From: Streptacidiphilus pinicola
Lineage (GTDB): Bacteria > Actinomycetota > Actinomycetes > Streptomycetales > Streptomycetaceae
Reading direction: 5' to 3'
Length of the DNA: 64,000 nucleotides
Assembly (NCBI RefSeq): GCF_003258295.1
Contig: NZ_QKYN01000067.1
Span: forward strand, 1 to 64,000
In this document: in pieces, positions 1-64,000 of the stretch
Layout of the letters: each line of letters begins with the position of its first letter
Numbering within the stretch: position 1 is the stretch's first letter
Position numbers and translations under genes: made by a program
The notes under the pieces: model-generated
Databases searched by the model: none
What the model was told of the DNA's origin: nothing
Seen by the model: the letters and a program-made list of their open reading frames with translations, nothing else

Positions 1-84
1 CCACGGGCCGGCGCCCACACGCCCACCCCCACCGCGGACACACCGCTCTCAAGGGCCGCCCACCCGCCAGCCGCGTCCCCAACC

Positions 85-330
85 TCACGGGACAGAACAA
101 CTAGCCCACGAATACAAGTTGAAAGGAACGCTCGGAAAAGGGGGCACAGCGCCCGCTTGGTAGTCGCCGCCGCACCGGGGTTGCCCGTTGCGTTCGACGG
201 CCCACTCGCGTGCCGCACGCAGGGTTGCGAGGGTGTCCGCCGACGGCCTCGACAACTGCTGCGGCCCGGTGGTGTCGGTGGCGGTATATAGCCTGTCGAA
301 GTGATCCGTAGCGTGTTTGAGCAGCGTCCG
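85..330 (-). pseudogene. Unrecognised coding-like frame without a start codon
   Basis: Reading the minus strand, an open frame ends with TGA at 85-87 and contains a balanced, protein-like stretch (around ATDHFDRLYTATDTTG and LATLRAAREWAVERNG) with mostly G or C in third codon positions, as in real genes here. No ATG, GTG or TTG is available before an in-frame stop near 475, and its upstream part lies antisense to the NUDIX gene. I do not recognise the family. It could be the 3' end of a decayed gene or a chance frame. Confidence 0.3.
289..303 (+). promoter_or_regulatory. -10 box giving a leaderless start for the NUDIX gene
   Basis: TAGCCT at 289-294 fits the actinomycete -10 pattern TAnnnT and is followed by exactly 6 nt and the GTG at 301. 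Transcription would begin at or next to the start codon. No Shine-Dalgarno sequence is visible before 301. No clear -35 box is seen. Confidence 0.5.
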
Positions 331-840
331 CTTGATGCTGCCGTCGCTGACGCCGGGAGCGCGATGCTGGACTTCGACCGGGCCAGGGCCTGGTTGCGCT
401 CCGCGATGGTTGGCGCCGTGGAGCCGTTGGGCGCCGAAGTGTGGGTCCTGGATACGGCCCTGGAGCAGATCGTGCTAGTCAGGCATCCGTGGCGCGGGAT
501 GGTGCCGCCAGGTGGCAAGGTCGAGCCGGGAGAGTGTCCGCGTGAGGGCGCGGCCCGAGAGCTGGCCGAGGAGACCGGCCTGCGGCCACGGCTGTTGGAG
601 CGGCCCGCCGCGGTGGCGGTGCGGTCGTTCGGCCCGGGTCTGCCAGTGACGCTGTCCCTCTCCTATGCCGCGATCGGCGACCCGGAACAGCCTCTGATCG
701 CGGAGGACGGGCAGCCCGCAGCCTGGATGCGGCTGGACCAGGACTGGGACAGCTGCTTCCCCGATGACGTGCAGCGCATCCGACAGTACGTGAGCCTTTT
801 GAGATCGGGTGCTGACGGATGGCCCCCTTCTGCTGGTTAG
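301..840 (+). CDS. NUDIX hydrolase
   Basis: A 179-residue protein with a complete Nudix box, GGKVEPGE...RELAEETGL, around residues 70-95, which fits GX5EX7REUXEEXGU. Family members hydrolyse nucleoside diphosphates linked to another moiety, using Mg2+ held by the box glutamates; the substrate cannot be told from sequence. It has no signal peptide and is presumably cytoplasmic. I prefer the GTG at 301 because a -10 box lies 6 nt upstream (leaderless mRNA); ATG at 364 with a weak GGGAG upstream is the alternative. It stands alone, followed by a gap before the endonuclease gene. Confidence 0.85.
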   Translation: MIRSVFEQRPLDAAVADAGSAMLDFDRARAWLRSAMVGAVEPLGAEVWVLDTALEQIVLVRHPWRGMVPPGGKVEPGECPREGAARELAEETGLRPRLLERPAAVAVRSFGPGLPVTLSLSYAAIGDPEQPLIAEDGQPAAWMRLDQDWDSCFPDDVQRIRQYVSLLRSGADGWPPSAG

Positions 841-1197
841 CCGAAGAGCCCGCGGTCGTGTTTGGTGGTGAGAGGTAGTGCGGGGGCGCTTCAGGGAGCC
901 CGACGGGATAGATGCCCATGCTGCCTCGGGCAGGTAAGGGTGCGGGAGGGCGATCCACTCGTCCTCGAGGCGGCCCACCGGATCGTGGGCACGCATGCCG
1001 ATCACCTTCTACAGCAGGGGTCTCATCCGTCCCCCTTACCGTCCTTCGCGTCGATGGAGGTGAAGTGGCGCGTTGATCATGTTTCGGCCGCACCCCCAAC
1101 AGCCCTTCAGTCGCGGTCGTGGAACCTGCGCGGCCCGCATCGGGCGGTCAACTGAGGAGACGGACGCATCCCGAGGACCTGCCACTGCACGCGACCG
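841..1197. other. Gap without a supported gene
   Basis: Frames are open on both strands but are Arg/Pro/Ser-rich and have no convincing start. A minus-strand frame starting near 996-1005 (MRAHDPVGRLEDEWIA...) looks partly protein-like but runs into antisense of the NUDIX gene. No repeat or RNA gene is recognised. Confidence 0.4.
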
Positions 1198-1214
1198 TAG
1201 GATCTTGGGCCATG
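1198..1214 (+). promoter_or_regulatory. -10 box before the endonuclease start
   Basis: TAGGAT at 1198-1203, a good -10 hexamer, lies 8 nt before the ATG at 1212. This suggests a leaderless or nearly leaderless transcript. The AGGA inside it could alternatively act as a Shine-Dalgarno sequence. Confidence 0.4.
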
Positions 1215-2114
1215 GACTGGCTTGAGCAAACCGCCCGGCTTCGTCAGTGGACCGCGGGCGGGGTCCGGGCGCCCCACAAGCCGCTGCTCCTCCTCTACGC
1301 CCTCGCCCGTTTCCAGCAGGACCCCGACGGCGAACTGCCCTACAGCACCGTCGAGACAGCGCTCGGCGATCTGCTCGTCGAGTACGGGCCCAGCCGCCGA
1401 ACCAGCCCCGCGTACCCGTTCCACCATCTCGTCAACGACGGAGTCTGGGAGGTGCACACCACCAGCGGTCCCGGAAGCCCCGGAACCGGCGTCCGCGAGC
1501 TGCGAGCATCGGGCGCCACCGGCCGGCTCGCCGAAGACCTCCGCACCTCGCTCCGCCGTGACCCCTCGCTACTTCCACGCATGACCCGCGTCCTGCTCGA
1601 CCTGCACTTCCCACCCTCCCTGCATGACGACCTGTGCCAGGCCATCGGCCTCGAACTGGAACCGGCCAAGACCGTCTCGCTGCCAGACGGCCCGCGATCG
1701 CGGCAGCGCGACGCCCGGATGCGCGAACTCGTACTGACCGCCTACGAGTACCAGTGCGCCTTCTGCGGCTACGACGGACGGATCGGCACCGTCCCGGTCG
1801 GACTCGAGGCCGCGCACGTGCGCTGGTGGGCCTTCGACGGCCCCGACGCAGTCGACAATGGGCTCTGCCTGTGCTCACTGCACCACAAGCTCTTCGATAG
1901 GGGTGTCCTCGGCCTCGCGGACGATGACACCATCACGGTCTCCCAGCGCTTCGTCTCCCGCAGTCCCGCCGGGCGCCAGGTGCTCGACCTGGCCGGCGGA
2001 CCTCTCCTTGGCCCCCAGTTCGGAACGGAGCGCATCCATCCCCGACACCGCGCATGGCACGCCGAGCAGGTGTTCCACGGACTCCCCCGACCCCGAGTGC
2101 CCGCTGGACCATAG
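1212..2114 (+). CDS. HNH endonuclease with sulfur-binding domain (phosphorothioated-DNA restriction type)
   Basis: A 300-residue protein. The N-terminal part (MDWLEQTARLRQW...APHKPLLLLYALARF...AYPFHHL) matches by eye the domain of actinobacterial proteins annotated as phosphorothioated DNA-binding restriction endonucleases (SprMcrA/ScoMcrA SBD type). The C-terminal half is an HNH nuclease: C182/C185, H202 in LEAAHVRWW, N216, and H224-H225 in CSLHHKLFDRG. Such enzymes cut DNA carrying Dnd phosphorothioate marks, defending cells that lack the modification. No dnd genes are in the window, consistent with a stand-alone type IV system. ATG 1212 is chosen over an upstream in-frame start at 1119 because the extra 31 residues are low complexity and a -10 box sits at 1198. 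Confidence 0.85.
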   Translation: MDWLEQTARLRQWTAGGVRAPHKPLLLLYALARFQQDPDGELPYSTVETALGDLLVEYGPSRRTSPAYPFHHLVNDGVWEVHTTSGPGSPGTGVRELRASGATGRLAEDLRTSLRRDPSLLPRMTRVLLDLHFPPSLHDDLCQAIGLELEPAKTVSLPDGPRSRQRDARMRELVLTAYEYQCAFCGYDGRIGTVPVGLEAAHVRWWAFDGPDAVDNGLCLCSLHHKLFDRGVLGLADDDTITVSQRFVSRSPAGRQVLDLAGGPLLGPQFGTERIHPRHRAWHAEQVFHGLPRPRVPAGP

Positions 2115-2362
2115 TCAGCCACCCCAGGGATGCGTTTCCAGGGGGCGCTGACGGTTCACCTCACCCGTAGGGACTTCCGCAGGATTTCGGCGGCCACGAA
2201 CTCCACTCATCCAGCATGAGCACGGAGAAGGCGACGTAACGGTGAGTAGCATTCCCCGCGTCCGACTCCGCAGGCCCGGAGGAAGTCCCATCTCAGTCTC
2301 CGAGACACCACCCTCGCGGATGCTGTGGGTGCCGAAATCCCCGTCCGTGCAGGTCAAGCGGC
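2115..2362. other. Short intergenic stretch
   Basis: No convincing gene. A short minus-strand frame near 2158-2240 (YVAFSVLMLDEW...) reads like a protein tail but is too short to assign. Confidence 0.3.
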
Positions 2363-2651
2363 GTGCCGGTATTCGTGGAGGACTCCGCCGAGTCGGGGCA
2401 AGGTGAAGCTGGCTCTTGCAAACATCTCGGGTGCCATGATGATCCAGGCCACCGTCCCCAGCGGGCTGGGTCTGCTGTTCACCAGCTGGCAATTCAACGC
2501 CGCCCTGCTGTGATCCGGGATCATCACGCTGGCCGCGATCGTCCACCTCCTCGCCACCATGCCGGACCACAAGCTCACCCCCGCTCGACTCGCTGCCGCC
2601 GCGGGCCTCTACGGCATCTTCGGCCTCGGGCTCGTCCCAATCCTCAGCTGA
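2363..2651 (+). pseudogene. Sodium/calcium exchanger (CaCA family) C-terminal remnant
   Basis: The translation KLALANISGAMMIQATVPSG, then LLFTSWQFNAALL, then after a stop GIITLAAIVHLLATMP...GIFGLGLVPILS, resembles the C-terminal membrane region of Na+/Ca2+ (CaCA) antiporters. TGA at 2511-2513 falls where the family usually has tryptophan (TGG). An upstream piece (PVFVED) lies in another frame, so there is at least one frameshift plus the nonsense mutation. The 5' two-thirds of the gene is missing. The remnant ends with TGA at 2649-2651, converging on the small minus-strand gene. Confidence 0.7.
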
Positions 2652-2670
2652 CCGGGGATCCACAGTCGGG

Positions 2671-2910
2671 TCAGGGCGGTTCGGATGTGTCGTCGGTGCG
2701 CTCCGCCGGTGCCGAACCGCGCTCGAATACCTCGCAGCAGCGCCGGCACACCTGCGCGCCCTCGATCCCACCAGCTGTCCCGGTCAGCGGGCGCATTTCG
2801 GCGTTGGGCGACAGCATGCGGTGGCACAGCGCGCGGCTGCCGTCCGTCTCCGGGACGATGTGCCAACGCACTCCGGCCCCAACCCCGTACTCGGCCATCA
2901 AGGCGACCAT
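2671..2910 (-). CDS. Small conserved hypothetical protein with paired cysteines
   Basis: A 79-residue protein with a RWHIVPETDGSRALCHRML core and a later VCRRC pair. This resembles short Streptomyces proteins of the form RWH-(x)n-ALC-(x)n-VCxxC, which may bind a metal, but no function is known. ATG at 2910 is the only ATG near the N-terminus of the conserved core. It is convergent with the exchanger remnant. Confidence 0.55.
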   Translation of the reverse strand: MVALMAEYGVGAGVRWHIVPETDGSRALCHRMLSPNAEMRPLTGTAGGIEGAQVCRRCCEVFERGSAPAERTDDTSEPP

Positions 2911-3055
2911 CGCAGACCACTCCAGTCAGTGGGATCCACCCCCATGGGCAGTTACCTCCCGTGCACTCCAAGCACCCACGGAGCACAGAGTCGTCGGTGT
3001 GAGAGAGCGCCGGCGGGGGCCCCGTGACGGCCGGTTGCCCTCCTCCTCCCCCACG

Positions 3056-3538
3056 TCAACCACCTCGACGAGCTTCGGTATCGGGGTGTTGGTGCTGCCG
3101 GTGCGCGAGGAGCAGGCCGCATGCGGCCAGGGCGGTCGCAGCGGCTTCGGCTATCAGGGACAGGTTCTTTTCGGGGTACCAGACGGGTTCGTACATGTTC
3201 CGCAGTGGCCCGAGCGCACCGACGTCGACGTAGCGGTACAGCAGCACGGCGGCCACGCCCGCGGCCGCCACGAGCAGCGCGAACAGCCACACCAGGCGCC
3301 GCGTACCGAACGCGATCAAGAGCAGTGCGGCCAGGGCCGCTGCCGCGGCTTCGATGCGGAAGAGCTGGCCCTGGCTGATTCCCTGGCCACTGAAGTCGTA
3401 GGTGGGCGCCAGGTCGGCGTGCACGTAGGCGTCCACCCCGAGTCCGGCGGCGGTCAGCAGGCGTAGCAGCCACAGGGCCACCACACCGGTGACCGCGATG
3501 CCAATGCCGGGCGCGGCGGTCGTATGGTCGGGCGGCAT
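3056..3538 (-). CDS. Four-helix membrane protein of unknown function
   Basis: A 160-residue protein with four predicted hydrophobic helices: IGIAVTGVVALWLLRLLTAA, a block around AAALAALLLIAFG, one around LFALLVAAAGVAAVLLY, and one near ATALAACGLLLA. Between helices 1 and 2 there is a polar loop containing YDFSGQGISQGQLFRIE. Start 3538 is preferred because GGGGAGG lies 7 nt upstream; an upstream start at 3592 would add 18 polar residues with no ribosome site. I do not recognise the family. It stands next to the anti-sigma gene on the same strand with a 160-bp gap. Confidence 0.7.
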   Translation of the reverse strand: MPPDHTTAAPGIGIAVTGVVALWLLRLLTAAGLGVDAYVHADLAPTYDFSGQGISQGQLFRIEAAAAALAALLLIAFGTRRLVWLFALLVAAAGVAAVLLYRYVDVGALGPLRNMYEPVWYPEKNLSLIAEAAATALAACGLLLAHRQHQHPDTEARRGG

Positions 3539-3700
3539 GGCGGCCTCCCCTTCGCTGCTTGCTTGGCGGCGTGTGTCGTGGCTGGGGTGCATCAGGCCAT
3601 CCCCTTTCGGCCGACTCCTGGTCGGCGCTCTGCTGTGGGGACTACGCGGACCGCGACCTTTCGGTTCACGCTGCGCACGACTGGGCGGAGCGCGGTGTGG

Positions 3701-4378
3701 TCAGGTCTGCGGTAGCTCGACCAGGAGTCGGCCCGAGGCGTCGAGGACGTCCATCCTGCTGATGTCCTGCGGGCTGATCGAGGTGGAGGCGGGGACACTG
3801 ACCGCCGTGGAGTAGCCCGACGCCCAGGTGGCCGCGGTCTCACTGCGGCCGTCCTGGGCGTGCACCACCAGACGGCAGGTGATGGCCGGAGGCAGGCCGG
3901 TCACCTTCAGTTGCAGCGCGGTGCCCGACTGGTCGGGCGTGAGCGTGGCGGACGCCGAGATACCGGTGACCGGGCTGGTGGCGGACAAGGTGAACGCAGG
4001 ACGGGCAGGTCCGGACGCGAAGGCCCCGAAGTAGATGCCCAGTCCCGCGCCGAGTGCCGCCGCAGTGGCGGCGATGCCGGCCAGGAGTCGACCGAGCCGG
4101 TTACGGCGCCCCCAGGAGAGGGCGAAATGGCTCCCTCCGTCCGCAGCCGTGCGGCCATGTGGCGGCGTGTCCTTGGTGGGCTGCCAAGCCAGGGCCGGCG
4201 CTACGGAGAACTCCTCGAAGGGCGTGTGCCGCAGCAGCCCGACCAGCGGTGCGAGTTGCAGCAGTTGTTCCTGGCAGCGCGGGCAGCCGGCCACGTGCCG
4301 TTCGACGGCCGCGTGCTCGGCGGGGTCCAGGGAGCCGAGCAGGTAGGCGCTGAGGGAGTCGTTCTCGCTGCACGCCAT
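3701..4378 (-). CDS. Zinc-finger (zf-HC2) anti-sigma factor, no adjacent sigma factor
   Basis: A 225-residue single-pass membrane protein. The cytoplasmic N-terminus has AYLLGSLDPAEHAAVERHV followed by CPRCQEQL, the H-x3-C-x2-C zinc anti-sigma pattern. One membrane segment (LLAGIAATAAALGAGLGIYF) precedes an exported C-terminal domain. Such proteins hold an ECF sigma factor inactive until an envelope signal. The cognate sigma gene normally lies directly upstream and overlaps; here the 290 bp upstream on the minus strand hold none. Start 4378 has GGGGTGAG upstream. The facing lipoprotein gene belongs to a family often clustered with such pairs. Confidence 0.8.
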   Translation of the reverse strand: MACSENDSLSAYLLGSLDPAEHAAVERHVAGCPRCQEQLLQLAPLVGLLRHTPFEEFSVAPALAWQPTKDTPPHGRTAADGGSHFALSWGRRNRLGRLLAGIAATAAALGAGLGIYFGAFASGPARPAFTLSATSPVTGISASATLTPDQSGTALQLKVTGLPPAITCRLVVHAQDGRSETAATWASGYSTAVSVPASTSISPQDISRMDVLDASGRLLVELPQT

Positions 4379-4669
4379 CGTCCGCTCACCCCATCCCACT
4401 TTCGGCAGCGCTTGCAGAATCTGCAGGTTCGGCACGGGCGATGACGTGGGCGAGCGCTGATCCGACACGTTCGTGCAGGTGCCTCACCAGGGATACGCCC
4501 ACCACGCGCGAGCCGTTCAAGAAAAATCGCTCCATTCGGGATGAAGAGAAGAAAATCCTGAACCCGCACACACCCTCGTGCGTATCCCCAGCAGGACCCG
4601 CCCTGGCGGGCCGGCGGACCGACCGCTTCGCACCAGGTGTCGCGGCGGCCCCGACGGAAGAAGTTCGTC

Positions 4670-5209
4670 ATGAACCGTGTCTTCGCCATCGCAGCCGGCG
4701 CGGTCGCCGTGGCGGCCCTGGCCGTGGGATGCAGCTCCAGCACCAAGAACGCGGTCGTCTCGCCCCCTACCGGTGGCTCGTCGACGTCGAGCGCCGCCCT
4801 GCACACCGCGAGCACGAAGTACGGGCAGGTCCTTGTCGACGGGTCCGGCCGCACGCTGTATCTCCTGACCGCGGACACCGGCACGAAGTCGACCTGCTAC
4901 AGCACCTGCGCGTCCATCTGGCCGCCCGACGCCACCACGGGGATACCGTCCAACAGCGGCGTCACCGCCTCCATGGTCGGCACCACCGCACGCACCGACC
5001 ACACGACCCAGGTCACCTACCACGGCCACCCGCTCTACACGTTTGCGCACGACAGCAAGGCCGGGGACGTGAACGGCGAAGGCCTCAAGACCTTCGGCGG
5101 CACGTGGTACGTGGTCGGCGCCGACGGCAATCCGGTCATGGGCGCCCCGGCGGCCACCACCCCGAGCCCCTCAGGCGGCGGTTCGGGAGGCGGCGGCTAC
5201 GGCTACTGA
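4670..5209 (+). CDS. Secreted-repeat lipoprotein (COG4315 family)
   Basis: A 179-residue exported protein. MNRVFAIAAGAVAVAALAVG precedes Cys21 in a lipobox-like AVGC, so it is probably lipid-anchored. The mature part carries two COG4315 repeats: one around YGQVLVDGSGRTLYLL...WPPD, the second around TQVTYHGHPLYTFAHD...GTWYVVGADG. The Ser/Gly-rich tail ends GGGGYGY. The molecular function of this family is unknown. The start has GGAAG 9 nt upstream. It is divergent from the anti-sigma gene, and a strong hairpin follows at 5265. Confidence 0.8.
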   Translation: MNRVFAIAAGAVAVAALAVGCSSSTKNAVVSPPTGGSSTSSAALHTASTKYGQVLVDGSGRTLYLLTADTGTKSTCYSTCASIWPPDATTGIPSNSGVTASMVGTTARTDHTTQVTYHGHPLYTFAHDSKAGDVNGEGLKTFGGTWYVVGADGNPVMGAPAATTPSPSGGGSGGGGYGY

Positions 5210-5264
5210 GTACCAGACGTCGCGAACACCGGGCGGCACGATGCATGAGTAGGCACCGTGCCAC

Positions 5265-5295
5265 GGCCGCGGGGTGAGCGGACCACCCCGCGGCC
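5265..5295 (+). terminator. Perfect 12-bp stem-loop after the lipoprotein gene
   Basis: Arms GGCCGCGGGGTG and CACCCCGCGGCC are exact complements around a 7-nt loop, starting 55 nt after the lipoprotein stop codon. There is no T-run, as is common for actinomycete terminators. Confidence 0.65.
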
Positions 5296-5574
5296 GCCAA
5301 CGACGGGCCCAGCCGTGCGCGCCCAACCCGGGCGATCACGCCTACGACGACCCGACGAGCTCGCTTGGGTGCATCAGCGGCCAAGATCTTTTCCCCAGGT
5401 ACGGCCAGTTGTCGGCCCCCATCGACGGCCAGTTCGAGTGGCACACCAGGAAGCGCCGTGACATGCCGTCATGACACCGCCCCGGGCATGGTCGTAGGCG
5501 GTAGATGCGCGCCTGCCCGGCTGGCCGCACATGAGCCTGGATCCAGTCATAGGGGCCCCTTGGAATCGATCGCC
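5296..5574. other. Non-coding gap
   Basis: No gene with a credible start, codon bias or recognised motif is seen between the hairpin and the promoter of the methyltransferase gene. Confidence 0.4.
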
Positions 5575-5589
5575 TAGGCTGGCGCGGTG
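5575..5589 (+). promoter_or_regulatory. -10 box giving a leaderless start
   Basis: TAGGCT at 5575-5580, then 6 nt, then GTG at 5587. The spacing fits a leaderless transcript. No -35 box of consensus type is seen. Confidence 0.5.
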
Positions 5590-6438
5590 ACTGATGAGCA
5601 GGAGCGGGTGCAGCTGTCGGGAGTGTGGGCCACGGCGGTGGGAGTGGCCAGGGTGCGGGCCCTGGAGACCGAGCGGGAGAACGCGCTGTTCCGCGACCCA
5701 CTGGCACAGGCCTTCGCCACCGCCGGCGGTCTGTGGCCCTCCTCGCCACCGCTGCCCGATGACGAGGCCGCGCGCCGCCGCCGGCTGGCCGTGTCGTACT
5801 CCATCGTCATCAGGACGAAGTTCCTCGACGACCTGTTGCAGCAGGCCTCCGCGTCCGGGGTCCGGCAGGTCGTGCTGCTCGGCGCCGGCATGGACAGCCG
5901 AGCCTTCCGGATGGACTGGCCCGAGGGCACCCGGCTCTTCGAGGTCGACACCGCAGTACCACTGGACTTCAAGTCTCCGGTGCTGCGTCAGGAGCGGGCC
6001 GTGGCACGCTGCGAGCGGATCAGCGTCGCGGTGGATCTGCGTGAGGACTGGCCGGCCGCGCTGGCCGCCGCAGGGCACGACCCGGCCGTGCCGACCGTGT
6101 GGATCGCCGAAGGACTGCTGATCTATCTGCCCGAGGACGCGGTGGAACTGCTGCTGGCCCGGATCAGCGCGCAGTCGGCGGCAGGCAGTTGGATGGGGCT
6201 GACGTTGGGCTCGCGCGGCGTGATCGAGCGCTTCGGCGCGGACGCCGTGCCGGGATCGGCGGCGTCCATGTGGATCTCGGAGATGCCCGACGACCCGGTG
6301 GGCTGGCTGGCCGGGCACGGCTGGGAGGCCAGCAGCCACACCCTGCGCGAGTGCGGTGCCGCCTACGGCCGCCCGATCAGCACCCCGCCGCAGCGCGAGG
6401 AACGGCCCGGCGGACTGATCGCGGCCGTCCGCCGGTAG
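5587..6438 (+). CDS. SAM-dependent methyltransferase, LCMT/TIGR00027 family
   Basis: A 283-residue class I methyltransferase. The glycine motif VVLLGAGMDSRAFRM near residues 96-110, followed by the acidic LFEVDTAVPLDFK strand, is characteristic of the leucine-carboxyl-methyltransferase-like family common in actinomycetes. An N-terminal helix ATAVGVARVRALE and FRDPLAQAF motif also fit. The acceptor is unknown. The GTG start is supported by the -10 box 6 nt upstream. No operon partner is present. Confidence 0.85.
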   Translation: MTDEQERVQLSGVWATAVGVARVRALETERENALFRDPLAQAFATAGGLWPSSPPLPDDEAARRRRLAVSYSIVIRTKFLDDLLQQASASGVRQVVLLGAGMDSRAFRMDWPEGTRLFEVDTAVPLDFKSPVLRQERAVARCERISVAVDLREDWPAALAAAGHDPAVPTVWIAEGLLIYLPEDAVELLLARISAQSAAGSWMGLTLGSRGVIERFGADAVPGSAASMWISEMPDDPVGWLAGHGWEASSHTLRECGAAYGRPISTPPQREERPGGLIAAVRR

Positions 6439-6628
6439 AGCGCCTCCCCCCGGTTCGCTGGATAATCGATTCCGACCGAGGTCCGCCTCCTGCAATCCCC
6501 TCGCCAGGGCCGACGCCGCCCGGCAAGCGACTCCCGATCCCGGCAACGTGGACGGTTCGCCTTGCCTAAACCCTTGCCTCCTCAGTAGTTGAATGATCAC
6601 CGCTCGCAACCGGATCCCCGGTTTTGAT

Positions 6629-6641
6629 ATGACTGCGTCAT
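6629..6641 (+). promoter_or_regulatory. Palindrome ATGAC-TGC-GTCAT over the TrmB-like start codon
   Basis: A perfect 5-bp inverted repeat with a 3-nt centre runs into the ATG at 6640. A related palindrome, CTGACG-TTG-CGTCAG, lies inside the 3' part of the gene near 7322. It could be an autoregulatory operator; this is inference only. Confidence 0.3.
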
Positions 6642-7431
6642 GAAGATGGCTGGGTCATTCTGTGAAGACGCACTCGAAGCCCTCGGCCTGGGCTCGTACG
6701 CATCACGGGCCTACGCCGCGCTCGCGAGACTGCCCCACTCCACCGCCCCGCAACTGGCCGACGAGAGCAAGCTCCCACGTCAGCGCATCTACGACGTCCT
6801 GGACTCACTAGTCGACCTGAAACTGGTGGTCAAGGCGCCCGGCAAACCGGCGACCTACCGCGCGGCCGATCCCATGGACGCTTCCGCCGCGCTCCTTCGA
6901 GGACATCACGACAGACTCACCCAACTGGAGGCCATGGCAGCGGATCTCGTCACCGAGCTGCGCCCCGACTGGCTCGCGGCCAGAGCCGCGCCCAAGCGCC
7001 GACTCGTACCGGACAGGAAGGCCGGCCCTCAAATGGAGCATTGGCGCGACTATGCCACCCACTCGGTGCTCGTCACCGCCTGCCCACCGTTCGACGGCCT
7101 CCGCGCCCCCGACTGGGTCCACCAGGTCCACGCCTTGACCCGCGCCGGAGGCACGGTCCGCTGCGTCTACCACGCCGACCTGCTTAACGACACCCATCTG
7201 CTCAATCGCGCCGCTGCCTTCGCCGCGGCCGGCGAGCAAGCGCGGATAGCACCACGCGTCCCGATCCGAATGATCCTCACCGACAGCGGGCGCGCCCTGG
7301 TCGCCCTTCCCTCCCACGTCTCTGACGTTGCGTCAGGGCCTGTCCTCCTGGTCGATGACGCCCACGCAGTCCAGGAGCTGCAAACCACCTTCGATCAACT
7401 CTGGGATGGTGCCGCCCCATTGAGTACCTGA
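6640..7431 (+). CDS. TrmB-like winged-helix transcriptional regulator
   Basis: A 263-residue protein. Residues about 10-75 form a winged helix of the TrmB/sugar-regulator type (ALGLGSYASRAYAALAR, then QLADESKLPRQRIYDVLDSL, then a LKLVVKAPGKPATYRA wing). A short coiled region (HHDRLTQLEAMAADLV) follows, then a C-terminal phospholipase-D-like sensor domain lacking an obvious HKD motif. Such proteins bind DNA as dimers and sense small ligands. The start has no Shine-Dalgarno sequence, and a palindrome overlaps the ATG. The 3' end overlaps a doubtful minus-strand frame. Confidence 0.75.
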   Translation: MKMAGSFCEDALEALGLGSYASRAYAALARLPHSTAPQLADESKLPRQRIYDVLDSLVDLKLVVKAPGKPATYRAADPMDASAALLRGHHDRLTQLEAMAADLVTELRPDWLAARAAPKRRLVPDRKAGPQMEHWRDYATHSVLVTACPPFDGLRAPDWVHQVHALTRAGGTVRCVYHADLLNDTHLLNRAAAFAAAGEQARIAPRVPIRMILTDSGRALVALPSHVSDVASGPVLLVDDAHAVQELQTTFDQLWDGAAPLST

Positions 7432-7584
7432 GCACCGACATCGACACCCAGCCCAGCCTGGCTCAGCGCACAGGAGGCCGTCAGGGAGCGGCCGGGCAAG
7501 GACCTGATCATAGGCGGCGAGCAGGTCGGCCTCCCACTCTGGTGCGAACCTGGCGCTGACTTCTGTGAGGATCTGGCCGGTCAC
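7333..7584 (-). CDS. Doubtful small frame overlapping the YegP-like stop
   Basis: An 83-residue frame whose GTG (7582-7584) overlaps the TGA of the upstream YegP-like gene (GTGA), a layout usual for coupled genes. The first 35 residues (VSARFAPEWEADLLAAYDQV...) look protein-like; the rest is Cys/Gly-rich and runs antisense into the TrmB-like gene by about 100 bp. It may be a truncated second gene of the operon. No family recognised. Confidence 0.25.
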   Translation of the reverse strand: MTGQILTEVSARFAPEWEADLLAAYDQVLARPLPDGLLCAEPGWAGCRCRCSGTQWGGTIPELIEGGLQLLDCVGVIDQEDRP

Positions 7585-7781
7585 GTGCGCGCCCGTAACG
7601 CTGCCTTGGCTTCCACGATGTCAGCCTCCGCCGCGGCGCGCTTCACCGCTTCGCACCCGCGCTCGGCGCTGGCCTTCGTGGGGTGGGACTCCCCGACGGC
7701 GACGATCTCGCCGTTGCCAGCCTTGAGTCGAAATCGCCACTGGTGTGCTTTGTCTCCGTAGACCTCGAGGTGCGCCGGCAT
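7581..7781 (-). CDS. YegP-like DUF1508 domain protein
   Basis: A 66-residue protein. It matches the DUF1508 pattern: a LEVYGDKAHQWRFRLKAGNG strand pair, the GEIVAVGES turn, then a helix around TKASAERGCEAVKRAA. Members are small beta-beta-beta-alpha proteins of unknown function. A much longer frame extends to 8123 but its extra N-terminus is basic and low complexity, so ATG 7781 is preferred although its ribosome site is weak. Confidence 0.75.
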   Translation of the reverse strand: MPAHLEVYGDKAHQWRFRLKAGNGEIVAVGESHPTKASAERGCEAVKRAAAEADIVEAKAALRART

Positions 7782-8206
7782 CGTCACGCTGATCCCACCG
7801 CCGTCCGAAGCCGACGAGTTCTGTGCCGTAACCGGTTTACCGGCGAGAGAGTACGGGATCACCAGTACGGCCGCGCTACCCCCAGCCCCGAGATACCCGT
7901 GAGGCGAGCCACGCCGCCAGTGCAGCCGCCGATGGCGCTGCTGTCGAACAGCCCGGTCCGGGATGCCGCGTTCATCCTGCCCAGAGAGCGCACGAACCTG
8001 GGTCTGACGCAAGCTCACCATGGTCACGTTGACTGCCCCGAGGCCCAGACAGCAGGTAAGAACAACTTTTCGAGTCCTCCACCCAGAACGCGGTGTCCCA
8101 GAATCCGTGGCAGCACAACCCACCCACCCAAATGGACGCCGCCGAAGGCCGCTTGATCGTAAGGGCCGGGCACAATCTCACCCAACGCAAAACGCAGGAG
8201 GGCATT

Positions 8207-8410
8207 GTGACCACGGAGCCGACCATGTTCTGCCGGGGCTGCAACCGCCAGCGGCCCTGGACACCGTTCGAACGCTGCTCTTGGGAATGCTATGACCAAG
8301 ATCGCGACGACCCCGCTGAACACCAGGCCATGCAGCTTGCCGCGCCGCAGGCCTTCGCGTTCTTCATGGGGCCCGCCTCCGGTTGGCAGGCCGACGACCC
8401 CAGCACGTAG
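8207..8410 (+). CDS. Small cysteine-rich hypothetical protein
   Basis: A 67-residue protein starting at GTG 8207, with GGAGG ending 5 nt upstream, one of the best ribosome sites in this region. It contains FCRGCNRQRPWTPFERCSW and then CYDQDRD, four cysteines in a possible zinc-ribbon arrangement, followed by an Ala/Gln-rich helix. No family recognised. A longer frame begins at 8093 but its upstream part lacks coding character. Confidence 0.5.
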   Translation: MTTEPTMFCRGCNRQRPWTPFERCSWECYDQDRDDPAEHQAMQLAAPQAFAFFMGPASGWQADDPST

Positions 8411-8859
8411 GCCCCGAGGTGAGGCAAGGTCAGTGGCGGGGCATGCTGTCCAATGCGTCTGATCACCCGTCGCCGCAAGGGGCGGATCACAGCGCGACGG
8501 GCCGGGCCGGCTTGCCACCCGCGCAGGAGACTGATGACCGCCTCACCCCGGCTGGAGAGCGACTTCTTTGCCACCGGGACCCGCCATCGCCTGATCGATT
8601 GGAAGCTGCTGCGGCGGGTCGGGTGAAGCTGACCGACGAATCGGACTAGGCGAAGGGCTAACGTGTGGCCGGCCTGCCAGCGATGCTCGCGCTAATGAGC
8701 AGCGGTGCGGCGCCGGCCCACCGGTGCCGTCGGCTCCGTCACGGTCGAGAACCCGGACACCACGGGCCCGGGGACGCTCACCCGCTGACGGTGCGCCATC
8801 AGGGTGGCGGTGGTGGTGTCCTGCCGGGGTTCCGAAGCCGGGAGTGCTCATGGTGAGTC
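8411..8859. other. Gap without a supported gene
   Basis: Both strands contain only short or low-complexity frames. No hairpin, RNA gene or repeat stood out. The promoter of the exported serine-hydrolase-like gene should lie near the right end. Confidence 0.4.
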
Positions 8860-10080
8860 ATGACAAGTAAGCGAACCGCACTGATGTGCGCCACCGCTCT
8901 GCTGCTCGCCTCCACCGCCCTCCTCACGGGCACCACCGCATCCGCCGACCCAGCAGCGCACCGCGGGTACGACTGCCTCGCCTCGCCCACCCCGGCGCGC
9001 GGCGAGGCACGCACCATCCTCGACATCGTCAAGAAGGACCGGCGCGACCTGAAACTGCGGGCGGTCGTGGCCCGGGTGACGCAGAACGGCCGCGACGTGT
9101 GGACCGGCGCGCTGGGGCCGTCGATGACGGACGTGCCGGCCCGCCCGGACATGCGCTTTCGTGCCGGGTCGGTGGGCATCAGCTTCATGGGCACGGTCCT
9201 GTTGCAGCTCGTCGACGAGAAGCGGGTCCGCCTCGACGACCCGCTCTCGAAGTGGCTGCCCTCGGTTCCGCATGCCAAGGAGATCACGCTGCGAATGCTG
9301 GGCGACACCACCAGCGGGTTCCAGGACTACGTCAAGAACCCCGCCTTCGTCGCCGAGCTGGTGTCACACCCGTTCCGGCACTGGACACCCCAGGAGCTCC
9401 TTGCCTACACGAGACCGAAGGACCTGCTCTACAAGCCCGGCACCAACTTCAGCTACGCGCACGGCAACTTCCTGCTGCTGGGCGAGGCGCTGGAGCGGAT
9501 CACCCACACCCGGCTCGACCATCTGCTGGAGCAGCGGATCTACCGCCCCCTCGGCCTGGACGCGACCTCGAACAGCTACACCCCCGACATCCCTACCCCG
9601 GTGCTGCACGCCTTCTCCGCCGGGCGTGGCAAGTACGAGGAGACAACGTTCTGGAACCCCTCGTGGACGACGGCCCCGGGCGCGGTCATCACCATGGACA
9701 TCTGCGACCTCGCCCGTGCGGGCGCCGGCATCGGCTCGGGGCAGACACTCACCCCCAAGGGCCACCGGACCCTGCTCAACCCGGGCACGATCGGCCTCGG
9801 TGAGCCGACGCAGCGATGCCCGCACTGCATCCATGGGACGAAGGCCGCACACTTCGGGATGTCCGTGCTGGTCGTCAACGGCTGGATCATTCAGAACCCG
9901 TCCTTCACCGGATACGCCGCGATCATGGCGTACCTGCCGTCCAGGCACCTGTCGATCGCCGTGGCCGCGACCGACACCGCCGACACCAACCCGAACATCA
10001 CCAACCTCGCCCAGAACGTCGCCGAGGACATCTCCAAGCCACTCGTGCCGAACGACCCGCTGACCCTGGGCCCCTTCTAG
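8860..10080 (+). CDS. Exported beta-lactamase/DD-peptidase-fold protein lacking the SxxK lysine
   Basis: A 406-residue protein. Residues 1-29 are a Sec signal peptide ending in TASA-D. The fold is that of class C beta-lactamase-related serine hydrolases: FRAGSVGISFMG (residues 100-111), LRMLGDTTSGFQDYV, the WTPQELLAYTRPKDLLYKPG segment and NFSYAHGNFLLLG. The serine motif reads S104-V-G-I107, with isoleucine in the place of the lysine needed for acylation, and the second motif reads YAH rather than YxN. It may be a non-enzymatic binder or use other chemistry. GGTGAG lies only 2 nt before the ATG; GGGAG is 15 nt upstream, so the start is plausible rather than certain. Confidence 0.8.
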   Translation: MTSKRTALMCATALLLASTALLTGTTASADPAAHRGYDCLASPTPARGEARTILDIVKKDRRDLKLRAVVARVTQNGRDVWTGALGPSMTDVPARPDMRFRAGSVGISFMGTVLLQLVDEKRVRLDDPLSKWLPSVPHAKEITLRMLGDTTSGFQDYVKNPAFVAELVSHPFRHWTPQELLAYTRPKDLLYKPGTNFSYAHGNFLLLGEALERITHTRLDHLLEQRIYRPLGLDATSNSYTPDIPTPVLHAFSAGRGKYEETTFWNPSWTTAPGAVITMDICDLARAGAGIGSGQTLTPKGHRTLLNPGTIGLGEPTQRCPHCIHGTKAAHFGMSVLVVNGWIIQNPSFTGYAAIMAYLPSRHLSIAVAATDTADTNPNITNLAQNVAEDISKPLVPNDPLTLGPF

Positions 10081-10158
10081 ACGACTGATTCCAAGGGACG
10101 AGCCGGAAGGAAAATCGGTAGAGGCACCCGGGAGAGGCTGGGTAGCGTTCTGGCTTTG

Positions 10159-10881
10159 ATGACTGACTCCTGGGACACCATCGCCGACTGGTACGCGGAA
10201 CTCCTGCGGGCTGGCTCCGCTCTGAACGACTTCAATCGTGACGTTCTACTCGACCATCTCCCTGATGCGCTGAGTGACCATCATGTCCTTGATCTCGGGT
10301 GTGGCGAGGGGCTCATCGCCCGTGCGGTGGCCGCCCGTGGGGCTTCTGTCGTGGGTATCGATCCGTCGCTGCGCTTGATCGAACATGCGCGGAGCGCTGG
10401 GACTGCCGGGCCCGGCACGGTGACCTACACCGTCGACGACGGATGCGTCCTTGGCACAGTTGCCGACGACTCGGTTCACTGGGTGACTGCTGGGCTGTCC
10501 CTGAACCACGTGCCCGACCTCGATGCCGCGCTCGCGGCTGTACGGCGGGTGCTGAAGGCCCGGGGCTCCCTCGCTTTCAGTATCCCTCACCCCTGTTTCG
10601 AAGCGCCTGACGCGACTTGGACACCGGTCACCGAGGGTGCCGTCCGTCGGGTGATCGGGCACTACCTCGCCGAAGGCTTCTGGCGCTCGGACAACCCCCA
10701 GGCCGTCCGCCGGGCCGGCAACCAGCACCGGACGCTGTCCACGTACCTGACCGCATTGCTGCGGCACGGCTTCCTCCTGGAAGCCGTCACCGAGCCAGCC
10801 CCATCCGTCCAGGTGGCGGCTCAGCAACCACACAGGAGCGGGCTGCCCCCGTTCCTTGTCATCCGCGCTCGCCGCGCTTGA
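10159..10881 (+). CDS. SAM-dependent class I methyltransferase
   Basis: A 240-residue methyltransferase with motif I VLDLGCGEGLIARAVAARG (about residues 41-59), acidic VVGIDPS, and motif at SLNHVPDLDAALAAVRRVLK followed by GSLAFSIPHP. This is the UbiE/Methyltransf_11 type. The acceptor is unknown. TAGCGT at 10143-10148 lies 7 nt before an alternative TTG start at 10156 and 10 nt before the ATG, so the transcript is probably leaderless or nearly so. It stands alone; a transposase scrap follows. Confidence 0.85.
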   Translation: MTDSWDTIADWYAELLRAGSALNDFNRDVLLDHLPDALSDHHVLDLGCGEGLIARAVAARGASVVGIDPSLRLIEHARSAGTAGPGTVTYTVDDGCVLGTVADDSVHWVTAGLSLNHVPDLDAALAAVRRVLKARGSLAFSIPHPCFEAPDATWTPVTEGAVRRVIGHYLAEGFWRSDNPQAVRRAGNQHRTLSTYLTALLRHGFLLEAVTEPAPSVQVAAQQPHRSGLPPFLVIRARRA

Positions 10882-10947
10882 CTACAAACCGGTGCCAACC
10901 GCATCCGTTCGACAGCAAAGCAGGACGAGGGATCCCAATGTCTGTGT

Positions 10948-11043
10948 GTGAAGACTGACTTGGACTCCCTCGCGACCGCACTTTACGTCAAGACCGACGA
11001 CTTGCTGAAGGATTCGCCGCAGCTTGCCCCCTGGCGTCCGGAG
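10948..11043 (+). mobile_element. IS982-family transposase N-terminal fragment
   Basis: From GTG 10948, the frame reads KTDLDSLATALYVKTDDLLK and continues to QLAPWRPE, the conserved N-terminus of IS982-type transposases. After about 32 codons the match stops and the frame turns Arg/Pro-rich. No inverted repeats or rest of the element are seen. Confidence 0.65.
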
Positions 11044-11434
11044 ACGTCGACAGGTGGCGGTTGCGATCACCGCGACTCCCCCGAGCCACGCCGCGGCACG
11101 GCCCGGCGGGAACTGGTCACCGTGCGCGTACGGTGACCAGCACGCCCCACCCGAAGAAACCGATCACCGCGGTGCGCGTGGCTAGGAACATGGAATCGGG
11201 CGACCTCACCCAGCGCCGGCCCCGAACTGATCGGCGCCATCGGTGGCATCGGAATCACGTTCACGGCGCCGCCCTCTTGGCCCATCCGCGCTGCTCAACG
11301 CCGTGCGAACCGCCAGGCCACGCACGACGACGGGGCAGGAGGCGACGGCCAGCGCGGTCCCTCCCTGTCGCAGCACTGCACCAGAACGCACTCGGCTCGC
11401 GGCAGCTGGTGAGCGAGACCATTCGGGCCGACTC
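11044..11434. other. Gap with a possible membrane-protein tail
   Basis: On the minus strand near 11135-11200 a short frame reads MFLATRTAVIGFFGWGVLV and ends soon after, like the last helix of a membrane protein. Nothing else is supported in this stretch between the IS982 scrap and the lipoprotein gene. Confidence 0.3.
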
Positions 11435-11926
11435 TCATGCCGGGGCGAGCCCAGCGAAGTACAGGAGCTGACGTACCAGAGCCATGCTGGCTACCGGCTG
11501 GTCCGGATCGGCAGGACAGTCGGCGTAGCTGATCCGCGCGGTGCCGACGGTGAGGATGTAGTGGTAGGCGTCGGTGCATCGGCTGGGCGCTGGTGTGCGG
11601 CCTGCCTCAGAGGCGAGTTGCGGATCGGCTGCAAGGGTCATCACAGCCGCTACCTGAACGGCGGTCAGTTCTCCGGTGGTCTGGGCACCCGCTCTGTCGG
11701 TGACGGTCCATGCCCCGCGTGGGTCGAGGAACACGGTGTCCTTGAGGCCGGCAAAGCCGCCGGTCCGCTGGAGGGTGATCGGCGGCCAGTGATCGGCGCT
11801 GGGCATGTTGTCTCCTACAGGGCCATGGCGGGCCGTTCCGGCGTTCTGGACACCGCACGCCGTGGTCATCAGAACGCTCAGCACCAGCCCAGTTCGGATC
11901 ACGGCAGCCGCCAGTCTCGTCTTCAT
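11435..11926 (-). CDS. Emfourin-like lipoprotein, putative inhibitor of the adjacent M4 protease
   Basis: A 163-residue exported protein. The N-terminus VIRTGLVLSVLMTTAC ends in a lipobox cysteine. The mature domain has the pattern of emfourin/protealysin-inhibitor-like proteins: ITLQRTGGFAGLKDTVFLD, a GAWTVTD strand, TGELTAVQVAAVMTLA, and a cysteine-flanked YHYILTVGTARISYADC region. Emfourin genes are known next to M4 protease genes and the proteins inhibit them. Here the gene lies 111 bp downstream of an M4 protease on the same strand, but a 17-bp hairpin separates them. The inhibitor role is inferred from resemblance and position. Confidence 0.65.
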   Translation of the reverse strand: MKTRLAAAVIRTGLVLSVLMTTACGVQNAGTARHGPVGDNMPSADHWPPITLQRTGGFAGLKDTVFLDPRGAWTVTDRAGAQTTGELTAVQVAAVMTLAADPQLASEAGRTPAPSRCTDAYHYILTVGTARISYADCPADPDQPVASMALVRQLLYFAGLAPA

Positions 11927-11984
11927 GGCTTGCCTCGCACGGTCATGATTCTCCCTTGCCCCGAGATGTGCGATGCGGTGCGAA

Positions 11985-12023
11985 CCTCGTCCGGGACCGT
12001 CGAGGCGACGGTCCCGGACGAGG
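11985..12023 (-). terminator. Perfect 17-bp stem-loop between M4 protease and emfourin-like gene
   Basis: Arms CCTCGTCCGGGACCGTC and GACGGTCCCGGACGAGG are exact complements with the 5-nt loop GAGGC. It starts 14 nt after the M4 protease stop (minus strand) and 58 nt before the emfourin-like start, so it should terminate or strongly attenuate transcription between them. Confidence 0.75.
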
Positions 12024-12037
12024 CGGTGTCGGACGTG

Positions 12038-14353
12038 TCAGCTCACGCTGACGTCGTCGAAGAGGGTGTAGGTGGCGTCGCCGCTGTAGTTGTCGTCGTG
12101 CGAGGTCAGGGTCAGCGTGTAGCTGTGCCCGGCGGTGACTGGCGCGCTGACCTGGGTCCAGCCTGAACTGCTCACGCAGGTCTGGGCCAGAACCGTAGTT
12201 GTGGTGCCCGCGGTGTTGTCGTTCAGCGTGGCGGTCGCCCAGTCGTAGGCGACGGTGTCAGGGCAGGTGACGTTGTACCAGAACGACAACGCCGTGTTGC
12301 CGGTGGCGGCGGTGAAGGTCTGCGCCGCACTCGAGTCCCCGTTGGTCGCCGAGGTGCTGCCGAGCCGCGCGGCATAGGTCCCGGAGTGGGCACCGCTGTT
12401 CACGACGGTGGCCGAGGCGCCGGAGGTGGTCCAGCCGGAGAGGCTACCGGTCTCGAAGCCCCCGTTGGTGATGCCGGGGCCGCCTGTGCCGCCCACCGTC
12501 AGCGCGAAGGTGGTCGTGCGCGTGGTGGAGGCTCCGGCGCCGGTAATGGTGACCGTGGATGCCCCGGCGGGTGTCGAGGCCGCGGTGGTGATGGTCAGCT
12601 GCGAGGTGCCCCCGGCCGCGATCGAGGCGGGGTTGAAGGAGGCGGTCGCGCCTGCGGGCAGGCCGGAGGCGGAGAGGTTGACCGTCTGCGCGGTCCCGTT
12701 GGTGAGCGTGGTGGACACGGTCGTGGTCAGTGAACCGCCGGGGCTGACGGTGCCGGAGCTGGGCGAGACGGCCATGGAGAAGTCGCTGGTGCCGCTGGTG
12801 CAGGTCGGGTCGCCGGACTGTGCGGGCACGCTGACGGCGTCCCAGGCGGCCTTCACGGTGTTGAACTCGACGCAGGACGCGTCGAGGTTCTTGGCCGCCT
12901 GCAGGGTCCAGGTGCGGTAGGACAGGTAGTCGCTGGCTGAGGTCTTCATCAGCTGGGCGTTGTAGACAACCTTGAGGGCGTTCTCCACGCCGATCCCGGT
13001 GACGCTGGAGCCGTTGCAGGTGGGGCTGGTCGGGCCGCCGGCGGGGTTGCTGCCCTCGGCGAGCAGGTAGAACCAGTGGTTGCCCGGCCCGGCTGCCGCG
13101 TGCACCTCGGCGCTGGGGATGCTGCTGTCGTAGCAGTTGGGGTCGTTGTTGACCAGCGAGGGGTTGTACATGTTGCGGATCGGGCCGCTGCCCACCAGGT
13201 TGATCTGGTCGCCGACCAGGAAGTCGGGGACCGCGTAGGGCGAGGGCTCGTTGAGGAAGAACTCGGTGGAGGCTCCGTAGACGTCGGCGATGAACTCCTG
13301 GGTACCGTTGCCGGAGATACCGCCCGGGGTGTGGTCGTCGATGCCGTGGCCCATCTCATGGGCGACGACGTCGACCGCGCTGATCCACTGGTTGGCGTTG
13401 TTGTGCCCGATCTGGACCTGGGTGCCGTCGTAGAAGGCGTTGACATCGGCGAGGCCAACCCGGATCGGCCAGGCGCCGCCGTTGCCGTCCATGCCGTTGC
13501 GGCCCAGCCACTGTCCGAGCATCCGGAACTCGCCCTGGGCGACGTAGAGGGCGTCGACGCAGCCGGTCTCCCGGTTGGTGGCGTCGCCGTTGCCCCAGGT
13601 GTCGGTCGACTTCGTGAAGGTGGTGTTTGTCGCGGCGTCCTGGCAGGGCATGTTGGCGATGCCCGGGCTGTCCATGGAGTACGAGCCGCCGGAGGCGGTG
13701 GTGCCGATGGTGAGTGGCTCGGGGCCGTTCCACGCACCGGTGCCGCTGCCGTGCGCCACGTGTTCCTGAGTGCGCAGAACGCGCCCGGTGTGCGCGTCCA
13801 CGTCCACGCTCAACCGGCTGTAACCGTCGGCGCCCACACCGTCGACCGTGGTCTCCCACGCCAGCGCGGCGGGCGCCGAGCCGAGCGCGTCCACCACCAG
13901 TCGGGTGCCCTCGACCTTGGACACCGACCGCAGCTGCGCCGCGGCCACGGAGGCGGCCTTGGCGCTGCTCACCGTCGGCGTGACCGACAGTTGGCCGATG
14001 GCGTGCTGCTGCGCGACGGAGTGGAACAGCACCTGGCCGGCGCTGTTCGTTACCACCACGAAGTCGCCGCCGACGACGGGGACACCCGCGTAGGCGCGGT
14101 CGTAGGGCACGTACTGCGTCCCGTTCGACGAGGCGACCGCGTGCCGAACGAACTGCTCGTTCGCGCTTGCGTGGAGGAAGGCCGGTCGGCTGGCGACCAA
14201 CGTGTCGGCGCTTCGGGCGGCGAGCGCCTGGGCGGTGTTCGGCGAGGGCGGTGGGACGGCGGTGGCAGCTGGTGCGGTCGTGGCCAGCGCGGCACCGATC
14301 AGTGCGGCCGCGGCCAATCCGGCTAAGGCGACGCGGGGTCGCGAAATGCCCAT
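12038..14353 (-). CDS. Secreted M4 (thermolysin-like) metalloprotease with C-terminal accessory domains
   Basis: A 771-residue exported protease. Order: signal peptide (about 1-32), FTP/PepSY propeptide (about 40-200), M4 catalytic domain (about 210-520) with the zinc motif HEMGH at 332-336, third ligand E353 in GTQEFIADVYG and H418 in SAEVHAAAGPGNHWFYLL, then an Ig-like domain (ASGLPAGATASFNPAS) and a C-terminal jelly-roll of the NGGFETGSLSGW type to the end. It hydrolyses peptide bonds before hydrophobic residues after self-processing. ATG 14353 has GAGG 6 nt upstream; a TTG at 14365 is possible. The downstream lipoprotein may be its inhibitor. Confidence 0.93.
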   Translation of the reverse strand: MGISRPRVALAGLAAAALIGAALATTAPAATAVPPPSPNTAQALAARSADTLVASRPAFLHASANEQFVRHAVASSNGTQYVPYDRAYAGVPVVGGDFVVVTNSAGQVLFHSVAQQHAIGQLSVTPTVSSAKAASVAAAQLRSVSKVEGTRLVVDALGSAPAALAWETTVDGVGADGYSRLSVDVDAHTGRVLRTQEHVAHGSGTGAWNGPEPLTIGTTASGGSYSMDSPGIANMPCQDAATNTTFTKSTDTWGNGDATNRETGCVDALYVAQGEFRMLGQWLGRNGMDGNGGAWPIRVGLADVNAFYDGTQVQIGHNNANQWISAVDVVAHEMGHGIDDHTPGGISGNGTQEFIADVYGASTEFFLNEPSPYAVPDFLVGDQINLVGSGPIRNMYNPSLVNNDPNCYDSSIPSAEVHAAAGPGNHWFYLLAEGSNPAGGPTSPTCNGSSVTGIGVENALKVVYNAQLMKTSASDYLSYRTWTLQAAKNLDASCVEFNTVKAAWDAVSVPAQSGDPTCTSGTSDFSMAVSPSSGTVSPGGSLTTTVSTTLTNGTAQTVNLSASGLPAGATASFNPASIAAGGTSQLTITTAASTPAGASTVTITGAGASTTRTTTFALTVGGTGGPGITNGGFETGSLSGWTTSGASATVVNSGAHSGTYAARLGSTSATNGDSSAAQTFTAATGNTALSFWYNVTCPDTVAYDWATATLNDNTAGTTTTVLAQTCVSSSGWTQVSAPVTAGHSYTLTLTSHDDNYSGDATYTLFDDVSVS

Positions 14354-14713
14354 GGAGATCCTCAACTCTCATATCGTGTGCATGTCAACGAATGGAGCAC
14401 ACGCCGGGATTCGGCGCGGAGGAACCGACGGCTTGTCACCACAAGGCGTGGTGTGCCGCATTGCCATCAGGGAAGCAGGGCGTGCGCGCCTGCGTCAATG
14501 GGATTCACAGGAAATTCATAGCCACGCAGGTCGGCCGGGGTCCCAGCCACTCCAGTCGAACAATCCAGAAGCCTCGCGCCACACCCCGGTCTGCCAGCCA
14601 CGACCGGACACCCGGCCGCCATCCGCACTCTTGTCGGCCGGACACCAGGTAGGTACCGCTCACGTCCAGCTATCACCCCCACAGAGGGTGGTCAGAGGCT
14701 GCCGGGCCGAACG
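14354..14713. other. Gap upstream of the M4 protease
   Basis: No gene supported. It should contain the protease promoter on the minus strand; no consensus -35/-10 pair was confidently identified. Confidence 0.35.
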
Positions 14714-14848
14714 ATGGTTTTCAAGCTCATCGAGTCCGCCCAGGAACGCTGGCGCGCCATCAGGGGCCTCCCTCGTCGCCCTGGTCCGCTCCGGCACCTG
14801 GTTCAAGACGGCGCCCTGGTCGAGCGCGAGGAGGCCGCCGCGGCCTGA
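14714..14848 (+). mobile_element. IS256-family transposase C-terminal fragment, frameshifted
   Basis: Frame 1 reads VFKLIESAQERWRAIRG, then a +/-1 shift gives SLVALVRSGTWFK, then a second shift gives GALVEREEAAAA before TGA at 14846-14848. Together these match the C-terminus of mutator-type (IS256) transposases. The remaining element is absent. Confidence 0.7.
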
Positions 14849-14874
14849 TCAGGTGACTGCGCGGGGGGAAGCAG

Positions 14875-15516
14875 TTGCCGCTCGGCGGGCGTCCTGCTCG
14901 AATCGCGCTCGTGGACGCTTACTTGGAAACCGGGCGGATGCATCTTCGCCGCTTCACCGAGGCGGACGTCGACGACCTGGCCGCTCTGCACGGTCACCCC
15001 GACGTCATGCGGCACATCGACAACGGCCGACCCGTGCCCCAGGCCGTCGTCACGCGGCAGCAGCTCCCGCGCATCCTGCGCGAGTACGACGAGCTCCCGA
15101 GCGGACACGGCTGCTTCGTCGCGGCGGAGAAGTCGTCCGGCAAGTTCCTTGGGTGGCTCTCACTGCGACCCGCGGCCAGCATCGGCCTGAACAGCGGAAC
15201 GGAGCTGGGCTACCGCATGCTTCCCTCCGTCTGGGGCCTGGGCTATGCCACCGAAGGCGCGCGAGCACTGCTGCACCACGCGTTCACCGAGCTGCAAGTG
15301 GACCTGATCGTGGCCACCACGATGACGGTCAACACCCCCTCCCGGCGCGTCATGGAGAAGGTAGGACTGTCCTTGATCCGCACCTTCTTCGAGGAGTGGC
15401 CGGAATACATCGAGGGGGCTGAGCACGGCGACGCGGAGTACGCGATCACGCGCGAGACCTGGGCTCAGCAGCACGACCACCAGCAGTCATCACCGGAGCC
15501 GATCCACAGGTCTTGA
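14875..15516 (+). CDS. GNAT-family N-acetyltransferase (RimJ/RimL type)
   Basis: A 213-residue protein with MHLRRFTEADVDDLAALHGH near the N-terminus, GKFLGWLSLRP, ELGYRMLPSVWGLGYATEGA (acetyl-CoA-binding loop) and VNTPSRRVMEKVGL, all usual in RimJ/RimL-like acetyltransferases. The substrate is unknown. TTG 14875 is preferred because a GGGGGGAA run ends about 4 nt upstream; GTG 14911 lacks a ribosome site. It begins 26 bp after the IS256 scrap. Confidence 0.85.
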   Translation: MPLGGRPARIALVDAYLETGRMHLRRFTEADVDDLAALHGHPDVMRHIDNGRPVPQAVVTRQQLPRILREYDELPSGHGCFVAAEKSSGKFLGWLSLRPAASIGLNSGTELGYRMLPSVWGLGYATEGARALLHHAFTELQVDLIVATTMTVNTPSRRVMEKVGLSLIRTFFEEWPEYIEGAEHGDAEYAITRETWAQQHDHQQSSPEPIHRS

Positions 15517-15638
15517 CATAGCTCGCCCGAGGCTTGGGTCGGGACTGAGCCGAGGCGTACCTGCCTCGGGAGCGGCCTTCCGAGCGCCAGGGCGTCAAGC
15601 ATCTCCCGAGTCGCCTGCCAGTACGACAAGCGAGTCAT
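15465..15638 (-). CDS. Possible 57-residue protein, unrecognised
   Basis: From ATG 15638 the frame reads MTRLSYWQATREMLDALALG and continues with balanced composition and high third-position G+C to TGA at 15465, overlapping the acetyltransferase 3' end by 52 bp on the opposite strand. No Shine-Dalgarno sequence is visible. It may be a small gene, a fragment, or chance. Confidence 0.25.
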   Translation of the reverse strand: MTRLSYWQATREMLDALALGRPLPRQVRLGSVPTQASGELCQDLWIGSGDDCWWSCC

Positions 15639-15663
15639 GGTGACAAAGCGTCAAGGATGCCCT

Positions 15664-15790
15664 GGAACCTCACAAGGCCACCCGGGCCGCCTCGTCCGCC
15701 AGGTGCGCGCATGATGCTGCCTCATGAGATCACGGTGCCACCGCAGCACCGTGTCCGGGCGACCAGCAGCCGCAACCGGCTCGGAAGCCT
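15664..15790 (-). mobile_element. Integrase-type IS transposase internal fragment
   Basis: The minus-strand frame reads GRPDTVLRWHRDLMRQHHAR and then TRRPGWP, the linker segment found between the N-terminal and rve catalytic parts of a common actinomycete integrase-type transposase. Both ends are missing. Other pieces of the same family lie at 50.4, 53.2, 56.4 and 59.0 kb. Confidence 0.55.
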
Positions 15791-15861
15791 CGCGGCAGCG
15801 GTGCCTGCAGCGGCGAGAGGCGCGCCGTCCTCCGGACGGAACTACACCCTGCTTCGCCGGA

Positions 15862-16030
15862 CTGTGGCTCGAGCTCCACCTGATCATCGGGTTCACCGTC
15901 GGACACGGCCTCGCGGCGCTGACGGGTCAGCGGACCGTCCCGGTCATCCTGCTCGTCGTCCTGCAGATCATCATCACCCCGGCCCTGGCCGACCATGCGC
16001 TGCCCCACCTCGTCAACCTGGCTGGGTTCA
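15862..16030 (+). pseudogene. ABC-2-type permease or similar membrane-protein fragment
   Basis: LWLELHLIIGFTVGHGLAAL, TGQRTVPVILLVVLQIII and PALADHALPHLVNLAG form two hydrophobic helices with strong coding bias, resembling the last helices of ABC-2-like permeases that carry a LTGQRT loop. There is no matching start, and the frame runs into the 3' end of the converging SnoaL-like gene. A remnant. Confidence 0.4.
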
Positions 16031-16786
16031 GAAGAGGCCGTTGGTGTGCGGGAGCTCGGCGGGGATCGGGACGATGATGTCCCAGTGCTCGACGATCTTG
16101 CTGTCCTTGACGCGGAGCAGGTCCCAGAAGGCGACCGGGGTGCCAAACTCGCCCTCGGACTGCAGGAGCACGAAGTCGCCTTCGGCGACGACCTTGTGCG
16201 TGGTCTTGAACACCAAGTGCTTGCCCTGCTCGGCCCACTTTGCCGCGGCCGTGGCGAAGCCTTCGAGGCCGTCGCCGGCCTCGGGGTTGTGCTGGAGGTA
16301 GGTCTGGGTGGAGATGTACTCGGTCAGCAGGGAGTAGTCGGCGCCTTTGAGGACCTTCTTCGCGAATTCTGTGACCAGCCTCCGGTTGGCCTCGGTCCGG
16401 TCGAGCTCGGTCGGGGTGGTGGGGCCGTCGGTTTGCGAGCGGCCGGAGACGTTGGTGGTCTTGGCCATGGGGGTGAGTGCGTCCCAGTGCTCGGCGAGCT
16501 TGCCGTCCTTGACACGGAAGAGGTCGAAGGCGACCAGCGGTTCGGGGCCGAAACCGTGGTAAGTGCCGTGCAGGGCGACCAGGTCGCCGTCCGCGATCAC
16601 CCGGGCATTCTCGTAGCGGAAGCCCTCCGGCAGCCCGGCCACCAGGCCGCGCAACGCCTCGGGTCCGTCGGCGGCCAGCGAGCTGTGCTGCTTGTAGTCG
16701 GGGGCGACCCATCGGTCGACCGCGGAGGGGTCCTTGTCGCCGAACAGTTCGCCGACCGCCTTGAGGACGACTTCCCTGTTGTTCAT
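16028..16786 (-). CDS. Double SnoaL-like domain protein
   Basis: A 252-residue protein with two tandem NTF2/SnoaL-like alpha+beta-barrel domains. The first (about 1-115) runs from REVVLKAVGELFGDKDPSAV to FDLFRVKDGKLAEHWDALTP. The second (about 130-250) runs from NRRLVTEFAKKVLKGADYSL to WDLLRVKDSKIVEHWDIIVP. The repeated (F/W)DL(F/L)RVKD-K-EHWD signature shows an internal duplication. Related proteins are ester cyclases, isomerases or orphan small-molecule binders; this one's role is unknown. ATG 16786 is preferred over GTG 16789; neither has a good ribosome site. Confidence 0.8.
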   Translation of the reverse strand: MNNREVVLKAVGELFGDKDPSAVDRWVAPDYKQHSSLAADGPEALRGLVAGLPEGFRYENARVIADGDLVALHGTYHGFGPEPLVAFDLFRVKDGKLAEHWDALTPMAKTTNVSGRSQTDGPTTPTELDRTEANRRLVTEFAKKVLKGADYSLLTEYISTQTYLQHNPEAGDGLEGFATAAAKWAEQGKHLVFKTTHKVVAEGDFVLLQSEGEFGTPVAFWDLLRVKDSKIVEHWDIIVPIPAELPHTNGLF

Positions 16787-16869
16787 CACGGGTCCGTTTC
16801 GTGCGGTGGGAGGCGGACAGTGTTGCTGGTCGCTGGAGGGTGTCCGACGCGGAACCGCCGGCCGGCGGC

Positions 16870-17160
16870 TCCGCGCCCATCCATCGCGCCTTCGACCCCC
16901 AGTCAGCCCCGATCGTGTGCGCCGTGCAAGCAGGCGTACGCCGACTGGCCGACTACGACCGCGGCGCGCTCGCGACGGGCCCGCCGGTGGCCTTCGTCCT
17001 GAACGACGACGGCGCGGTGCACGGCGCCGACGTCACCTCGCTCATCACGACCGTGCCACTCGCACCAAGGGTGCTGCTGACCGCGCAGCAGGCGCTCGAC
17101 CCTGATCGGAGCGGCATCCCGGACAGCGCCCGGCACACCCTCTCCCGATCAAACCGGTGA
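16870..17160 (+). CDS. Unrecognised frame with coding-like bias, possibly 5'-truncated
   Basis: The frame contains APIVCAVQAGVRRLADYDRG and then PPVAFVLNDDGAVHGADVTS and LAPRVLLTAQQALDPDR, with strong G/C third-position bias, ending with TGA at 17158-17160. Upstream of about 16870 the composition loses coding character, though a GTG at 16801 keeps it open. It could be a genuine small gene or a decayed remnant. No family recognised. Confidence 0.35.
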   Translation, partial: SAPIHRAFDPQSAPIVCAVQAGVRRLADYDRGALATGPPVAFVLNDDGAVHGADVTSLITTVPLAPRVLLTAQQALDPDRSGIPDSARHTLSRSNR

Positions 17161-17202
17161 TCGTGCGTCGCGGAGCGCTGATCGCACTCCACTGATTGGG
17201 GT

Positions 17203-17967
17203 CTACGCCCTCTTCTGCCGTAGGTCGTGGCCGGCGCTGATGGCCATGGCGGCCAGGAGGCCCAGTGCCGTGCTCTCGGCCAGGGACCCTGGATGAGGAG
17301 TAGTCCGGACCATGGCAAGGAGGTTCTGGCTCGCAGCGAGGGTCAGTCCGGTCCCGATGTGCAGCAGGGCCGTGGACAGCCGGCGCGTGGTCGGCAGGGC
17401 AGCGGTTCGGGCGATGCGGGCGACGAGGACGCAGAGGCGGAGTGCGACGAATCCGAGCGTGAGCCAGTAGCAGGTGACCGCAGCTGTGTCGGCGAAGCCG
17501 GTGAGGCGTTCGGCCATACCGCTCCATGCCGTCAGGCACAGGGCGACGACCGCGGCGGTCGGAACGGCCAGGGTGCGGACCGCAGCGGCGGTCATGTTGC
17601 GGAGCGCTGCGCCGCTCAGCGGGGGAAGTGGTGCGGCGAGACCGATGCCGAGCAAGAGCGGGACGAGCCAGAGGCTGGTGGCGGGGTGGTGGATGTCGGC
17701 CTTGAGGGTGGAGGAGGGTTCGGCCGAGCGCAGCAGCAGTCCGGTGGCCGCGGTGAGCGCGAAGAGGGCGACGGTTACCACACGGCGGGTCTGCCCGGTG
17801 CATGTCTCGGGCCAGTCGCCGGGGTGCAGCCAGAGGCGCGCGGCCCCCGCGAGGGTGTCGGGCCAGGACCGGATTCCGGAGGCGGACATCTCGTGACGGA
17901 TGTCCTCGCCCCATCGCTCGCGCACGGCTGGTGGGTAGAGCCAGGTCAGGAGCGTGGCCGCGTTCAT
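17203..17967 (-). CDS. PadR-coupled polytopic membrane protein
   Basis: A 254-residue protein. A cytoplasmic N-terminal segment (LLTWLYPPAVRERWGEDIRH...) of the sort found in the permease-prefix region of PadR-linked proteins is followed by about six hydrophobic helices, e.g. VVTVALFALTAATGLLL, LWLVPLLLGIGLAAPLPPL and LAVPTAAVVALCL. Its ATG overlaps the PadR stop codon as ATGA, so it is translated with the regulator. The function is unknown; in such operons the membrane protein is often part of, or controlled with, an ABC exporter. Confidence 0.75.
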   Translation of the reverse strand: MNAATLLTWLYPPAVRERWGEDIRHEMSASGIRSWPDTLAGAARLWLHPGDWPETCTGQTRRVVTVALFALTAATGLLLRSAEPSSTLKADIHHPATSLWLVPLLLGIGLAAPLPPLSGAALRNMTAAAVRTLAVPTAAVVALCLTAWSGMAERLTGFADTAAVTCYWLTLGFVALRLCVLVARIARTAALPTTRRLSTALLHIGTGLTLAASQNLLAMVRTTPHPGSLAESTALGLLAAMAISAGHDLRQKRA

Positions 17968-18275
17968 GCCGGGTTGACCCCGAGCGCGCGCAGGCCTGCG
18001 GCGGAGATCCGGGCCATCTGCTGAAGTTCGGCGCGCAGTTGGTCGCGACCGGCGTCGGTGATTTGCATGGTGCGGTGGCGTTCCTGGGGGTCGGCCGCCT
18101 CGTCCGCAGGCTGGATCAGCCCGCGCCCCTCCAGTCGGGACAGCGCGCCGTAGAGACTGCCGGGGCCGAGTCTGCGGCCGGTGAGCTCTTCGATCGCGGT
18201 GTTGATGGCGTATCCGTGCAGCGGCCTGTCCGCGAGGACGGTGAGCACGAGCATCTGGGCGTCGTTGCTGTGCAT
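17964..18275 (-). CDS. PadR-family transcriptional regulator
   Basis: A 103-residue protein with the PadR winged helix: QMLVLTVLADRPLHGYAINT, then RLGPGSLYGALSRLEGRGLI, wing TMQITDAGRDQL and a short C-terminal dimerisation helix. It probably represses its own operon and the divergent gene. Start 18275 has AAGGAGG about 4 nt upstream. It overlaps the next gene by 4 bp. A shorter, broken homologue lies at 55.0-55.15 kb. Confidence 0.85.
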   Translation of the reverse strand: MHSNDAQMLVLTVLADRPLHGYAINTAIEELTGRRLGPGSLYGALSRLEGRGLIQPADEAADPQERHRTMQITDAGRDQLRAELQQMARISAAGLRALGVNPA

Positions 18276-18300
18276 GAGCCTCCTTCCCTCCGATCCACAT

Positions 18301-18350
18301 ACTACGAGTCGCGATGCTACTTGTCACGTAGTACGAGGTGCGTACTATGG
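18301..18350 (+). promoter_or_regulatory. Divergent promoter with palindromic candidate PadR operator
   Basis: -35 TTGTCA (18321-18326), 16-bp spacer, -10 TACTAT (18343-18348), then 7 nt to the ATG at 18356, so the plus-strand transcript is probably leaderless. GTACG-AGGTG-CGTAC (18331-18345), a perfect 5-bp inverted repeat, overlaps the spacer and -10. ACTACG at 18301 and CGTAGT at 18327 form a wider inverted pair. The same layout occurs at the second PadR module. Confidence 0.6.
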
Positions 18351-18355
18351 CCGCC

Positions 18356-19381
18356 ATGGAACACCTGATGGCGAACGGCCGGGCCTCCTCGGCCATGGTG
18401 TGGGCGAGCCTCGGCGCGGCCGGTGTGTTCGAGGCGTTGACGGTGCTGGAGACCCAGGACAAGACGGTCAGGGCTGCCAGCCCGTGGCAGGACGACCCGT
18501 ACGACGTGGTGGTGTCCCTGGCTCAGTTTGCGGTGCCGATGCTCGCGCTGGTGATCGCGTTACGGCTGCTCGTGTGGCGGGCGCCGGGCGGCGCGGACCG
18601 GGCGCGGCAGACGGTTCGTGCGGCGGGGGCGATGGTCACGCTGGTCGGGCTCACGGTGGTGTCCGAGTGGGCTGCGGTCGTCTCCAGGACGCCTGCCTCA
18701 TCCTCGGGGACGTGGGCATCGGTGCTGATCGGCGGGCTGGTCGTCAATTCCGTACTCACCGTGGCGGTCGCGGTGTTGCTCGTGCGAGGCCGCAGAGGGC
18801 ACGGCTCGGCCGACCCATGGCGGCATGACTGGCTCGGCGACGTCGTCTTCCTCTGCCGACGGATTCCCGTACTGCGGCGCTGGGTCGGTCCGGACGCGGC
18901 GGTCTGGGTGCGCCGTCGCGCGATGACGGTGTTCGTCGCGCTGAGCACGCTGGCCGGGGCGGCCGTCACCAGTGCGCAGGCCATCGGCGAACGCTGGACG
19001 GATCCGCTGCTCATCGCCTGGTTTCTGGTCGTGGCAGCGACCTCCAACCTCGCGTTCTGCGCGATCAGCAACGCGGTCGCGGGATTCATCGCCCGGCCGG
19101 CCCGTACCCGGCTCCGCCGTGTCGCCGAGGTATCGGTTGTCACCGGATGCGTCGCGATCAGTGTGGCGACGGCGTTCCGCGACGCACTCTGGCCGATGTT
19201 CGGGACGGGATCGCTGACGTCCGTGCCGGCTTTGGTCGCCCTCACACTCGGCGTGGGGCTGGCCACCTCTCTGGTCACGGCCGCGGTCCTGCTCGCCTGC
19301 TCACCGGACGACTCCTTTGGCTTGCGCCGCCGCTTCGGCGCGGCCGCCACTCACCTTCGACGACCGGACAAGCACCGGTGA
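18356..19381 (+). CDS. Polytopic membrane protein of the SPWQDDPYD family, PadR-divergent
   Basis: A 341-residue protein with roughly seven to eight hydrophobic segments, e.g. SLAQFAVPMLALVIALRLLV, GGLVVNSVLTVAVAVLLV and TSLVTAAVLLACS. The first extracytoplasmic or loop region contains SPWQDDPYD, and a later loop has AIGERWTDPLL. Both signatures recur in the protein at 55223-56287, marking two paralogues with the same genetic context. No known transporter or enzyme motif is seen. ATG 18356 is chosen because it lies 7 nt after the -10 box; GTG 18338 and ATG 18347 are upstream alternatives. Confidence 0.75.
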   Translation: MEHLMANGRASSAMVWASLGAAGVFEALTVLETQDKTVRAASPWQDDPYDVVVSLAQFAVPMLALVIALRLLVWRAPGGADRARQTVRAAGAMVTLVGLTVVSEWAAVVSRTPASSSGTWASVLIGGLVVNSVLTVAVAVLLVRGRRGHGSADPWRHDWLGDVVFLCRRIPVLRRWVGPDAAVWVRRRAMTVFVALSTLAGAAVTSAQAIGERWTDPLLIAWFLVVAATSNLAFCAISNAVAGFIARPARTRLRRVAEVSVVTGCVAISVATAFRDALWPMFGTGSLTSVPALVALTLGVGLATSLVTAAVLLACSPDDSFGLRRRFGAAATHLRRPDKHR

Positions 19382-19392
19382 AAGGCGTGACA

Positions 19393-19536
19393 ATGCACCT
19401 GTTCACACCGCAGGAACAGGCAACACCTGCGATCTGCGCCCGCGAGCTGTCCAAACGGTACAGACGCAGGCAGGCCGTCAGCGAGCTCGGCTTCGCCGTG
19501 GAAGCCGGCCAGATCTGCGCACTGCTCGGTTCCGAT
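19393..19536 (+). pseudogene. ABC transporter ATPase, truncated before Walker A
   Basis: From ATG 19393 (AAAGG upstream) the frame reads ICARELSKRYRRRQAVSELG and then VEAGQICALLG, the start of an ABC ATPase up to the first glycines of Walker A. The match stops there and the sequence enters the end of the minus-strand regulator gene. It begins 11 bp after the membrane-protein gene, so an ABC ATPase once followed in this operon. Confidence 0.65.
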
Positions 19537-19569
19537 CCCCTGGCGGCTGGGCCGCACAGGAGTCCTCTT

Positions 19570-21777
19570 TCAGGCCGGGCCGGTCCCGTCCGCGAAACGT
19601 TGCTCGACCCACACGGTCTTTCCCCTGTCCGTGAATCGGACGCCCCATCGGTCCGCGAGTTGCGACACGATGTAGAGCCCGCGGCCGCCTTCGTCCGTGG
19701 TCCGGGCGTGGCGCAGGTGGGGGCTGGAAGCCTCGCCGTCGCTGACCTGAACGCTCAAACGGTCGGCGCGGATCAGGCCCAGGCGGCAGGGGGCTTTGCC
19801 GTAGCGGACGACGTTGGTCACCAGCTCGCTCACCAGGAGCTCGGTGGTGTCCACGGCCTCCTGGGGCAGTCCCCAGTGTCCCAGCTGCAGCCGGACAAGT
19901 GACCGTGCTTGTGCCGGGGCTCGCTCGTCGGCGTCCAGAACCCAGTCGACGGCGTCGTCGCCAGCCAGTCCGGTGGCCCGGCCCAGAAGCAGGATCACCG
20001 CTCCCGCCTCGTCGGCGGGTTCGGAGGCGAGCAGGGCCTGGTCGCACCGCTCGCGCAGTGAGCCGCCGGCCGAGGCGAGTTGAGCGTGCAGACCCTGCGC
20101 GCCGAGGGCCTTGAAAAGGGCCGGGGTGGTGAGCGCCAGGACCGTGCCGTCGGGGACGGGCATCCTGGTCCCGGCGAAGGGCGCGGTTTCGGAAGTCCCG
20201 AGGACCGGCCCATCCGGCAGGTCGACCTCAGCGAGGGATCCGTCCGGGTCGACGAGGACCAGACCAGCGCCTCCAGCGCGCGCCGCGATGAGGGTGCCGG
20301 CCACCGGGTCGTAGACCGCGCACAGGCAGCTCGCCGTCAGCGCCTGCTCCCGCAGCGGGTCGGCCGCGGGAAGGGCACGCCGTTCCGCTGCCAGCTGCCG
20401 GGTGGTCTCATCCAAGCGGGCCAACAGCTCGTCCGGCTCCAGGTCGAGCGATGCAAGGCAGCGCAGAGCGGTGCGCAGCTGGCCCATCGTCGCGGCCGTG
20501 TGGATCCCGGCCCCGTCGACCTCGCCGACGACCAGCGCGGTACGGGCGCCGGAGAGCGGAATGACGTCGTACCAGCCACCGCTGGCCGGACGCGTCGCCA
20601 GATGCCCCGGCGCGGTCTCCAGGCCGACGGCTGTCTGCGGTGCCTGCGGCAGGAACCTGCGCGCCACGGTGGCGGCCACCGCGTGCTCTCGGGTGTAGCG
20701 ACGCGAGTTGTCCAGACACAGGGCGACGTAGTCGGCCACCGTCGTGGCCAGGCCCGTGTCCTCCTGAGTGAAGGAAGGCGACCCCCGCCACCGGTACAGG
20801 CTCACCAAGCCCAACAGCGTGCCCCGCACCATGAGCGGCGCCACCAGCACCGCCACGGGTGCCGCGCCACGCAAGGCGGCGGCGTGGTCGGCGGCGGTGT
20901 GCAGCCAGGCCGGATCGCCCTCCATCGTGGCCGTGACCGGTCTGCCCTGCGCCAGCGCAAGGCCAGCGGGCGACGTCGCGTCCGGCACACGCGAGGACCC
21001 GAACGGCCCATTTCCCCTACCGGTACCGCGACGTCCCACGGCCGCGCAGTGCAGGGCTGTGAACTGCGGTGAAGGCAGCAGCGGAGGATCGTCGCCCGTC
21101 ATCACCGCGTCGACGACCTCCACGACCACCGCATCAGCCATCCCGCCCGCGAGAACATCCGCCGCCTCCCGGCAGATGTCGACGGCGTCCAGTGAGGCAC
21201 CCGCCCGTGCCCGTACCGCGCCCAGGACCTGTGAGGCCGCCTGCGCCACCTCCAGCTCCGTCACGTCCACCACCGCGGCCGCCAGCCCGAGCACCGCCCC
21301 CGACGGCGACCGCAACCGGAACAGCGACACCGAGAGTGTCCGTGCCGACGCCGGATGCGAGTCGACGAACGCCCTCACACGCCGCTCCAGCACCGGCCGC
21401 CCGTCCTCGAGCACCGAACGCGCCAGAGCCTCCACCAAATCCGGATCCTCCAACGCGAACACCTCCCGCAGAGGCAGACCCACCAGCTCCCCGACGTCAC
21501 GGCCCCGCATGGCCGCCGTCGCCGGATTGATCCGCGCCAAGCGCAGCCCCGCGTCGAAGATGTGCAGCCCTAATGGCGACAGACTGAGCAGCGCGTCCAG
21601 CGTCAGCCCCTCAACCGACTCCTCCACCCCGCTCACCGACCCGACCACCCAAGCGCCCGACTCGGCCCTTCGCGAGACAACCGGCTGCTCGACCGGCCGT
21701 CCATCGCGGAGCACCCCACGGCCACACGCTCGTTCATGGCCCACATGATCCCTGAATCCGGGCCCGCCCCACGACAT
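19570..21777 (-). CDS. PAS-GAF-SpoIIE phosphatase-like-HATPase regulatory protein
   Basis: About 735 residues. Domains in order: PAS (LHIFDAGLRLARINPATAAM...), GAF (CREAADVLAGGMADAVVVEV...LLGLVSLYRW), SpoIIE/PP2C-like phosphatase (SGGWYDVIPLSGARTALVV...ATMGQLRTALR) and a C-terminal HATPase of the anti-sigma kinase type (TTELLVSELVTNVVRYG, then DEGGRGLYIVSQLADRWG). Such proteins reverse or impose serine phosphorylation on anti-sigma antagonists. Metal-binding positions look altered: GGDWYD is SGGWYD and GDVxGHG is GEVDGAG, so phosphatase activity is doubtful. The start is uncertain; ATG 21777 is the first after the low-complexity leader, and later GTG codons are possible. Confidence 0.8.
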   Translation of the reverse strand: MSWGGPGFRDHVGHERACGRGVLRDGRPVEQPVVSRRAESGAWVVGSVSGVEESVEGLTLDALLSLSPLGLHIFDAGLRLARINPATAAMRGRDVGELVGLPLREVFALEDPDLVEALARSVLEDGRPVLERRVRAFVDSHPASARTLSVSLFRLRSPSGAVLGLAAAVVDVTELEVAQAASQVLGAVRARAGASLDAVDICREAADVLAGGMADAVVVEVVDAVMTGDDPPLLPSPQFTALHCAAVGRRGTGRGNGPFGSSRVPDATSPAGLALAQGRPVTATMEGDPAWLHTAADHAAALRGAAPVAVLVAPLMVRGTLLGLVSLYRWRGSPSFTQEDTGLATTVADYVALCLDNSRRYTREHAVAATVARRFLPQAPQTAVGLETAPGHLATRPASGGWYDVIPLSGARTALVVGEVDGAGIHTAATMGQLRTALRCLASLDLEPDELLARLDETTRQLAAERRALPAADPLREQALTASCLCAVYDPVAGTLIAARAGGAGLVLVDPDGSLAEVDLPDGPVLGTSETAPFAGTRMPVPDGTVLALTTPALFKALGAQGLHAQLASAGGSLRERCDQALLASEPADEAGAVILLLGRATGLAGDDAVDWVLDADERAPAQARSLVRLQLGHWGLPQEAVDTTELLVSELVTNVVRYGKAPCRLGLIRADRLSVQVSDGEASSPHLRHARTTDEGGRGLYIVSQLADRWGVRFTDRGKTVWVEQRFADGTGPA

Positions 21778-22061
21778 TGCAGCCGCCAGCGCGCCGCCCC
21801 CAAAGGACGCGGGCTCACGCCGGTTTCTGGGGGGCGGTTGCCGCCCGTGCCCGGGCCTATTGCTACATATCGCGGAGCCGGCGCTCCAAGGCCTGGCGGT
21901 AGAGGGCCACCCTTGCTCTGTACGTGGCTGCGATGTGCTTGTCCGTGCGGCCGGAATTCTCCGCCGATTGAGAGACACCGATCGAGTGACGTTCCCTCAG
22001 CCGGCACGGCGTCTGCACTCGGAGGTACGAGGGCGGCCGCGGCTGTGGCCTCAAGTCCGCA

Positions 22062-22169
22062 CTACTGCCTGCCGAGCCTCCGGCACAGTAGGGACACGAT
22101 GGTCGTGACGACCACCACGAGCAGCAACATGCAGACCAACGGCGTCACGATCTCGAGCAGTGTCAGCAT
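22062..22169 (-). CDS. 35-residue single-span membrane peptide
   Basis: From ATG 22169 the frame reads MLTLLEIVTPLVCMLLLVVV and ends CRRLGRQ before TAG at 22062. It is one strongly hydrophobic helix with a basic C-terminal tail. GAGAGGA lies about 5 nt before the ATG, a good ribosome site. It might be a small membrane regulator or toxin-like peptide; no family recognised. Confidence 0.4.
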   Translation of the reverse strand: MLTLLEIVTPLVCMLLLVVVVTTIVSLLCRRLGRQ

Positions 22170-22266
22170 GTGGTCCTCTCGTCGTTCAGGTGCAGACCGG
22201 GCGAGCCCCCGGACGATGGTGTCTCGGATGGTGGCATGCGGATCGACCAGCCACACGGCCGGACAG

Positions 22267-22281
22267 TAGGGTCCGCGCGTG
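22267..22281 (+). promoter_or_regulatory. -10 box giving a leaderless start
   Basis: TAGGGT at 22267-22272, 6 nt, then GTG at 22279. This supports the short membrane-protein gene and its start. Confidence 0.45.
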
Positions 22282-22482
22282 CCTCCTGCTCTCCGCTTCG
22301 CGCTGATCACGCTGCTCATTGCCGTCCCCGCGACGATCGCGGGCGCCGCATTTTCTAGGGCGACCGGGCATGCCGACCCGCAGCACCTCTGGGCTGCCGG
22401 CGTAGTCGGCCTGACGCTCGGATTGATGGCGGCTCGGAAGCGCTGCAAGCAGGACCGCGCCGACCGCCTGTCTGGGCGATGA
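22279..22482 (+). CDS. Small two-helix membrane protein
   Basis: A 67-residue protein: MPPALRFALITLLIAVPATI forms one helix, and AAGVVGLTLGLMAA a second, followed by a basic, charged tail. Function unknown. The GTG start is supported by a -10 box exactly 6 nt upstream rather than by a ribosome site. Its neighbours are the 35-residue membrane peptide (divergent) and the Vms1-like gene. Confidence 0.5.
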   Translation: MPPALRFALITLLIAVPATIAGAAFSRATGHADPQHLWAAGVVGLTLGLMAARKRCKQDRADRLSGR

Positions 22483-22739
22483 CGGCCAAACGGCCCGCGA
22501 CCGCCTACAACATGCCACTCGCACGTCGTCTGCAGACCGAAAGGCGCTGAAGCCCCGGGGCGGGCCAGCTCCCGCCCGATCCTCCGCGCGATCGGGGCCC
22601 CGGTCTGCGTCGCGGACCCTTGTCACCCGGGGGGATCACCCTGCTCGCCAGCCGGGTTGACGTGCTGTCCCATGAGAGTCATGTGCCCGGTACCTCACCG
22701 GTAGCCAGCCCCGATGCGGGCCGAGTTGGAAGGTCCGTC

Positions 22740-23849
22740 ATGGAACTCGAACTGCTCCGTCCGCTGTACGCCTCCGACGGATCCGCGCCCGTGGTGTCGG
22801 TCCACCTGGACACCAGCCGGATCGACCAGGATTCCGACAAGCGCCTCGAGGTGACCTGGCGGGATCTGCGCCGCACGCTTCAGGCCGAGGGCGTGGACGT
22901 GGCCACCCTGGAAGTACTCGACGACGCGGTGGGCGGTGCCCCGCACGTGATGGGCCCGCAGGGCGAGTCGCTGTTCGCCACCGAGGGCCGGCTGCTCGGG
23001 GCGTTCACCCTCACCACTCCGCCGACGCGCAGCCGGGCGGTCACCGGGCCGCTCGCGGACCCGCTGGAGACCGTGCTCGATCTGGACCACCAGCTGCCCT
23101 ACGCGGTCGTCGCGCTGGACCGGGAAGGCGGTGACATCGACGCCTACCCGGCCGGCGCGTTCGATCCCGCCACCAGCCGCACCTACGACGGCAGCACCCT
23201 GCACATCACCCGCGTTCGAGCGGGCGGCCCGTCCATGGCCTCGTACCATCGGCGCAGCCGGAACCTCTGGTCGGAGAACGCGGCGGGGGTCGCCGAAGAG
23301 CTCGCCGAAGCCGTCAAGTCGGTCGACGCGAAGGTCGTGTTCGTCGGTGCCGACCCCAAGGCCCTCGGTGTGCTGCGCGAGGCGCTGGCGCCGCACCGGC
23401 TCGACGTGGAACTGGTGGACGTCGGCGGCGGCCGGGGTGGCGACGATGCCCTCGCCGCGCTGCGCGCCGACGTCGACCGGGCCCTGGCCGAGGCCTCACT
23501 GCGCAGTCACCGGCAGGCGATGGACGACTACCGGGCCGCACTCGGCCAGGGCCTGGCCGTTCACGGCATCCCCGCTGTCAGCGAGGCCTTCGCCCGCGGA
23601 AACGTCCGCACCCTGCTACTGAGCGCGGATCGCGGGAACGACCCGCTCAAGTGGGGCAGCCACACCGCCCCACAACTCGTGGGCAGCGCCCGGGAGGCCC
23701 TCGGCGATCACGCCGGCGCGGCATTCCAGGCCTCGGCGGCGACGTCCTTGCTGCGCGCGGCGACGGCCACCGATGCCACCTTCAGCGAGCTGCTTCCGGG
23801 CGAACGCGCCGACGACGGCTGCGCCGCCGTGCTCCGGTACGCCGGGTAA
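22740..23849 (+). CDS. Vms1/Ankzf1-type (baeRF2) release-factor-like protein
   Basis: A 369-residue protein of the bacterial archaeo-eukaryotic release factor superfamily (Rv2629-like). Features: LLRPLYASDGSAPVVSVHLD at the N-terminus, DHQLPYAVVALDREGGDIDA, the GPSMASYHRRSRNLW segment, then a KVVFVGADPKALGVLREAL domain and a C-terminal region with GNVRTLLLSADR. Eukaryotic Vms1 cleaves peptidyl-tRNA on stalled ribosomes; for the bacterial family the role in ribosome rescue or hibernation is a proposal. Start 22740 has GGAAGG 5 nt upstream; a longer upstream frame lacks coding character. It appears monocistronic. Confidence 0.75.
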   Translation: MELELLRPLYASDGSAPVVSVHLDTSRIDQDSDKRLEVTWRDLRRTLQAEGVDVATLEVLDDAVGGAPHVMGPQGESLFATEGRLLGAFTLTTPPTRSRAVTGPLADPLETVLDLDHQLPYAVVALDREGGDIDAYPAGAFDPATSRTYDGSTLHITRVRAGGPSMASYHRRSRNLWSENAAGVAEELAEAVKSVDAKVVFVGADPKALGVLREALAPHRLDVELVDVGGGRGGDDALAALRADVDRALAEASLRSHRQAMDDYRAALGQGLAVHGIPAVSEAFARGNVRTLLLSADRGNDPLKWGSHTAPQLVGSAREALGDHAGAAFQASAATSLLRAATATDATFSELLPGERADDGCAAVLRYAG

Positions 23850-24066
23850 GAACCGCCACCAGCAGCTTGCCCGCCGCATTCACGGACAGGTCCGGCTGCT
23901 GTTCCGCGGCCTCCGGCGGCCGTTGGTCTCGTGAACGGTGCGGGTCGGTGGAAGTGCGCTTTGAGGTGCGCTGAGCAGCACGCCGATGCCTTCGGCCTCG
24001 AAGACGGCGTCGAAGGCGTCGGTGTACTCGCCTGGGCAGCCCCGCGCGACCTGAGAGGATCAGCGC

Positions 24067-24456
24067 ATGGCGGACTCATCTGTGCGGATCAATGCCCTCA
24101 TCATCGATGCCACTGACCCGGAGCAGCTGGCTACGTTCTGGTCCGAACTGCTCGGCAGGCCGATCGTGGCCCGAATGGGCCCCTACGTATGGCTGCGACG
24201 GGAGAACGACCTGGGGCTGGGCTTCCAGCAGACCGCCGGACCCAAGTTGGGCAAGAACCGCATGCACTTCGACGTCAGCTCACCCGACCCCGCCGCCGAG
24301 CAACAGCGTGTTGAGACGCTCGGCGGACACAGGTTGGAGCAGTACGCAGACGGCGGGTTCCTGGTGATGGCGGACCCTGAGGGCAATGAGTTCTGCATCA
24401 TCCCTGAGGGCCCGTTCGAACTCGACGACGAGGGACGCGCGGACTACCTCAGGTGA
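24067..24456 (+). CDS. VOC/glyoxalase-like protein
   Basis: A 129-residue single-domain vicinal-oxygen-chelate protein: SVRINALIIDATDPEQLATF near the start, LLGRPIVARMGPYVWL, a KNRMHFDVSSPDP motif and FLVMADPEGNEFCIIPE at the end. Substrate unknown. Start 24067 has GAGAGGA about 7 nt upstream. It is followed directly by an IS5 fragment. Confidence 0.8.
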   Translation: MADSSVRINALIIDATDPEQLATFWSELLGRPIVARMGPYVWLRRENDLGLGFQQTAGPKLGKNRMHFDVSSPDPAAEQQRVETLGGHRLEQYADGGFLVMADPEGNEFCIIPEGPFELDDEGRADYLR

Positions 24457-24483
24457 CCGGCGCTCCTGCCCGGGATCGTCCGC

Positions 24484-24819
24484 GTGCCCCGCATCGGGCC
24501 GGGTCGGCCACGCATCCGCCCCGATCGGGTACGGGCCGACACGGCCTACGCGTCCCGCAAGAACCGCGCCTATCTGCGCCGCCGCGGGATCCGCTGTACC
24601 ATCCCGGAGAAGGCCGACCAGGCACACAACCGCGAGAAGCTCGGATCCCGCGGTGGTCGGCCGCCGTGCTTCGAGCCGACCGACTACCGCGAGCGCCACG
24701 CGGTCGAGTGCGGCATCAACCGCCTCAAGAGAAACCGTGCTGTCGCCACGCGCTACGACAAGCTCGCTGTTCGCAACGAGGCGACCGTGCTTGTCGCAGC
24801 CGTGAATGAGTGGCTGTGA
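24484..24819 (+). mobile_element. IS5-family transposase C-terminal fragment
   Basis: The frame reads [20 protein letters not shown] (with the D-T-AY motif), [15 protein letters not shown], and [20 protein letters not shown] before the stop, the C-terminal DDE region of IS5-type transposases. The N-terminal half is absent. The GTG at 24484 is an internal codon, not a real start. Confidence 0.75.
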
Positions 24820-24840
24820 CAGGCACCATCGCGACGCTCC

Positions 24841-25296
24841 TCAGACGACGTCGAACTCGTTGCCCTCGGGGTCCTGCATGGCCGCGGCGTAGAGCCCCGC
24901 GTTCGGCTCATCCTTGATCTTCAGCACGGTGGCGCCGGCCTCGACCAGTTGGTCCACCGCGGCCCTGACCCGCCGCGCGCGGACGTCCAGCGGGACGTCA
25001 CGGCCGCCACCGACCTTCAGGTCGAAGTGCCACCGGTTCTTGGCGGTCTTCGGCTCCGGAACCTGCTGGAACCACACGCGCGGTCCACGACCCGCCGGAT
25101 CGACGATCGACTCCGGAATGTCGCCGGCCCCGGTCGGCAACTCCTCCGCGGGCACCCCTATCGCCTCCCAGTAGGCGCGCCACGTGGCGTGCCCGTCCGG
25201 CGGGGGCTCGGGCACATAGCCCAGAGCCAGGGCCCAGAAAGCGACCATCCTCTGCGGGTCGGAGCAGTCGATCGTCAGCTGCATTGTCGATTCCAT
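24841..25296 (-). CDS. VOC/glyoxalase-like protein
   Basis: A 151-residue protein: MQLTIDCSDPQRMVAFWALA, RVWFQQVPEPKTAKNRWHFD, VDQLVEAGATVLKIKDEP and MQDPEGNEFDVV. These are the marks of the VOC-fold proteins that follow the same pattern as the one at 24067 but with a larger insert (WEAIGVPAEELPTGAGD). GGGAGG lies about 8 nt before ATG 25296. Substrate unknown. Confidence 0.8.
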   Translation of the reverse strand: MESTMQLTIDCSDPQRMVAFWALALGYVPEPPPDGHATWRAYWEAIGVPAEELPTGAGDIPESIVDPAGRGPRVWFQQVPEPKTAKNRWHFDLKVGGGRDVPLDVRARRVRAAVDQLVEAGATVLKIKDEPNAGLYAAAMQDPEGNEFDVV

Positions 25297-25417
25297 GCCC
25301 GGAGCCTCCCAGACAGGTATGACGGGCGATCCAATTCCGCGGCAGCCCCCTTGCTTGCCCTTCACACCGATCTGCGGTCCGGCTTGTGGATCAAGATAGC
25401 GGCCGCCGAACGCAGTG

Positions 25418-26077
25418 TCAGCTGCCCGGTGTCCGCCAGGCGAACCAGGTCGGGAAGGCAGCGACGAGCCGGGGCTCGCCGTCGAGGCGGAGCAGGCCCT
25501 GGCGCGTGGCGGTGACCAGTGTGCTGGTTCCCGCGACGATGCGGTGCAGTTCCCGCTGGTCGGCGGTGACCCAGATGTCGGTGTCGTGCCCCGGGTGCTT
25601 GCGGCAGGCGCTGACGTCGTTGGGTGCCAGGACCAGCCAGGCGCGCTCGGTCTGACCGCCGGTCAGCACGAACTCGACCACGACCCGGCCCGTGGGCAGC
25701 GCGTCGTGGATGGCGAACTGCCGTAGCCGCCACAGCAGCCAGCCAGGGTCCAGTTGCTCCGTATCCGGGTCGCCGAAGAACCAGCGGCGCGCCCAGTCTC
25801 CGAGCTGCCAGACGAGCGGCTCCAGCGCGGTGCCGGCCGGCGTCAGCAGGTAGCGGGGGCGGCCTGACTCGTCCACCGTGCGGGTGAGCAGGCCGATGTC
25901 GGTCATTCGGCGCAGCCGCGCCGAAAGGAGGGTTCGGCTGATGCCGGGCAGGCCGCGGTGGATGTCGTTGAACCGGTGCGAGCCGAGCAGCAGTTCCCGC
26001 AGCACCAGCAGTGTCCAGCGGTCGCCGACCGCCTCGACGCCGGCCGTGACCGGGCAGTACTCAATCCCCTGTCGCAC
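25418..26077 (-). CDS. HxlR-family transcriptional regulator with C-terminal domain
   Basis: A 219-residue protein. Residues about 7-90 are the HxlR winged helix (YCPVTAGVEAVGDRWTLLVL, then ISRTLLSARLRRMTDIGLLT and a RYLLTPAGTALEPL wing). The remaining 110 residues resemble SCP2-like sterol-binding or ligand-binding domains found in this subfamily. Start GTG 26077 has GGAGAA just upstream. It is divergent from the methyltransferase gene at 26169 and may regulate it. Confidence 0.85.
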   Translation of the reverse strand: MRQGIEYCPVTAGVEAVGDRWTLLVLRELLLGSHRFNDIHRGLPGISRTLLSARLRRMTDIGLLTRTVDESGRPRYLLTPAGTALEPLVWQLGDWARRWFFGDPDTEQLDPGWLLWRLRQFAIHDALPTGRVVVEFVLTGGQTERAWLVLAPNDVSACRKHPGHDTDIWVTADQRELHRIVAGTSTLVTATRQGLLRLDGEPRLVAAFPTWFAWRTPGS

Positions 26078-26168
26078 GCTTCTCCAGATCCGAGCGGTCC
26101 AGTTCCTGTACCACCGCTTGCCGTTCGATCGTACGAGGCTTGGGGGACATCACAGCGAGAAAGGCTCC

Positions 26169-26996
26169 ATGGTGACCGAGAACCCTCCCCGCAGTTCCAC
26201 CTCCCGCCCGGCCGCCGCCGCCTGGGCGCTGGGCGACTACCCAGCTATGGCCCGGCGTCTGGAACCCGTCGCGGACCGCGTCCTCACCGCGGCAGGCTTC
26301 ACCCCGGGTATGACTCTGCTGGACGTCGGCTGCGGCACGGGCAACGCCGCGCTCGCTGCCGCGCGCCTCGGCGCGGCGGTCACGATGTCCGACCCCACGC
26401 CGGAACTGCTGGCTCTGGCCGTCGAACGCGCCCGCGTCGAAGGGCTGACGGTCGAGTGGCGACAGACGGACGCCGAGGAACTCCCCGGTGTCCACGACCG
26501 GGTGGTATCGGTCTTCGGCGCCATGTACGCGCCGGACGCCGACAAGGCCGCAGCGGCCATGCTGCGCGCGTGCTCACCCGACGGGCGGATCGTCCTGGCC
26601 GCCTGGACCCCGGACGGCCTGATGGCCACCATCAACCGGGCCATTGGCCCCTACCTCCCTCCTCCCCCGGTCGGCGCCCAGCCACCGACCCGCTGGGGTG
26701 ACCCGGACTTCGTCCGCGCGTTGTTCGATGTGCCTGGCACGGTCTCGGTCACGAGCCGGGTGGAGCGGCACGGTTTCTCCTTCGCCTCGGCGTCGGAGGC
26801 GGCCGCCTTCTGGCTCCGCACGGCCGGGCATGTGCAGGCCGAACGGCCCCGGCTGGAAGGCGAGGGGCGTTGGCAGGCCCTGCACGAGGACCTCGCTGCG
26901 GTGTTCCCGCGCTGGAACCGGCGTGCCGACGATCCGCACCCCGGGGTCCTGGTCGAGTCCGCCTATCTGATCACCGTCGTCGACCGGAAGCTCTGA
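26169..26996 (+). CDS. SAM-dependent class I methyltransferase
   Basis: A 275-residue methyltransferase with motif I LLDVGCGTGNAALAAARLGA, acidic strand VTMSDPTPELLALA, QTDAEELP and FGAMYAPDADKAAAAMLRAC. It is the Methyltransf_11/25 type common next to HxlR regulators. Start ATG 26169 has AAAGG a few bases upstream; the intergenic region of 91 bp with the HxlR gene should hold divergent promoters. Acceptor unknown. Confidence 0.85.
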   Translation: MVTENPPRSSTSRPAAAAWALGDYPAMARRLEPVADRVLTAAGFTPGMTLLDVGCGTGNAALAAARLGAAVTMSDPTPELLALAVERARVEGLTVEWRQTDAEELPGVHDRVVSVFGAMYAPDADKAAAAMLRACSPDGRIVLAAWTPDGLMATINRAIGPYLPPPPVGAQPPTRWGDPDFVRALFDVPGTVSVTSRVERHGFSFASASEAAAFWLRTAGHVQAERPRLEGEGRWQALHEDLAAVFPRWNRRADDPHPGVLVESAYLITVVDRKL

Positions 26997-27029
26997 CGGG
27001 TCGTCGGCGTGCCGGTCACCGCGGCAGCG

Positions 27030-27617
27030 TCACGGCGTGGGGGGCCGGGCGCGCTGGTGCGCCAGTGCCAGGAGGCAGTAAAGGACGCCGCCGGTGGCGA
27101 AGTAGAGGTCGATGGCGCTGGAGGACCACAAGGTGTAGGCGTCCGGATGGGCGACGCCGAGGATCTGCTGGTACGTCAGGCCGGTGAGTCCGTTCTTCAT
27201 CAGGCCGGTCCGGCGCAGCGCGGTGTCAAGCAGCCCCGAGAAGCCGCGCAGTCCCAGCAGTGCGCCGCCGATCCAGGCACAGCCGTGGAGCAACCAGCGG
27301 GGCAACGCGCGCCCCCAGGACCGGTACAGGGCGAACGGCAATGCGGCGCCCACGACGAACAGACCGGTGACCAGGACGGTGTAGGCCCACTGGGTCGCAC
27401 TGTGGACCGGCGGCACGGTGGTGCTCGCGTCGCCGAAGCCGAAGGTGCCTCCGAGTGCCCAGTAGATGTGGAAGCCAGCGAAGACCACGACCCAACTGAC
27501 GGTGGCACGGCCAACCAGGTTGAGCGATTCAGGAGGTGCTTCGGGTGGTTCGGCGGTACAGCAGCTTCGCCGAGGAGCCCCCAGCCGCCACCGGCGGGAT
27601 GGGTGGCCGCCTGTCAC
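27030..27617 (-). CDS. DUF3995 membrane protein coupled to an FAD oxidoreductase
   Basis: A 195-residue protein whose conserved core has VVFAGFHIYWALGGTFGFGD, VLVTGLFVVGAALPFALY and three further hydrophobic helices. This fits the DUF3995 membrane family; function unknown. GTG 27617 overlaps the TGA of the upstream oxidoreductase (GTGA), so it is co-translated. The basic first 30 residues are less conserved-looking, so an internal start is possible. Confidence 0.7.
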   Translation of the reverse strand: MTGGHPSRRWRLGAPRRSCCTAEPPEAPPESLNLVGRATVSWVVVFAGFHIYWALGGTFGFGDASTTVPPVHSATQWAYTVLVTGLFVVGAALPFALYRSWGRALPRWLLHGCAWIGGALLGLRGFSGLLDTALRRTGLMKNGLTGLTYQQILGVAHPDAYTLWSSSAIDLYFATGGVLYCLLALAHQRARPPTP

Positions 27618-28825
27618 TGGGGCTTCCGGGTGCGGGTGAAGCGGCCCCCTCGGGGCCAGAACGCGCCGGCGGCGGGCAACTTCGCCATTCGAGCGTAGGT
27701 GGGCCAGGGCGCGGCAGTCACGGTCTCCTTGTACTTCGCTGCGAGGGATCCGGTCAGGCAGATCCGGCGCGGGCTGTCGTCTGGGTGGGTGAACTGCACG
27801 ACGCCGTCACCGCGCCCGAGACTGACCGGCGTGTGGTAGTAGCCGAAGCGAAACGGCTTGGGCCGCTTGCCCCGCAGCACGCGAACGATCGACAGTGCGG
27901 CGTGCACCCCCGTCGGCATGCCGCCCTGGCAGGTGCCGTGCATCACGCCGTACTTCTGGCGGATCGCGGCCGCGTCCCCGATCGCGTAGACGTCCGGGTG
28001 GGACACCGATCTCAGGGTGGAGTCGGTGACGATGCGCCCCAGCGCGTCGACAGTCAGACCGGCGTCGGCGGCCAGCGGCAGGCCCCGGGTGCCGCTCGTC
28101 CACAGGACGACGTCCGCGGTGGCGGTCTCGCCGTCGGCCAGTTCGACCGTGTCCGACAGGACCTTCACCACGTCGACGCCGACTCGCACCTGCACGCTCA
28201 GCCGGTCGAGCGCGGTCCGCAGGTACGCCCGCGCTCTGGGGTTCATGGCTGCCCCGGGTGCCGTCCTGCCGAGCAGGACAACGTTCAGCCCGGGGAACTG
28301 CTCCGCGATCTCCGCGGCCGACTCGATGCCCGTCAGCCCGCTGCCGGCCACCACCACCGTGCCGCTACCGAGCCGCGAGAGCCGGTCGTGCAGCCGGTCG
28401 GCGTCCTGGGCGCTGCTCAGGGTGTACGCGTGGTCATCGGCTCCGGGCACCGCCGCGGTATCGGCCACCCCGCCGAGCCCGTACACCAGCGTGTCGTAGG
28501 GCAGCACGCGGCCGTCGTCGAGCCGCACCGCCTTCGCGTCCGCATCCACCGCGGCCACCCGGCCTGGCACGAAGCGAGCGCTGGTGCTCTCCAGCATTTC
28601 CGCGATGCTCAGTTCGGCCAGCGACTGACCCGTCGCGGACATGTGCAGCCGCAGGCGCTCGGTGAAGCGCTCCTGCGCGTTCACCACGGTCACGAGCACA
28701 TCCTCGCGCCCCCTGACGCGGACGGCGAGCTGAACAGCCGCAGACATGCCCGCATACCCGGCCCCCAAGATCACAACCCGGTGCGGCCTTGCCTTGCCGA
28801 AGTCGTGCTGATCGGTGTTCACCAT
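27614..28825 (-). CDS. FAD-dependent NADH dehydrogenase-like oxidoreductase
   Basis: A 403-residue pyridine nucleotide-disulfide oxidoreductase fold. FAD-binding VVILGAGYAGMSAAVQLA near residues 16-33, second Rossmann motif TVVVAGSGLTGIESAAEIAE, and the FAD-closing SHPDVYAIGDAAAI. Type II NADH dehydrogenases and related quinone or dye reductases share this pattern; the electron acceptor is unknown. No transmembrane anchor except a basic C-terminus. GGGAGG lies 5 nt before ATG 28825. It overlaps the DUF3995 gene, suggesting a joint membrane-associated redox role. Confidence 0.85.
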   Translation of the reverse strand: MVNTDQHDFGKARPHRVVILGAGYAGMSAAVQLAVRVRGREDVLVTVVNAQERFTERLRLHMSATGQSLAELSIAEMLESTSARFVPGRVAAVDADAKAVRLDDGRVLPYDTLVYGLGGVADTAAVPGADDHAYTLSSAQDADRLHDRLSRLGSGTVVVAGSGLTGIESAAEIAEQFPGLNVVLLGRTAPGAAMNPRARAYLRTALDRLSVQVRVGVDVVKVLSDTVELADGETATADVVLWTSGTRGLPLAADAGLTVDALGRIVTDSTLRSVSHPDVYAIGDAAAIRQKYGVMHGTCQGGMPTGVHAALSIVRVLRGKRPKPFRFGYYHTPVSLGRGDGVVQFTHPDDSPRRICLTGSLAAKYKETVTAAPWPTYARMAKLPAAGAFWPRGGRFTRTRKPQ

Positions 28826-29091
28826 GGTGTCCTCCCGGTTCACGCCGGCACTGCCCGGCCGGACCTGCGGGGCCGAACTGCCGCCGCCCCTGGGAGCGTA
28901 GGCGGCCGGCGATCTTGGGAGTGTGCAGGACGTGCAAACCTCCTTGCCGTTCCGTGCGGCAGGACACAGGGGCCCGGCGTGACCAGCACCGGGTGTCGTG
29001 CGACGCGGCCGAGGCCGTGTGCGTCAGACTGCAGACTGCCTGGGCGCCCTGGTGTCCAGACGGTAAAAACTGATGAACAACGGGGGCGTTG

Positions 29092-30063
29092 ATGGAGTGG
29101 GTCGGCGGTTCGACCGCGGAGGTCTCGGCTCGGGAGAGGTTCGACTGGTTCAACGAGGTCGTCGCGAGCGCCCTGGCGCCGGTGGCACTCGCCACCGAGA
29201 ACCCAACGGCGTTCCAAGCCGAGGGCGCCGCCTTGGCACTCGGACACGTCCAGATCTCGCGCTACTCCTACTCCCCGGTCCGGGCCAGGCGCACCCCGAC
29301 CCTGATCCGGAGGAATGACCCGGAGCAGTACCAGTTGGGGCTGGTGACCAAGGGCTCCATGTGGCTCTCCCAGCACCGGGGCGAATCCGGGACACTGATC
29401 GGGGACATGGTGCTGTGGGACACCTCGCGCCCCTTCGAGTCCGGCTGCGGACCCACCGATCCAACGGTCGAGGCCTTCGTCCTGCAGATCCCCAAATCGC
29501 AGCTGCCGCTACCCGCGGACCACATCGACCGGTTGCTGGCGCGGAAGATCTCCGGGAGGACCGGGCTGGGCGCCATCCTCGCCCAATTCCTGATCAACCT
29601 GGGCAGCCACGGTCCCGACTGCCGCCCGCAGGATCTCGACGGGCTCGGGACCATAGCCGTCGAACTGACCAGCGCCTGCCTGGCCCAGCAGCTCGGTGAG
29701 CTGCCGGACATGTCCAGCGCGTCTCATAGCCGGACTCTGCTCCGGCAGATCAACACCTTCATCGAATCCAACCTGGCCGATCCCGAGCTGACGCCCCGTG
29801 CGATCGCCGACCGCCACCACATCTCCCTGCGCACCCTGTACCTGCTGTTCCAGGACCAGCCAGAAAGCGTCGCCGCATCCATCCGCCGACGCCGACTCGA
29901 ACACTGCCACGCCGACCTCACCAACCCCCGCCTGCGCGACCAGCCCATCCACACCATCGCCGCCCGGTGGGGATTCACCCAACCCGCCGCGTTCAGCCGA
30001 GCCTTCCGCACAAGCTACGGCACCACCCCCCGCGAACACCGCAGCCAAGCAACCGGCCATTGA
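29092..30063 (+). CDS. AraC-family transcriptional regulator
   Basis: A 323-residue protein with an N-terminal AraC-binding-like domain (about 10-200) and a C-terminal AraC HTH: INTFIESNLADPELTPRAIA, HHISLRTLYLLFQDQPESVA, and WGFTQPAAFSRAFRTSYGTT. It is probably an activator; the ligand is unknown. A decayed second copy of the C-terminal 80 residues lies at 33764-34008. ATG 29092 is preferred over TTG 29089. It diverges from the oxidoreductase operon, a possible target. Confidence 0.85.
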   Translation: MEWVGGSTAEVSARERFDWFNEVVASALAPVALATENPTAFQAEGAALALGHVQISRYSYSPVRARRTPTLIRRNDPEQYQLGLVTKGSMWLSQHRGESGTLIGDMVLWDTSRPFESGCGPTDPTVEAFVLQIPKSQLPLPADHIDRLLARKISGRTGLGAILAQFLINLGSHGPDCRPQDLDGLGTIAVELTSACLAQQLGELPDMSSASHSRTLLRQINTFIESNLADPELTPRAIADRHHISLRTLYLLFQDQPESVAASIRRRRLEHCHADLTNPRLRDQPIHTIAARWGFTQPAAFSRAFRTSYGTTPREHRSQATGH

Positions 30064-30092
30064 GGCACACCAGCCTTGCGTCAGCCTCGGGA

Positions 30093-30107
30093 TAGCGTGC
30101 TTCAGTG
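30093..30107 (+). promoter_or_regulatory. -10 box giving a leaderless start
   Basis: TAGCGT at 30093-30098, 6 nt, then GTG at 30105. No Shine-Dalgarno sequence is present. Confidence 0.45.
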
Positions 30108-30620
30108 ACCGAGCTCGACTTCGTTGACCTGACCTTCGTGAACTTTCGGGACCATCCATTCGCCGATGGACGCGCCCACGGCTTTCGCTGGGTCGACCTG
30201 AAGTCCTTCCGTTTTCCGCAAGGCAGCCGGGACTCCGACCTGCTGGCCGCTGTCGTCGCCCACGCGCAGTTCCGCGACGACTATGCAGGAGGTGGCGTCG
30301 ATCCCGGCGGAACCCGCCACGGCCCCTACTGGCTCCGCACGGTCAGCCCCCACGACTACCAACCGGTCGCTCGCGCCGAGGCCGCGCAGGTCTTGAAGGA
30401 GTGGGCGAATCAGCAAGGCGGCCTTCCGGGCTCGCTGGAGGACGCACTCGAAGCGACGCTCTTCGCTGTGGTGAACTCAGCCAGCCGTCTCTACCGTCTC
30501 CGTGACCTGGGCCGTGACGCCTTCCACGACTGGGGCGGGGTCCACATCGACTTCCACGAGTTCGTTGCCATCGACCACGATCGGCAGGTCTTGACCCTCC
30601 TCGTTGCGGCCGATGACTGA
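30105..30620 (+). CDS. Conserved hypothetical protein
   Basis: A 171-residue soluble protein. Segments such as FADGRAHGFRWVDLKSFRF, YWLRTVSPHDYQPVARAEA, VNSASRLYRLRDLGRDAFHD and VHIDFHEFVAIDHDRQVLTL show balanced composition and strong coding bias. No catalytic motif or family is recognised. The GTG start is supported by the -10 box 6 nt upstream. It lies 42 bp after the AraC gene. Confidence 0.65.
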   Translation: MTELDFVDLTFVNFRDHPFADGRAHGFRWVDLKSFRFPQGSRDSDLLAAVVAHAQFRDDYAGGGVDPGGTRHGPYWLRTVSPHDYQPVARAEAAQVLKEWANQQGGLPGSLEDALEATLFAVVNSASRLYRLRDLGRDAFHDWGGVHIDFHEFVAIDHDRQVLTLLVAADD

Positions 30621-30989
30621 TCATCTGTCCTGCCCTGGAAGCTCACGGGTGGGTGAGGATGCAGCGCGCGCCCCCGCGGCGGGCCGGGCAGCGGGCGGCA
30701 TGGCGCGGGCGGCGAGCAGCCGCCCGCAGCGCCAAGGCGTGCCCGGCGGCCGTGGCGGGCACGGCGGGCACGGCGGGCACGGCGGGCACGGCGGGCACAT
30801 GACTACTGGCGGCCCAGCCACGGAGCAGCCGCGACTGAGCGCGCCGCTCTGCCCGGGGCGAGCGGCGGCCGCTCGACCGACCTTCAACTGGCGGCACGAG
30901 AGATCCTGCTGGCCGGCATGACAAGCACCGGCACCGGCTTCACGCCCTCATGCCCGCCGGCACCTCTGCGAACCCGAGGCAACCGGCGG
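30621..30989. other. Gap around the 9-mer repeat
   Basis: Apart from the tandem 9-mer no gene is supported. Frames are low complexity (Ala/Arg/Gly). Confidence 0.4.
30754..30798 (+). repeat. Five tandem copies of the 9-mer GGCGGGCAC
   Basis: GGCGGGCAC is repeated five times without change from 30754 to 30798, in a stretch with no credible gene. Read forward it would encode Gly-Gly-His repeats. The lack of variation suggests recent expansion by slippage. Confidence 0.7.
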
Positions 30990-31069
30990 CGCGGGAGCGA
31001 GCAGGGCTGCCGAGCGACCACCAGGCGACGCCCTTCCGGCGTCAGCGGGGCGTTCAGGTGCCCAGCCAC
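30990..31069 (-). mobile_element. IS481-type transposase N-terminal scrap
   Basis: Minus-strand GTG/ATG region reads AGHLNAPLTPEGRRLVVAR, close to the usual start of IS481 transposases (H-x-N-A-x-L-T-x-x-G-R). The match is lost after about 20 codons and the frame decays. Confidence 0.4.
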
Positions 31070-31090
31070 ATCGACCCGTGGTCGTGCATG

Positions 31091-31843
31091 TCATTCGGGG
31101 ACGGTGAAGGCCTCGGTGATGCCGCCGTCCAGGGGGATGGCGGCGCCGGTGATGAAGCCGGCGTCGTCGCCGGCGAGGAAGGCGATCGTGCCCGCGGCCT
31201 CGTCGAGGGTGCCGAAGCGGCCCATGGGCCAGTGGACGAGCCTTTTCTGAAGCACGCTCGGGTCGCGTTCCAGGATGGCTCGCTGCTGCGGGGTCTCGAT
31301 GGGCCCGAACAGCACCGCGTTGACCCGCACGTTGCTGCGGGCGAGGTGGACGCCCAGGTCCCTGGTCAGCTGGACGACCCCGGCCTTCGCCACGGTGTAA
31401 GCCATCGGTGCGGTCGCCGAACCGACAGCGGCCAGGAACGAGGCGGCGTTGATGACGCTGCCACCGGCCGGTTCGGTGGCCAGCAGGTGCGGGATACCGT
31501 GTTTGCAGGAAAGGAAGACGCTGGTGAGGTTCGCATCCAGCGCGTTGCGCCACGTCTGCAGACTCATGTCGAGGACGGAGTGGTCGCCTCGGTCCATCAG
31601 GCCCGTGTTGTTGTAGATGACGTCGAGCCGGCCGTGCTCGAGCACGATCTGCCGGTACATGTCCTCGACCTGGGCCTCTTCCGTGAGGTCGGCCTGCAGC
31701 GTGTGCGCGCCGACCTTGTGCTCGACCTTGTCCACTCCGACCACGACCGCGCCCTCTTGTGCGAACCGCTCGGCGACGGCCTGGCCGATCAGGCTGGCCG
31801 CGCCATTGACGACGCAGACCTTGCCGACAAGTCCCGCACTCAT
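31091..31843 (-). CDS. Short-chain dehydrogenase/reductase
   Basis: A 250-residue classical SDR. The cofactor loop is VNGAASLIGQAVAERF (a variant TGxxxGxG), the NNAG motif is NNTG (residues 78-81), and the catalytic triad is S135, Y149 and K153 (MAYTVAKAG). The C-terminus has the usual GAAIPLDGG. It reduces or oxidises an unknown alcohol/ketone with NAD(P). AAGGAGGT lies 6 nt before ATG 31843, a strong ribosome site. No operon partner. Confidence 0.9.
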   Translation of the reverse strand: MSAGLVGKVCVVNGAASLIGQAVAERFAQEGAVVVGVDKVEHKVGAHTLQADLTEEAQVEDMYRQIVLEHGRLDVIYNNTGLMDRGDHSVLDMSLQTWRNALDANLTSVFLSCKHGIPHLLATEPAGGSVINAASFLAAVGSATAPMAYTVAKAGVVQLTRDLGVHLARSNVRVNAVLFGPIETPQQRAILERDPSVLQKRLVHWPMGRFGTLDEAAGTIAFLAGDDAGFITGAAIPLDGGITEAFTVPE

Positions 31844-31995
31844 CTCAACCTCCTTGATTCGCCGGCAGCGACCACCGCTGCCGGCATCTGGATCGTCCCT
31901 GTATGGGCGTCGTGATGCGGGAGGATCCCGACGGGTCTGCCCCTGGTTGGGCGGACCGAGGGGCGGCCCCGTGTCAGCCCGTGTGCCAGCAAGGG

Positions 31996-32655
31996 CTACT
32001 GCGGGGGAAGGTCGTCGGCGTAGGTGCCGGTGACGAGGTAGACGACGCGCTTGGCGACGGAGACGGCATGGTCGGCGAAGCGTTCGTAGAAGCGGCCGGC
32101 CAAGGTGACGTCGACGGCGTCCTCGACGCCGTGCTGCCAGCGGTCGTCCATCAGGCGCCGGAACAGGGCGCGGTGCAGGTCGTCCATGGCATCGTCGTCG
32201 CCCTCGAGTTCGAGCGCGGTCTTGAGCTCGCGGGTGGCAATGACGTCCGCGGCCTTGGCCATCAAGCGCTGAGCGACGTGTCCCATCTCCAGTACGGTGG
32301 CGTGCAGCTCATGGGGGACGGCATGGTCGGGGAAGCGGCGGCGCGCCAGCTTGGCCACGTTCAGGGCCAGGTCGCCAGAGCGCTCCAGTTCGGCGCTGAT
32401 CCGCAGCGCGGTCACCACGGTGCGCAGTTCGGTGGCGACGGGCTGCTGGCGCGCGAGGACGGCGATCGCCCGTTCCTCCAGGTCGCGCTGCAGCTGGTCG
32501 AGCCGGTCGTCCGCGGCGATCACAGTTTCGGCGAGCTGGAGATCGGCGTCCAGCAAGGCGGTGGTGGCACGGCCGATCGCTGAGGCGGCGATCAGGGCCA
32601 TCTGCTCCAGGCCGTCGGTGATCTCCGCAAGTTCCTCGCGGTACGCATCGCGCAT
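31996..32655 (-). CDS. phoU: PhoU-like phosphate signalling regulator
   Basis: A 219-residue all-helical protein with two PhoU repeats: YREELAEITDGLEQMALIAA...ELERSGDLALNVAKLA, and HATVLEMGHVAQRLMAKAAD...RFYERFADHAVSVAKRVVYL. PhoU lowers PhoR kinase signalling through the Pst transporter. The E/D-rich E-x-x-G-D and E-R-F-A-D-H sites bind metal clusters in the family. AAGGGAAG precedes ATG 32655. The phoRP genes, usually next to phoU in Streptomyces, are not in the window, so this may be an additional copy. Confidence 0.88.
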   Translation of the reverse strand: MRDAYREELAEITDGLEQMALIAASAIGRATTALLDADLQLAETVIAADDRLDQLQRDLEERAIAVLARQQPVATELRTVVTALRISAELERSGDLALNVAKLARRRFPDHAVPHELHATVLEMGHVAQRLMAKAADVIATRELKTALELEGDDDAMDDLHRALFRRLMDDRWQHGVEDAVDVTLAGRFYERFADHAVSVAKRVVYLVTGTYADDLPPQ

Positions 32656-33087
32656 CCAGCTTCCCTTCATCCCCGCCGTGGCTACCCTACGTGCGGTCGT
32701 GTGGTCCCAGGGATACACCCCGGGCGCATCAAGGTGCCCTCGGCCGCACGGTGCCGGAGCGTCCCGCGGGTGCTGAGGGCCTATACAACGGCTTCGGAGC
32801 CTTCGGCAGCCGGGCCCGTCACCCGATCCACCGCCGCGGCGCTTCGGCCACACCCGAGGACGGGTCAGACGTGGCCAGGCCACCCTGCTGGCGGCGACCA
32901 TTGCGCTTCGGCTATCCCGAGGCAGCCGGACTGGCTGGATCGGTCGGGGGTCCCTTCCTGGCTGGCTTCGCCCTGACCGGGGCCATTTTGTGCCAGCCTG
33001 GTGAAGTAGGGAAGCTCCTGGCGGGCCTGGGACTCGATCACCGAAGGCACAACGTGGCGGGCGCGCGAGGGATGCTAGAAAGCCCTG
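32656..33087. other. Gap between phoU and thpR
   Basis: No supported gene. Near 32900-33050 frames show stretches such as GSVGGPFLAGFALTGAILCQ that could be a decayed membrane protein, but frame changes prevent assignment. Confidence 0.3.
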
Positions 33088-33675
33088 GTGACCGATCATC
33101 CTCAGCAGTCCCCGACCGTGCGTCTGTTCGTTGCGTTGGCCCCACCCGACGATGCCAAGGATGAGTTGGCGGGCGCCCTGCACTTCGCCTACGCGAAATA
33201 CCCCCACCTGCGGTGGAATCGGATCGAGGACTGGCACATCACTCTGACATTCCTCGGCGAGCTCCCGGTCACGGTCGTCCCACTCCTGCGGTCGGCCCTC
33301 GCCCATCTGGCTGCGGATCGTCCTTCCCTGGACTTGGACCTGAATGGCGGCGGCCACTTCGACGAGCGGCTGCTGTGGAGCGGGATCGAGGGGGAACTCG
33401 ACGGACTGCACGTCCTCGCCGATGAAGTCCGGAACTCGGTGCGGGCCTGCGGCATCGCCTTCCAAGAGCGCCCGCTGCGCCCCCACCTGACGTTGGCCCG
33501 GGGACGGCGTGGCCAGCAGGCCGACATCCTGTCGGCGGCCGCGAGTCTCACCGATTTCGCCGGCCGCACCTGGCAGGCCGAGCGCCTCCACCTGGTGGGC
33601 AGCAACATCGGCCGCGGCCCGGGGGTGATCCGCTACCGCGACATTGAGTCTTGGCGGCTCGCCGGCGGATCCTGA
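33088..33675 (+). CDS. thpR: RNA 2',3'-cyclic phosphodiesterase
   Basis: A 195-residue 2H phosphoesterase with both signature motifs: H50-I-T52 in WHITLTFLG and H133-L-T135 in RPHLTLARG. The family hydrolyses 2',3'-cyclic phosphate or ligates tRNA half-molecules in vitro. The length and TVRLFVALAPPDDAKDELA start are typical. GTG 33088 is the start; no ribosome site is evident. Cytoplasmic. Confidence 0.9.
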   Translation: MTDHPQQSPTVRLFVALAPPDDAKDELAGALHFAYAKYPHLRWNRIEDWHITLTFLGELPVTVVPLLRSALAHLAADRPSLDLDLNGGGHFDERLLWSGIEGELDGLHVLADEVRNSVRACGIAFQERPLRPHLTLARGRRGQQADILSAAASLTDFAGRTWQAERLHLVGSNIGRGPGVIRYRDIESWRLAGGS

Positions 33676-33763
33676 CCGCTGGGATGCGCGAGCGAGACGC
33701 GCGGACGGGGGCCCCGCGACCGGCACGGCAGCGCGGGGGTGGTCTAGGTGGTTCAGCGGTACC

Positions 33764-34008
33764 CACCACATCTCCCTGCGCACCCTCTACCTGCTGTTCC
33801 AAGACCAGCAAGAGAGCGTGGCCGCGTCCATCCGCCGACACCGACTCGAACTGCCAGGCCGACCTCACCAACCCCCGCCTGCGCGACCAGCCCGTCCACA
33901 CCATCGCCCCTCGTTGGGGATTCACCCAATCCGCCGCCTTCAGCCGAGCCTTCCGCACCACGTAAGCACCACACCCCGTGAACACCACAGCCGAACAACC
34001 GACCGTTG
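33764..34008 (+). pseudogene. Decayed copy of an AraC C-terminal domain
   Basis: HHISLRTLYLLFQDQQESVA, then after a frameshift QADLTNPRLRDQPVHTIAPR and GFTQSAAFSRAFRTT, then after another shift STTPREHHSRTTDR and TGA at 34006-34008. The DNA closely follows 29815-30063, the end of the intact AraC gene, with scattered substitutions and two indels. No N-terminal domain is present. Confidence 0.85.
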
Positions 34009-34210
34009 AGGGACACGGACCCTCATCCCGTCCTTCCTCCAGCGCCTTTGCGCGCATCGTCAAGACAGTCTGCACAGCAAGCACACAGCTATGGACGCAG
34101 GCCTCATAGGCTCCCATCGTTCGGCCTTCACAACCCACCCAGGGCAGCCCTTGGGGCCTCCTGCTGGGCTGAAGTGAAGAGCCGGGCTCAGATCTTGAAA
34201 GGACCTCAGG

Positions 34211-34603
34211 TTGATTCTCAAGAAGGCAGCCGGCACTGCAGTCGCCGCCGCCATGCTCGCTGGCCTCGGCACCGTCGCCACCGCAACGACCGCCTCAGCG
34301 AACGCCAACTGCTACCAAACCATCTACTACAACTCCGACCTCGCCCCCAAGGGCTACTGGATCCCCGACCACAACCTTTCCTATGCGCCCAACTATCAGG
34401 ACGGCTGCGTCGTCATCCTGCAGCAGGAACTGAACCAGGAACTCGGGGCGGGTCTTGCGACAGACGGCTACTTCGGCCAGAACACCCTGTACTGGGTGAA
34501 CAAGTTCCAGAGCGCCCTGAACTGCGCTGGTGGCATCGACGGCGTCGCGGGCCCCAACACGATGAGCTGCCTGGCCTGGGCCACTAGCCAGACCCCCGCC
34601 TAG
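34211..34603 (+). CDS. Secreted peptidoglycan-binding-like small protein
   Basis: A 130-residue protein. Residues 1-32 are a signal peptide (TAVAAAMLAGLGTVATATTA...ANA). The mature part has VVILQQELNQELGAGLATDG, YFGQNTLYWVNKFQSALNC and IDGVAGPNTMSCL, the pattern of PG_binding_1 domains (L-Q-x-x-L, DGxFG-x-x-T, V-x-x-FQ, GxxGxxT). It probably binds cell wall. The TTG start at 34211 has AAAGGACC about 7 nt upstream. First of three small secreted-protein genes. Confidence 0.8.
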   Translation: MILKKAAGTAVAAAMLAGLGTVATATTASANANCYQTIYYNSDLAPKGYWIPDHNLSYAPNYQDGCVVILQQELNQELGAGLATDGYFGQNTLYWVNKFQSALNCAGGIDGVAGPNTMSCLAWATSQTPA

Positions 34604-34897
34604 TGCTTCCACCAGCAGGTGTGGTGCGGCCAGCATGGCCGCCGCCGGAACCGTCCTGTCACCGCGGTGCCCACGGCCGACGCCGCGACAATTTCAGCTA
34701 CCAACCTGCGCCGGGGCAGTTACAGCCCGGGAGTCGCCTGCGTGCAGCGGACCGAGAACTGACACCTCGACCGCAACCACCGAAATCCTGGGTTCTCGGT
34801 GGGCGGGACGACTGGCAGCATCTCCACCGACCGAAAGCGCGCCCGAGTTTTTCACGGCAGCCTCGTCGTTCCCCCGAAGCATGACTGGGAGTCACCC

Positions 34898-35422
34898 ATG
34901 CGTAAGCGTCTTGCCGCCCTGGCCGCCGCTGCTGTTCCGCTCGTAGCCCTCACCCTCGGTGCCGCCCCGGCGCACGCCGCCAGTAACGAGTACAACATCA
35001 ACATTTGGTTCCCTCTGGTCGGGAACAACCAGCCTTACCAATGTCTGGATATTCCCGGCAATAACGCCGCCTCAGGTCAGCAGCTCACGTCGTGGCAATG
35101 CGGCAACACCGACCAGGCGGAGAGGTGGAACATCATCTACACCGACAGCTACCACTTCGAGATCCAGTCGGTGACGAACCCGAACATGTGCGCCAACGAC
35201 TGGCAGGGTGGCGACGTCTCCGGCAACGACATCAAGCTGTACACCTGCAACGGTGACAATGACGGTACGTGGAACACTGTGAACACGATCGGCGGGTTGC
35301 AGCTCCAGCCGAGGTCGGCGGCCGCCAACTGTCTGAACATCTGGGGCGGTCTGGGCAATGGCAACCCGGCGAAGCTGTATCAGTGCGCGGACGTCCCGAA
35401 CGAAGACGTAGTCATCAGCTGA
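34898..35422 (+). CDS. Secreted ricin-B-lectin-like protein
   Basis: A 174-residue protein. Signal peptide 1-27 (LVALTLGAAPAHAA). The mature protein is a beta-trefoil-like lectin: QCLDIPGNNAASGQQLTSWQ, NPNMCANDWQGGDVSGNDIK with LYTCNGDNDGTW, and ANCLNIWGGLGNGNPAKLYQ with C; QxW-type motifs are imperfect. Such proteins bind sugars. It ends abruptly (NEDVVIS), 8 bp before a transposase fragment, so the third lobe may be shortened. GGGAG lies about 7 nt before ATG 34898. Confidence 0.75.
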   Translation: MRKRLAALAAAAVPLVALTLGAAPAHAASNEYNINIWFPLVGNNQPYQCLDIPGNNAASGQQLTSWQCGNTDQAERWNIIYTDSYHFEIQSVTNPNMCANDWQGGDVSGNDIKLYTCNGDNDGTWNTVNTIGGLQLQPRSAAANCLNIWGGLGNGNPAKLYQCADVPNEDVVIS

Positions 35423-35430
35423 TTCCACCC

Positions 35431-35715
35431 TTATCCAGGGGTTGCGGTGAACGCCCGTGGCCTCGGCGGGGCGACCGGTTCGGTCGGTTCGCGCACCGGT
35501 CCGCCGAGCGGGGAGAGCACGCCCAGTGGCGCGTCGGCGACCCACTCCACGATCGCAGCCAGGGACTTCGCGCCCCCGACAACGGCGCACGCGGCCAGTG
35601 CCAGGACGAAGTCCAGGGGATGACGGCGGCCGGCGCGCCGGCGCGGATCGGGCACAGCGGTCAGGCGTTCCAACAGGCCGGGGTGCTCGTCGGGAACGGG
35701 GGCGCGGTGGAGCTG
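35431..35715 (-). mobile_element. ISAs1-family transposase N-terminal fragment
   Basis: Minus-strand frame: GLLERLTAVPDPRRRAGRRH, PLDFVLALAACAVVGGAKSL, AAIVEWVADAPLGVLSPLGG and VREPTEPVAP, the N-terminal region of ISAs1 transposases. The DDE domain is gone. It lies between two stretches of lectin-coding sequence. Confidence 0.7.
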
Positions 35716-35725
35716 GCTCAGGCGC

Positions 35726-35785
35726 CCGGACACCCAGGCCATCCAGTGGGACTGCAACGGCAACAACGACCAGCTCTGGAAGCGG
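35726..35785 (+). pseudogene. Ricin-lectin tail fragment
   Basis: The frame reads DTQAIQWDCNGNNDQLWK, a classic QxW lectin motif (QW-C-G-x-x-Q-x-W). It has no start and lies just after the ISAs1 fragment, as if a lectin gene was broken here. Confidence 0.5.
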
Positions 35786-35848
35786 AAGACCTGGCAAGTC
35801 CTACCAGAGCATCTTCTCAGTGCTTGCACTGACAACGAAGGAGAGCAC

Positions 35849-36235
35849 ATGAGCATCACGCGACGCATCGCGTCCGCAGCCACCGCCCTTGGCATGGCTG
35901 CAGGTATGGGGCTGGCTGTCACTGCACCGGCCCACGCCGACAGTCTCCACTGCACTGACAGCGCCTATTGGGTACGTCTCTGTGCCCAGGGCGGAAACGG
36001 CGGCTACAACGCCGAGGCGTTGTTCTACGGCGGCAATAACCCGCTGGTCGGTGACCCCATGGACTTCACCCTGGTCTGCAACAACGGCTGGGTGGATCCC
36101 GACTCCGGTACCTTCTCCCCGACGTCGGGCTGGTACACGTACTTCTGGAACGTCGATCCGCAGGGCACCTGCCACATCACGCTGACCGACAAGGCCACCG
36201 GCGCTGTCTACAGCAGCCCGGACACCTACTACTAA
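35849..36235 (+). CDS. Small secreted protein of unknown function
   Basis: A 128-residue protein: signal peptide 1-31 (ATALGMAAGMGLAVTAPAHA-D), then a short mature domain rich in Tyr, Trp, Gly and Asn (e.g. NGGYNAEALFYGGNNPL, WYTYFWNVDPQGTCHITLTD) with four cysteines, probably two disulfides. No family recognised. GGAG lies about 6 nt before the ATG. The third of the secreted trio. Confidence 0.75.
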   Translation: MSITRRIASAATALGMAAGMGLAVTAPAHADSLHCTDSAYWVRLCAQGGNGGYNAEALFYGGNNPLVGDPMDFTLVCNNGWVDPDSGTFSPTSGWYTYFWNVDPQGTCHITLTDKATGAVYSSPDTYY

Positions 36236-36423
36236 CAGGCGCGTTGTCGCGAAGGTCTGCCTGCCCGGGTTCCCGACCCGGCCGGCTCGCATTGACCGGC
36301 GACAGATCACGGGGCCGCAACGGGCGGAGCGCCTTCCTGGGTCGTCGGAAGGCGCAGGGTCAAAAAACTGCTCCCGAGGCGGCTGTCGCCATCATCTTTG
36401 ACGGTGCGTCAGGGTGTGAACGC

Positions 36424-36463
36424 GGCGGCGGCCGCACAGACCCTCAGGTGTGCGGCCGCCGCC
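36424..36463 (-). terminator. Perfect 15-bp stem-loop after the first GH1 gene
   Basis: Arms GGCGGCGGCCGCACA and TGTGCGGCCGCCGCC are exact complements with a 10-nt loop, 21 nt past the minus-strand stop of the GH1 gene. Confidence 0.75.
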
Positions 36464-36483
36464 TGCCTCGGGGTGCCGGGCGC

Positions 36484-37893
36484 TCACTCCAGCTGCGGGA
36501 GACAGCCCGTGCTGATCAGGTCGGCGTACCAAAGGGCGCTGGACTTCAGGGTGCGCTGCTGTGTCGCATAGTCGACGTGGACCGCGCCGAAGCGCTTGGA
36601 GTAGCCGTAGGCCCACTCGAAGTTGTCCAGCAGCGACCACAGGAAGTACCCGCGCACGTCGGCCCCGTCCGCCATGGCGCGCCGCACGGCGTCCAGGTGG
36701 CTGTGCAGGTAGGCGATCCGCTCCGGGTCGTGCACTGAGCCGTCGGTCCCTGGCTTGTCGTCGTACGCGGCGCCGTTCTCGGTGATCAGCAGCGGCAGGG
36801 CCGGGTACGCGCGGGTGAACCGCATCAGCAGCTCGTACATCCCGGCGGGGTCGATCGACCATCCCATCGCGGTCCGGTCGCCGGGTGCCTGGTGGAAGTC
36901 GACGTCGTCGGCGGCGGGCCAGGCGGAGAACTCGCTGGGCTTGTGGCCGTCGGCCATGACGCGTGGGCCGTGGCCGGAGGCGGCCGAGACCAGGGTCGGC
37001 GAGTAGTAGTTCAAGCCCACACTGTCGAGGGGCTGGTTGCTCGTCGCGGTGTCGCCGTCGCGCACGAAGGACCAGTCGGTCAGAGACGCGGTGTCCGCCA
37101 GCAAGTCTGCTGGGTAGGCGCCCTCCAGCATCGGGCCGGTGAAAACGCGCGTAGCCAGGGCGTCGATGCGACGCGCAGCGTCGACGTCGGCGGGCGCGTC
37201 GGAGAAGGGACGGGTGTAGGCGGGGTTGAGCGTGACCGACACCTGCGCCTCGGTCGGCAGCCCGGCGCGCAGCGCCTTCACGGCCAGGCCGTGGCCGAGG
37301 TTGAGATGGTGCGCGGCCTTGAGCGAGGCCACCGGATCGGTCCGGCCGGGGGCGTGCACGCCGGAGCTGTAGCCGAGGAACGCGCTGCACCAGGGTTCGT
37401 TGAGCGTGGTCCACAGCCGGACGCGGTCGCCGAGCGCGGACGCCACCAGTTCGGCGTACTCGGCGAAGCGGTAGGCGGTCTCGCGCTCGGGCCAGCCGCC
37501 GGCGTCCTCCAGCTCCTGCGGCAGGTCCCAGTGGTAGAGCGTGAGGCAGGGCTGGATGCCCCGCGAGAGGAGGTCGTCCACCAGCGCGCGATAGAAGTCG
37601 AGTCCGCGCTTGTTGGCAGGACCGGTCCCGGTCGGCTGGACGCGCGACCAGGAGACCGAGAAGCGGTACGCGCCGACGCCGAGCCGCGTCATCAACTCGA
37701 CGTCGTCGGGCCAGCGGCGGTAGTGGTCGGCGGCGACGTCGCCGGTGTCGCCGCCGACCACCTTTCCGGGGGTATGGCTGAAGGTGTCCCAGATCGACGG
37801 AGACCGCCCGTCCACGGCGGCAGCGCCCTCGATCTGGTACGCGGCCGTGGCCGTGCCCCAGATGAAGCCGGGCGGAAACTGACGGTCAGTCAT
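36484..37893 (-). CDS. GH1 family beta-glucosidase
   Basis: A 469-residue cytoplasmic-type glycoside hydrolase family 1 enzyme. Acid/base E166 in TLNEPWCS and nucleophile E372 in [13 protein letters not shown]-terminal [20 protein letters not shown] and C-terminal [18 protein letters not shown] are family hallmarks. It hydrolyses beta-glucosides, probably imported oligosaccharides. AAGGAG lies about 8 nt before ATG 37893. It is downstream of the binding-protein gene of the ABC operon but separated by a strong hairpin. A second GH1 gene lies at 44938-46413 with a very similar C-terminus. Confidence 0.93.
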
Positions 37894-37951
37894 GGATGTG
37901 CTCCTTACGGAGGCCGAGCGGAGGAACCGGGGAACCATGGGGAACGGGGCT

Positions 37952-38005
37952 GGTCCAGGACGCCGGCCGGGCGCGGGGTCGGATTCCGGGCCGGCGTCCT
38001 GGACC
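37952..38005 (-). terminator. Perfect 17-bp inverted repeat between SBP and GH1 genes
   Basis: Arms GGTCCAGGACGCCGGCC and GGCCGGCGTCCTGGACC are exact complements with a 20-nt loop. It lies between the end of the binding-protein gene (38166) and the GH1 start (37893), so it probably ends the transporter transcript. Confidence 0.7.
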
Positions 38006-38097
38006 GGGTGACGAGGAGGTCCGTAGTGCCTCCGCGTCACCGCGGTTCGGAGGCGTCACGACGACGGTGGGCAGCACGCGTCGACGGTTCTCCTCCG

Positions 38098-38145
38098 TCC
38101 CTCGGACCGCCGCGGGAAGGCACTCCTTGACCGCGGCCCGAGGGA
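38098..38145 (-). terminator. Second, weaker stem-loop after the binding-protein gene
   Basis: TCCCTCGG (38098) pairs with CCGAGGGA (38138), with further pairing inside. It begins about 20 nt after the minus-strand stop at 38166. Confidence 0.4.
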
Positions 38146-38165
38146 GGATCGTCCGATCTGCAGCC

Positions 38166-39884
38166 CTACTTGACCGGGGTCAGGTGCAGGATCATGTACT
38201 CGTACGACTGATCCTGCGGGGTCGGGTTGACGTAGGCGTTGTCCTTCGTCGGCCAGCCGGTGAAGTTGGCCGTGCTGAACTCGTACCAGGACGCGCCGTA
38301 GAGCACCGGCACGGCCGGCACGTTCGTCGAGAGCTCCTGCTGCAGGGCGTTGAGCGCCGTCTGCTGGTCGGCCGGGGTGGTCGCGTTCTGGTACTGCTTC
38401 ACCGCGGCGTCGGCCGCGCTGCTCTGGTAGCGGCTGAAGTCTCCGGCGGAGGGCTGGCCGACCGGGGAGGTCAGGGTGGAGTCCAGGATGAACTGGAGCC
38501 GCTGGAAGGCCGTGGTGCCCTGGCCCCAGTGCAGCGCCACGTCGTACTTGCCCGTGGTGATGGCCGTGTTCCAGCCGTTGTAGTCCATGTCGCCGTTGAC
38601 CTTCACGTCGAAGCCGAGGCCGTTCAGCGTCTGCTGCATGGCCTTGGCGTCGCACCAGTAGTCCGTGAAGGAGTTCGGGTCGATGATCGTGAACGAGATC
38701 GTCTTGCCGCCCTTGGTCCACTTGCCGCCGACCTTGGCGTAGCCGTCCGCGCTCAGCAGGCTCTGCACCGCGGACGCGTCCGAACCCGGCTTCAGGTCCT
38801 TGGCGGTCGCCGGGTTGAGCGAGCTCTGGTCCAGCGGCAGCGTCAGGCCGCCGGAGGAGGAGGCGGGCAGTTCGTAGTTCGTCTCGCACTGGCTGGCCAT
38901 GGAGGCGCGGTCGATGCCCGCGCTGACGGCCTTGCGGACCGCCACGTCGGCCAGCGCCGGCGCGGTGGGGCTCTTGGTGTTGAGCAGCAGCGCGACGGTG
39001 TTGCCGGCCGGGAAGTACGGCGCGTCGGTCTGGAACAGGTGGTTGTGCTGCGTGTCCTTGGCCACGAAGGAGGTCAGCACGTTGTTGATGTCGTTGCCGG
39101 CCAGGTCCAGCTGGCCCTGGGCGAGCGCGGTGGTGGCCGCGTCGTTGCTCGCGTAGTTGGCCACGGCGACCTCGGGAACCTTGGGCTTGCCGCCCCAGTA
39201 GGCCGGGTTGGCCTTGTAGCTGACCTTCTGCGCGGCGAAGGCGTCGACCACGTAGGGGCCAGTGCCTATCGCCTGCGACGCCTTGATGACCGCGGTCGCC
39301 GGACCGGAAACCGCGGACCACTGCTTCTTCTGCACGATCAGCTGATTGCCGATCGCCTGCGCGCTCGCCATCTCGGGCGAGGCGAAGGTGAGCACCACGG
39401 TGCTGGTGTCGGGCGTGGCGATCGAGGCGGCCTTGGGCACGCCCTGGGTGTTCGCCGCCGCGTTGTCCGTCACCAGCTGGTAGGTGAAGGCCACGTCCTC
39501 GGAGGTGAGCGGGGAGCCGTCGGACCACTTGACGCCCGCGTGCAGGTGGATCGTGGCGGTCTTGCCGTCGCTCGACCAGTCGATCTTGTCGGCCAGCCAC
39601 GGGGTGGGCGCCTGGGTCGGGTTGAGGGTGTTGTACTGCAGCAGCGGCTCGTAGATCAGCGAGTCGGTGTTCTGCGTCCGGCCGAAGGAGTTGCCGTCGA
39701 ACGGGTTGAAGTCCTCGGTGAACGCGGTCGCGCCGGTGTTGTCCTCCAGGTAGAGGGTCTCCGCCGCGACGCTGCCGCCGCCCGAGCCGCTCGACTTGGG
39801 AGAGGAGGAGCTCGAACAGGCCGTGAGGCTCATTCCCAGGGCCGCCAGGACGGCGATGCTCGTGAAGGTGGTGCTGCGTCTCAT
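38166..39884 (-). CDS. ABC importer substrate-binding lipoprotein (SBP_5 family)
   Basis: A 572-residue extracytoplasmic binding protein. The signal MRRSTTFTSIAVLAALGMSL ends at lipobox TAC, giving a lipid anchor. The mature part follows the peptide/oligosaccharide SBP_5 fold: TEDFNPFDGNSFGRTQNTDS, HLHAGVKWSDGSPLTSEDVA, and a C-terminal LTSPVGQPSAGDFSRYQSSA. SBP_5 proteins bind oligopeptides or, in some operons, beta-glucan oligosaccharides. The GH1 neighbours favour a glucoside ligand. AAGGAG lies about 9 nt before ATG 39884. It is the last gene of the transporter operon, 220 bp after the ATPase gene. Confidence 0.9.
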   Translation of the reverse strand: MRRSTTFTSIAVLAALGMSLTACSSSSSPKSSGSGGGSVAAETLYLEDNTGATAFTEDFNPFDGNSFGRTQNTDSLIYEPLLQYNTLNPTQAPTPWLADKIDWSSDGKTATIHLHAGVKWSDGSPLTSEDVAFTYQLVTDNAAANTQGVPKAASIATPDTSTVVLTFASPEMASAQAIGNQLIVQKKQWSAVSGPATAVIKASQAIGTGPYVVDAFAAQKVSYKANPAYWGGKPKVPEVAVANYASNDAATTALAQGQLDLAGNDINNVLTSFVAKDTQHNHLFQTDAPYFPAGNTVALLLNTKSPTAPALADVAVRKAVSAGIDRASMASQCETNYELPASSSGGLTLPLDQSSLNPATAKDLKPGSDASAVQSLLSADGYAKVGGKWTKGGKTISFTIIDPNSFTDYWCDAKAMQQTLNGLGFDVKVNGDMDYNGWNTAITTGKYDVALHWGQGTTAFQRLQFILDSTLTSPVGQPSAGDFSRYQSSAADAAVKQYQNATTPADQQTALNALQQELSTNVPAVPVLYGASWYEFSTANFTGWPTKDNAYVNPTPQDQSYEYMILHLTPVK

Positions 39885-40104
39885 TGTCGTACGCTCCTTG
39901 GGTCCGACCGGCGCGCGCCGGCCAGTGGTGAACGACCATGTCCAGGTCAGTGAGCGGTGGTGCGGTGGTGCTGCTGCGATCCGGCCGGTGCGTGCCGGAC
40001 GGTTCGCGGTGTGTCGAAGCGGACGTCGCTTCGGGCGAGTTGGCGCTCGCCCGGGGCATTCCGGCGATCCTTGGGTGGTAGGTGCCGGCCGACGGAGCGG
40101 CGGT

Positions 40105-41241
40105 TCACGCCGGATCCGTCGGGTCCTCGTGGCGCTGGGGCGAGGGCATGTGCCTCGTCTGCGGCACATCCGGTTCGGCGGACGTGGTGGGTGTGTGCTC
40201 AGGGTCGAGCAGCCAGCAGGCCGCGACATGCCGCGCGGACTCCGCGTCGGGGGCCTGCAGCGTGGGCGGCGCCTGCTCGGCGCAGACCGGCATCGCGAAC
40301 GGGCAGCGCGGGTGGAAGCGGCAGCCACTGGGCGGGGAGACCAGGCTGGGCGGCGCGCCCCGCCCGCGCAGCACCGGAGGCTCGGCCCGCTCGGGGTCGG
40401 GCGCGGCACTGAGCAGGAGCTGGGTGTAGGGGTGGGCCGGCGCGTCGGTGATCCGCACCGCGTCACCGGACTCGACGATCTCCCCCGCGTACATGACCAC
40501 GATCGAGTCCGCGAGGTAGCGGGCCGAGGCGATGTCGTGGGTGACGTAGAGAATGGCCAACTGCTCGCGCTCGCGCAGCTCGTCGAGCAGGTTGAGCACG
40601 CCGAGCCGGATCGACACGTCCAGCATCGAGACGGGCTCGTCGGCCAGCAGCACCTCCGGCTCCACGGCAAGTCCGCGGGCGATGGCGACGCGTTGGCGCT
40701 GCCCGCCGGAGAGCTCGTGCGGGTACTTGTCGATGTAGTTGTCAGCGGGTGTGAGGGAGACGCGCTCCAGCAGGTCGAGGACGCGCCGCTCCAGCTCCTC
40801 CCGGCCCAGGCGTCGGCCGGCGTGGAGCTTGAGCGGGCGCTCCAGGTGGTAGCGGACGGTGTGCACCGAGTTGAGCGAGGAGAACGGGTCCTGCAGCACC
40901 AGGTGCACGCGGCTGGTGTAGGCGCGGCGGGACTTCGCGTCGCCGCGCACCGGCTCGCCGTCGAGCAGCAGTTCGCCGGAGGTTGGGCTGATCAGCTGGG
41001 TGAGCATCCGGGCCAGGGTGGACTTGCCGGAGCCGCTCTCGCCGACCACCGCCGTGACGGTGCCGCGGGGCAGCGCGAGGGAGATGTCCTCGACGGCGTG
41101 CACAACGCCGGCGCCGCGTCCCAGGCCGCCGTGGACCTTGAAGTGCTTGGTCAGGTTGCGGGCCTCCAGCGCTGGCGTCCCGGGACGGTCCGGCCCGTGG
41201 ACCACCCGTTCGACGTTGACCGTGTCGGCGATGTCGGTCAT
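40105..41241 (-). CDS. ABC importer ATPase, second of two (OppF/DppF type)
   Basis: A 378-residue ATPase. Walker [10 protein letters not shown], signature LSGGQRQR, Walker [14 protein letters not shown]-loop VTHD, and the C-terminal oligopeptide-transporter extension with [14 protein letters not shown], a likely Fe-S or metal-binding cysteine motif of the family. Its ATG overlaps the previous ATPase's TGA (ATGA, 41238-41241), so the two subunits are co-translated. It energises uptake with the partner ATPase. Confidence 0.93.
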
Positions 41242-42482
41242 GAAGTGCTCCCGAGTGTCGGGTGGGTCACGGTCGTGCTGCTGGGCACCCGGTCCGCCCC
41301 GGATGCGGTGTCGCCGTTGGGGGCTGTGGCCACCTGGTCGGGCAGGTGCACCGGAGTGGGGAACGGGAGCGCCAGCGCGTCGGGGGCGGCCTGCTGTCCG
41401 TCGTGGAGCCAGCAGGAGCTCACCCGCTGGGTGGGCGTCGGCGCGGAGACGTCCGGCAGGCCGTCGATCCGGTCCATGGCCGGGGTGGCCAGGGGCGGGA
41501 GGTCGACCTTGCAGCGGTCCACGGCGAACTTGCAGCGCGGGTGGAACGCGCAGCCGCTCGGCATGGACTTCAGGCTGGGCGGGGCGCCGGGGATGCCCTC
41601 CATGCGGACGCGTTCGCCGTGCAGGCTCGGGAAGGAGCCCTTGAGGCCGAGGCTGTAGGGGTGGCGGGGTGCCCGGAACAGCTCGGCCGCGCTCGCACGC
41701 TCCACGATCCGCCCCGCGTACATGACGGCGATCGAGTCGGCGAGCTCCAGCAGCAGGGACAGGTCGTGGGTGATGAAGACGACCGCGAAGCCGAGACGTT
41801 CGCGCAGCAGCATCAGCTCTTCGAGGATCTCGCGCTGCGTCACCACGTCGAGGGCGGTGGTGGGTTCGTCCATGATGACGACCTGCGGCTCCAGAGCCAG
41901 CGACATCGCGATCATGACGCGCTGGCGCATGCCGCCGGAGAGCTCGTGGGGGTAGCTGCGCAGCCGGTCGGCGCTGATGCCCACCATGCGCAGCAGCTCG
42001 ACCGCGCGTTCGCGCCTCTCGGCGGGGCTCATGTGCCGGCGGTGCGCCTTGAGCACGTCCGTCAGCTGGGCGTCGATCCGGGCGACGGGGTTCAGGGCGT
42101 GCATGGCGCTCTGGAACACCACAGCCAGCTCCGACCAGCGCATCCGGCCCAGCTCCTTCGCGTCCGCGGCCAGGATGTCGACGGTCTCGACAGGACCGGC
42201 GTCGGCGCCCTGCGGGCGGGAGTGGAACAGCACCTCCCCGCCGGTGATCACACCGGGTGCGCGCAGCAGCCGGGTCAGCGCATAGGCGAGCGTCGACTTG
42301 CCGGAGCCGCTCTCGCCCGCGAGGCCGAGCACCTCGCCCCGGTGCAGGGTGAGGTCCGCACCGCTGACGGCACGGACCGCGTCGGGACCGAAGCCGTAGT
42401 CCACGTCGAGGCCGCGGATCTCAAGAACGACCTCCCGTCCGGTCGTGGCCTTGGACGGGTTGAGCGTCTGGGTCTGCGTCAC
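41238..42482 (-). CDS. ABC importer ATPase, first of two (OppD/DppD type)
   Basis: A 414-residue ATPase. Walker [10 protein letters not shown], signature LSGGMRQR, Walker [14 protein letters not shown]-loop ITHD, and the C-terminal [14 protein letters not shown] extension. GTG 42482 overlaps the upstream permease's TGA (GTGA). It pairs with the ATPase at 40105-41241. Confidence 0.93.
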
Positions 42483-43453
42483 GGACGTGTTCCTTCCTCT
42501 GCGCGGACGACGGGGGTGAGGCCGAGCTGGAATCGCGGTCCCTTGCTGCGCAGCCCCCTGCGGGTGCTGCGCATCCGCGGGTTGACGATCTCGTCGATAC
42601 CGAAGTTGAGCAGGGCCAGGGCGATACCGACGAAGGCGATGCACAGGGCCGGCGGCCCGTACCACCACCAGGTGCCGCTGGTGGTCGCGCTGAACTGCTG
42701 GGCGGTGTTGAGCATGGTGCCCCAGGAGGCATTGGTCGGATTGATCAGACCGAGCCAGGCCAGGGACGCGTAGGCGCCGATGCCGTAGATCACGGTGAAG
42801 ATGAACGAGGAGGCCAGGATGGGCAGGAGGTTCGGCAGGATCTCGAACAGGATGATCCGGACCCGGCCCTCGCCCACGACGCGGGCGGAGTCGACGTAGT
42901 CCTGGTTGCGCAGCGCCAGGGTCTGCGCCCGCAGGACGCGGGCGCCCCAGGCCCAGGCGCTGAGCGCGATGACGGCGCCGATCAGCAGCGGGTTGCCGGT
43001 GTCGCCGTCCGGCATCATCTTCATGACGACCATAAGGATCAGCAGGCCCGGCAGCGCCAGGAAGATGTTGGTCAGGATCGACAGCACCTCGTCGGCCTTG
43101 CCGCCGAGAAAGCCGGCGCTCACGCCGACGACCACGGACAGGGCGGTGGCGACGAGCCCGCCCACGAAGGCGATGAGCAGCGTGTCCCGGCCACCGGCCA
43201 GCAGCTGCGAGAACAGGTCGTGCTGCTGCACGTCCGTGCCGAGCCAGAACTGCGATGACGGCGGGTGCGGCACGTTGTCCAGCGTGGACGCCTGCCACTC
43301 GGGCGAGTGCGGGGCCGCCATCGGCCCGAAGACCGCCAGCAGCACGAAGAAGAGCAGGATCAGCGAACCTGCGGCGACCTTGGGCGACCGCAGCCAGCGC
43401 GGGCGGCTGCCACTGCCGCCTGAGCGACGTCGGGGTCGAAGTACAGGGGACAC
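42479..43453 (-). CDS. ABC importer permease (OppC/DppC type)
   Basis: A 324-residue inner-membrane protein with an N-terminal helix (VAAGSLILLFFVLLAVFGPM), the Opp-type loop HPPSSQFWLGTDVQQHDLFS, then five helices and the coupling motif YVDSARVVGEGRVRIILFEI. GTG 43453 follows the previous stop by 3 nt. It forms the membrane channel with the permease at 43457-44443. Confidence 0.92.
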   Translation of the reverse strand: MSPVLRPRRRSGGSGSRPRWLRSPKVAAGSLILLFFVLLAVFGPMAAPHSPEWQASTLDNVPHPPSSQFWLGTDVQQHDLFSQLLAGGRDTLLIAFVGGLVATALSVVVGVSAGFLGGKADEVLSILTNIFLALPGLLILMVVMKMMPDGDTGNPLLIGAVIALSAWAWGARVLRAQTLALRNQDYVDSARVVGEGRVRIILFEILPNLLPILASSFIFTVIYGIGAYASLAWLGLINPTNASWGTMLNTAQQFSATTSGTWWWYGPPALCIAFVGIALALLNFGIDEIVNPRMRSTRRGLRSKGPRFQLGLTPVVRAEEGTRP

Positions 43454-43456
43454 GGC

Positions 43457-44443
43457 TCAGGCCACCTTCCTCGCGCGCGGGTCGAGCGCGACGTAGACGA
43501 TGTCCGCGAGCAGGTTGGCGCCGAGCACGGTGAACGTGACGACGAGCAGGATGCCCTGCATCACGGGGTAGTCGGCGGCCTGGGCGGCGTTGAAGATCTC
43601 ACGCCCCACGCCCGCGTAGTTGAAGACGATCTCGGTGACGATCGACCCGGTGACCACAAGACTGATCGACAGCGCGAAGTTGGAGATGCTCGGCAGCAGC
43701 GCGTTGCGCGCCGCCACCGCGACCACCCGCCACCGTGGCAGGCCCTTGGCCGCGGCCACCAGGACGTAGTCCTCGTCCATGGTGGTGATCATCATGTTGC
43801 GCATCCCGATGATCCACCCGGCGATCGAGGCCAGCGCGACGGTCGCCGCCGGCAGCGCCGCGTGGTCGATCACGTTCGCCATGAACGGCCCGTTCCACCC
43901 GGGCGTGACCGTCGCGAAGCGACCGGTGTCGTAGGCGCCGCCCGTCGGGAACATCCCACCGTAGAAGCCCAGGGTGAGCATCAGCAGCGACGCCAGGATG
44001 AAGTAGGGGACGGCCTGGAAGAAGGTGGCCGCCGGCAGCAGCGAGTCCAGCAGACCGCTGCGCCGCCAGCCGGCCAGCACGCCGATCAGGGTGCCGACCA
44101 GGAAGGCGATCACCGTGGCCGAGCCGACCAGGCCGATCGTCCAGGGCAGGTCGTTGCCCAGCACGGTGGAGACGGGCGTGGACAGCGAGGTCGACATGCC
44201 CAGATTGCCGTGGAACAGGTTGCCCAGGTAGGTCAGGTACTGCGCCACCAGCCCCTGGTGACCGCCGCCGTACTGGGCCTCAAGGGCCTGGAGCTGGGAC
44301 GGGGTCAGCGAGGCGGTGTTCATCTTGGCCAGGAAGTTCTGCAGGGCACTGCCCGGCACCATCCGGGGAATGAAGAAGTTGAGCGTGATCGCGGCGAACG
44401 CGGCGACCAGGTAGAACCAGAGCCTTCGCAGGAGTGCTCGCAT
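43457..44443 (-). CDS. ABC importer permease (OppB/DppB type)
   Basis: A 328-residue permease. N-terminal helix LWFYLVAAFAAITLNFFIPR, large periplasmic loop with YLTYLGNLFHGNLGMSTSLS, and the coupling motif MDEDYVLVAAAKGLPRWRVV. The first gene of the transporter operon. It starts 11 bp after a truncated LacI gene, so a regulator once led the operon. Helices at about 10-30, 105-125, 135-160, 190-215 and 285-310. Confidence 0.92.
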   Translation of the reverse strand: MRALLRRLWFYLVAAFAAITLNFFIPRMVPGSALQNFLAKMNTASLTPSQLQALEAQYGGGHQGLVAQYLTYLGNLFHGNLGMSTSLSTPVSTVLGNDLPWTIGLVGSATVIAFLVGTLIGVLAGWRRSGLLDSLLPAATFFQAVPYFILASLLMLTLGFYGGMFPTGGAYDTGRFATVTPGWNGPFMANVIDHAALPAATVALASIAGWIIGMRNMMITTMDEDYVLVAAAKGLPRWRVVAVAARNALLPSISNFALSISLVVTGSIVTEIVFNYAGVGREIFNAAQAADYPVMQGILLVVTFTVLGANLLADIVYVALDPRARKVA

Positions 44444-44454
44444 GTCGGCCTCGC

Positions 44455-44676
44455 TCAGACGAGGCGACGCCAGGACGGCGTCGCGGGGTCGGGGGAACAG
44501 CCGCAGCTCTCGCGGCGGACCAGCCGGGTGGGCAGAACGATGTGGGTGCTTGCCTCAGCGGGGATGGCGTACCAGCCGACCGCAGGCGTGACCGGAGGAG
44601 CTGAAGTGATCATGGAGTGCAGGACCTCGAAGGCTCGCGCGCCGATCTCCTGGATCGACTGACGCACAGTGGTGAG
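44455..44676 (-). pseudogene. LacI-family regulator, C-terminal remnant
   Basis: The frame reads LTTVRQSIQEIGARAFEVLH...STHIVLPTRLVRRESCGC before TAG/TGA at 44455, the last domain of a LacI/GalR regulator. The DNA-binding and most of the sugar-binding domain is missing; upstream the frame is not LacI-like. It lies 11 bp before the permease gene. Confidence 0.75.
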
Positions 44677-44937
44677 TTGCACCGAGGACGATGGAAGCGC
44701 CTCAAGCGAGCGCTTACCGGATCGATGCGGAAAAACTAGGTGCGCTTTCAATCAATTTCAAGAAGCCGCCATGCGGTGTTACGGTACTGTGATGCCCCGG
44801 GGGGTATCGCGCCGCACAGGAACTCAGGGCAGCCAAAGGCGAATGATCAGCACACGGACAACGTCTGGCCTGCTGTCCCGGTGAAGGGAGTGACCTGGCA
44901 GGTCAAGGCCGTAAGGGATGCATCAGTAAGAAGCGTG

Positions 44938-46413
44938 TCAGTTTCCAGGCCGGGGAATCGCCCCCTTACGCGCCGCCTCCCCGTACCAGTGCGCGCTCGA
45001 CTTGAGTGTGCGCCGCTGCGTGGCGAAGTCCACGTAGACCATGCCGAAACGCTTGGCATAGCCGTAGGCCCATTCGAAGTTGTCCAGCAGGGACCACTGG
45101 AAATAGCCGCGGACGTCGATACCCGACGAGATGGCGCGATGGACGGCCGCCAAGTGGTCGTGGAGATAGCCGACGCGTTCCGGATCGCGCACCTCACCCT
45201 CGGGGTTCGGGTAGTCCTCACAGGCCATGCCGTTCTCGGTGATCAGCAGCGGAAGATCGGGCCGCTCCTCGTGCACGCGGGAGAGCAGGTCGAACAGCCC
45301 GGTGGCGTCGATCGGCCAGCCCATGCTGCTGGCGGGGCCCTCCGGCTGATGAAAGGCGACCGACTCCGATCCCGGCCACGGCGAGCCCCCGCCGGTGCCG
45401 TGCGTCGTGCTGGTGCTCGCCCCGTCGGCCGAAACCCACGCCGGGGTGTAGTAGTTGATCCCGACCGAGTCGAGCGGGGCGTGCGCGGCGGCGAGGTCTC
45501 CAGGCCGGACCAGTTCGTCCCAGTCGACGAGGTGGGCGGTGTCGGCGAGCAGGTCCTCGTCGTAACGGCCGTGCAGCATCGGCCCCGTGAAGATCCGGTT
45601 GCCCACGGCGTCGATCCGCCGCACCGCCTCCGCGTCCGCCGCGCTGTCGGTCAGCGGGCGAACCTGGTGCAGGTTGAGACTGACGGACAGTCGGGCATCC
45701 GGTACTGCGGCGCGGATCGCCGCGGCCGCCCGCCCGTGGCCCAGGTTGAGGTGGTGCGCGGCGCGCAGCGCGTCGGCCGGATCGGTCCGGCCGGGCGCGT
45801 GCACGCCGGAGCCGTAGCCGAGGAAGGCCGAGCACCACGGCTCATTCAGCGTGGTCCAGCAGGTCACCCGGTCGCCCAGGGCCTCCGCAGCCAGGGCCGC
45901 GTAGTCGCCGAAGCGCTCGGCCGTGTCCCGGACCGGCCAGCCGCCACTGTCCTCCAGTTCCTGCGGCAGATCCCAGTGGTACAGGGTGGCGACCGGGGTG
46001 ATCCCGGCCTCCAGCAGGGCGTCCACGAGCCGGCGGTAGAAGTCGAAGCCCCGCTCGACGGCCGGGCCGTGGCCGGTCGGCTGGACCCGGGGCCAGGAGA
46101 TCGAGAAGCGGTAGGCGGTGAGCCCGAGATCGCGCATCAGGGCCACGTCCTCGCGGAAGCGATGGTAGTGATCCACCGCGATGGACCCCGTATCGCCGTG
46201 ATGCACCTTGCCAGGCGTGGCACAGAAGGTGTCCCAGATGGAAGGCGTGCGCCCGCCCTCGGCGGCCGCGCCCTCGATCTGGTAGGCCGAGGTCGCCGCG
46301 CCCCACAGGAAGCCGGATGGGAAGTGCAGCAGGCCGTCGTCAACCGGCAGGGAACGCGGCGCGGCCTGAAGGCCGGGCTGGCGAAGGGATGGCGAGGCGC
46401 CGACGGAGGTCAT
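44938..46413 (-). CDS. GH1 family beta-glucosidase
   Basis: A 491-residue GH1 enzyme. Acid/base E191 in TLNEPWCS and nucleophile E393 in [32 protein letters not shown] and [20 protein letters not shown] are conserved. About 25 residues longer at the N-terminus than the first GH1 protein. GGGAG lies about 9 nt before ATG 46413. Three CebR-like boxes lie in the 517-bp region between it and the divergent LacI gene, so it is probably induced by cello-oligosaccharides or similar. Confidence 0.93.
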
Positions 46414-46509
46414 TGCAGCAGGCTCCCGAGGTTTCCGAGGCGGATGCGGTGAGGCGGAGATCGAAGGCGCTCCGGTTGCAGCCGGTGGTCGACTCCGGGC
46501 GGGGCCGGA

Positions 46510-46523
46510 TGGGAGCGCTCCCA
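46510..46523. promoter_or_regulatory. Perfect CebR-type operator
   Basis: TGGGAGCGCTCCCA is identical to the known Streptomyces CebR (cellulose/cello-oligosaccharide repressor) box and is a perfect 14-bp palindrome. It lies about 97 bp upstream of the GH1 start at 46413. Confidence 0.85.
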
Positions 46524-46597
46524 AAACTTGCCGTGCCGGAAGCCTGAATCTTCCTGCATGCGGATGTCAAGACCCTCCCGGACATCTGCCAGAAATC

Positions 46598-46611
46598 TGG
46601 GAGCAATCCCA
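46598..46611. promoter_or_regulatory. CebR-like operator, two mismatches
   Basis: TGGGAGCAATCCCA keeps the 6-bp arms (flanked by C and G, extending the stem) and changes only the centre. Confidence 0.5.
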
Positions 46612-46730
46612 GATCACGGATGCGTTATGGTGAGAACTACAAGGCCAGCGACTCGCACCCTTGCGCAACACCCCGGCCACAACCCGGCCACGCCCCGGTC
46701 GCAGCTGGAGCGATCCGAGGAAGGCCATAG

Positions 46731-46744
46731 TGGGCGCGCTCCCA
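46731..46744. promoter_or_regulatory. CebR-like operator, one mismatch
   Basis: TGGGCGCGCTCCCA differs from the CebR box at one position. It lies about 187 bp upstream of the LacI start, well placed for autoregulation. Confidence 0.6.
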
Positions 46745-46930
46745 GATCGCTCTCGCAGCGACGGCGTAGACTCCAGGCCCACGACGGCCACGCCCCCGAG
46801 CGAGCCCGGCCGAGGGATCCTGGCGGGCCACGTGAAGACCAGGGTCCGCGCACTGGCTGCCTGTCAGTGACCGGCGGCAAGAAGGACGTTGCACCACATC
46901 ACGACCAAGGACACGGAAAGGAGCGGCAGG

Positions 46931-47965
46931 ATGGGCAGCAGGCTCAGCGACCGCGGCACGGGACGACCGACGCTGGAGGCTGTGGCCTCGCTGGCCGGCG
47001 TCGGCCGCGGCACGGTGTCGCGCGTGGTCAACGGCGGCGCCGGAGTCAGCCCCCGGGCGCGGTCGGCGGTCGAGCAGGCGATTGCGGAGCTCGGCTACGT
47101 GCCGAACCGCGCCGCCCGCTCCCTGGTCACCAGCAAGGCCGACGCGATCGCATTGATCATTCCGGAGACCGAGACCCGGCTCGCCTCCGAACCCTTCTTC
47201 GCCTCGATCATCCGCGGTGTGGCCAGCGAGCTCTCCGACACCGAACTGCAGCTGCTGCTGATCCTGGTCAGCACCCAACGCGAGCGCGAGCGACTCGCGG
47301 GCTTCCTCGACGGACGCCGGGTCGACGGTGTGCTCATGGTCTCCGTCCACGCGGACGACCCCGTAGCCGAACTCGTGGAGCGGACCGGCCTGCCGGCCGT
47401 TCTCGGCGGCCGCCGTTCCGAGATGGAACCTCTCAACTACGTCGATTCGGACAACCTTCGCGGCGCATGGGCCGCCGTTCGGCACTTGGTGGGCCTAGGG
47501 CGGCAACGGGTGGCGACCATCACCGGTCCGCCGGACATGGAGGCCTCCGGCGTCCGCCTGGAGGGCTACCGGAGGGCCCTGGAGGAGGCCGGCCTCACGG
47601 TCGAGGCCAAGCTGATCGCGCACGGAGACTTCTCCGAGGCCTCCGGCGAGCAGGCCATGGCCGCTCTGCTGCAGCGGGAGCCGGCCGTCGACGCCGTCTT
47701 CTGCGCCTCCGACCTCATGGCCGTCGGCGCGATGCGCGCACTACGCCACGCCGACCGCCGCATCCCCCAGGACGTCGCGGTCGTCGGCTTCGACGACTCG
47801 CCCGTCGCTCGCCACACCGAACCCCCGATGACCAGCGTCCGCCAGCCGAGCGAGGAGATGGGCCGGGCCATGGCCCGGCTCCTGCTGGAGGACATCGCCA
47901 CCCCCGGCCGCAGCCACCGGCAGATCATCCTTTCCACAGAACTCGTGATACGCGAGTCCGCCTAG
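46931..47965 (+). CDS. LacI-family (CebR-like) transcriptional repressor
   Basis: A 344-residue protein. HTH residues about 13-34 (TLEAVASLAGVGRGTVSRVV), hinge RAARSL, then the periplasmic-binding-protein-like domain (SKADAIALIIPETETRLASE, FVCASDLMAVGA-like FCASDLMAVGAMRALRHADR, and DVAVVGFDDSPVARHTEPPM). It probably represses the GH1 gene and itself through the TGGGAGCGCTCCCA boxes and is released by an oligosaccharide. AAAGGAG lies about 7 nt before ATG 46931. Position and operators support a CebR-like role; ligand not known. Confidence 0.88.
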   Translation: MGSRLSDRGTGRPTLEAVASLAGVGRGTVSRVVNGGAGVSPRARSAVEQAIAELGYVPNRAARSLVTSKADAIALIIPETETRLASEPFFASIIRGVASELSDTELQLLLILVSTQRERERLAGFLDGRRVDGVLMVSVHADDPVAELVERTGLPAVLGGRRSEMEPLNYVDSDNLRGAWAAVRHLVGLGRQRVATITGPPDMEASGVRLEGYRRALEEAGLTVEAKLIAHGDFSEASGEQAMAALLQREPAVDAVFCASDLMAVGAMRALRHADRRIPQDVAVVGFDDSPVARHTEPPMTSVRQPSEEMGRAMARLLLEDIATPGRSHRQIILSTELVIRESA

Positions 47966-47987
47966 CCGGCTTCCACGAGCTGAAAGC

Positions 47988-49037
47988 TCACGCGCCACCG
48001 GAGTCCAGATACTCCGCGTAGGCGTGCAGGCGATCCAGCCAGGCCGCGTCGTCCGCGAGCTCCGGGAGGTCGCCCCAGTCGCCGTCATCCTGCCACCATT
48101 CCTCGTCAACCTGACCGAGCATGCCGCGCACGTCCTCGTAGGACAGCTCGTGCGGGAACAGACGGGCATAGCGGTGGCGAGCCAGGCACGCCGCGAAGGC
48201 GTCCGGAACGCCGAGGATCTGCCGACAGACGGCCACATCCTGCGGCCGCAGCGGCGGGCCGAGTTCGCCGAGCAGGTGCGGGGAGCGCTCGCGCATGGCG
48301 TCCTCGATCCGCTGCCAGGCCGCGTCCACGCGGGCAACCACCACCGAATCGGGCATCGGGTCGCCGGGATCCTCGATCCCGGCCGCGCGCAGCCGGGCGG
48401 CGCAATCCCGGCCGGCGGCAGCATCGAGGTGTTCCATCGCGGACACGGCCCGGTGGCGCTGCAGCGGGGACAGATCCTGATTGTGCGTCAGCTCGACCAG
48501 GGCAGCGGCGAGCTGCTCGCGCTGCTCCGTCGTGCCGGCGGCCAGCTCCACCACGACGCGTTCCTCGCGCCGCATCACGAAGCCGTCAGTGCGATGCGGC
48601 AAGAACCGGTCCGGGTCGACGCGAAGCGACCGCAGCGCCTCACCCGCCACGTGCGGCGCGAACGCTGCCCCGACGTCCGCCAACGGGCGGCGGAAGACGC
48701 CCAGACACGTCCTCGCCAGCGGCGCACCCGCCCACCTCTGCTGGAGGTGCGCCAGCGCCTGATGCAACTTCGGGGCCTGGTCAGGGCCGAGATCTGCGAG
48801 GGCGTTGAGCATCCGCGTGGCCGTCCGCGGTGCGAACTGGCAGCTTTGCGCGTGCGCGGCCAGGCGCGACGCCGCCTGGTCCCGCTGCCGCTCGCCGAGC
48901 CCGGCGTAGGCAAGGTAGTGCTCGACCAGTCCGTAGTAGTCCGTCTCCTGGAACAGCCCGGCGGCGCGTTCCGTAGCGGCCGGGTCGCCGCTGCGGGCGT
49001 CGGCTATCGCCTCGGCCAGTGCCTTCCGTTGCTCCAT
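47988..49037 (-). CDS. Unrecognised, mostly helical protein
   Basis: A 349-residue soluble protein rich in Ala, Arg, Leu and acidic residues. Segments such as QTDYYGLVEHYLAYAGLGER, LARTCLGVFRRPLADVGAAF and FPHELSYEDVRGMLGQVDEE suggest stacked helices. The C-terminus is acidic (DEEWWQDDGDWGDLPELADD). No family or catalytic motif recognised. ATG 49037 has AGGGGAA upstream; ATG 49061 is possible. It converges on the LacI gene with 22 bp between. Confidence 0.7.
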   Translation of the reverse strand: MEQRKALAEAIADARSGDPAATERAAGLFQETDYYGLVEHYLAYAGLGERQRDQAASRLAAHAQSCQFAPRTATRMLNALADLGPDQAPKLHQALAHLQQRWAGAPLARTCLGVFRRPLADVGAAFAPHVAGEALRSLRVDPDRFLPHRTDGFVMRREERVVVELAAGTTEQREQLAAALVELTHNQDLSPLQRHRAVSAMEHLDAAAGRDCAARLRAAGIEDPGDPMPDSVVVARVDAAWQRIEDAMRERSPHLLGELGPPLRPQDVAVCRQILGVPDAFAACLARHRYARLFPHELSYEDVRGMLGQVDEEWWQDDGDWGDLPELADDAAWLDRLHAYAEYLDSGGA

Positions 49038-49165
49038 CGCGTTCCCCTGCCCCATGCGCATACCCCTTCGTCATGGCATTCTCGGACCGCTCCGCGTGGT
49101 GCAGGCGCCCACCTTGCTGCTTGGGCAGATCGCCGACGGTTCCGCAGGCTGCCCTGCACGGCCGT

Positions 49166-49708
49166 TCAACTCCCCGGCTTCCCCAGGCTGATGAAGAGGC
49201 TCACGGTCGAGCCCTTGGGGGCCTTCGTGCCGCCAGCCGGTTGGGCGTCGATGACATGGTCCGCCGGGGTACGCCAGTCGTGATCAGAACGGGTCTGGAC
49301 GGTCAGCCCGGCCTGGACGAGCACATGGGTCGCCTCCTGCAGCGTCATTCCCATGACGTCGGGGACGACCACCAGATCGCCACCGGTCGGCTGCGGCACG
49401 GGCGAGGCCGAGCCCGAATGAGGCGCCGGACTCCCCGCGGGAGACGAGCCGCTGCTGGCGGCGGTCACGGCGTGCTGAGTCGGCTCGGGTGACGGCCCGG
49501 TGAGGGCGAGGGCGGAGCCCGCAGCGGCGACCAGGAGGACGACGGCTGCGGCAGCGGCGTTGAGACCGGTGCGGTGGCGGGCGCGGACACGCATCCGGGC
49601 GGCGTCGAACGCGGGTGGCACCGCCCCGTTCGCGAAATCGTTCATGACAGCCAGCAGTTCCTTTCCGAAGTCGGCGTCGTCAGGTCCGTGGGAGGGGAAT
49701 CGGTTCAC
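49166..49708 (-). CDS. Single-pass PASTA-domain membrane protein coupled to a sigma factor
   Basis: A 180-residue protein: a short cytoplasmic segment (about 1-48) of the kind found in SigE-family partner proteins, one transmembrane helix (AAAAAVVLLVAAAGSALAL), a Ser/Pro-rich linker, and one PASTA domain (LVVVPDVMGMTLQEATHVLV, then AQPAGGTKAPKGSTVSLFIS). PASTA domains bind peptidoglycan fragments or beta-lactams. Its GTG overlaps the TGA of the sigma factor gene (GTGA). The pair could form a cell-wall-sensing anti-sigma/sigma switch; inferred. Confidence 0.75.
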   Translation of the reverse strand: MNRFPSHGPDDADFGKELLAVMNDFANGAVPPAFDAARMRVRARHRTGLNAAAAAVVLLVAAAGSALALTGPSPEPTQHAVTAASSGSSPAGSPAPHSGSASPVPQPTGGDLVVVPDVMGMTLQEATHVLVQAGLTVQTRSDHDWRTPADHVIDAQPAGGTKAPKGSTVSLFISLGKPGS

Positions 49709-50253
49709 CGGGCACGCTCACAGGAGGTCACGGGCACAGGGGTTTCTTCCTCGCGTGGCAGCGCCGACCGCAGTTTCGCGAGGCCACGGGCCAGCTGCGA
49801 GCGGACGGCTCCGGCGGAGATGCCGAGCATCTGCGCGATCTCCTGGTCCGCCAGGTCGTGCAGGTAGTGGAGGACGACGACGGTCCGCATACCCATCGGC
49901 AGCGCGTGCAGCGCCTGGACGAGTTCGTCCCGCAGCTCGACCGACCGGTAGGCGTCGCTCGGGTCGGCATGGCCCTCGGCGACGGACACGGGCCAGTGCC
50001 GTCCGGCCCGGCTCAGTCGGCGCCATCGGTCGTTGGCCAGATTCACCACGATCCGGCGCACGTACGCCTCGGGTGCGTCCGTTCTGCAAACCCGCCGCCA
50101 GTGCCGACACGCCTTCTCCAGCGCCTCCTGGAGGAGGTCCTCCGCAGTGTGCGCGTCACCGGTCAATACGTACGCGGTGCGGAAGATTGCGGCAGATCTT
50201 CGTTCGACGAAGTCGACGAAGTCGATGTCATGGCCGCTTCTGCGTAGCCGCAC
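49705..50253 (-). CDS. SigE-family ECF RNA polymerase sigma factor
   Basis: A 182-residue sigma factor. Region 2: FRTAYVLTGDAHTAEDLLQE and ALEKACRHWRRV, with EAYVRRIVVNLANDRWRR; region 4: LVQALHALPMGMRTVVVLHY, then QEIAQMLGISAGAVRSQLAR. It belongs to the SigE family of actinobacterial ECF sigma factors. GTG 50253 with AGAAGGGGG 6 nt upstream is preferred to GTG 50280. It overlaps the membrane PASTA gene, its likely regulator. Confidence 0.85.
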   Translation of the reverse strand: MRLRRSGHDIDFVDFVERRSAAIFRTAYVLTGDAHTAEDLLQEALEKACRHWRRVCRTDAPEAYVRRIVVNLANDRWRRLSRAGRHWPVSVAEGHADPSDAYRSVELRDELVQALHALPMGMRTVVVLHYLHDLADQEIAQMLGISAGAVRSQLARGLAKLRSALPREEETPVPVTSCERAR

Positions 50254-50412
50254 CGGCTGCCCCCTTCTGACCACCCTCACTCTTCACGCCCTCCACGACG
50301 CCGAGCCGGGCGGATCTGCTGCACGGCAGTCCAGACGAGTGGCGCAGATCACAGCAGTGGCCGCTCCCGCTCGAATGACATGCATGGGTGGCGTGGGCAG
50401 TGCTGCCGAGGC

Positions 50413-50725
50413 GCTTGAACGGTGCAGCCTGGGGTCAACGCCCCCGGCCTCGAGGAACTCCGAGACAGCGGACGGTGCTACCCGGATGCCGAGGACGGCC
50501 CGTTCGCCGTGGATGCGGCGGTAGCCCCAGGACGGGTTCTCCTGCGCCAGCCGCAGCACCAGGTGACGGATCGACACGACCGTCCGTGGACGCCCCGGCC
50601 CGCGGCGGCCACCCGCGAGTCGCACGGCCGCGAAAGCGTAGGAGCCGGCAGGCTGGGCAAGGCGGGGCAACACAGGTGATCATCTTGCCGTCACCCCAGA
50701 CAGCCTCTGAACTGGGCGGATGACA
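50413..50725 (-). mobile_element. Integrase-type IS transposase, internally deleted remnant
   Basis: The minus-strand frame reads LPRLAQPAGSYAFAAVRL (an N-terminal piece), then directly GPGRPRTVVSIRHLVLRLAQ, ENPSWGYRRIHGERAVLGIR and VAPSAV, the middle of an integrase-type transposase; the part between is deleted and the catalytic domain is missing. The 5' leader (50673-50725) includes a GCAAGATGATC motif also found upstream of the related scrap at 59.3 kb. Confidence 0.7.
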
Positions 50726-50793
50726 TCTCGCCATGCGCAGACTCGCCCCGGCCCGGCCCCCTTCGCCCCGTGCGGTCGGCGGCGCTTCGCGGC

Positions 50794-51066
50794 GGCCCCA
50801 CGGCGGGAATGCCGGAAGCCCGGCACCACGTGTGTGGTGCACCTCCGGGTGGACGGTCCGGCTGACCAGCCCGGCGCGCTCGAGGGTGCGCAGTGTCTGG
50901 GTGGGCATCTTCTCGCTCACGCCCGCCAACGTCTGCGGAGCCGGCTGAACTGGGAGGCCCCGTTCCGGGCGAGCTCGCCGAGCACGAGGACCGCCCACTT
51001 GCTGCCGATCTGGTCAAGCAGGTCCCGCGACAGGCAGCCGCGCTCGTACGAATCGAATGACGGCAT
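50794..51066 (-). pseudogene. HxlR-family regulator, frameshifted
   Basis: From ATG 51066 the frame reads MPSFDSYERGCLSRDLLDQI, GSKWAVLVLGELARNGASQF and SRLRRRW before a stop; the rest (LAGVSEKMPTQTLRTLERAG, LVSRTVHPEV) continues in another frame. Together they make the N-terminal two-thirds of an HxlR regulator. A small deletion near 50945 disrupted it; the 3' end is also degraded. Confidence 0.8.
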
Positions 51067-51148
51067 GGGCGCGTGGTGGTCCCAGACCTCGCTCGGCCAC
51101 GCGGTGACCTGCGCCTTCGCGCCGATCAGCCGCCTGAGGCGGACGCGA

Positions 51149-51178
51149 GGAGGCCGGGGCGAATCGGCCCCGGCCTCC
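51149..51178 (-). terminator. Perfect 12-bp stem-loop after the phosphatase gene
   Basis: Arms GGAGGCCGGGGC and GCCCCGGCCTCC are exact complements with a 6-nt loop, 47 nt past the minus-strand stop at 51225. Confidence 0.7.
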
Positions 51179-51224
51179 CGCTTGGGTGCTGCCGGTCAAT
51201 CAGCCGGCGAGTAGAGGCACCGGG

Positions 51225-53021
51225 TCACTGCTCCCAGCGGCGTCCAGCGAGGCCGGGAAGGACCTTCGTGTGCTCAACCTTGACGGCCGTCAGCTTGTGC
51301 GGGTTGAGCCCCAGAACGGACAGGATCGTGGGGGCGACCTGAGTGGTCTCGACCGAGGCGGACTCGACCTGAGCCGGGATGCCCGGGCCGTCGACAATCA
51401 TCAGGACGTGCCGGTCGCCGGTGTTCATGCCACCGTGCTCGGCCAGCTTGGTCGGCTTCGCGTAGACGATGCCCTGCTGGACCTCGCCGAAGACGTCCGG
51501 GTAGTGGCCGTTGTTCACCGCGACGCCGAAGAAGTGCGCGGCGGCTGCGCCGGCCCAGATCTGCGCCAGGCCCGAGTGCGCAACGGTGACCGGCTTCTTG
51601 TTGACGTCGTAGCCCTGCGCGGTGTGGTCCCACAGGTAGCGCTTGACGAAGTCGCTGGCGGCCTGCGAGTTGTCCGACAGGTAGGACTGCCACAGGTCGT
51701 CGTCGGTTCCGGCGACGATGAGGCTCTTGTTGCTCGGGTGCCTCTTCGCCCAGGCAGCGTTGATCGCGCTGATGATCGGACCGTCCTGGACGGTGACGAG
51801 CTTGTTGGGGTCCTGCGGGGACTGACCGTGCTTGGCCGTCACAATGATCGTCGTCGAGCCCGCGAGGCCGTCCTTGTGAATGGCGCGGACCATGCGGCCG
51901 AGCTGGGCGTTGACATAGTCGAGCGCGCTGGACAGCACCGGCCCGGGGACCAGCTTGCCGTGCACCCACTGGTAGCCGCCCGCTTCCGGAGCGCTGGTGG
52001 TGTAGTTGCCGTGGGCGTCCGGACCGATCAGCGTCGTCGGGGTCGAGCGGATCTTCTGCGCGACCGAGACGGCCTGGAAGTTCATGCCGAAGATCGCCGG
52101 GGCGCCGACCTTGGTCTTGCCCGAGTGGTCGCGGCCGCCGATCTCGTTGAGGACTGCCTGGACCTTGTAACCGTCGTACTGCTTCGTGGCGGCGTCGATG
52201 TGGGCCCAGTCGTCATCCTGCGGGTACGGGACGCCGTTCGGCATGACAGCCTGCGAGTCGATCTCCGGCGAGAAGAGGTCGTCGATGCTCTGACCGTTCG
52301 AACCGGGACCGTTGAAGGACGCGTAGACCTCGTGCTTGTCGGACCATGCGGTGCGCAGGCCCGCGTTGTGGATGACCTGGAAGATCGTGTTGTCGCCGAG
52401 GTAGTCCCACGGGGTGATCGGCTTGCAGGTCTTGGGGGCGACCGGGAACGTCTTCGGGTTGAGCGATGTCTTCGGATTGAACTTCAGGTTCATGATCGCG
52501 GCCGGGTTGGTGTCGACACCCTTGGGGTAGACCGAGCCGTTCTCGTCGAACGACGGGAAGGTGCCGTTCGCCGGGTTGATGAAGTCGTTGACGTTCGCCA
52601 GTGCGTCGTCCGGCGAGTCGTAGATGACGTCACCACCGGTAGCCGGCCGGCCAGGCGTGCAGGTGGCCCCGGGCTCGTCCGTCTTGTGGCTGTACTCGAC
52701 GTCGTAGTAGACGCCGGTGGATCTGGGGTTACCGCCGGTCATCAGCGCGGTGCCGCCCGGGTCGGAGTCCGACGGGTTGGACGTCTCCGCATTGGTGTAC
52801 TCGCTGCCGGTGTGTGTCAGTCTGGCGAGCGTTGAGCCCGGGTGGTTGGCGATGTACCAGTCGAGATCACTCTGGTGCATGCCATCGATCGAGATGAGCA
52901 GGACGTGCTTGCTGGTGGGCGCGTCTGCCTCGGCGCTGGCGTTCACAACGGGAAGCCCACACAGCGCGGCTGCGGTCGCCGTGGCCAGTCCGACCAAGGC
53001 CGGACGGGTGTACCTGGGCAT
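51225..53021 (-). CDS. Exported alkaline-phosphatase-superfamily phosphodiesterase
   Basis: A 598-residue protein. Signal peptide 1-31 (ATATAAALCGLPVVNASAEA). The core of the type I phosphodiesterase/nucleotide pyrophosphatase fold: HVLLISIDGMHQSDLDWYIA with metal-binding D, PGGTALMTGGNPRSTGVYYD with a Thr nucleophile candidate, WSDKHEVY, then IVTAKHGQSP and EHGGMNTGDRHVLMIVDGPG with metal-binding Asp/His. It hydrolyses phosphodiester or phosphate-ester bonds outside the cell. AGGGAG lies about 6 nt before ATG 53021. Length and N-terminal export are typical for Streptomyces homologues. Confidence 0.85.
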   Translation of the reverse strand: MPRYTRPALVGLATATAAALCGLPVVNASAEADAPTSKHVLLISIDGMHQSDLDWYIANHPGSTLARLTHTGSEYTNAETSNPSDSDPGGTALMTGGNPRSTGVYYDVEYSHKTDEPGATCTPGRPATGGDVIYDSPDDALANVNDFINPANGTFPSFDENGSVYPKGVDTNPAAIMNLKFNPKTSLNPKTFPVAPKTCKPITPWDYLGDNTIFQVIHNAGLRTAWSDKHEVYASFNGPGSNGQSIDDLFSPEIDSQAVMPNGVPYPQDDDWAHIDAATKQYDGYKVQAVLNEIGGRDHSGKTKVGAPAIFGMNFQAVSVAQKIRSTPTTLIGPDAHGNYTTSAPEAGGYQWVHGKLVPGPVLSSALDYVNAQLGRMVRAIHKDGLAGSTTIIVTAKHGQSPQDPNKLVTVQDGPIISAINAAWAKRHPSNKSLIVAGTDDDLWQSYLSDNSQAASDFVKRYLWDHTAQGYDVNKKPVTVAHSGLAQIWAGAAAAHFFGVAVNNGHYPDVFGEVQQGIVYAKPTKLAEHGGMNTGDRHVLMIVDGPGIPAQVESASVETTQVAPTILSVLGLNPHKLTAVKVEHTKVLPGLAGRRWEQ

Positions 53022-53209
53022 CGTGCTCTCCCTACAGTCGAGCCAATGAAGTCGCACATTGCGGTGCGCGCGTATGCTTCACCGCCCAGACGGGCACACG
53101 AGAAAAACTGGGTGTCCATCAAGCAACCGTCAGGCCACGTCCGGATGCTGCGGGACCGCGCGAGCCGTCGCCGGGATCCGCAGACACACCTCGCCCCTGC
53201 CTCCCGACA

Positions 53210-53605
53210 CGCGCAGCCTCCTGAAATGAGACATATCGGCGGTGGTTTTGGCGTCCCGGTCCCGGACCAGGAACCGCACTGCGGCGAACTGGCCGGAACC
53301 TCCAGGTCCATCAGGAGGTTCCGCATCGCCTGGGTGACCCAGGCATGGGTCGGGTGGGTTGTGGTGCCGAGTATCCGAATCCTGCGGCTCGCGTGGTGGA
53401 CAGCGGCAAGGATGTACTGGCGCTGTCCGGTGAGCGTGACGGTCTCGATAGAGTCCATCGCCAAGATCGCTTCCGCCTGCGAGCGCAGGAAGTCCGCCCA
53501 CGTGACGCTTGAGCGGTTCGGCGCGGGATCGATGCCCTCGGCTCGGAGGAGCTCCCAGACGGTGGACGGTGCCACCCGGATCCCGAGGACGGCGGGTTCG
53601 CCGTG
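53210..53605 (-). mobile_element. Integrase-type IS transposase remnant (rve catalytic part)
   Basis: Minus-strand frame: HGEPAVLGIRVAPSTVWELL, EAILAMDSIETVTLTGQRQY, ILAAVHHASRRIRILGTTTH and TQAMRNLLMDLE, then after a frameshift FAAVRFLVRDRDAKTTADMS. These include the first and second catalytic Asp regions of an rve integrase core. Its cut edge at about 53605 abuts an ISL3 fragment on the other strand. Confidence 0.75.
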
Positions 53606-53608
53606 GAT

Positions 53609-53704
53609 GGCCACAACAACAACAAGATCAAGATGATCAAGCGCCAGATGTTCGGCCGCGCCAACTGCGACCTCCTGCTCAAACGCGTCCTCCACGCGGC
53701 ATGA
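53609..53704 (+). mobile_element. ISL3-family transposase C-terminal fragment
   Basis: The frame reads GHNNNKIKMIKRQMFGRANC and DLLLKRVLHAA before TGA at 53702-53704, the highly conserved end of ISL3 transposases (N-x-I-K-M-I-K-R-Q-M-x-G-R-A). The rest is missing; the junction with the integrase remnant is at about 53605-53609. Confidence 0.75.
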
Positions 53705-54098
53705 GCCCGGTCGTGGTTGGCGTGGATGGTGTGACGGCGCTGACCGCGACGTCGGTGGTCTGGTGGAGCCAGAGGTCCTGGAGCAGGTCGTGGGTCACGA
53801 CCGTTGGTGATCGCGGCCCGGTGACCCTTCGTGGCATCAGCACCAAAAGTGATCCAGAACCCACATTGAGCCGTCGCCGACACCCCTGGCGATCACCGGC
53901 GAGTGGGTGCCGGCGAGCGGAGACATTGGGAGCACCTTCGGCCATTTGATCGACTGCACCACCTGGCAGGTCACGACCACCTGTTGGGCGTCCAGGTGAA
54001 ATCGGTCCCGACCCACCGGCAATGACGGGGCATTTCGATCTGAGCCGCCCACAATCGGGCGAAGTACCTATTTCCGATCTCCAGAAGGAGCTGCCGAG
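53705..54098. other. Gap after the ISL3 fragment
   Basis: No gene supported. A segment near 53849-53870 (ACCAAAAGTGATCCAGAACC) resembles the outer end of some ISL3-type elements. The carbonic anhydrase promoter and ribosome site (GAAGGAG) lie at the right edge. Confidence 0.35.
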
Positions 54099-54869
54099 AT
54101 GTCCGAGCCCGTAGCGCCTCCCCAGGTCAACCCGACTTCACCGACACGTCGGCGTGTCCTGGTCACCGGAACGGCAGCGCTCGCGACAGCATCGCTGTGG
54201 TCGGCTACCACCGCAGGGCCGACACCCAGCGCCTACGCGGCCGAGACTGACACCGGGGCCGGTGGCGTGGCCGGTAGCGGCCCACTCACCCCGGAGCGCG
54301 TCCTGCACATCCTCGAAGACGGGAACCGGCGCTGGGTCGCAGGACGGCTCCAGCACCCACACCAGAGCGTGGCGCGTCGTCAGCAGGTAGCAGCCGGCCA
54401 GCATCCGCTGGCCACAGTCTTCTCGTGCATCGACTCACGCGTTCCCCCCGAGATCGTGTTCGATCGGGGCGTCGGTGACCTGTTCGTGGTGCGCACCGCC
54501 GCACAGACGAACGACGGACTGGTCCAGGGCGCAGTGGAGTACGGCGTACAGGAAGCACTGACGCCGTTGCTGGTCGTGATGGGTCACCAGCGCTGTGGCG
54601 CAGTCGTGTTCACCGTGGAGACACTGAACGCCGGGCGGGAGGCACCCGCCCATCTCAAGGACGTCGTGGACGCACTGCGCCCGGCCTACGAGGCCGCCAA
54701 GGGACTTCCGGGCGACCAGGTCGACAACACGGTCCGCACCCAGATCCGGCTGACCGTTCGGCAGTTGCAGCACGACGCACTGCTAGAACCTTTCGAGCGC
54801 GTCGGCCGCGCCCGAGTCATCGGCGCCTACTACTCCCTGGACACCGGAACGGTCGACTTCTGCCTCTGA
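54099..54869 (+). CDS. Tat-exported beta-class carbonic anhydrase
   Basis: A 256-residue protein. A Tat signal (TRRRVLVTGTAALATASLW, about 16-48) predicts export of the folded, zinc-loaded enzyme. The catalytic domain has C110-x-D112-x-R114 in FSCIDSRVPPE and H163-x2-C166 in MGHQRCGAV, the zinc and Asp-Arg dyad of beta-carbonic anhydrases. It interconverts CO2 and bicarbonate. The FVVRTAAQ segment replaces the more usual VIRNAGN. GAAGGAG lies about 9 nt before ATG. No transporter partner nearby. Confidence 0.9.
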   Translation: MSEPVAPPQVNPTSPTRRRVLVTGTAALATASLWSATTAGPTPSAYAAETDTGAGGVAGSGPLTPERVLHILEDGNRRWVAGRLQHPHQSVARRQQVAAGQHPLATVFSCIDSRVPPEIVFDRGVGDLFVVRTAAQTNDGLVQGAVEYGVQEALTPLLVVMGHQRCGAVVFTVETLNAGREAPAHLKDVVDALRPAYEAAKGLPGDQVDNTVRTQIRLTVRQLQHDALLEPFERVGRARVIGAYYSLDTGTVDFCL

Positions 54870-55021
54870 TCCGCACCGACCCGTGCGGAAGTCCGCCGTC
54901 GGACAGGTGTCCGTGCGGGGGTAGGACCGGACGAGCGGAGCGTAGGGCTGCTGCCTGTAGCCGGGGTCGAAGTCGTGCATGCGCGGCTCCTTTCATGATG
55001 GGCGTCGAGGCCGATCCTGGC

Positions 55022-55147
55022 ACTGCCGCTGCCGGCCCCGAGGCGCTCTCCCACCAACTGCTCGATGGCCGCGTTCACGGCGTAACCGTGCAGCGGCCCG
55101 TCGGCCAGGGCGCAGAGCACCAGCGTCTGAGCGTCGTTGGCCTGCAT
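55022..55147 (-). pseudogene. PadR-family regulator, truncated
   Basis: From ATG 55147 (GGGAGG about 8 nt upstream) the frame reads QANDAQTLVLCALADGPLHG and YAVNAAIEQLVGERLGAG, clearly homologous to the PadR at 17964-18275, and then leaves homology before the recognition helix (LYGALSRLE is missing). The protein cannot bind DNA normally. It faces the second SPWQDDPYD membrane-protein gene. Confidence 0.8.
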
Positions 55148-55180
55148 GTCGACCGCCTCCCTCCGTTCGCCTGGGCCCAG

Positions 55181-55216
55181 GTTACTACGCACAGCGTAAT
55201 ACGCGGCGTGTACTAT
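55181..55216 (+). promoter_or_regulatory. Promoter and candidate PadR operator of the second module
   Basis: -10 TACTAT at 55211-55216, then 6 nt to ATG 55223: a leaderless start as at 18356. Upstream, TACGC-ACA-GCGTA and TACGC-GGC-GTGTA form palindromic half-sites comparable to the first module. The stretch TACTATGCCGCCATG matches TACTATGGCCGCCATG at the first module. Confidence 0.5.
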
Positions 55217-55222
55217 GCCGCC

Positions 55223-56287
55223 ATGCCGAACCGTCCCGACGCGCCGCCGACCGCCGACGCGACGCTCCCCGCCGACCACCCCGCCCGGGCCGCGGTCCGC
55301 CGGGCCGCGCGGGACGGCCTCGCCGCGGCCGTGCTCTTCACCGCCTTCGCCGAGGTCACCTCCCACGTCCGAGCGGTGCGCGCGGGCAGCCCGTGGCAGG
55401 ACGACCCGTACGACGCCGTGGTCTCGTTCACCCTGTTCCTCGTTCCCGCCCTGGCGGCGCTCGCCACCGCCCGGTCCGTCCTGCTGCGACGCGACGAGCC
55501 GCAGCCGCACTTCCGGATCGGTCAACTCCTGCGCGCCTGGGGCCTGAGCGCCGCACTGATCGCCGCCACCGCGCTCACCGACTGGACAGCCGTGGCGCTG
55601 CGCGCCGACCGCGATCGGTGGAGCGGCACGACGCCCTGGTTGGTCGTATCCCTGGCGCTCCCCACGGCGGCGGCAGCCCTGGCGGGGGCACGCGTCCTGC
55701 AAGCTCGTCGCCTGCTCCCACCAGGCCTGCGCGGGCGCCGGGAGGGTGCGGCGGCGGGTGACTGGCTCGACGATCTAGCGCCCGTGGCCCAGGACCTGGC
55801 CGCGCGCCTCCCAGCCCCGCTGACGTGCGCGGTAGAGCGGGCTGTGACGCTCCGGCCCTTCGTCTCCGCCATGCGGTTCACCCGTCGGCACGTCGTGGGC
55901 CTCGCTGGAGCAGCGGCCTGGCTCGGCGGCGCGCTGCTGGCCGCCGCGGAGGCCGTCGGCGAGGGCTGGACCGACCCGCTGCTCTGGCTCACCGCCGCAT
56001 CGGTCCACGCGTGCGGGTTCTTCGCCTTCGCGATGCTCTGCAACGCGACGCTGTCGATCGCCGTGCCGCGCGCGAACGGCCGCCGTCGCGGGTCCGCGCG
56101 AGCCGCGCGCCACGCGATCACGGCGGCGGCTCTCGCCGTGCCGCTCACCGGAGCCCTGCGAGCGCCGCTCCGTCCGCTGATCGGCCGGACCGCCACCGTT
56201 CCGGCCCTCGCCGAGTTGGTCCTCACTGGCGCCGCCGTCGCGGGCGTGCTCACCTTCGTTGTCGCCATCGCACTCGGCTCCGACTGA
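55223..56287 (+). CDS. Polytopic membrane protein, SPWQDDPYD paralogue
   Basis: A 354-residue protein with the same signatures as the protein at 18356-19381: SPWQDDPYDAVVSFTLFLVP, AVGEGWTDPLLWL and a similar helix layout (about seven segments, e.g. AALIAATALTDWTAVALR, LVVSLALPTAAAALAGARVL, VVGLAGAAAWLGGALLAAAE). Function unknown. The ATG is 6 nt after the -10 box. Its PadR partner is truncated, so expression may be constitutive or depend on the other PadR. Confidence 0.75.
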   Translation: MPNRPDAPPTADATLPADHPARAAVRRAARDGLAAAVLFTAFAEVTSHVRAVRAGSPWQDDPYDAVVSFTLFLVPALAALATARSVLLRRDEPQPHFRIGQLLRAWGLSAALIAATALTDWTAVALRADRDRWSGTTPWLVVSLALPTAAAALAGARVLQARRLLPPGLRGRREGAAAGDWLDDLAPVAQDLAARLPAPLTCAVERAVTLRPFVSAMRFTRRHVVGLAGAAAWLGGALLAAAEAVGEGWTDPLLWLTAASVHACGFFAFAMLCNATLSIAVPRANGRRRGSARAARHAITAAALAVPLTGALRAPLRPLIGRTATVPALAELVLTGAAVAGVLTFVVAIALGSD

Positions 56288-56433
56288 CGCCTGCTCGGTT
56301 TCAGACTGACCTGGGTTGACATGGTTGTGGCCGCCTGGAGGGCGTTTCTCTAGGCGGTCGCGTTTCAGCGGGTCAGCGGGATGTGGGCTGAAGCGCGACG
56401 ACCTTGTGGGGCTCGAAAAGTTATCGCCGCAGC

Positions 56434-56520
56434 TCAAGCCACGTACTGGTACTGGTTGATGACTCCGCCGAGGACACGGTGCGCAGGAGCTTGACCGGTG
56501 CAACCACGGACAGGTCCGGC
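56434..56520 (-). mobile_element. Integrase-type IS transposase C-terminal scrap
   Basis: Minus-strand frame reads APAHRVLGGVINQYQYVA before TGA at 56434-56436, the usual end of integrase-type transposases (RVLGGVI-x-x-Y). The preceding codons lose similarity. Confidence 0.5.
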
Positions 56521-56559
56521 ATAGATCAACATGCGTCATCGGGACATGTGCAGACCCAA

Positions 56560-56940
56560 AGGTCGTTTCCGCAGGCCACCACGAGGCCGTGATTCGCCCC
56601 ATAGACTGTGCCGAGTCCGGAGCGGGCGGCCCCGAGTACCACCCCGGTCGCGATCGGCCACCCGGCCGCGAGCGCGCGGTCGTAGCCGAGGAATCTCTCT
56701 TGGCCCGCAGGTAGCTGTTGCAGGCGTCCGCGCCGCGGCGGCGTTCCCCTCGCAACCCGGCCGCCTTTGCCTGTTCCTCGATGGCGTCCGCGACCTGCGC
56801 CGCCTTCCCGGCCAACAGCGCGAGCGCGTGGGCGGCGGCCCAGTCCTCGGCGGCGGGATCGTCGGTGGCATGGAAGGTGAACACCGCCTTCCACCGGCAT
56901 TCCAGGCAGTGGACAAAGTCGACGACGACGCTCCGTCGGC
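56560..56940 (-). mobile_element. ISKra4-family transposase fragment, frameshifted
   Basis: VDFVHCLECRWKAVFTFHAT, DWAAAHALALLAGKAAQVAD, NSYLRAKRD, then after a frameshift FLGYDRALAAGWPIATGVVL match the middle of ISKra4 transposases (Y-D-x-A-x-x-x-G-W-P-I-A-T-G-V). Ends are missing. Confidence 0.65.
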
Positions 56941-57130
56941 GACCGTTGCCGGTGCCGGCTCACCGCCCGTCAGGGCCCGGCGTTGAGGGCCAGGAGAATT
57001 CGTGCAGGCGCCGTAGCGCGGTCTCGGCGTACTGGGCGCGCTCTGCCGAGCGCAGCACGCCGCGCCGGACGTGGCGGCATGAGACGCCGTCGGCCTGGTC
57101 GGGACAGCTGACCAATTTGCTGGGGTTCCG

Positions 57131-59002
57131 TCAGTCGTTGGACCAGGCCTCGTCGGCGGAGGAGGTGCAGGCCGACAGCGTCGCGTAGCCGCCGACGGTG
57201 GTGTCGTTGAGGAGGCACTGGCCGGCGGCCGGGTTCTCGACCGTCGCGCCGCCGGACGCCGACGTGCCGAAAGACCACACGTCGGCGTCGGTGCTGCCGC
57301 AGGTGGCCATGTAGGTGAAGTTGTCTGCGCTCCCGGCCAGGCACTCGCCTGTGTCCGGGTTGAGCAGTTCGAACGAGCCGCCGGAGACCGCGGTGTAGGT
57401 CCACTCGAAGGGGTTGCCGGAAGCGCAGGGGGCGAGGTAGGCGGAGGTGCTGTGGCTCGGAGTCTGGGCGAGGCAGGTGCCGTCCTGGGCTGACCGCAGG
57501 CGGTGGGTGCCGCTCGCGGTGATGCCGCCGCCGGAACCGCCGCGGGGCGTTCCCGTCCCGCCAGGGGTTCCCCCGGAGGCACCTGAGGTGGCCGAGTGGC
57601 CGCCGCTCGTCCCGGTGGAGGCGGTCGATCCACTCGTGCCGTTGGTACCGCTCGACGTTCCGGTGCTACCGGTGCTCGTGCTGCCGGTGACGCCGCCGCT
57701 GGTGCGCGGCGGCACGGAAGCACCCGGCTTGGATGCAGACGGTGACGCCGACGCGGAGGTGTCCGCGGAGGCGGAGGTCGAGCTCGACGGCGTGCCGACC
57801 GTGGCGATCGCGCTCGTCGATCCGCTGCCGGAGGCGGAGGGCGTACCGCCCGCGTGCTGGTTCATCACGTACGGGGCGAGCGCCACCGCTCCGACGCCGG
57901 CGGCCACCAGCACAGGGATCAACACAGCTCTGGGCCCGCGTCGTTTCGGCTTCTCCCGCTCGCCGGCCGGAGCCACGACCTGCTCTGCGGCAGGCGCGGG
58001 ACCAATCGGCCCTCCGGGTCCGTCAGGTACGGGCGCTGTCACCCTCGTCGCCACGTCGGGCACGCGCCGCGCCGCGTCCACACGCAGCGCCAGGCGCTCG
58101 CGCACGCGCGAGGGCCAGGGTGCCACGCCCAGTGCCACGTGCCGTGTGGCCCGCGCCACCAACTCGGCGCTGGTGGGCCGATCCTGGGGGGCGCGCGCGA
58201 GGCACTGGGCGACCACGGCGGCGAGATCCTCGTCGACCTCCCGCAACGGCCCGAGGTCGGGCTCCTCGTGGATGATGCGGTACAGCATCTGCACGCCGGC
58301 GCCGTCACCGAAGGGCGGCTTCCCGGTTGCCGCGAAACCCAGCAGACAGCCGAGCGCGAACACGTCCGTCGCCACGGTCACCCCGTGATCGCTGGACGCC
58401 TGCTCGGGTGACATGTACGCCGGAGTGCCGATCACCATGCCCGACTGGGTCAGCCGGCTCTGCTCCATCGCCCGGGCCACGCCGAAGTCGATGAGTGTGA
58501 CACCATCCTGACGCAGCATCACATTTGACGGTTTCAGATCCCGGTGCACGATGCCGATCTCGTGCACTGCGGCCAGCTCTGCGGCAGCCTCGCGCAGCAG
58601 CAGCCAGACGTCCGGCACAGGCAGCGGTCCGCCGTTCAGCTCCAGCGCCCCGTCAAGGGTGATGCCCGGGACGAACGCGGCTGCAAGCCAAGGTGGTTGG
58701 GCTGCACGGTCGCTGTCCAGCAGTTCGGCGCCGACCCCCGCGGGCAGGCGGGCCAGGTTGTCCAGCTCGTGTCCGAACCGCTGGACGAACTCCTTGTCCT
58801 CGGTCAAGTGCGGGTGGACCTGCTTGACCGCGGCGTAGCGCCCGTCGGCGATCCCGAGGAAGACCCGCCCCATCCCGCCGGAGCCGAGCCGACCCGTCAG
58901 CGTAAACGGACCGATACGCCGCGGGTCACCGTCCCCCAATGGCATGGCCCCCAGGCCTTGCAGGTCTGAGCTCTCAGCACTGTCCCCCCGGTGCGTCGTC
59001 AT
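57131..59002 (-). CDS. Membrane Ser/Thr protein kinase with extracytoplasmic lectin-like domain
   Basis: Up to 623 residues. Kinase domain with LGSGGMGRVFLG, AAVKQV (Lys), IVHRDLKPSNVMLR, LIDFGVARAM and GTPAYMSPEQA; then a cytoplasmic linker, one transmembrane helix (AVLIPVLVAAGVGAVALAPY), a long Ser/Thr/Gly linker and a C-terminal ricin-like beta-trefoil (RLRSAQDGTCLAQTPSHSTS, GECLAGSADNFTYMATCGST). It phosphorylates Ser/Thr, perhaps in response to a sugar or cell-wall ligand. Start uncertain: ATG 59002 or ATG 58945, which gives the more usual MPLGDGDPRRIG start. Confidence 0.9.
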   Translation of the reverse strand: MTTHRGDSAESSDLQGLGAMPLGDGDPRRIGPFTLTGRLGSGGMGRVFLGIADGRYAAVKQVHPHLTEDKEFVQRFGHELDNLARLPAGVGAELLDSDRAAQPPWLAAAFVPGITLDGALELNGGPLPVPDVWLLLREAAAELAAVHEIGIVHRDLKPSNVMLRQDGVTLIDFGVARAMEQSRLTQSGMVIGTPAYMSPEQASSDHGVTVATDVFALGCLLGFAATGKPPFGDGAGVQMLYRIIHEEPDLGPLREVDEDLAAVVAQCLARAPQDRPTSAELVARATRHVALGVAPWPSRVRERLALRVDAARRVPDVATRVTAPVPDGPGGPIGPAPAAEQVVAPAGEREKPKRRGPRAVLIPVLVAAGVGAVALAPYVMNQHAGGTPSASGSGSTSAIATVGTPSSSTSASADTSASASPSASKPGASVPPRTSGGVTGSTSTGSTGTSSGTNGTSGSTASTGTSGGHSATSGASGGTPGGTGTPRGGSGGGITASGTHRLRSAQDGTCLAQTPSHSTSAYLAPCASGNPFEWTYTAVSGGSFELLNPDTGECLAGSADNFTYMATCGSTDADVWSFGTSASGGATVENPAAGQCLLNDTTVGGYATLSACTSSADEAWSND

Positions 59003-59046
59003 GCGGAGCAGGCTAGCCAACTCCCGCACGCATCGTCATGTCAGGG

Positions 59047-59285
59047 TCACTCGCTCCCTTGGTACGCGCAGGAGTCGGGCCCCGCGGGGCGGCCGAAGAG
59101 CAGCCCGGCCAGAACCGCCCGGTCGACGTCGGTGAACACGGCCCTGCCGACCTGACGCTGAAGCACCAGCAACTGATGACGCAGCACCAGTCTCTCCACA
59201 TCCTTCTCCCGCCCACTCGCCGCCAGCCGTCGCAGCAGAGCAAGCACATGGGTGGCAACAAGGCAGACCAGATGCAGGAGTACAA
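59047..59285 (-). mobile_element. Integrase-type IS transposase N-terminal fragment
   Basis: Minus-strand frame: LLHLVCLVATHVLALLRRLA, ASGREKDVERLVLRHQLLVL and QRQVGRAVFTDVDRAVLAGL, the N-terminal region of the same integrase-type family as the scraps at 15.7, 50.4, 53.2 and 56.4 kb. The leader to about 59370 contains GCAAGATGATC as at 50.7 kb. The catalytic part is missing. Confidence 0.7.
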
Positions 59286-59370
59286 GAGATCATCTTGCCG
59301 CCCTCCCCCGCGGCCGAACAGCCAACTGGGGATCCCGCCATCACGGCCTTGAACTGGCCGGATGATTTAT

Positions 59371-59721
59371 CGACACCCGCAATGTCCCACTGGTACTCAC
59401 CAGCTGGCCCTTGCAGCGGGCTGACCTGCGAACTAACCCGAGGCCAGCCCCCGGTGGTTCTCGCCCAACTGTGCACTGGATGTGCACTGAAACGGGCCCC
59501 GCGAGGGGACACTCAAGGGACGCGAAGACGGCGGAATACTCGCACCCCAGCGCCAGGCCGTCGGAGCCGTAGGCAAGGATCTGCGGCATGACGGACGGAA
59601 GTGCCATCAGCTCCTGCAGGGTCCGCGATTCGGTGTCAGATGCCGACTCTGTGAGCTGCAGGCCCCGGCGAGTCCGCGTTCCATGTCATCTTGATCAGTC
59701 CGTGTCTCGTGTCAGTTCCCA
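59371..59721. other. Gap without a supported gene
   Basis: Frames are low complexity and have no credible start. Two hairpins follow at 59722 and 59789. Confidence 0.4.
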
Positions 59722-59755
59722 GAAGCAGAAGGTCTCATGCGAAGCCTTCTGCTTC
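59722..59755. repeat. Perfect 11-bp inverted repeat
   Basis: GAAGCAGAAGG and CCTTCTGCTTC are exact complements around a 12-nt loop. It is less G+C-rich than its surroundings. It might be a terminator for either direction or an element end. Confidence 0.55.
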
Positions 59756-59788
59756 CCGCATGAACACCCTCCCAACCAACCGCCGGAA

Positions 59789-59817
59789 GGGGCAGTCCGC
59801 CGTCGGCGGACCGCCCC
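59789..59817 (-). terminator. Hairpin downstream of the response-regulator gene
   Basis: GTCCGCC-GTC-GGCGGAC is a perfect stem with a 3-nt loop, extended by GGGGC/GCCCC outside one A-C mismatch. It lies 136 nt past the minus-strand stop at 59954 and probably ends the two-component transcript. Confidence 0.6.
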
Positions 59818-59953
59818 GCAGCGCTTCACCGACCCCCGCAAGGTCCGTGACTTCCTGAACAACCTTGACTCGAACCCGCTGCGGCCAGGTGGGTGAGCTG
59901 GCGCATCTGGAACGCGGCGAACTCCTGGTCCCGATCGTTCTTCTCGTCCTGCC

Positions 59954-60637
59954 CTACCGTCTACGCGGCACGAGTCCGGTCTCGAAGGCGATGATCGCCA
60001 GGTGGACGCGGTCCCGGGCCTCGAGCTTGGCGAACAGGCGCGCGACGTGCGTCTTCGCGGTCGCCGCGCTGATCACCAACTGCTCGGCTATCTCAGCGTT
60101 CGACAGTCCCTGTCCGACCAGTGCCAGCACCTCGCGCTCCCGGTCGGTGATCCCCGCGAGGAGACTCAAGTCCGCCTCGGTCTCGGCGTCCGGTTCGGGG
60201 GCCGCGGGGCCAGACCTTCCGGCGAAGTCCGCGATCAGCCGTCGGGTCACGCTCGGCGCGATCAACGCGTCGCCGGCCGCCACCACGCGGATCGCGTCCA
60301 GGATCGCGTTCAAGGCCATGCTCTTGAGCAGGAATCCGCTGGCCCCGGCGCGCAGTGCGCCATAGACGTACTCGTCGTCGTCGAAAGTCGTCAGCACCAA
60401 CACCTTGGGCGGGTCAGGCTCTGCGCTCGCCTGCCGGGTCGCCTCGATCCCGTCCATGCCGGGCATCCGGATGTCCATCACCACGACGTCCGGCCGCAGT
60501 TCGCGCACCAGGCGCACCGCCTCGCGGCCGTCGCCGGCCTCGCCGACCACCTCCAGGTCGTCGGTGTCGCCGATCAGGATCCCGAGCCCGACCAGCATCA
60601 GCGGCTGGTCATCGACCAGCAGCACCCGCACGCTCAT
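59954..60637 (-). CDS. NarL/LuxR-family response regulator
   Basis: A 227-residue protein. Receiver domain (VRVLLVDDQPLMLVGLGILI, phosphoacceptor D55 in VVMDIRMPGMDG, conserved Thr/Lys in VLVLTTF and FLLKS) and C-terminal LuxR HTH (ITDREREVLALVGQGLSNAE, IAEQLVISAATAKTHVARLF). Its ATG overlaps the kinase TGA (ATGA), so the two are translated together. It probably controls the divergent ABC transporter genes. Confidence 0.93.
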   Translation of the reverse strand: MSVRVLLVDDQPLMLVGLGILIGDTDDLEVVGEAGDGREAVRLVRELRPDVVVMDIRMPGMDGIEATRQASAEPDPPKVLVLTTFDDDEYVYGALRAGASGFLLKSMALNAILDAIRVVAAGDALIAPSVTRRLIADFAGRSGPAAPEPDAETEADLSLLAGITDREREVLALVGQGLSNAEIAEQLVISAATAKTHVARLFAKLEARDRVHLAIIAFETGLVPRRR

Positions 60638-61848
60638 GCCGGGAGCCTCGCGGCCACCCGGAATCCGCCCTCCGGACGCCGGCCCGCGCTGAACTGGCCG
60701 GACAGCAACGTCACTCGCTCGCGCATGCCGAGTAGGCCGTAGCCACTTCCGCCGGCCGCCGCCGCGTGCCTCGGACGGCCCGGCCCGCCGAGACCGTCGT
60801 CCCCGTCGTCCACCACCTCGATCGTCACTCCTGTCGGCTCGTAACCGACCGCGACCCGGCAGGTCCGGGCACCGGAATGCCGCACCACGTTCGTCACCGA
60901 CTCCTGGATGATCCGGAACGCCGACAGTTCGATCTCCGGCGGCAGTGGACGCTGCTCGCCCCACCAGGTCACCTGGACCCGCACCCCGGCGTCGGCCGTG
61001 CGTTCGGTGAGCTGCGGGACGTCCGCCAGGCTGGCGCCCGGCGCCAGCGGGGCGGCCTGCGGCATGGCGTCGTCGGGCTCGGCGCGGCGTAGCGCACCGA
61101 GCATGCGCTGCAACCCGAGCAGCGTCTCCCGGCTGGTGGTCTCGATGCCGGTCAGCGCCTGCCGCGTCTGCTCGGGCCTGGTCTCCACGACCCGCGCCGC
61201 CGCTCCCGAGAGCACCGTGATGATCCCCATGCTGTGCGCCACGCTGTCGTGCAGTTCGCGGGCGATCCGCAGCCGCTCGGCCATGACGATGCGGGCCTCG
61301 GTCTGCTCGTGCAGGGCTTCGAGGTATTCACCGCGTTTGCGGTACACCCCGCCGAAGACCCACGCGACCGCGAACAGGAACGCGAGTTGCCCGGCCTGCT
61401 GGGCCGCGTAGCCAACGGAGATCTTGGGGGAGACGAGGGTGCGCCCGGCGAACGCGGCCGCGACGGCCGCGACGGAGCCGACAGCGGCAGCCTTCGGCCG
61501 CCGGACGGCGAGGTGCCCGGCCAGGGCCGGGAGCAGGAGGAACACGATCCAGGGCCGCGCGCCGAAGAACTCGCCGAGAACCGATTCGCCCAGGATCGCC
61601 GCGAAGATCGCCGCGGGCAGGCGGCGCACCAGCAGGATCGGGAGGGCGAGTACGACGCAGAGACCCATCATCTGGAAGGGCCCGAGGCCGGGAAACCGGA
61701 ACGGGCCGCCGTAGTACCGGACCTGACCGGCCGGCATCGTCCAGAAGAGCATCAGCGCGTAGAAGCAGGCGGTCGCCAGCACCACGGCCCGCGACGTCAG
61801 CCAGGCCACGGGTGGCGATGTCGAGAAACGCTGGAGCAGCTCTTCCAT
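60634..61848 (-). CDS. Sensor histidine kinase (HisKA_3 type)
   Basis: A 404-residue membrane kinase. N-terminal hydrophobic helices (about 20-165), then the HisKA_3 domain with H200 in RIARELHDSVAHSMGIITVL, and a HATPase with IIQESVTNVVRHSGA, DDGDDG and GSGYGLLGMRERV. It phosphorylates the response regulator encoded next. ATG 61848 lies 6 nt after TACGAT, so the transcript is probably leaderless. Confidence 0.9.
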   Translation of the reverse strand: MEELLQRFSTSPPVAWLTSRAVVLATACFYALMLFWTMPAGQVRYYGGPFRFPGLGPFQMMGLCVVLALPILLVRRLPAAIFAAILGESVLGEFFGARPWIVFLLLPALAGHLAVRRPKAAAVGSVAAVAAAFAGRTLVSPKISVGYAAQQAGQLAFLFAVAWVFGGVYRKRGEYLEALHEQTEARIVMAERLRIARELHDSVAHSMGIITVLSGAAARVVETRPEQTRQALTGIETTSRETLLGLQRMLGALRRAEPDDAMPQAAPLAPGASLADVPQLTERTADAGVRVQVTWWGEQRPLPPEIELSAFRIIQESVTNVVRHSGARTCRVAVGYEPTGVTIEVVDDGDDGLGGPGRPRHAAAAGGSGYGLLGMRERVTLLSGQFSAGRRPEGGFRVAARLPA

Positions 61849-61860
61849 ACGGAGATCGTA
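61849..61860 (-). promoter_or_regulatory. -10 box of the two-component operon
   Basis: On the minus strand TACGAT is followed by 6 nt and the ATG at 61848. This fits a leaderless transcript. The divergent ABC gene starts 90 bp away. Confidence 0.45.
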
Positions 61861-61938
61861 TGGATCGGGGTCGGCTCCGCGCGTCACCCCGGGGATGTAC
61901 GCGGAGTACGCCCCCAGGCCGATGGCCTGGGGGGATGA

Positions 61939-62760
61939 GTGACATCCGCCGGCCGACGCGGCGAGCCGGCCGATGCCGCGAGCCTTCTCCCCGTGATCGA
62001 AACCCACGAGCTCACCAAGCGATTCAAGAACGTGACCGCTGTCGACGGCCTCACGTTCACCGTCCAGCCGGGGCGCGTGACCGGCTTCCTCGGGCCGAAC
62101 GGTTCCGGCAAGTCCACGACGCTGCGGATGATCCTGGGACTCAACGAGCCGACCCACGGCAGCGCGTTGATCGACGGTCGCCGGTTCCGTGACGCCGGGA
62201 CCGGGCTGCGCCGCGTCGGCGTGCTGCTGGACGCCGGCGACGTGCACAAGGGACGCAGCGCGCGCACACATCTGATGGCGCTGGCGCGCAGCAACGGGAT
62301 CGGCAAGCGGCGGGTCGCGCGGGTCCTGGAGGAGGTCGGCCTGTCGGCGGTCGCGCGGCGTCGCGTCGGCGGCTACTCCCTGGGCATGCGGCAGCGGCTC
62401 GGCATCGCGGCGGCGCTGCTCGGCGACCCGCCGGTGCTGATCTTCGACGAGCCGATCAACGGCCTGGACCCCGAAGGCATCCGATGGGCGCGCGAGCTGT
62501 TCCGGCAGCTGGCCGCCGAGGGCCGGACGGTGTTCGTCTCAAGCCACCTCATGAGCGAGATGGAGCACACCGCCGACCACCTGATCGTGATCGGCGGCGG
62601 GAAGCTGCTCGCCGACGAGAGCCTGGCGACGTTCGCCGGCCGGGCTCCAGCACCGGCCACGGTTCCGGCGGTTCCGGCCGTCGCTCCGGGAGCGCTGGAG
62701 GCCGCATTCATGACCGTGACCGCCGACAGCGCCGAGTTCCGCGCCGGGGATCGGCCGTGA
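61939..62760 (+). CDS. ABC exporter ATPase (BcrA-like)
   Basis: A 273-residue ATPase: Walker A GPNGSGKST, signature YSLGMRQR, Walker B VLIFDEPINGLD, H-loop VSSHLM. The C-terminal AAFMTVTADSAEF is typical of drug-exporter-type ABC-2 ATPases. It pairs with the permeases encoded next. GTG 61939 has a GGGGGG run a few nt upstream; GTG 61993 (VIETHELTKRF) is a possible shorter start. Divergent from the two-component operon that may regulate it. Confidence 0.9.
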   Translation: MTSAGRRGEPADAASLLPVIETHELTKRFKNVTAVDGLTFTVQPGRVTGFLGPNGSGKSTTLRMILGLNEPTHGSALIDGRRFRDAGTGLRRVGVLLDAGDVHKGRSARTHLMALARSNGIGKRRVARVLEEVGLSAVARRRVGGYSLGMRQRLGIAAALLGDPPVLIFDEPINGLDPEGIRWARELFRQLAAEGRTVFVSSHLMSEMEHTADHLIVIGGGKLLADESLATFAGRAPAPATVPAVPAVAPGALEAAFMTVTADSAEFRAGDRP

Positions 62761-63491
62761 GCGCGGAGACCGCGGTCCTGCCGGCCCGCCCCGCGTTCGC
62801 ACGACGGGCTCGCGTCACGGACCTGGTGGCCGCTGAGTGGCTCAAGCTCTGGTCGCCCTGGTACACCGCTGCGGCGAGTGCCGCTGTGGTGGTCTTGTCG
62901 GTCGTCATCGCCCAGCACGATCCGAAACCTGTTGTCTTCGACGCGCCGGCGTGGCTGCTGATGATGCTCGCCGCGGGTCTGCTCGGCGCCCAGACGGTCG
63001 TCACAGAGCACGCGACCGGGTTGGTGCGCAGCACCCTGACCGCCGTCCCCGACCGGCGGCGGCTGGTGGCGGCGAAGGCGGCCGTGGTCGTCGGGGTGAC
63101 CGCTGCGCTGGCGCTGGTGCTGGCCTCCGCCGACATCGTCAACTCGCGTCCCACCACAGCTGGCTCGGCCACGCCAGGGCAGATCGCCGCGTGCGGCGCC
63201 CTCGGGCCGGTCTGCGGGCTGGCGGGGATGGCCGTGGCGACCCTCGCCCGCCATCTCGCGACGACGGCGGCCGGAGTCTGCGTGGTCCTCGGCGCGCTGC
63301 CGCTGTTCCTCCAACCGAAGCAGAACCGCTGGGAGCACGACGTCTCCAACGCCCTGCCCTATTACTCCTGGAGCCGTCTGGCTTCCGGCAGCGGAACGAT
63401 GACCGTCCCGGTCGCCTGGGGCACGCTCGCCGCCTGGGCCGTCGCCTCCTTCCTGATCACCGTCATCATCCTGGACCGGAGAGACGTATGA
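62757..63491 (+). CDS. ABC-2 type permease
   Basis: A 244-residue permease with the N-terminal motif LVAAEWLKLWSPWYTAAASA, then six hydrophobic segments (e.g. WLLMMLAAGLLGAQTVVTEH, AAVVVGVTAALALVLASADI) and the loop EHATGLVRSTLTAVPDRRRL characteristic of ABC-2 exporters. GTG overlaps the ATPase TGA (GTGA). A homologous gene follows directly. Confidence 0.88.
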   Translation: MSAETAVLPARPAFARRARVTDLVAAEWLKLWSPWYTAAASAAVVVLSVVIAQHDPKPVVFDAPAWLLMMLAAGLLGAQTVVTEHATGLVRSTLTAVPDRRRLVAAKAAVVVGVTAALALVLASADIVNSRPTTAGSATPGQIAACGALGPVCGLAGMAVATLARHLATTAAGVCVVLGALPLFLQPKQNRWEHDVSNALPYYSWSRLASGSGTMTVPVAWGTLAAWAVASFLITVIILDRRDV

Positions 63492-64000
63492 ACACCTCTG
63501 CCGTCACCTCAATCACCGCGACCGCCGCCGCGAACAACGGCATCACCGACCCGGCCCGGTTCCGGGACCTGGTGGCTGCCGAATGGATCAAGATCCGCGG
63601 TCAGCGCTCGTCCTGGTTCCTGGTCGCCTTCTGCGTGCTGTGGGACTCATTGGCCGCGTGGTACTCGGGAGGACACGTCACCGGTGTCACACCCGCCAAC
63701 GCGGGCTCCATCAATCCCCTGATCTATCCGTTCAACAACACCGCGTGGAGCCTGTTGGCCGTCCTGGCCGCGAGCTTCGGCGCGCTGTCGGTCGCCGGGG
63801 AGTACTCCAGCGGGCTGATCCGCTCCACCATCGTCGCAGTGCCGACCCGGGGCCGGATCATGGCGGCCAAGGCCGCGGTCGTCGCCGTCTGCGCGGCGTG
63901 CGTCGGACTGGCCTGCTCGGCGGCGGCGCTGCCGATCGCCGGATCCCAGCTCGCCGGAAAGCTGACGGGTCTGGGCCCGACCGGCCCGGGCGTCCCAAAG
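63488..64000 (+). CDS. ABC-2 type permease, truncated by window end
   Basis: ATG 63488 overlaps the previous TGA (ATGA). The frame runs open to the window edge: FRDLVAAEWIKIRGQRSSWF, then AWSLLAVLAASFGALSVAGE and SSGLIRSTIVAVPTRGRIMA match the previous permease, so the exporter probably has two related permease subunits. Only the first 171 residues are visible. Confidence 0.9.
   Translation, partial: MNTSAVTSITATAAANNGITDPARFRDLVAAEWIKIRGQRSSWFLVAFCVLWDSLAAWYSGGHVTGVTPANAGSINPLIYPFNNTAWSLLAVLAASFGALSVAGEYSSGLIRSTIVAVPTRGRIMAAKAAVVAVCAACVGLACSAAALPIAGSQLAGKLTGLGPTGPGVPK

Follow-up and report, generated by a model that had tools for sequence, protein, structure and literature searches.

A putative emfourin-like lipoprotein encoded beside an exported thermolysin-type M4 metalloprotease in Streptacidiphilus pinicola

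The window, the whole 64,000-nucleotide stretch of DNA analyzed here, covers positions 1 to 64,000 of contig NZ_QKYN01000067.1 in the 8.43-Mb genome of Streptacidiphilus pinicola (GCF_003258295.1). On its minus strand, which carries every feature described below unless stated otherwise, the gene for an exported M4 (thermolysin-type) metalloprotease of 771 amino acids from its ATG (P0002; 12038 to 14353, with an alternative TTG start at 14365) is followed, after an intergenic gap of 111 bp (11927 to 12037), by the gene for an emfourin-like putative lipoprotein of 163 amino acids (P0001; 11435 to 11926). Both ORFs thus lie where an earlier note on this DNA had placed an M4 protease and a putative emfourin-like lipoprotein. 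The lipoprotein gene starts with ATG, and inspection of the ORF revealed no in-frame alternative upstream. A possible 7-codon leader ORF (MTVRGKP; 11923 to 11946), preceded by AAGGGAG, has a stop codon that overlaps this ATG.

P0002 matched the Pfam families Peptidase_M4 (3.5e-26), Peptidase_M4_C (1.7e-24), and FTP (7.7e-8). Its FTP propeptide motif spans residues 72 to 109 (14027 to 14140), the zinc-binding HEMGH occupies residues 332 to 336 (13346 to 13360), and a second Glu and a His are present in TQEFIAD and GPGNHWFYLL, respectively. With M4 domains, an HExxH motif, an FTP propeptide, and an N terminus that by eye resembles a signal peptide, P0002 has the features of the exported thermolysin-type enzymes and lacks those of protealysin-like ones, i.e., a short propeptide with CxxPPxxL and no signal peptide, in agreement with the proposal that this protease differs from classical protealysin. 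The Ig-like and jelly-roll C-terminal domains proposed at the same time fared less evenly. Sub-threshold profiles point to a beta-rich C-terminal extension (residues 516 to 771; 12041 to 12808) whose last part is jelly-roll-like, with weak scores of 24.5 of the 25.9 bits needed for CBM_4_9 and 37.4 of 70 for NTTRR-F1, and no Ig-type family matched P0002 at E up to 1, so that "Ig-like" remains a reading of the letters. No M4 gene besides that of P0002 was found in the genome, where nine other matches to the protein were restricted to the C-terminal extension. No I36-type inhibitors were found in the genome; small exported proteins at 34211 to 36235 were considered as I36-like and rejected, as they showed PG_binding, ricin-lectin, or no family instead.

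The comparison of the lipoprotein with the emfourin family by HMM, suggested in the earlier note, gave a divided result. P0001 by itself scored 20.5 bits (E = 6.7e-4) against Pfam Emfourin (PF20242), short of the curated cut-off of 27 bits, and 14.5 bits (E = 0.29) when the whole genome was scanned against Pfam in six frames, and NCBIfam provided no family name for it. Relatives passed the cut-off, namely two Catenulispora-type proteins at about 50% identity (P0003, 31.4 bits; P0004, 28.6 bits) and two more distant ones (L088, 27.6 bits; L090, 27.1 bits). When a profile of 13 exported proteins was aligned by hhalign with one of 13 cytosolic actinobacterial emfourins, a probability of 97.9 and an E value of 5e-13 were obtained; 10 of the 13 exported rows in this set (alignment A3) matched the Pfam emfourin model at E up to 0.1, and L098 and L094 were without a match to it. 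A search of 100 related genomes with P0001 yielded matches in 6, its own included, and 4 of these belonged to the single genus Catenulispora (51 to 54% identity to P0001); a collection scan with P0001 returned 3 Catenulispora contigs, all among the same four loci. The sixth match was an 89-amino-acid cytosolic protein encoded directly downstream of a protealysin-like protease, i.e., a classical emfourin pair, which has the RTGGFAG motif and the DA(F/Y)xY region in common with P0001. In P0001, RTGGFAG (residues 54 to 60; 11747 to 11767) forms the turn between the first two strands; it was invariant in all 6 rows of alignment A1, one cytosolic emfourin among them, and its GG and last G were invariant in all 13 exported rows of A3. 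Sequence searches of the PDB retrieved no emfourin with P0001, with A3, or with the single emfourins of L020 and L123, and alignment A4 reached the emfourin structure 6ZYG at an E value of 0.22 only. Since relatives exceed the cut-off, RTGGFAG is held in common, and the profiles agree, homology of P0001 to emfourins is well supported, and its emfourin-like character is borne out further by the repeated gene pairing described below. Because P0001 itself scores under the Pfam cut-off, we refer to it as a distant homologue from an exported branch and not as a classical emfourin.

The export signals of P0001 consist of a signal peptide (residues 1 to 23) ending in the lipobox MTTA-C24 (11858 to 11926), followed by a low-complexity linker. 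Cys24 comes after a hydrophobic stretch and was conserved without exception in the 13 exported rows of A3, consistent with a lipoprotein that would be anchored outside the cell, as had been suggested. Threonine at position −3 is unusual, yet it was present in relatives too, and we take it to fit the relaxed lipobox pattern rather than the strictest one. These signals set P0001 apart from the classical emfourins, which are cytosolic, intracellular proteins. Among 23 exported rows, a lipobox was identified in 19 by pattern, the starts of L089, L091, L097, and L099 being putative, and by eye in L117 and L119, whose assigned starts lie too far upstream; in L019 and L118, it was absent by pattern and by eye.

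AlphaFold2 modeled the emfourin-like domain (residues 49 to 158; 11453 to 11782) as four strands, two helices, two strands, and a helix, with block mean pLDDT values of 86 to 97 across residues 51 to 160. The predicted order for a cytosolic emfourin is two strands, helix, two strands, helix, and the strand counts suggest that the exported form contains one additional pair of strands. Cys117 and Cys137 (11516 to 11578) lie on either side of the last strand hairpin, at the base of strands five and six, are both kept in the five closest rows (alignment A2), and probably form a disulfide. At least two cysteines were present in the domain in 15 of 23 exported rows versus 0 of 29 cytosolic ones, the rows being related, and the distance from GG to D..Y was 42 to 57 residues in 28 of 29 cytosolic rows versus 58 to 66 in 17 of 23 exported rows, the other 6 being left out because the pattern had mis-caught them (values of 7 or 25). 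In fold searches, Mago nashi chains were the best PDB matches both for the P0001 model (Z 10.5, rmsd 3.4, 112 residues aligned) and for a cytosolic emfourin model (Z 5.9, rmsd 3.7, 87 aligned); 6ZYG was listed for the latter (Z 4.7, rmsd 5.0, 70 aligned) and was not among the matches listed for P0001. Likeness in topology says nothing about a common function. SSI-type chains reached Z values of only 3.5 to 3.9 with the exported and cytosolic models. Deep branches of the emfourin-domain tree were weak, and a single origin of export is not settled by it.

Emfourin matches occurred in 264 of 293 genomes of the order. Among the best-scoring 30 loci, a biased sample, 29 had a protealysin-like gene alongside, the exception (L045) lying at a contig end. 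The emfourin start could be located at 26 of these 30 loci, always 0 to 6 residues before GG, and all 26 located cytosolic emfourins were beside, and co-directional with, a protealysin-like M4 gene, which encoded the CxxPPxxL propeptide motif in 23 of the 26 cases. Exported emfourins were found in at least 12 of 394 genomes of the class and, with a second profile, in at least 13 of 396 genomes of the phylum; since the whole-genome profile searches scored no more than 8 or 9 candidates in each genome, they are under-counted. Among further matches of the phylum scan, L120 and L121 had no emfourin domain upon re-scanning, and L122 and L123 were cytosolic emfourins.

The 23 exported emfourin-like loci, window included, were gathered by sequence and not by neighborhood, and 10 of them had an exported M4 gene directly adjacent. 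Even if ten M4 genes per 7 Mb are allowed for, a generous figure, adjacency at 10 or more of 23 loci would be very unlikely by chance, with related loci treated as independent. Only the window has the pair in tandem; four Catenulispora pairs and two of another family are divergent, and three are convergent. At two further loci, from the Streptomyces family, other genes separate the emfourin gene from an M4 gene up to 5 kb away, and at 11 of the 23 no M4 gene was present out to about 5 kb; some of these may therefore act on distant or different targets. FTP was detected in all exported M4 proteins that were scanned (9 of 9, including 8 from pairs) and was absent from the one protealysin-like M4 protein scanned. 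With FTP- and signal-peptide-bearing M4 proteases beside exported emfourins and protealysin-like enzymes beside cytosolic ones, the location of the inhibitor appears to follow that of the protease, with one exception, G065, where the emfourin next to an exported M4 gene no longer carries a signal peptide.

The two genes are the only DNA that the window shares with the four Catenulispora loci, which suggests that the pair is a unit that stays together while its orientation and surroundings change. In the M4 tree, five or six changes were needed to account for the paired state, and the nearest neighbor of P0002 was the paired C. rubra protease, to which it is 89% identical in the alignment underlying the tree. 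The two genes need not occur together. In two congeners (L086 and L087), an M4 orthologue at 71% has no emfourin nearby, so the protease is evidently tolerable without this partner, and among ten Catenulispora genomes searched, all had the M4 orthologue and four the emfourin.

We consider it probable that P0001 is an emfourin tethered to the cell surface, where it shields the producing cell from the secreted thermolysin-type M4 protease of the neighboring gene, and that the hairpin between the two genes is an ordinary 3′ end. The acyl chain would hold the emfourin-like domain, stiffened by the Cys117-Cys137 disulfide, at the outer face of the membrane, where the domain may cap the active site of the matured protease near the cell, perhaps via the conserved RTGGFAG turn. 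Envelope proteins would thereby be spared, and protease that diffuses away would remain active. We infer the capping of active protease near the membrane from the homology of P0001 to Serratia emfourin, which, in the part of the literature available, binds protealysin 1:1 at the active-site region, is encoded in the protease operon, and is described as the inhibitor of an intracellular protease (PMC9505478).

An emfourin fold could also serve another role, e.g., that of a foldase or of a docking factor for surface retention or maturation of the protease, since a tether beside an exported protease would equally suit a secretion helper and since an M4 gene is missing from the vicinity of 11 of the 23 exported relatives. 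We regard this as unlikely, given that P0001 is homologous to a family whose prototype is characterized, in the text accessible to us, as an M4 inhibitor (PMC9505478), and given that M4 orthologues occur without an adjacent homologue in both congeners and in six of the ten Catenulispora genomes. Less likely still is a lipoprotein that guards against foreign M4 proteases, from competitors or predators, instead of the cell's own; the surface location and the exported relatives that stand alone would suit such a role, but the two genes have remained together both in the window and in four Catenulispora genomes, without shared flanks, which points to the neighbor as the target.

The intergenic hairpin (11985 to 12023) consists of two fully complementary 18-bp arms (11985 to 12002 and 12006 to 12023) around a 3-nt loop and is the strongest short-loop hairpin in the window; the earlier note had rightly called it perfect, though with 17 bp instead of 18. 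Folding of the gap gave −56.7 kcal/mol (z = −4.6), and none of 200 shuffles was as good. The note had further supposed that the hairpin could set the protease/inhibitor ratio by attenuation, and several features fit a dedicated device of this kind within an operon, i.e., co-directional genes only 111 bp apart, a very stable hairpin, and the lack of any sigma-70-like promoter in the gap region, in a scan that covers this one promoter type, so that the inhibitor may depend on partial read-through. The comparison of M4 genes goes against it. Of 22 M4 genes examined, 20 (all but L145 and L088) are followed, no more than 160 nt past the stop codon, by a hairpin with 12 or more net pairs; among 160-nt stretches drawn at random from these loci, 27 of 1260 contain one. 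Nineteen of the 20 genes have no co-directional emfourin gene downstream; at two convergent pairs (L092 and L098), the hairpin lies inside the emfourin coding sequence, which may be coincidental. Moreover, hairpin sequences differ, none of the other nine adjacent pairs is tandem, and no U-run follows the hairpin of the window. Attenuation was thus rejected as the leading reading and appears as improbable as a foreign target.

The hairpin is more probably an ordinary, terminator-type gene-end signal of the protease gene. Four of the window's six strongest short hairpins lie within 80 nt past gene ends, as judged with a crude gene caller, and stable hairpins that lack a U-run make up one of the classes of 3′ ends among Streptomyces clavuligerus transcripts, according to the sections of the source available (PMC8269248). 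Two other assignments were discarded. For a dispersed repeat, the arm of the hairpin had 155 genomic sites when up to 3 mismatches were allowed, versus 129 for a reversed control, and the exact arm pair occurs in the window only; the sole match to a classical U-tailed terminator (12198 to 12214, plus strand) was at chance level. Any effect of the hairpin on the inhibitor level would then amount to plain partial read-through rather than a conserved attenuator, and this would suffice to give an unequal protease/inhibitor ratio. Finally, that the emfourin similarity reflects chance or simple composition and the adjacency is accidental is very hard to credit: the single-protein score of P0001 lies under the curated cut-off, but relatives exceed it, the profiles match at an E value of 5e-13, and the pairing recurs.

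A broader reading, which we put forward tentatively and with well under even confidence, is that P0001 represents a widespread, unrecognized emfourin branch that has moved to the exterior side of the membrane in actinobacteria, marked by a lipid anchor, a cysteine pair, and an enlarged sheet, and that together with exported thermolysin-type proteases it constitutes a horizontally moving protease/immunity module for competition or self-protection, whose genes travel together in any orientation. If so, the tethered branch would explain how actinobacteria that release thermolysin-type proteases spare their own surface and would offer a ready panel of inhibitors for M4 proteases. It also predicts that inhibitor location tracks protease location.

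An exported or lipid-anchored emfourin was not mentioned in those portions of the emfourin literature that were searched, and the primary emfourin papers might mention exported homologues. Other extracellular protein inhibitors, some acting on metalloproteases, include SMPI (Inhibitor_I36) and SSI/sermetstatin of Streptomyces; they are freely secreted, in contrast to P0001 with its putative lipid anchor. AprI/Inh proteins target proteases of family M10, belong to an inhibitor family other than emfourin, and are soluble in the periplasm. The protection logic is comparable, in that these periplasmic serralysin inhibitors are retained by the cell, are encoded beside a secreted metalloprotease gene, and are thought, in the extracts at hand, to protect the producer (PMC4070987). 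Closer are the actinobacterial pairs of cytosolic emfourin and protealysin-like protease (e.g., L020 and L043), which have the RTGGFAG motif and the protease-then-inhibitor order in common with the window and differ in that neither protein carries a signal peptide and that the emfourin is without the cysteine pair and the added strand pair. The closest characterized system is emfourin (M4in)/protealysin of Serratia proteamaculans (PDB 6ZYG), in which, as far as the excerpted account extends, a homologous inhibitor domain is likewise encoded beside an M4 gene; there, inhibitor and intracellular protealysin belong to one operon, whereas the protein of the window has a signal peptide, a lipobox, a linker, and a cysteine pair, and its partner is an exported FTP-type M4 protease (PMC9505478).

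Ahead of the gene for the emfourin-like putative lipoprotein P0001, the minus strand carries a 7-codon mini-ORF (window 11923-11946), to which a strong Shine-Dalgarno-like motif, AAGGGAG, belongs and whose terminal ATGA overlaps the start of the lipoprotein gene. Judged from this arrangement, translational coupling between the two reading frames is possible.

The C-terminal beta-rich module of the adjoining exported M4 protease (window 12041-12808) gave 9 further matches in its own genome, all limited to that end of the protease, and most congeners also carry it. This module is a frequently reused unit of proteins that are probably secreted. Elsewhere in the window, a small exported ricin-type beta-trefoil protein (34799-35419; RicinB_lectin_2, 38.3 bits) has another small exported protein on either side.

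In other genomes, the loci L089:4925-5440 and L091:3563-5188 each encode a second emfourin-like lipoprotein, exported and diverged, about 60 kb from the copy that is paired there with an M4 gene. These lipoproteins have four cysteines, and LGADGP/LGDDGP replaces RTGGFAG, the turn motif conserved in P0001 and cytosolic emfourins. At L019:6922-7338, an emfourin adjoining an exported M4 gene appears to have had its signal peptide and linker deleted.

Mago nashi, a eukaryotic exon-junction protein, was the top PDB match of both the P0001 model (Z 10.5) and the cytosolic emfourin model (L020:5189-5455; Z 5.9), with the Serratia proteamaculans emfourin structure 6ZYG placed below it for the latter.

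Follow-up and report, generated by a model that had tools for sequence, protein, structure and literature searches.

The locus, its second copy and their history

The window, by which we mean the whole 64,000-nucleotide stretch that was analysed, carries a compact gene cluster centred on a PadR regulator (Table 1). The regulator gene and the gene of a membrane protein, here called A, lie on the minus strand and together span 17203-18275, with the ATGA overlap between them that an earlier note on this DNA had described. On the opposite strand, 80 bp from the PadR start, begins the gene of a second membrane protein, B, which contains both of the motifs read by that note, SPWQDDPYD and AIGERWTDPLL. 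It is followed by a DrrA-like ABC ATPase that departs from its relatives inside the Walker A motif, where the note had placed the cut. The regulator scores 58.1 bits against PF03551 (curated cut-off 27) and thus has the PadR winged-helix domain; against the acidobacterial PadR model TIGR03433 it scores 67.2 bits, below the cut-off of 101.8. The window holds no intact exporter of the DrrAB type, since the ATPase is truncated and no permease was found within the window. The source genome is a draft of 281 contigs, and the break at 19529 may therefore be a misassembly. A gene for a PAS-GAF-SpoIIE-HATPase regulator (19570-21978) ends 41 bp past the truncated ATPase.

Table 1. Positions of the genes, promoters and candidate operator boxes at the two loci of the window
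Feature	Position	Strand	Description
A	17203-17967	-	254 aa membrane protein; proposed sensor and partner of PadR
PadR regulator	17964-18275	-	103 aa; PF03551, E = 8.7e-16; overlaps A (ATGA)
B	18356-19381	+	341 aa; eight predicted TM helices; conserved loops SPWQDDPYD and GERWTDPLL
DrrA-like ABC ATPase remnant	19393-19529	+	Cut inside Walker A
Transferred block with module	17153-19529		From blastn and dS; block end coincides with the ATPase break
Candidate operator, GTASTAC-like boxes	18299-18305, 18314-18320, 18328-18334, 18342-18348		Spacing 15, 14 and 14; from sequence and conserved phasing
B promoter	18321-18348	+	-35 TTGTCA 18321-18326, -10 TACTAT 18343-18348; predicted leaderless
padR promoter	18299-18327	-	-35 GTGACA 18327-18322, -10 TAGTAT 18304-18299
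PadR' remnant	55028-55147	-	Profile positions 1-40; below the PF03551 cut-off
Second-locus boxes	55182-55188, 55196-55202, 55210-55216		14-bp phase; the last is the -10
B'	55223-56287	+	354 aa; B family, other clade; under purifying selection

Neither A nor B of the window matches any Pfam family, and in a search of 45 members of the A family none does. The AF2 model of B has eight TM helices (pLDDT 86), and that of A a short helix, a long N-terminal helix (13-47) and then about six TM helices (pLDDT 83). Foldseek searches of the PDB with both models gave no match at E ≤ 0.001, and a PDB sequence search with B gave none. Loop charges computed across the B family place the SPWQDDPYD and GERWTDPLL loops outside the cell. 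An internal 4+4 duplication of the TM helices of B, with W-x-D-P at equivalent loops, was considered and is not significant (hhalign probability below 1%); A and B were also compared and show no homology to each other.

By blastn the block that carries the first locus shares 96.3% identity with Streptomyces albospinus and 88-90% with other Streptomyces loci, and its dS relative to S. albospinus is 0.04-0.06. So low a dS between two genera points to a recent transfer of this copy. The S. albospinus ATPase has a break of its own, different from that of the window. A single 9-mer direct repeat was found at the block ends, outside the boundaries, and there is no sign of an att site.

The earlier note took this locus for the first copy of a repeated module and reported the same pair of genes 37 kb away. 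Part of that stands: B and B' are related on alignment (31% identical, E = 7e-17), the distance from PadR to B is similar (80 and 75 bp), and the promoter pattern is common to both. The module itself does not recur whole, as the second PadR is a remnant of about 40 residues and A was searched for there and is absent. Nor is the second locus a duplicate. When 56 B proteins were placed in a maximum-likelihood tree, that of the window fell in a Streptomyces and Actinomadura clade, beside S. albospinus, and B' joined proteins of Streptacidiphilus and a single one of Streptomyces; strongly supported branches separate the two. On the strength of this topology and of the 96% match between copy 1 and S. 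albospinus we reject the view that one copy arose from the other by duplication; judged from the tree, the two copies are separate acquisitions of one family. Copy 1 represents a module that was transferred recently and has been trimmed, and copy 2 is degenerate and belongs to a different clade of the B family. A plasmid search found no homologues of B'.

Both loci could be read as non-functional relics of a decaying mobile module, given the broken ATPase, the PadR' remnant, the missing second A and the additional traces that the same genome carries on other contigs. We regard this as quite improbable: the frames of A, PadR, B and B' are all open, their dN/dS of 0.1-0.6 relative to their relatives indicates purifying selection, and the promoters and boxes are intact.

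Predicted divergent promoters and phased candidate operator boxes

The leaderless promoter that had been proposed upstream of B is recovered by a promoter scan, which returns TTGTCA-16-TACTAT on the plus strand and GTGACA-17-TAGTAT on the minus strand (two found, against 0.1 in shuffled sequence), with the TACTAT 7 nt from the B ATG. The -35 hexamers of the B and padR promoters overlap, and the outermost of the four GTASTAC-like boxes are the -10 elements of these two divergent promoters. Within the window, the pattern GTASTAC-N7-GTACTAT with up to two mismatches occurs only at the promoters of the two loci, B and B', and it does not occur in shuffles.

The same arrangement is seen upstream of PadR genes in more than 10 genera, where GTASTAC boxes follow one another in a 14-bp phase and the final one serves as -10 element for the divergent gene. 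Among 38 non-redundant promoters, box pairs lie 14 bp apart 69 times, 28 bp apart 41 times and 42 bp apart 13 times, with about none in shuffles, counts that overstate the significance because the box pattern and its anchor were picked after the promoters had been seen. The start codon follows the -10 by 7 nt in 23 of 41 cases and by 6-8 nt in 38 of them. As an independent check, a strict form of the operator pattern was sought: the window's genome has a single match, one of 20 relatives has another, whose 30 bases are identical to the promoter of locus L089, and a reversed control has none. With at most one mismatch, the promoters of the window's two loci are the only matches in the genome. 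PadR may occupy these boxes and repress both B and its own promoter.

Distribution and partner genes

A profile search of public genomes with B yielded 59 loci in about 20 lineages; most belong to Actinomycetota and a few to MAGs of Chloroflexota and Dormibacterota. By single-sequence search B is present in 25 of 249 genomes sampled from the family; it is present in 3 of 396 drawn from the phylum. The distribution is sporadic, and one copy resides on a linear Streptomyces plasmid, pRLB1-9.2. The linkage of B homologues to PadR genes, on which the reading of the earlier note depends, holds elsewhere. Six-frame searches around the loci found PadR near B in 49 of the 59, divergent in 44 and on the same strand in 5, leaving 10 loci without it. 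A lies near B in 46 loci, and PadR is present in every one of these. We found no description of the PadR, A and B module, and no phenotype, in the open-licence PMC literature. The B homologues of two Dormibacterota loci (L087, L102) and one Chloroflexota locus (L101) have no PadR of this type, and those of Dormibacterota are oriented divergently from the genes of an FtsX-like permease and its ATPase. In a Kitasatospora subgroup (L041, L045, L046, L047 and L050) a small membrane-protein-like frame of 77-105 aa lies between the promoter and B and overlaps or abuts the B start.

Fuller relatives carry additional genes. In the window's clade a DrrA-like ATPase and an ABC-2 permease lie directly 3' of B (L034, L079, L084, L086, L090, L094, L097, L103 and L123), the ATPase being intact in L034, L094 and the plasmid locus L123. 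A different ABC pair lies next to B in L054-L058 and L065, in some loci between PadR and B. These intact exporters are consistent with the suggestion of the earlier note that such PadR modules often control exporters or sense stress, and they are the basis of the main rival to the reading we prefer. According to it, the module would be a PadR-regulated antibiotic or peptide immunity exporter, similar to the LmrR, LftR or Drr systems, in which the ABC pair is the effector, PadR binds the drug, A and B are accessory, and loci lacking ABC genes, the window included, are decaying. Repression of exporters by PadR proteins is well documented (PMC6624303), and in the complete relatives PadR does lie next to an ABC exporter, as in LmrR/LmrCD and LftR/LieAB. 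Unlike those systems, however, the module has a core of A, PadR and B, to which the exporter is optional and in the window broken. The DrrA-like ATPase and ABC-2 permease of the intact relatives recall the DrrAB-type exporters, but these ATPases score under the curated drrA cut-off and that of the window is truncated. Many loci with no ABC gene nearby still keep A, PadR, B and the operator, and purifying selection on B and A persists where the ATPase is broken. We therefore consider the exporter reading rather unlikely, at perhaps one chance in a few. The ABC ATPase after B is also broken in several Streptomyces genomes (L082 7023-7679, L092 7044-7995 and L096 7034-7303), and since the breaks differ, exporter loss in the window's clade looks recurrent.

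Other partners have to do with lipids. In Micromonospora, Actinocatenispora, Nonomuraea, Actinoallomurus and Sphaerisporangium the C-terminus of B is fused to an extra TM helix and a PAF-acetylhydrolase-like domain, which would be external as well; in Fodinicola the PAF-acetylhydrolase-like gene is separate and follows B. A cis-prenyltransferase scoring above the TIGR00055 cut-off follows A in Kitasatospora/Streptomyces and in Actinoallomurus, and is an extra paralogue in the genomes checked. For example, among the UppS copies of Kitasatospora/Streptomyces, the linked ones are 90-100% identical to the query, and the others about 52% and 40%. A GT2 enzyme annotated as polyprenol monophosphomannose synthase (PPM) lies next to A on the plasmid, with a relative after B in K. 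mediocidica; these two linked copies are closer to each other (76%) than to the nearest other copies (45-58%). PPM-like fragments or shorter genes occur in L082, L083 and L100. The linkage of UppS and PPM may partly reflect shared ancestry. On the plasmid PPM, A and PadR lie in that order on one side of the divergent promoters and B, ATPase and permease on the other; the window keeps the middle only.

GT-C enzymes typically have an acidic motif in their first external loop. SPWQDDPYD is such a motif in the first external loop of B, and B might accordingly be a GT-C-like glycosyltransferase with SPWQDDPYD as its catalytic site, using a polyprenyl-phosphate sugar that the linked UppS and PPM-like enzymes supply. 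We think this very unlikely, as B has only eight TM helices in 341 aa, and the searches of Pfam, of PDB sequences and of PDB folds reported above, which gave no sign of a GT-C fold, speak against it. A different and still doubtful proposal is that B represents a new class of membrane proteins handling polyprenyl-phosphate carriers or their adducts, and that A and PadR form a new sensor-repressor pair for the state of the lipid carrier, recruiting an accessory cis-prenyltransferase, polyprenol-phosphate mannose synthase, exporter or lipid hydrolase.

Proposed regulation and traces elsewhere in the genome

Because B so often has as neighbours an exporter, a lipid hydrolase or additional enzymes that make the cell-wall lipid carrier, PadR, A and B probably constitute an undescribed envelope-stress module of many soil actinobacteria. 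The specific form of this reading that we prefer, to which we give about an even chance, is a mobile module in which a switch made of PadR and a membrane sensor lifts the repression of B and its partners when the envelope is stressed. PadR would cover the boxes that double as -10 elements and shut both promoters, repressing its own synthesis together with B and the partner genes. A, with its multiple TM helices and predicted N-terminal helical domain, would sense a signal in the membrane and release PadR, as has been proposed for the HAAS-PadR dyads (PMC11237479). B, with its acidic external W-x-D-P loops, would be the constant effector acting on the envelope, assisted by variable helpers, namely lipid-carrier enzymes, an exporter or a surface lipid hydrolase. 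The exporter is broken in the window, and B alone would therefore be the output there. Gene order, the ATGA overlap, promoter architecture, linkage and selection are shown computationally, and the role of A as sensor and the activity of B are inferred. Counting against an envelope response are the variability of the partners, the 10 of 59 loci without PadR and the lack of a fold match for A and B.

HAAS-PadR wHTH dyads consist of a standalone PadR and a multi-TM protein with an N-terminal helical domain, through which a membrane signal is proposed to reach PadR (PMC11237479). The pairing of A, a multi-TM protein with an N-terminal helix, with a standalone PadR is alike, and all 46 A genes near B have such a PadR beside them. 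In the dyads a three-helix domain is fused to the multi-TM region; the AF2 model of A has a short helix and a single long one ahead of its TM helices. However, the 45 A proteins gave no match to the HAAS domain (DUF1700/DUF1048) at E ≤ 0.1, the GxP motif is absent from the conserved columns of A, and no PspC or Toastrack partner was seen. As the HAAS sequence signature is absent, A is not classed as a HAAS member. A genome search for HAAS genes with PF08006 gave no matches; its controls were equally blank, which makes it an uninformative yardstick. In the Listeria LltR operon lmo0599-0601, a PadR repressor is followed by a DUF1700 multi-spanning protein, and the operon is strongly derepressed without PadR (PMC6624303). 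The PadR gene is likewise paired there with a gene for a multi-spanning membrane protein, but no divergent B-type gene is described, and A is not a DUF1700 protein.

The module links a repressor that has a short and easily recognised operator to two families of membrane proteins absent from Pfam, and it does so both in actinobacteria that produce antibiotics and on a linear plasmid. Should the polyprenyl connection prove real, it offers a testable lead on how these bacteria sense and protect the lipid carrier of wall synthesis. The operator pattern can also be used to find further targets.

With two mismatches allowed, the operator matches in the window's own genome include a padR promoter on contig C17 and an array on contig C248. 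The C17 gene (G000:C17:38917-39330, locus L115) encodes a second PadR that is intact, belongs to the other clade type (MQANDAQ) and has boxes of its own upstream; behind it lies a 37-residue remnant of A, and there is no B. This PadR could act in trans on the orphaned B'. The C248 array (G000:C248:40820-40854, about 7821-7855 of L114) consists of the iterons TTACTAC-N7-GTACTAC-N7-GCACTAT, followed 7 nt on by an ATG and a very short frame. No B was found beside it, and it is apparently a relic of the module. The gene divergent to it is of a secreted phosphodiesterase-like type, and its N-terminus is similar to that of a gene close to copy 2, at 51225-53021. On contig C18 (G000:C18:11249-11578) there is a partial cis-prenyltransferase frame, interrupted by one TAG and 70% identical to the module-linked UppS, which is perhaps a relic of the accessory gene.
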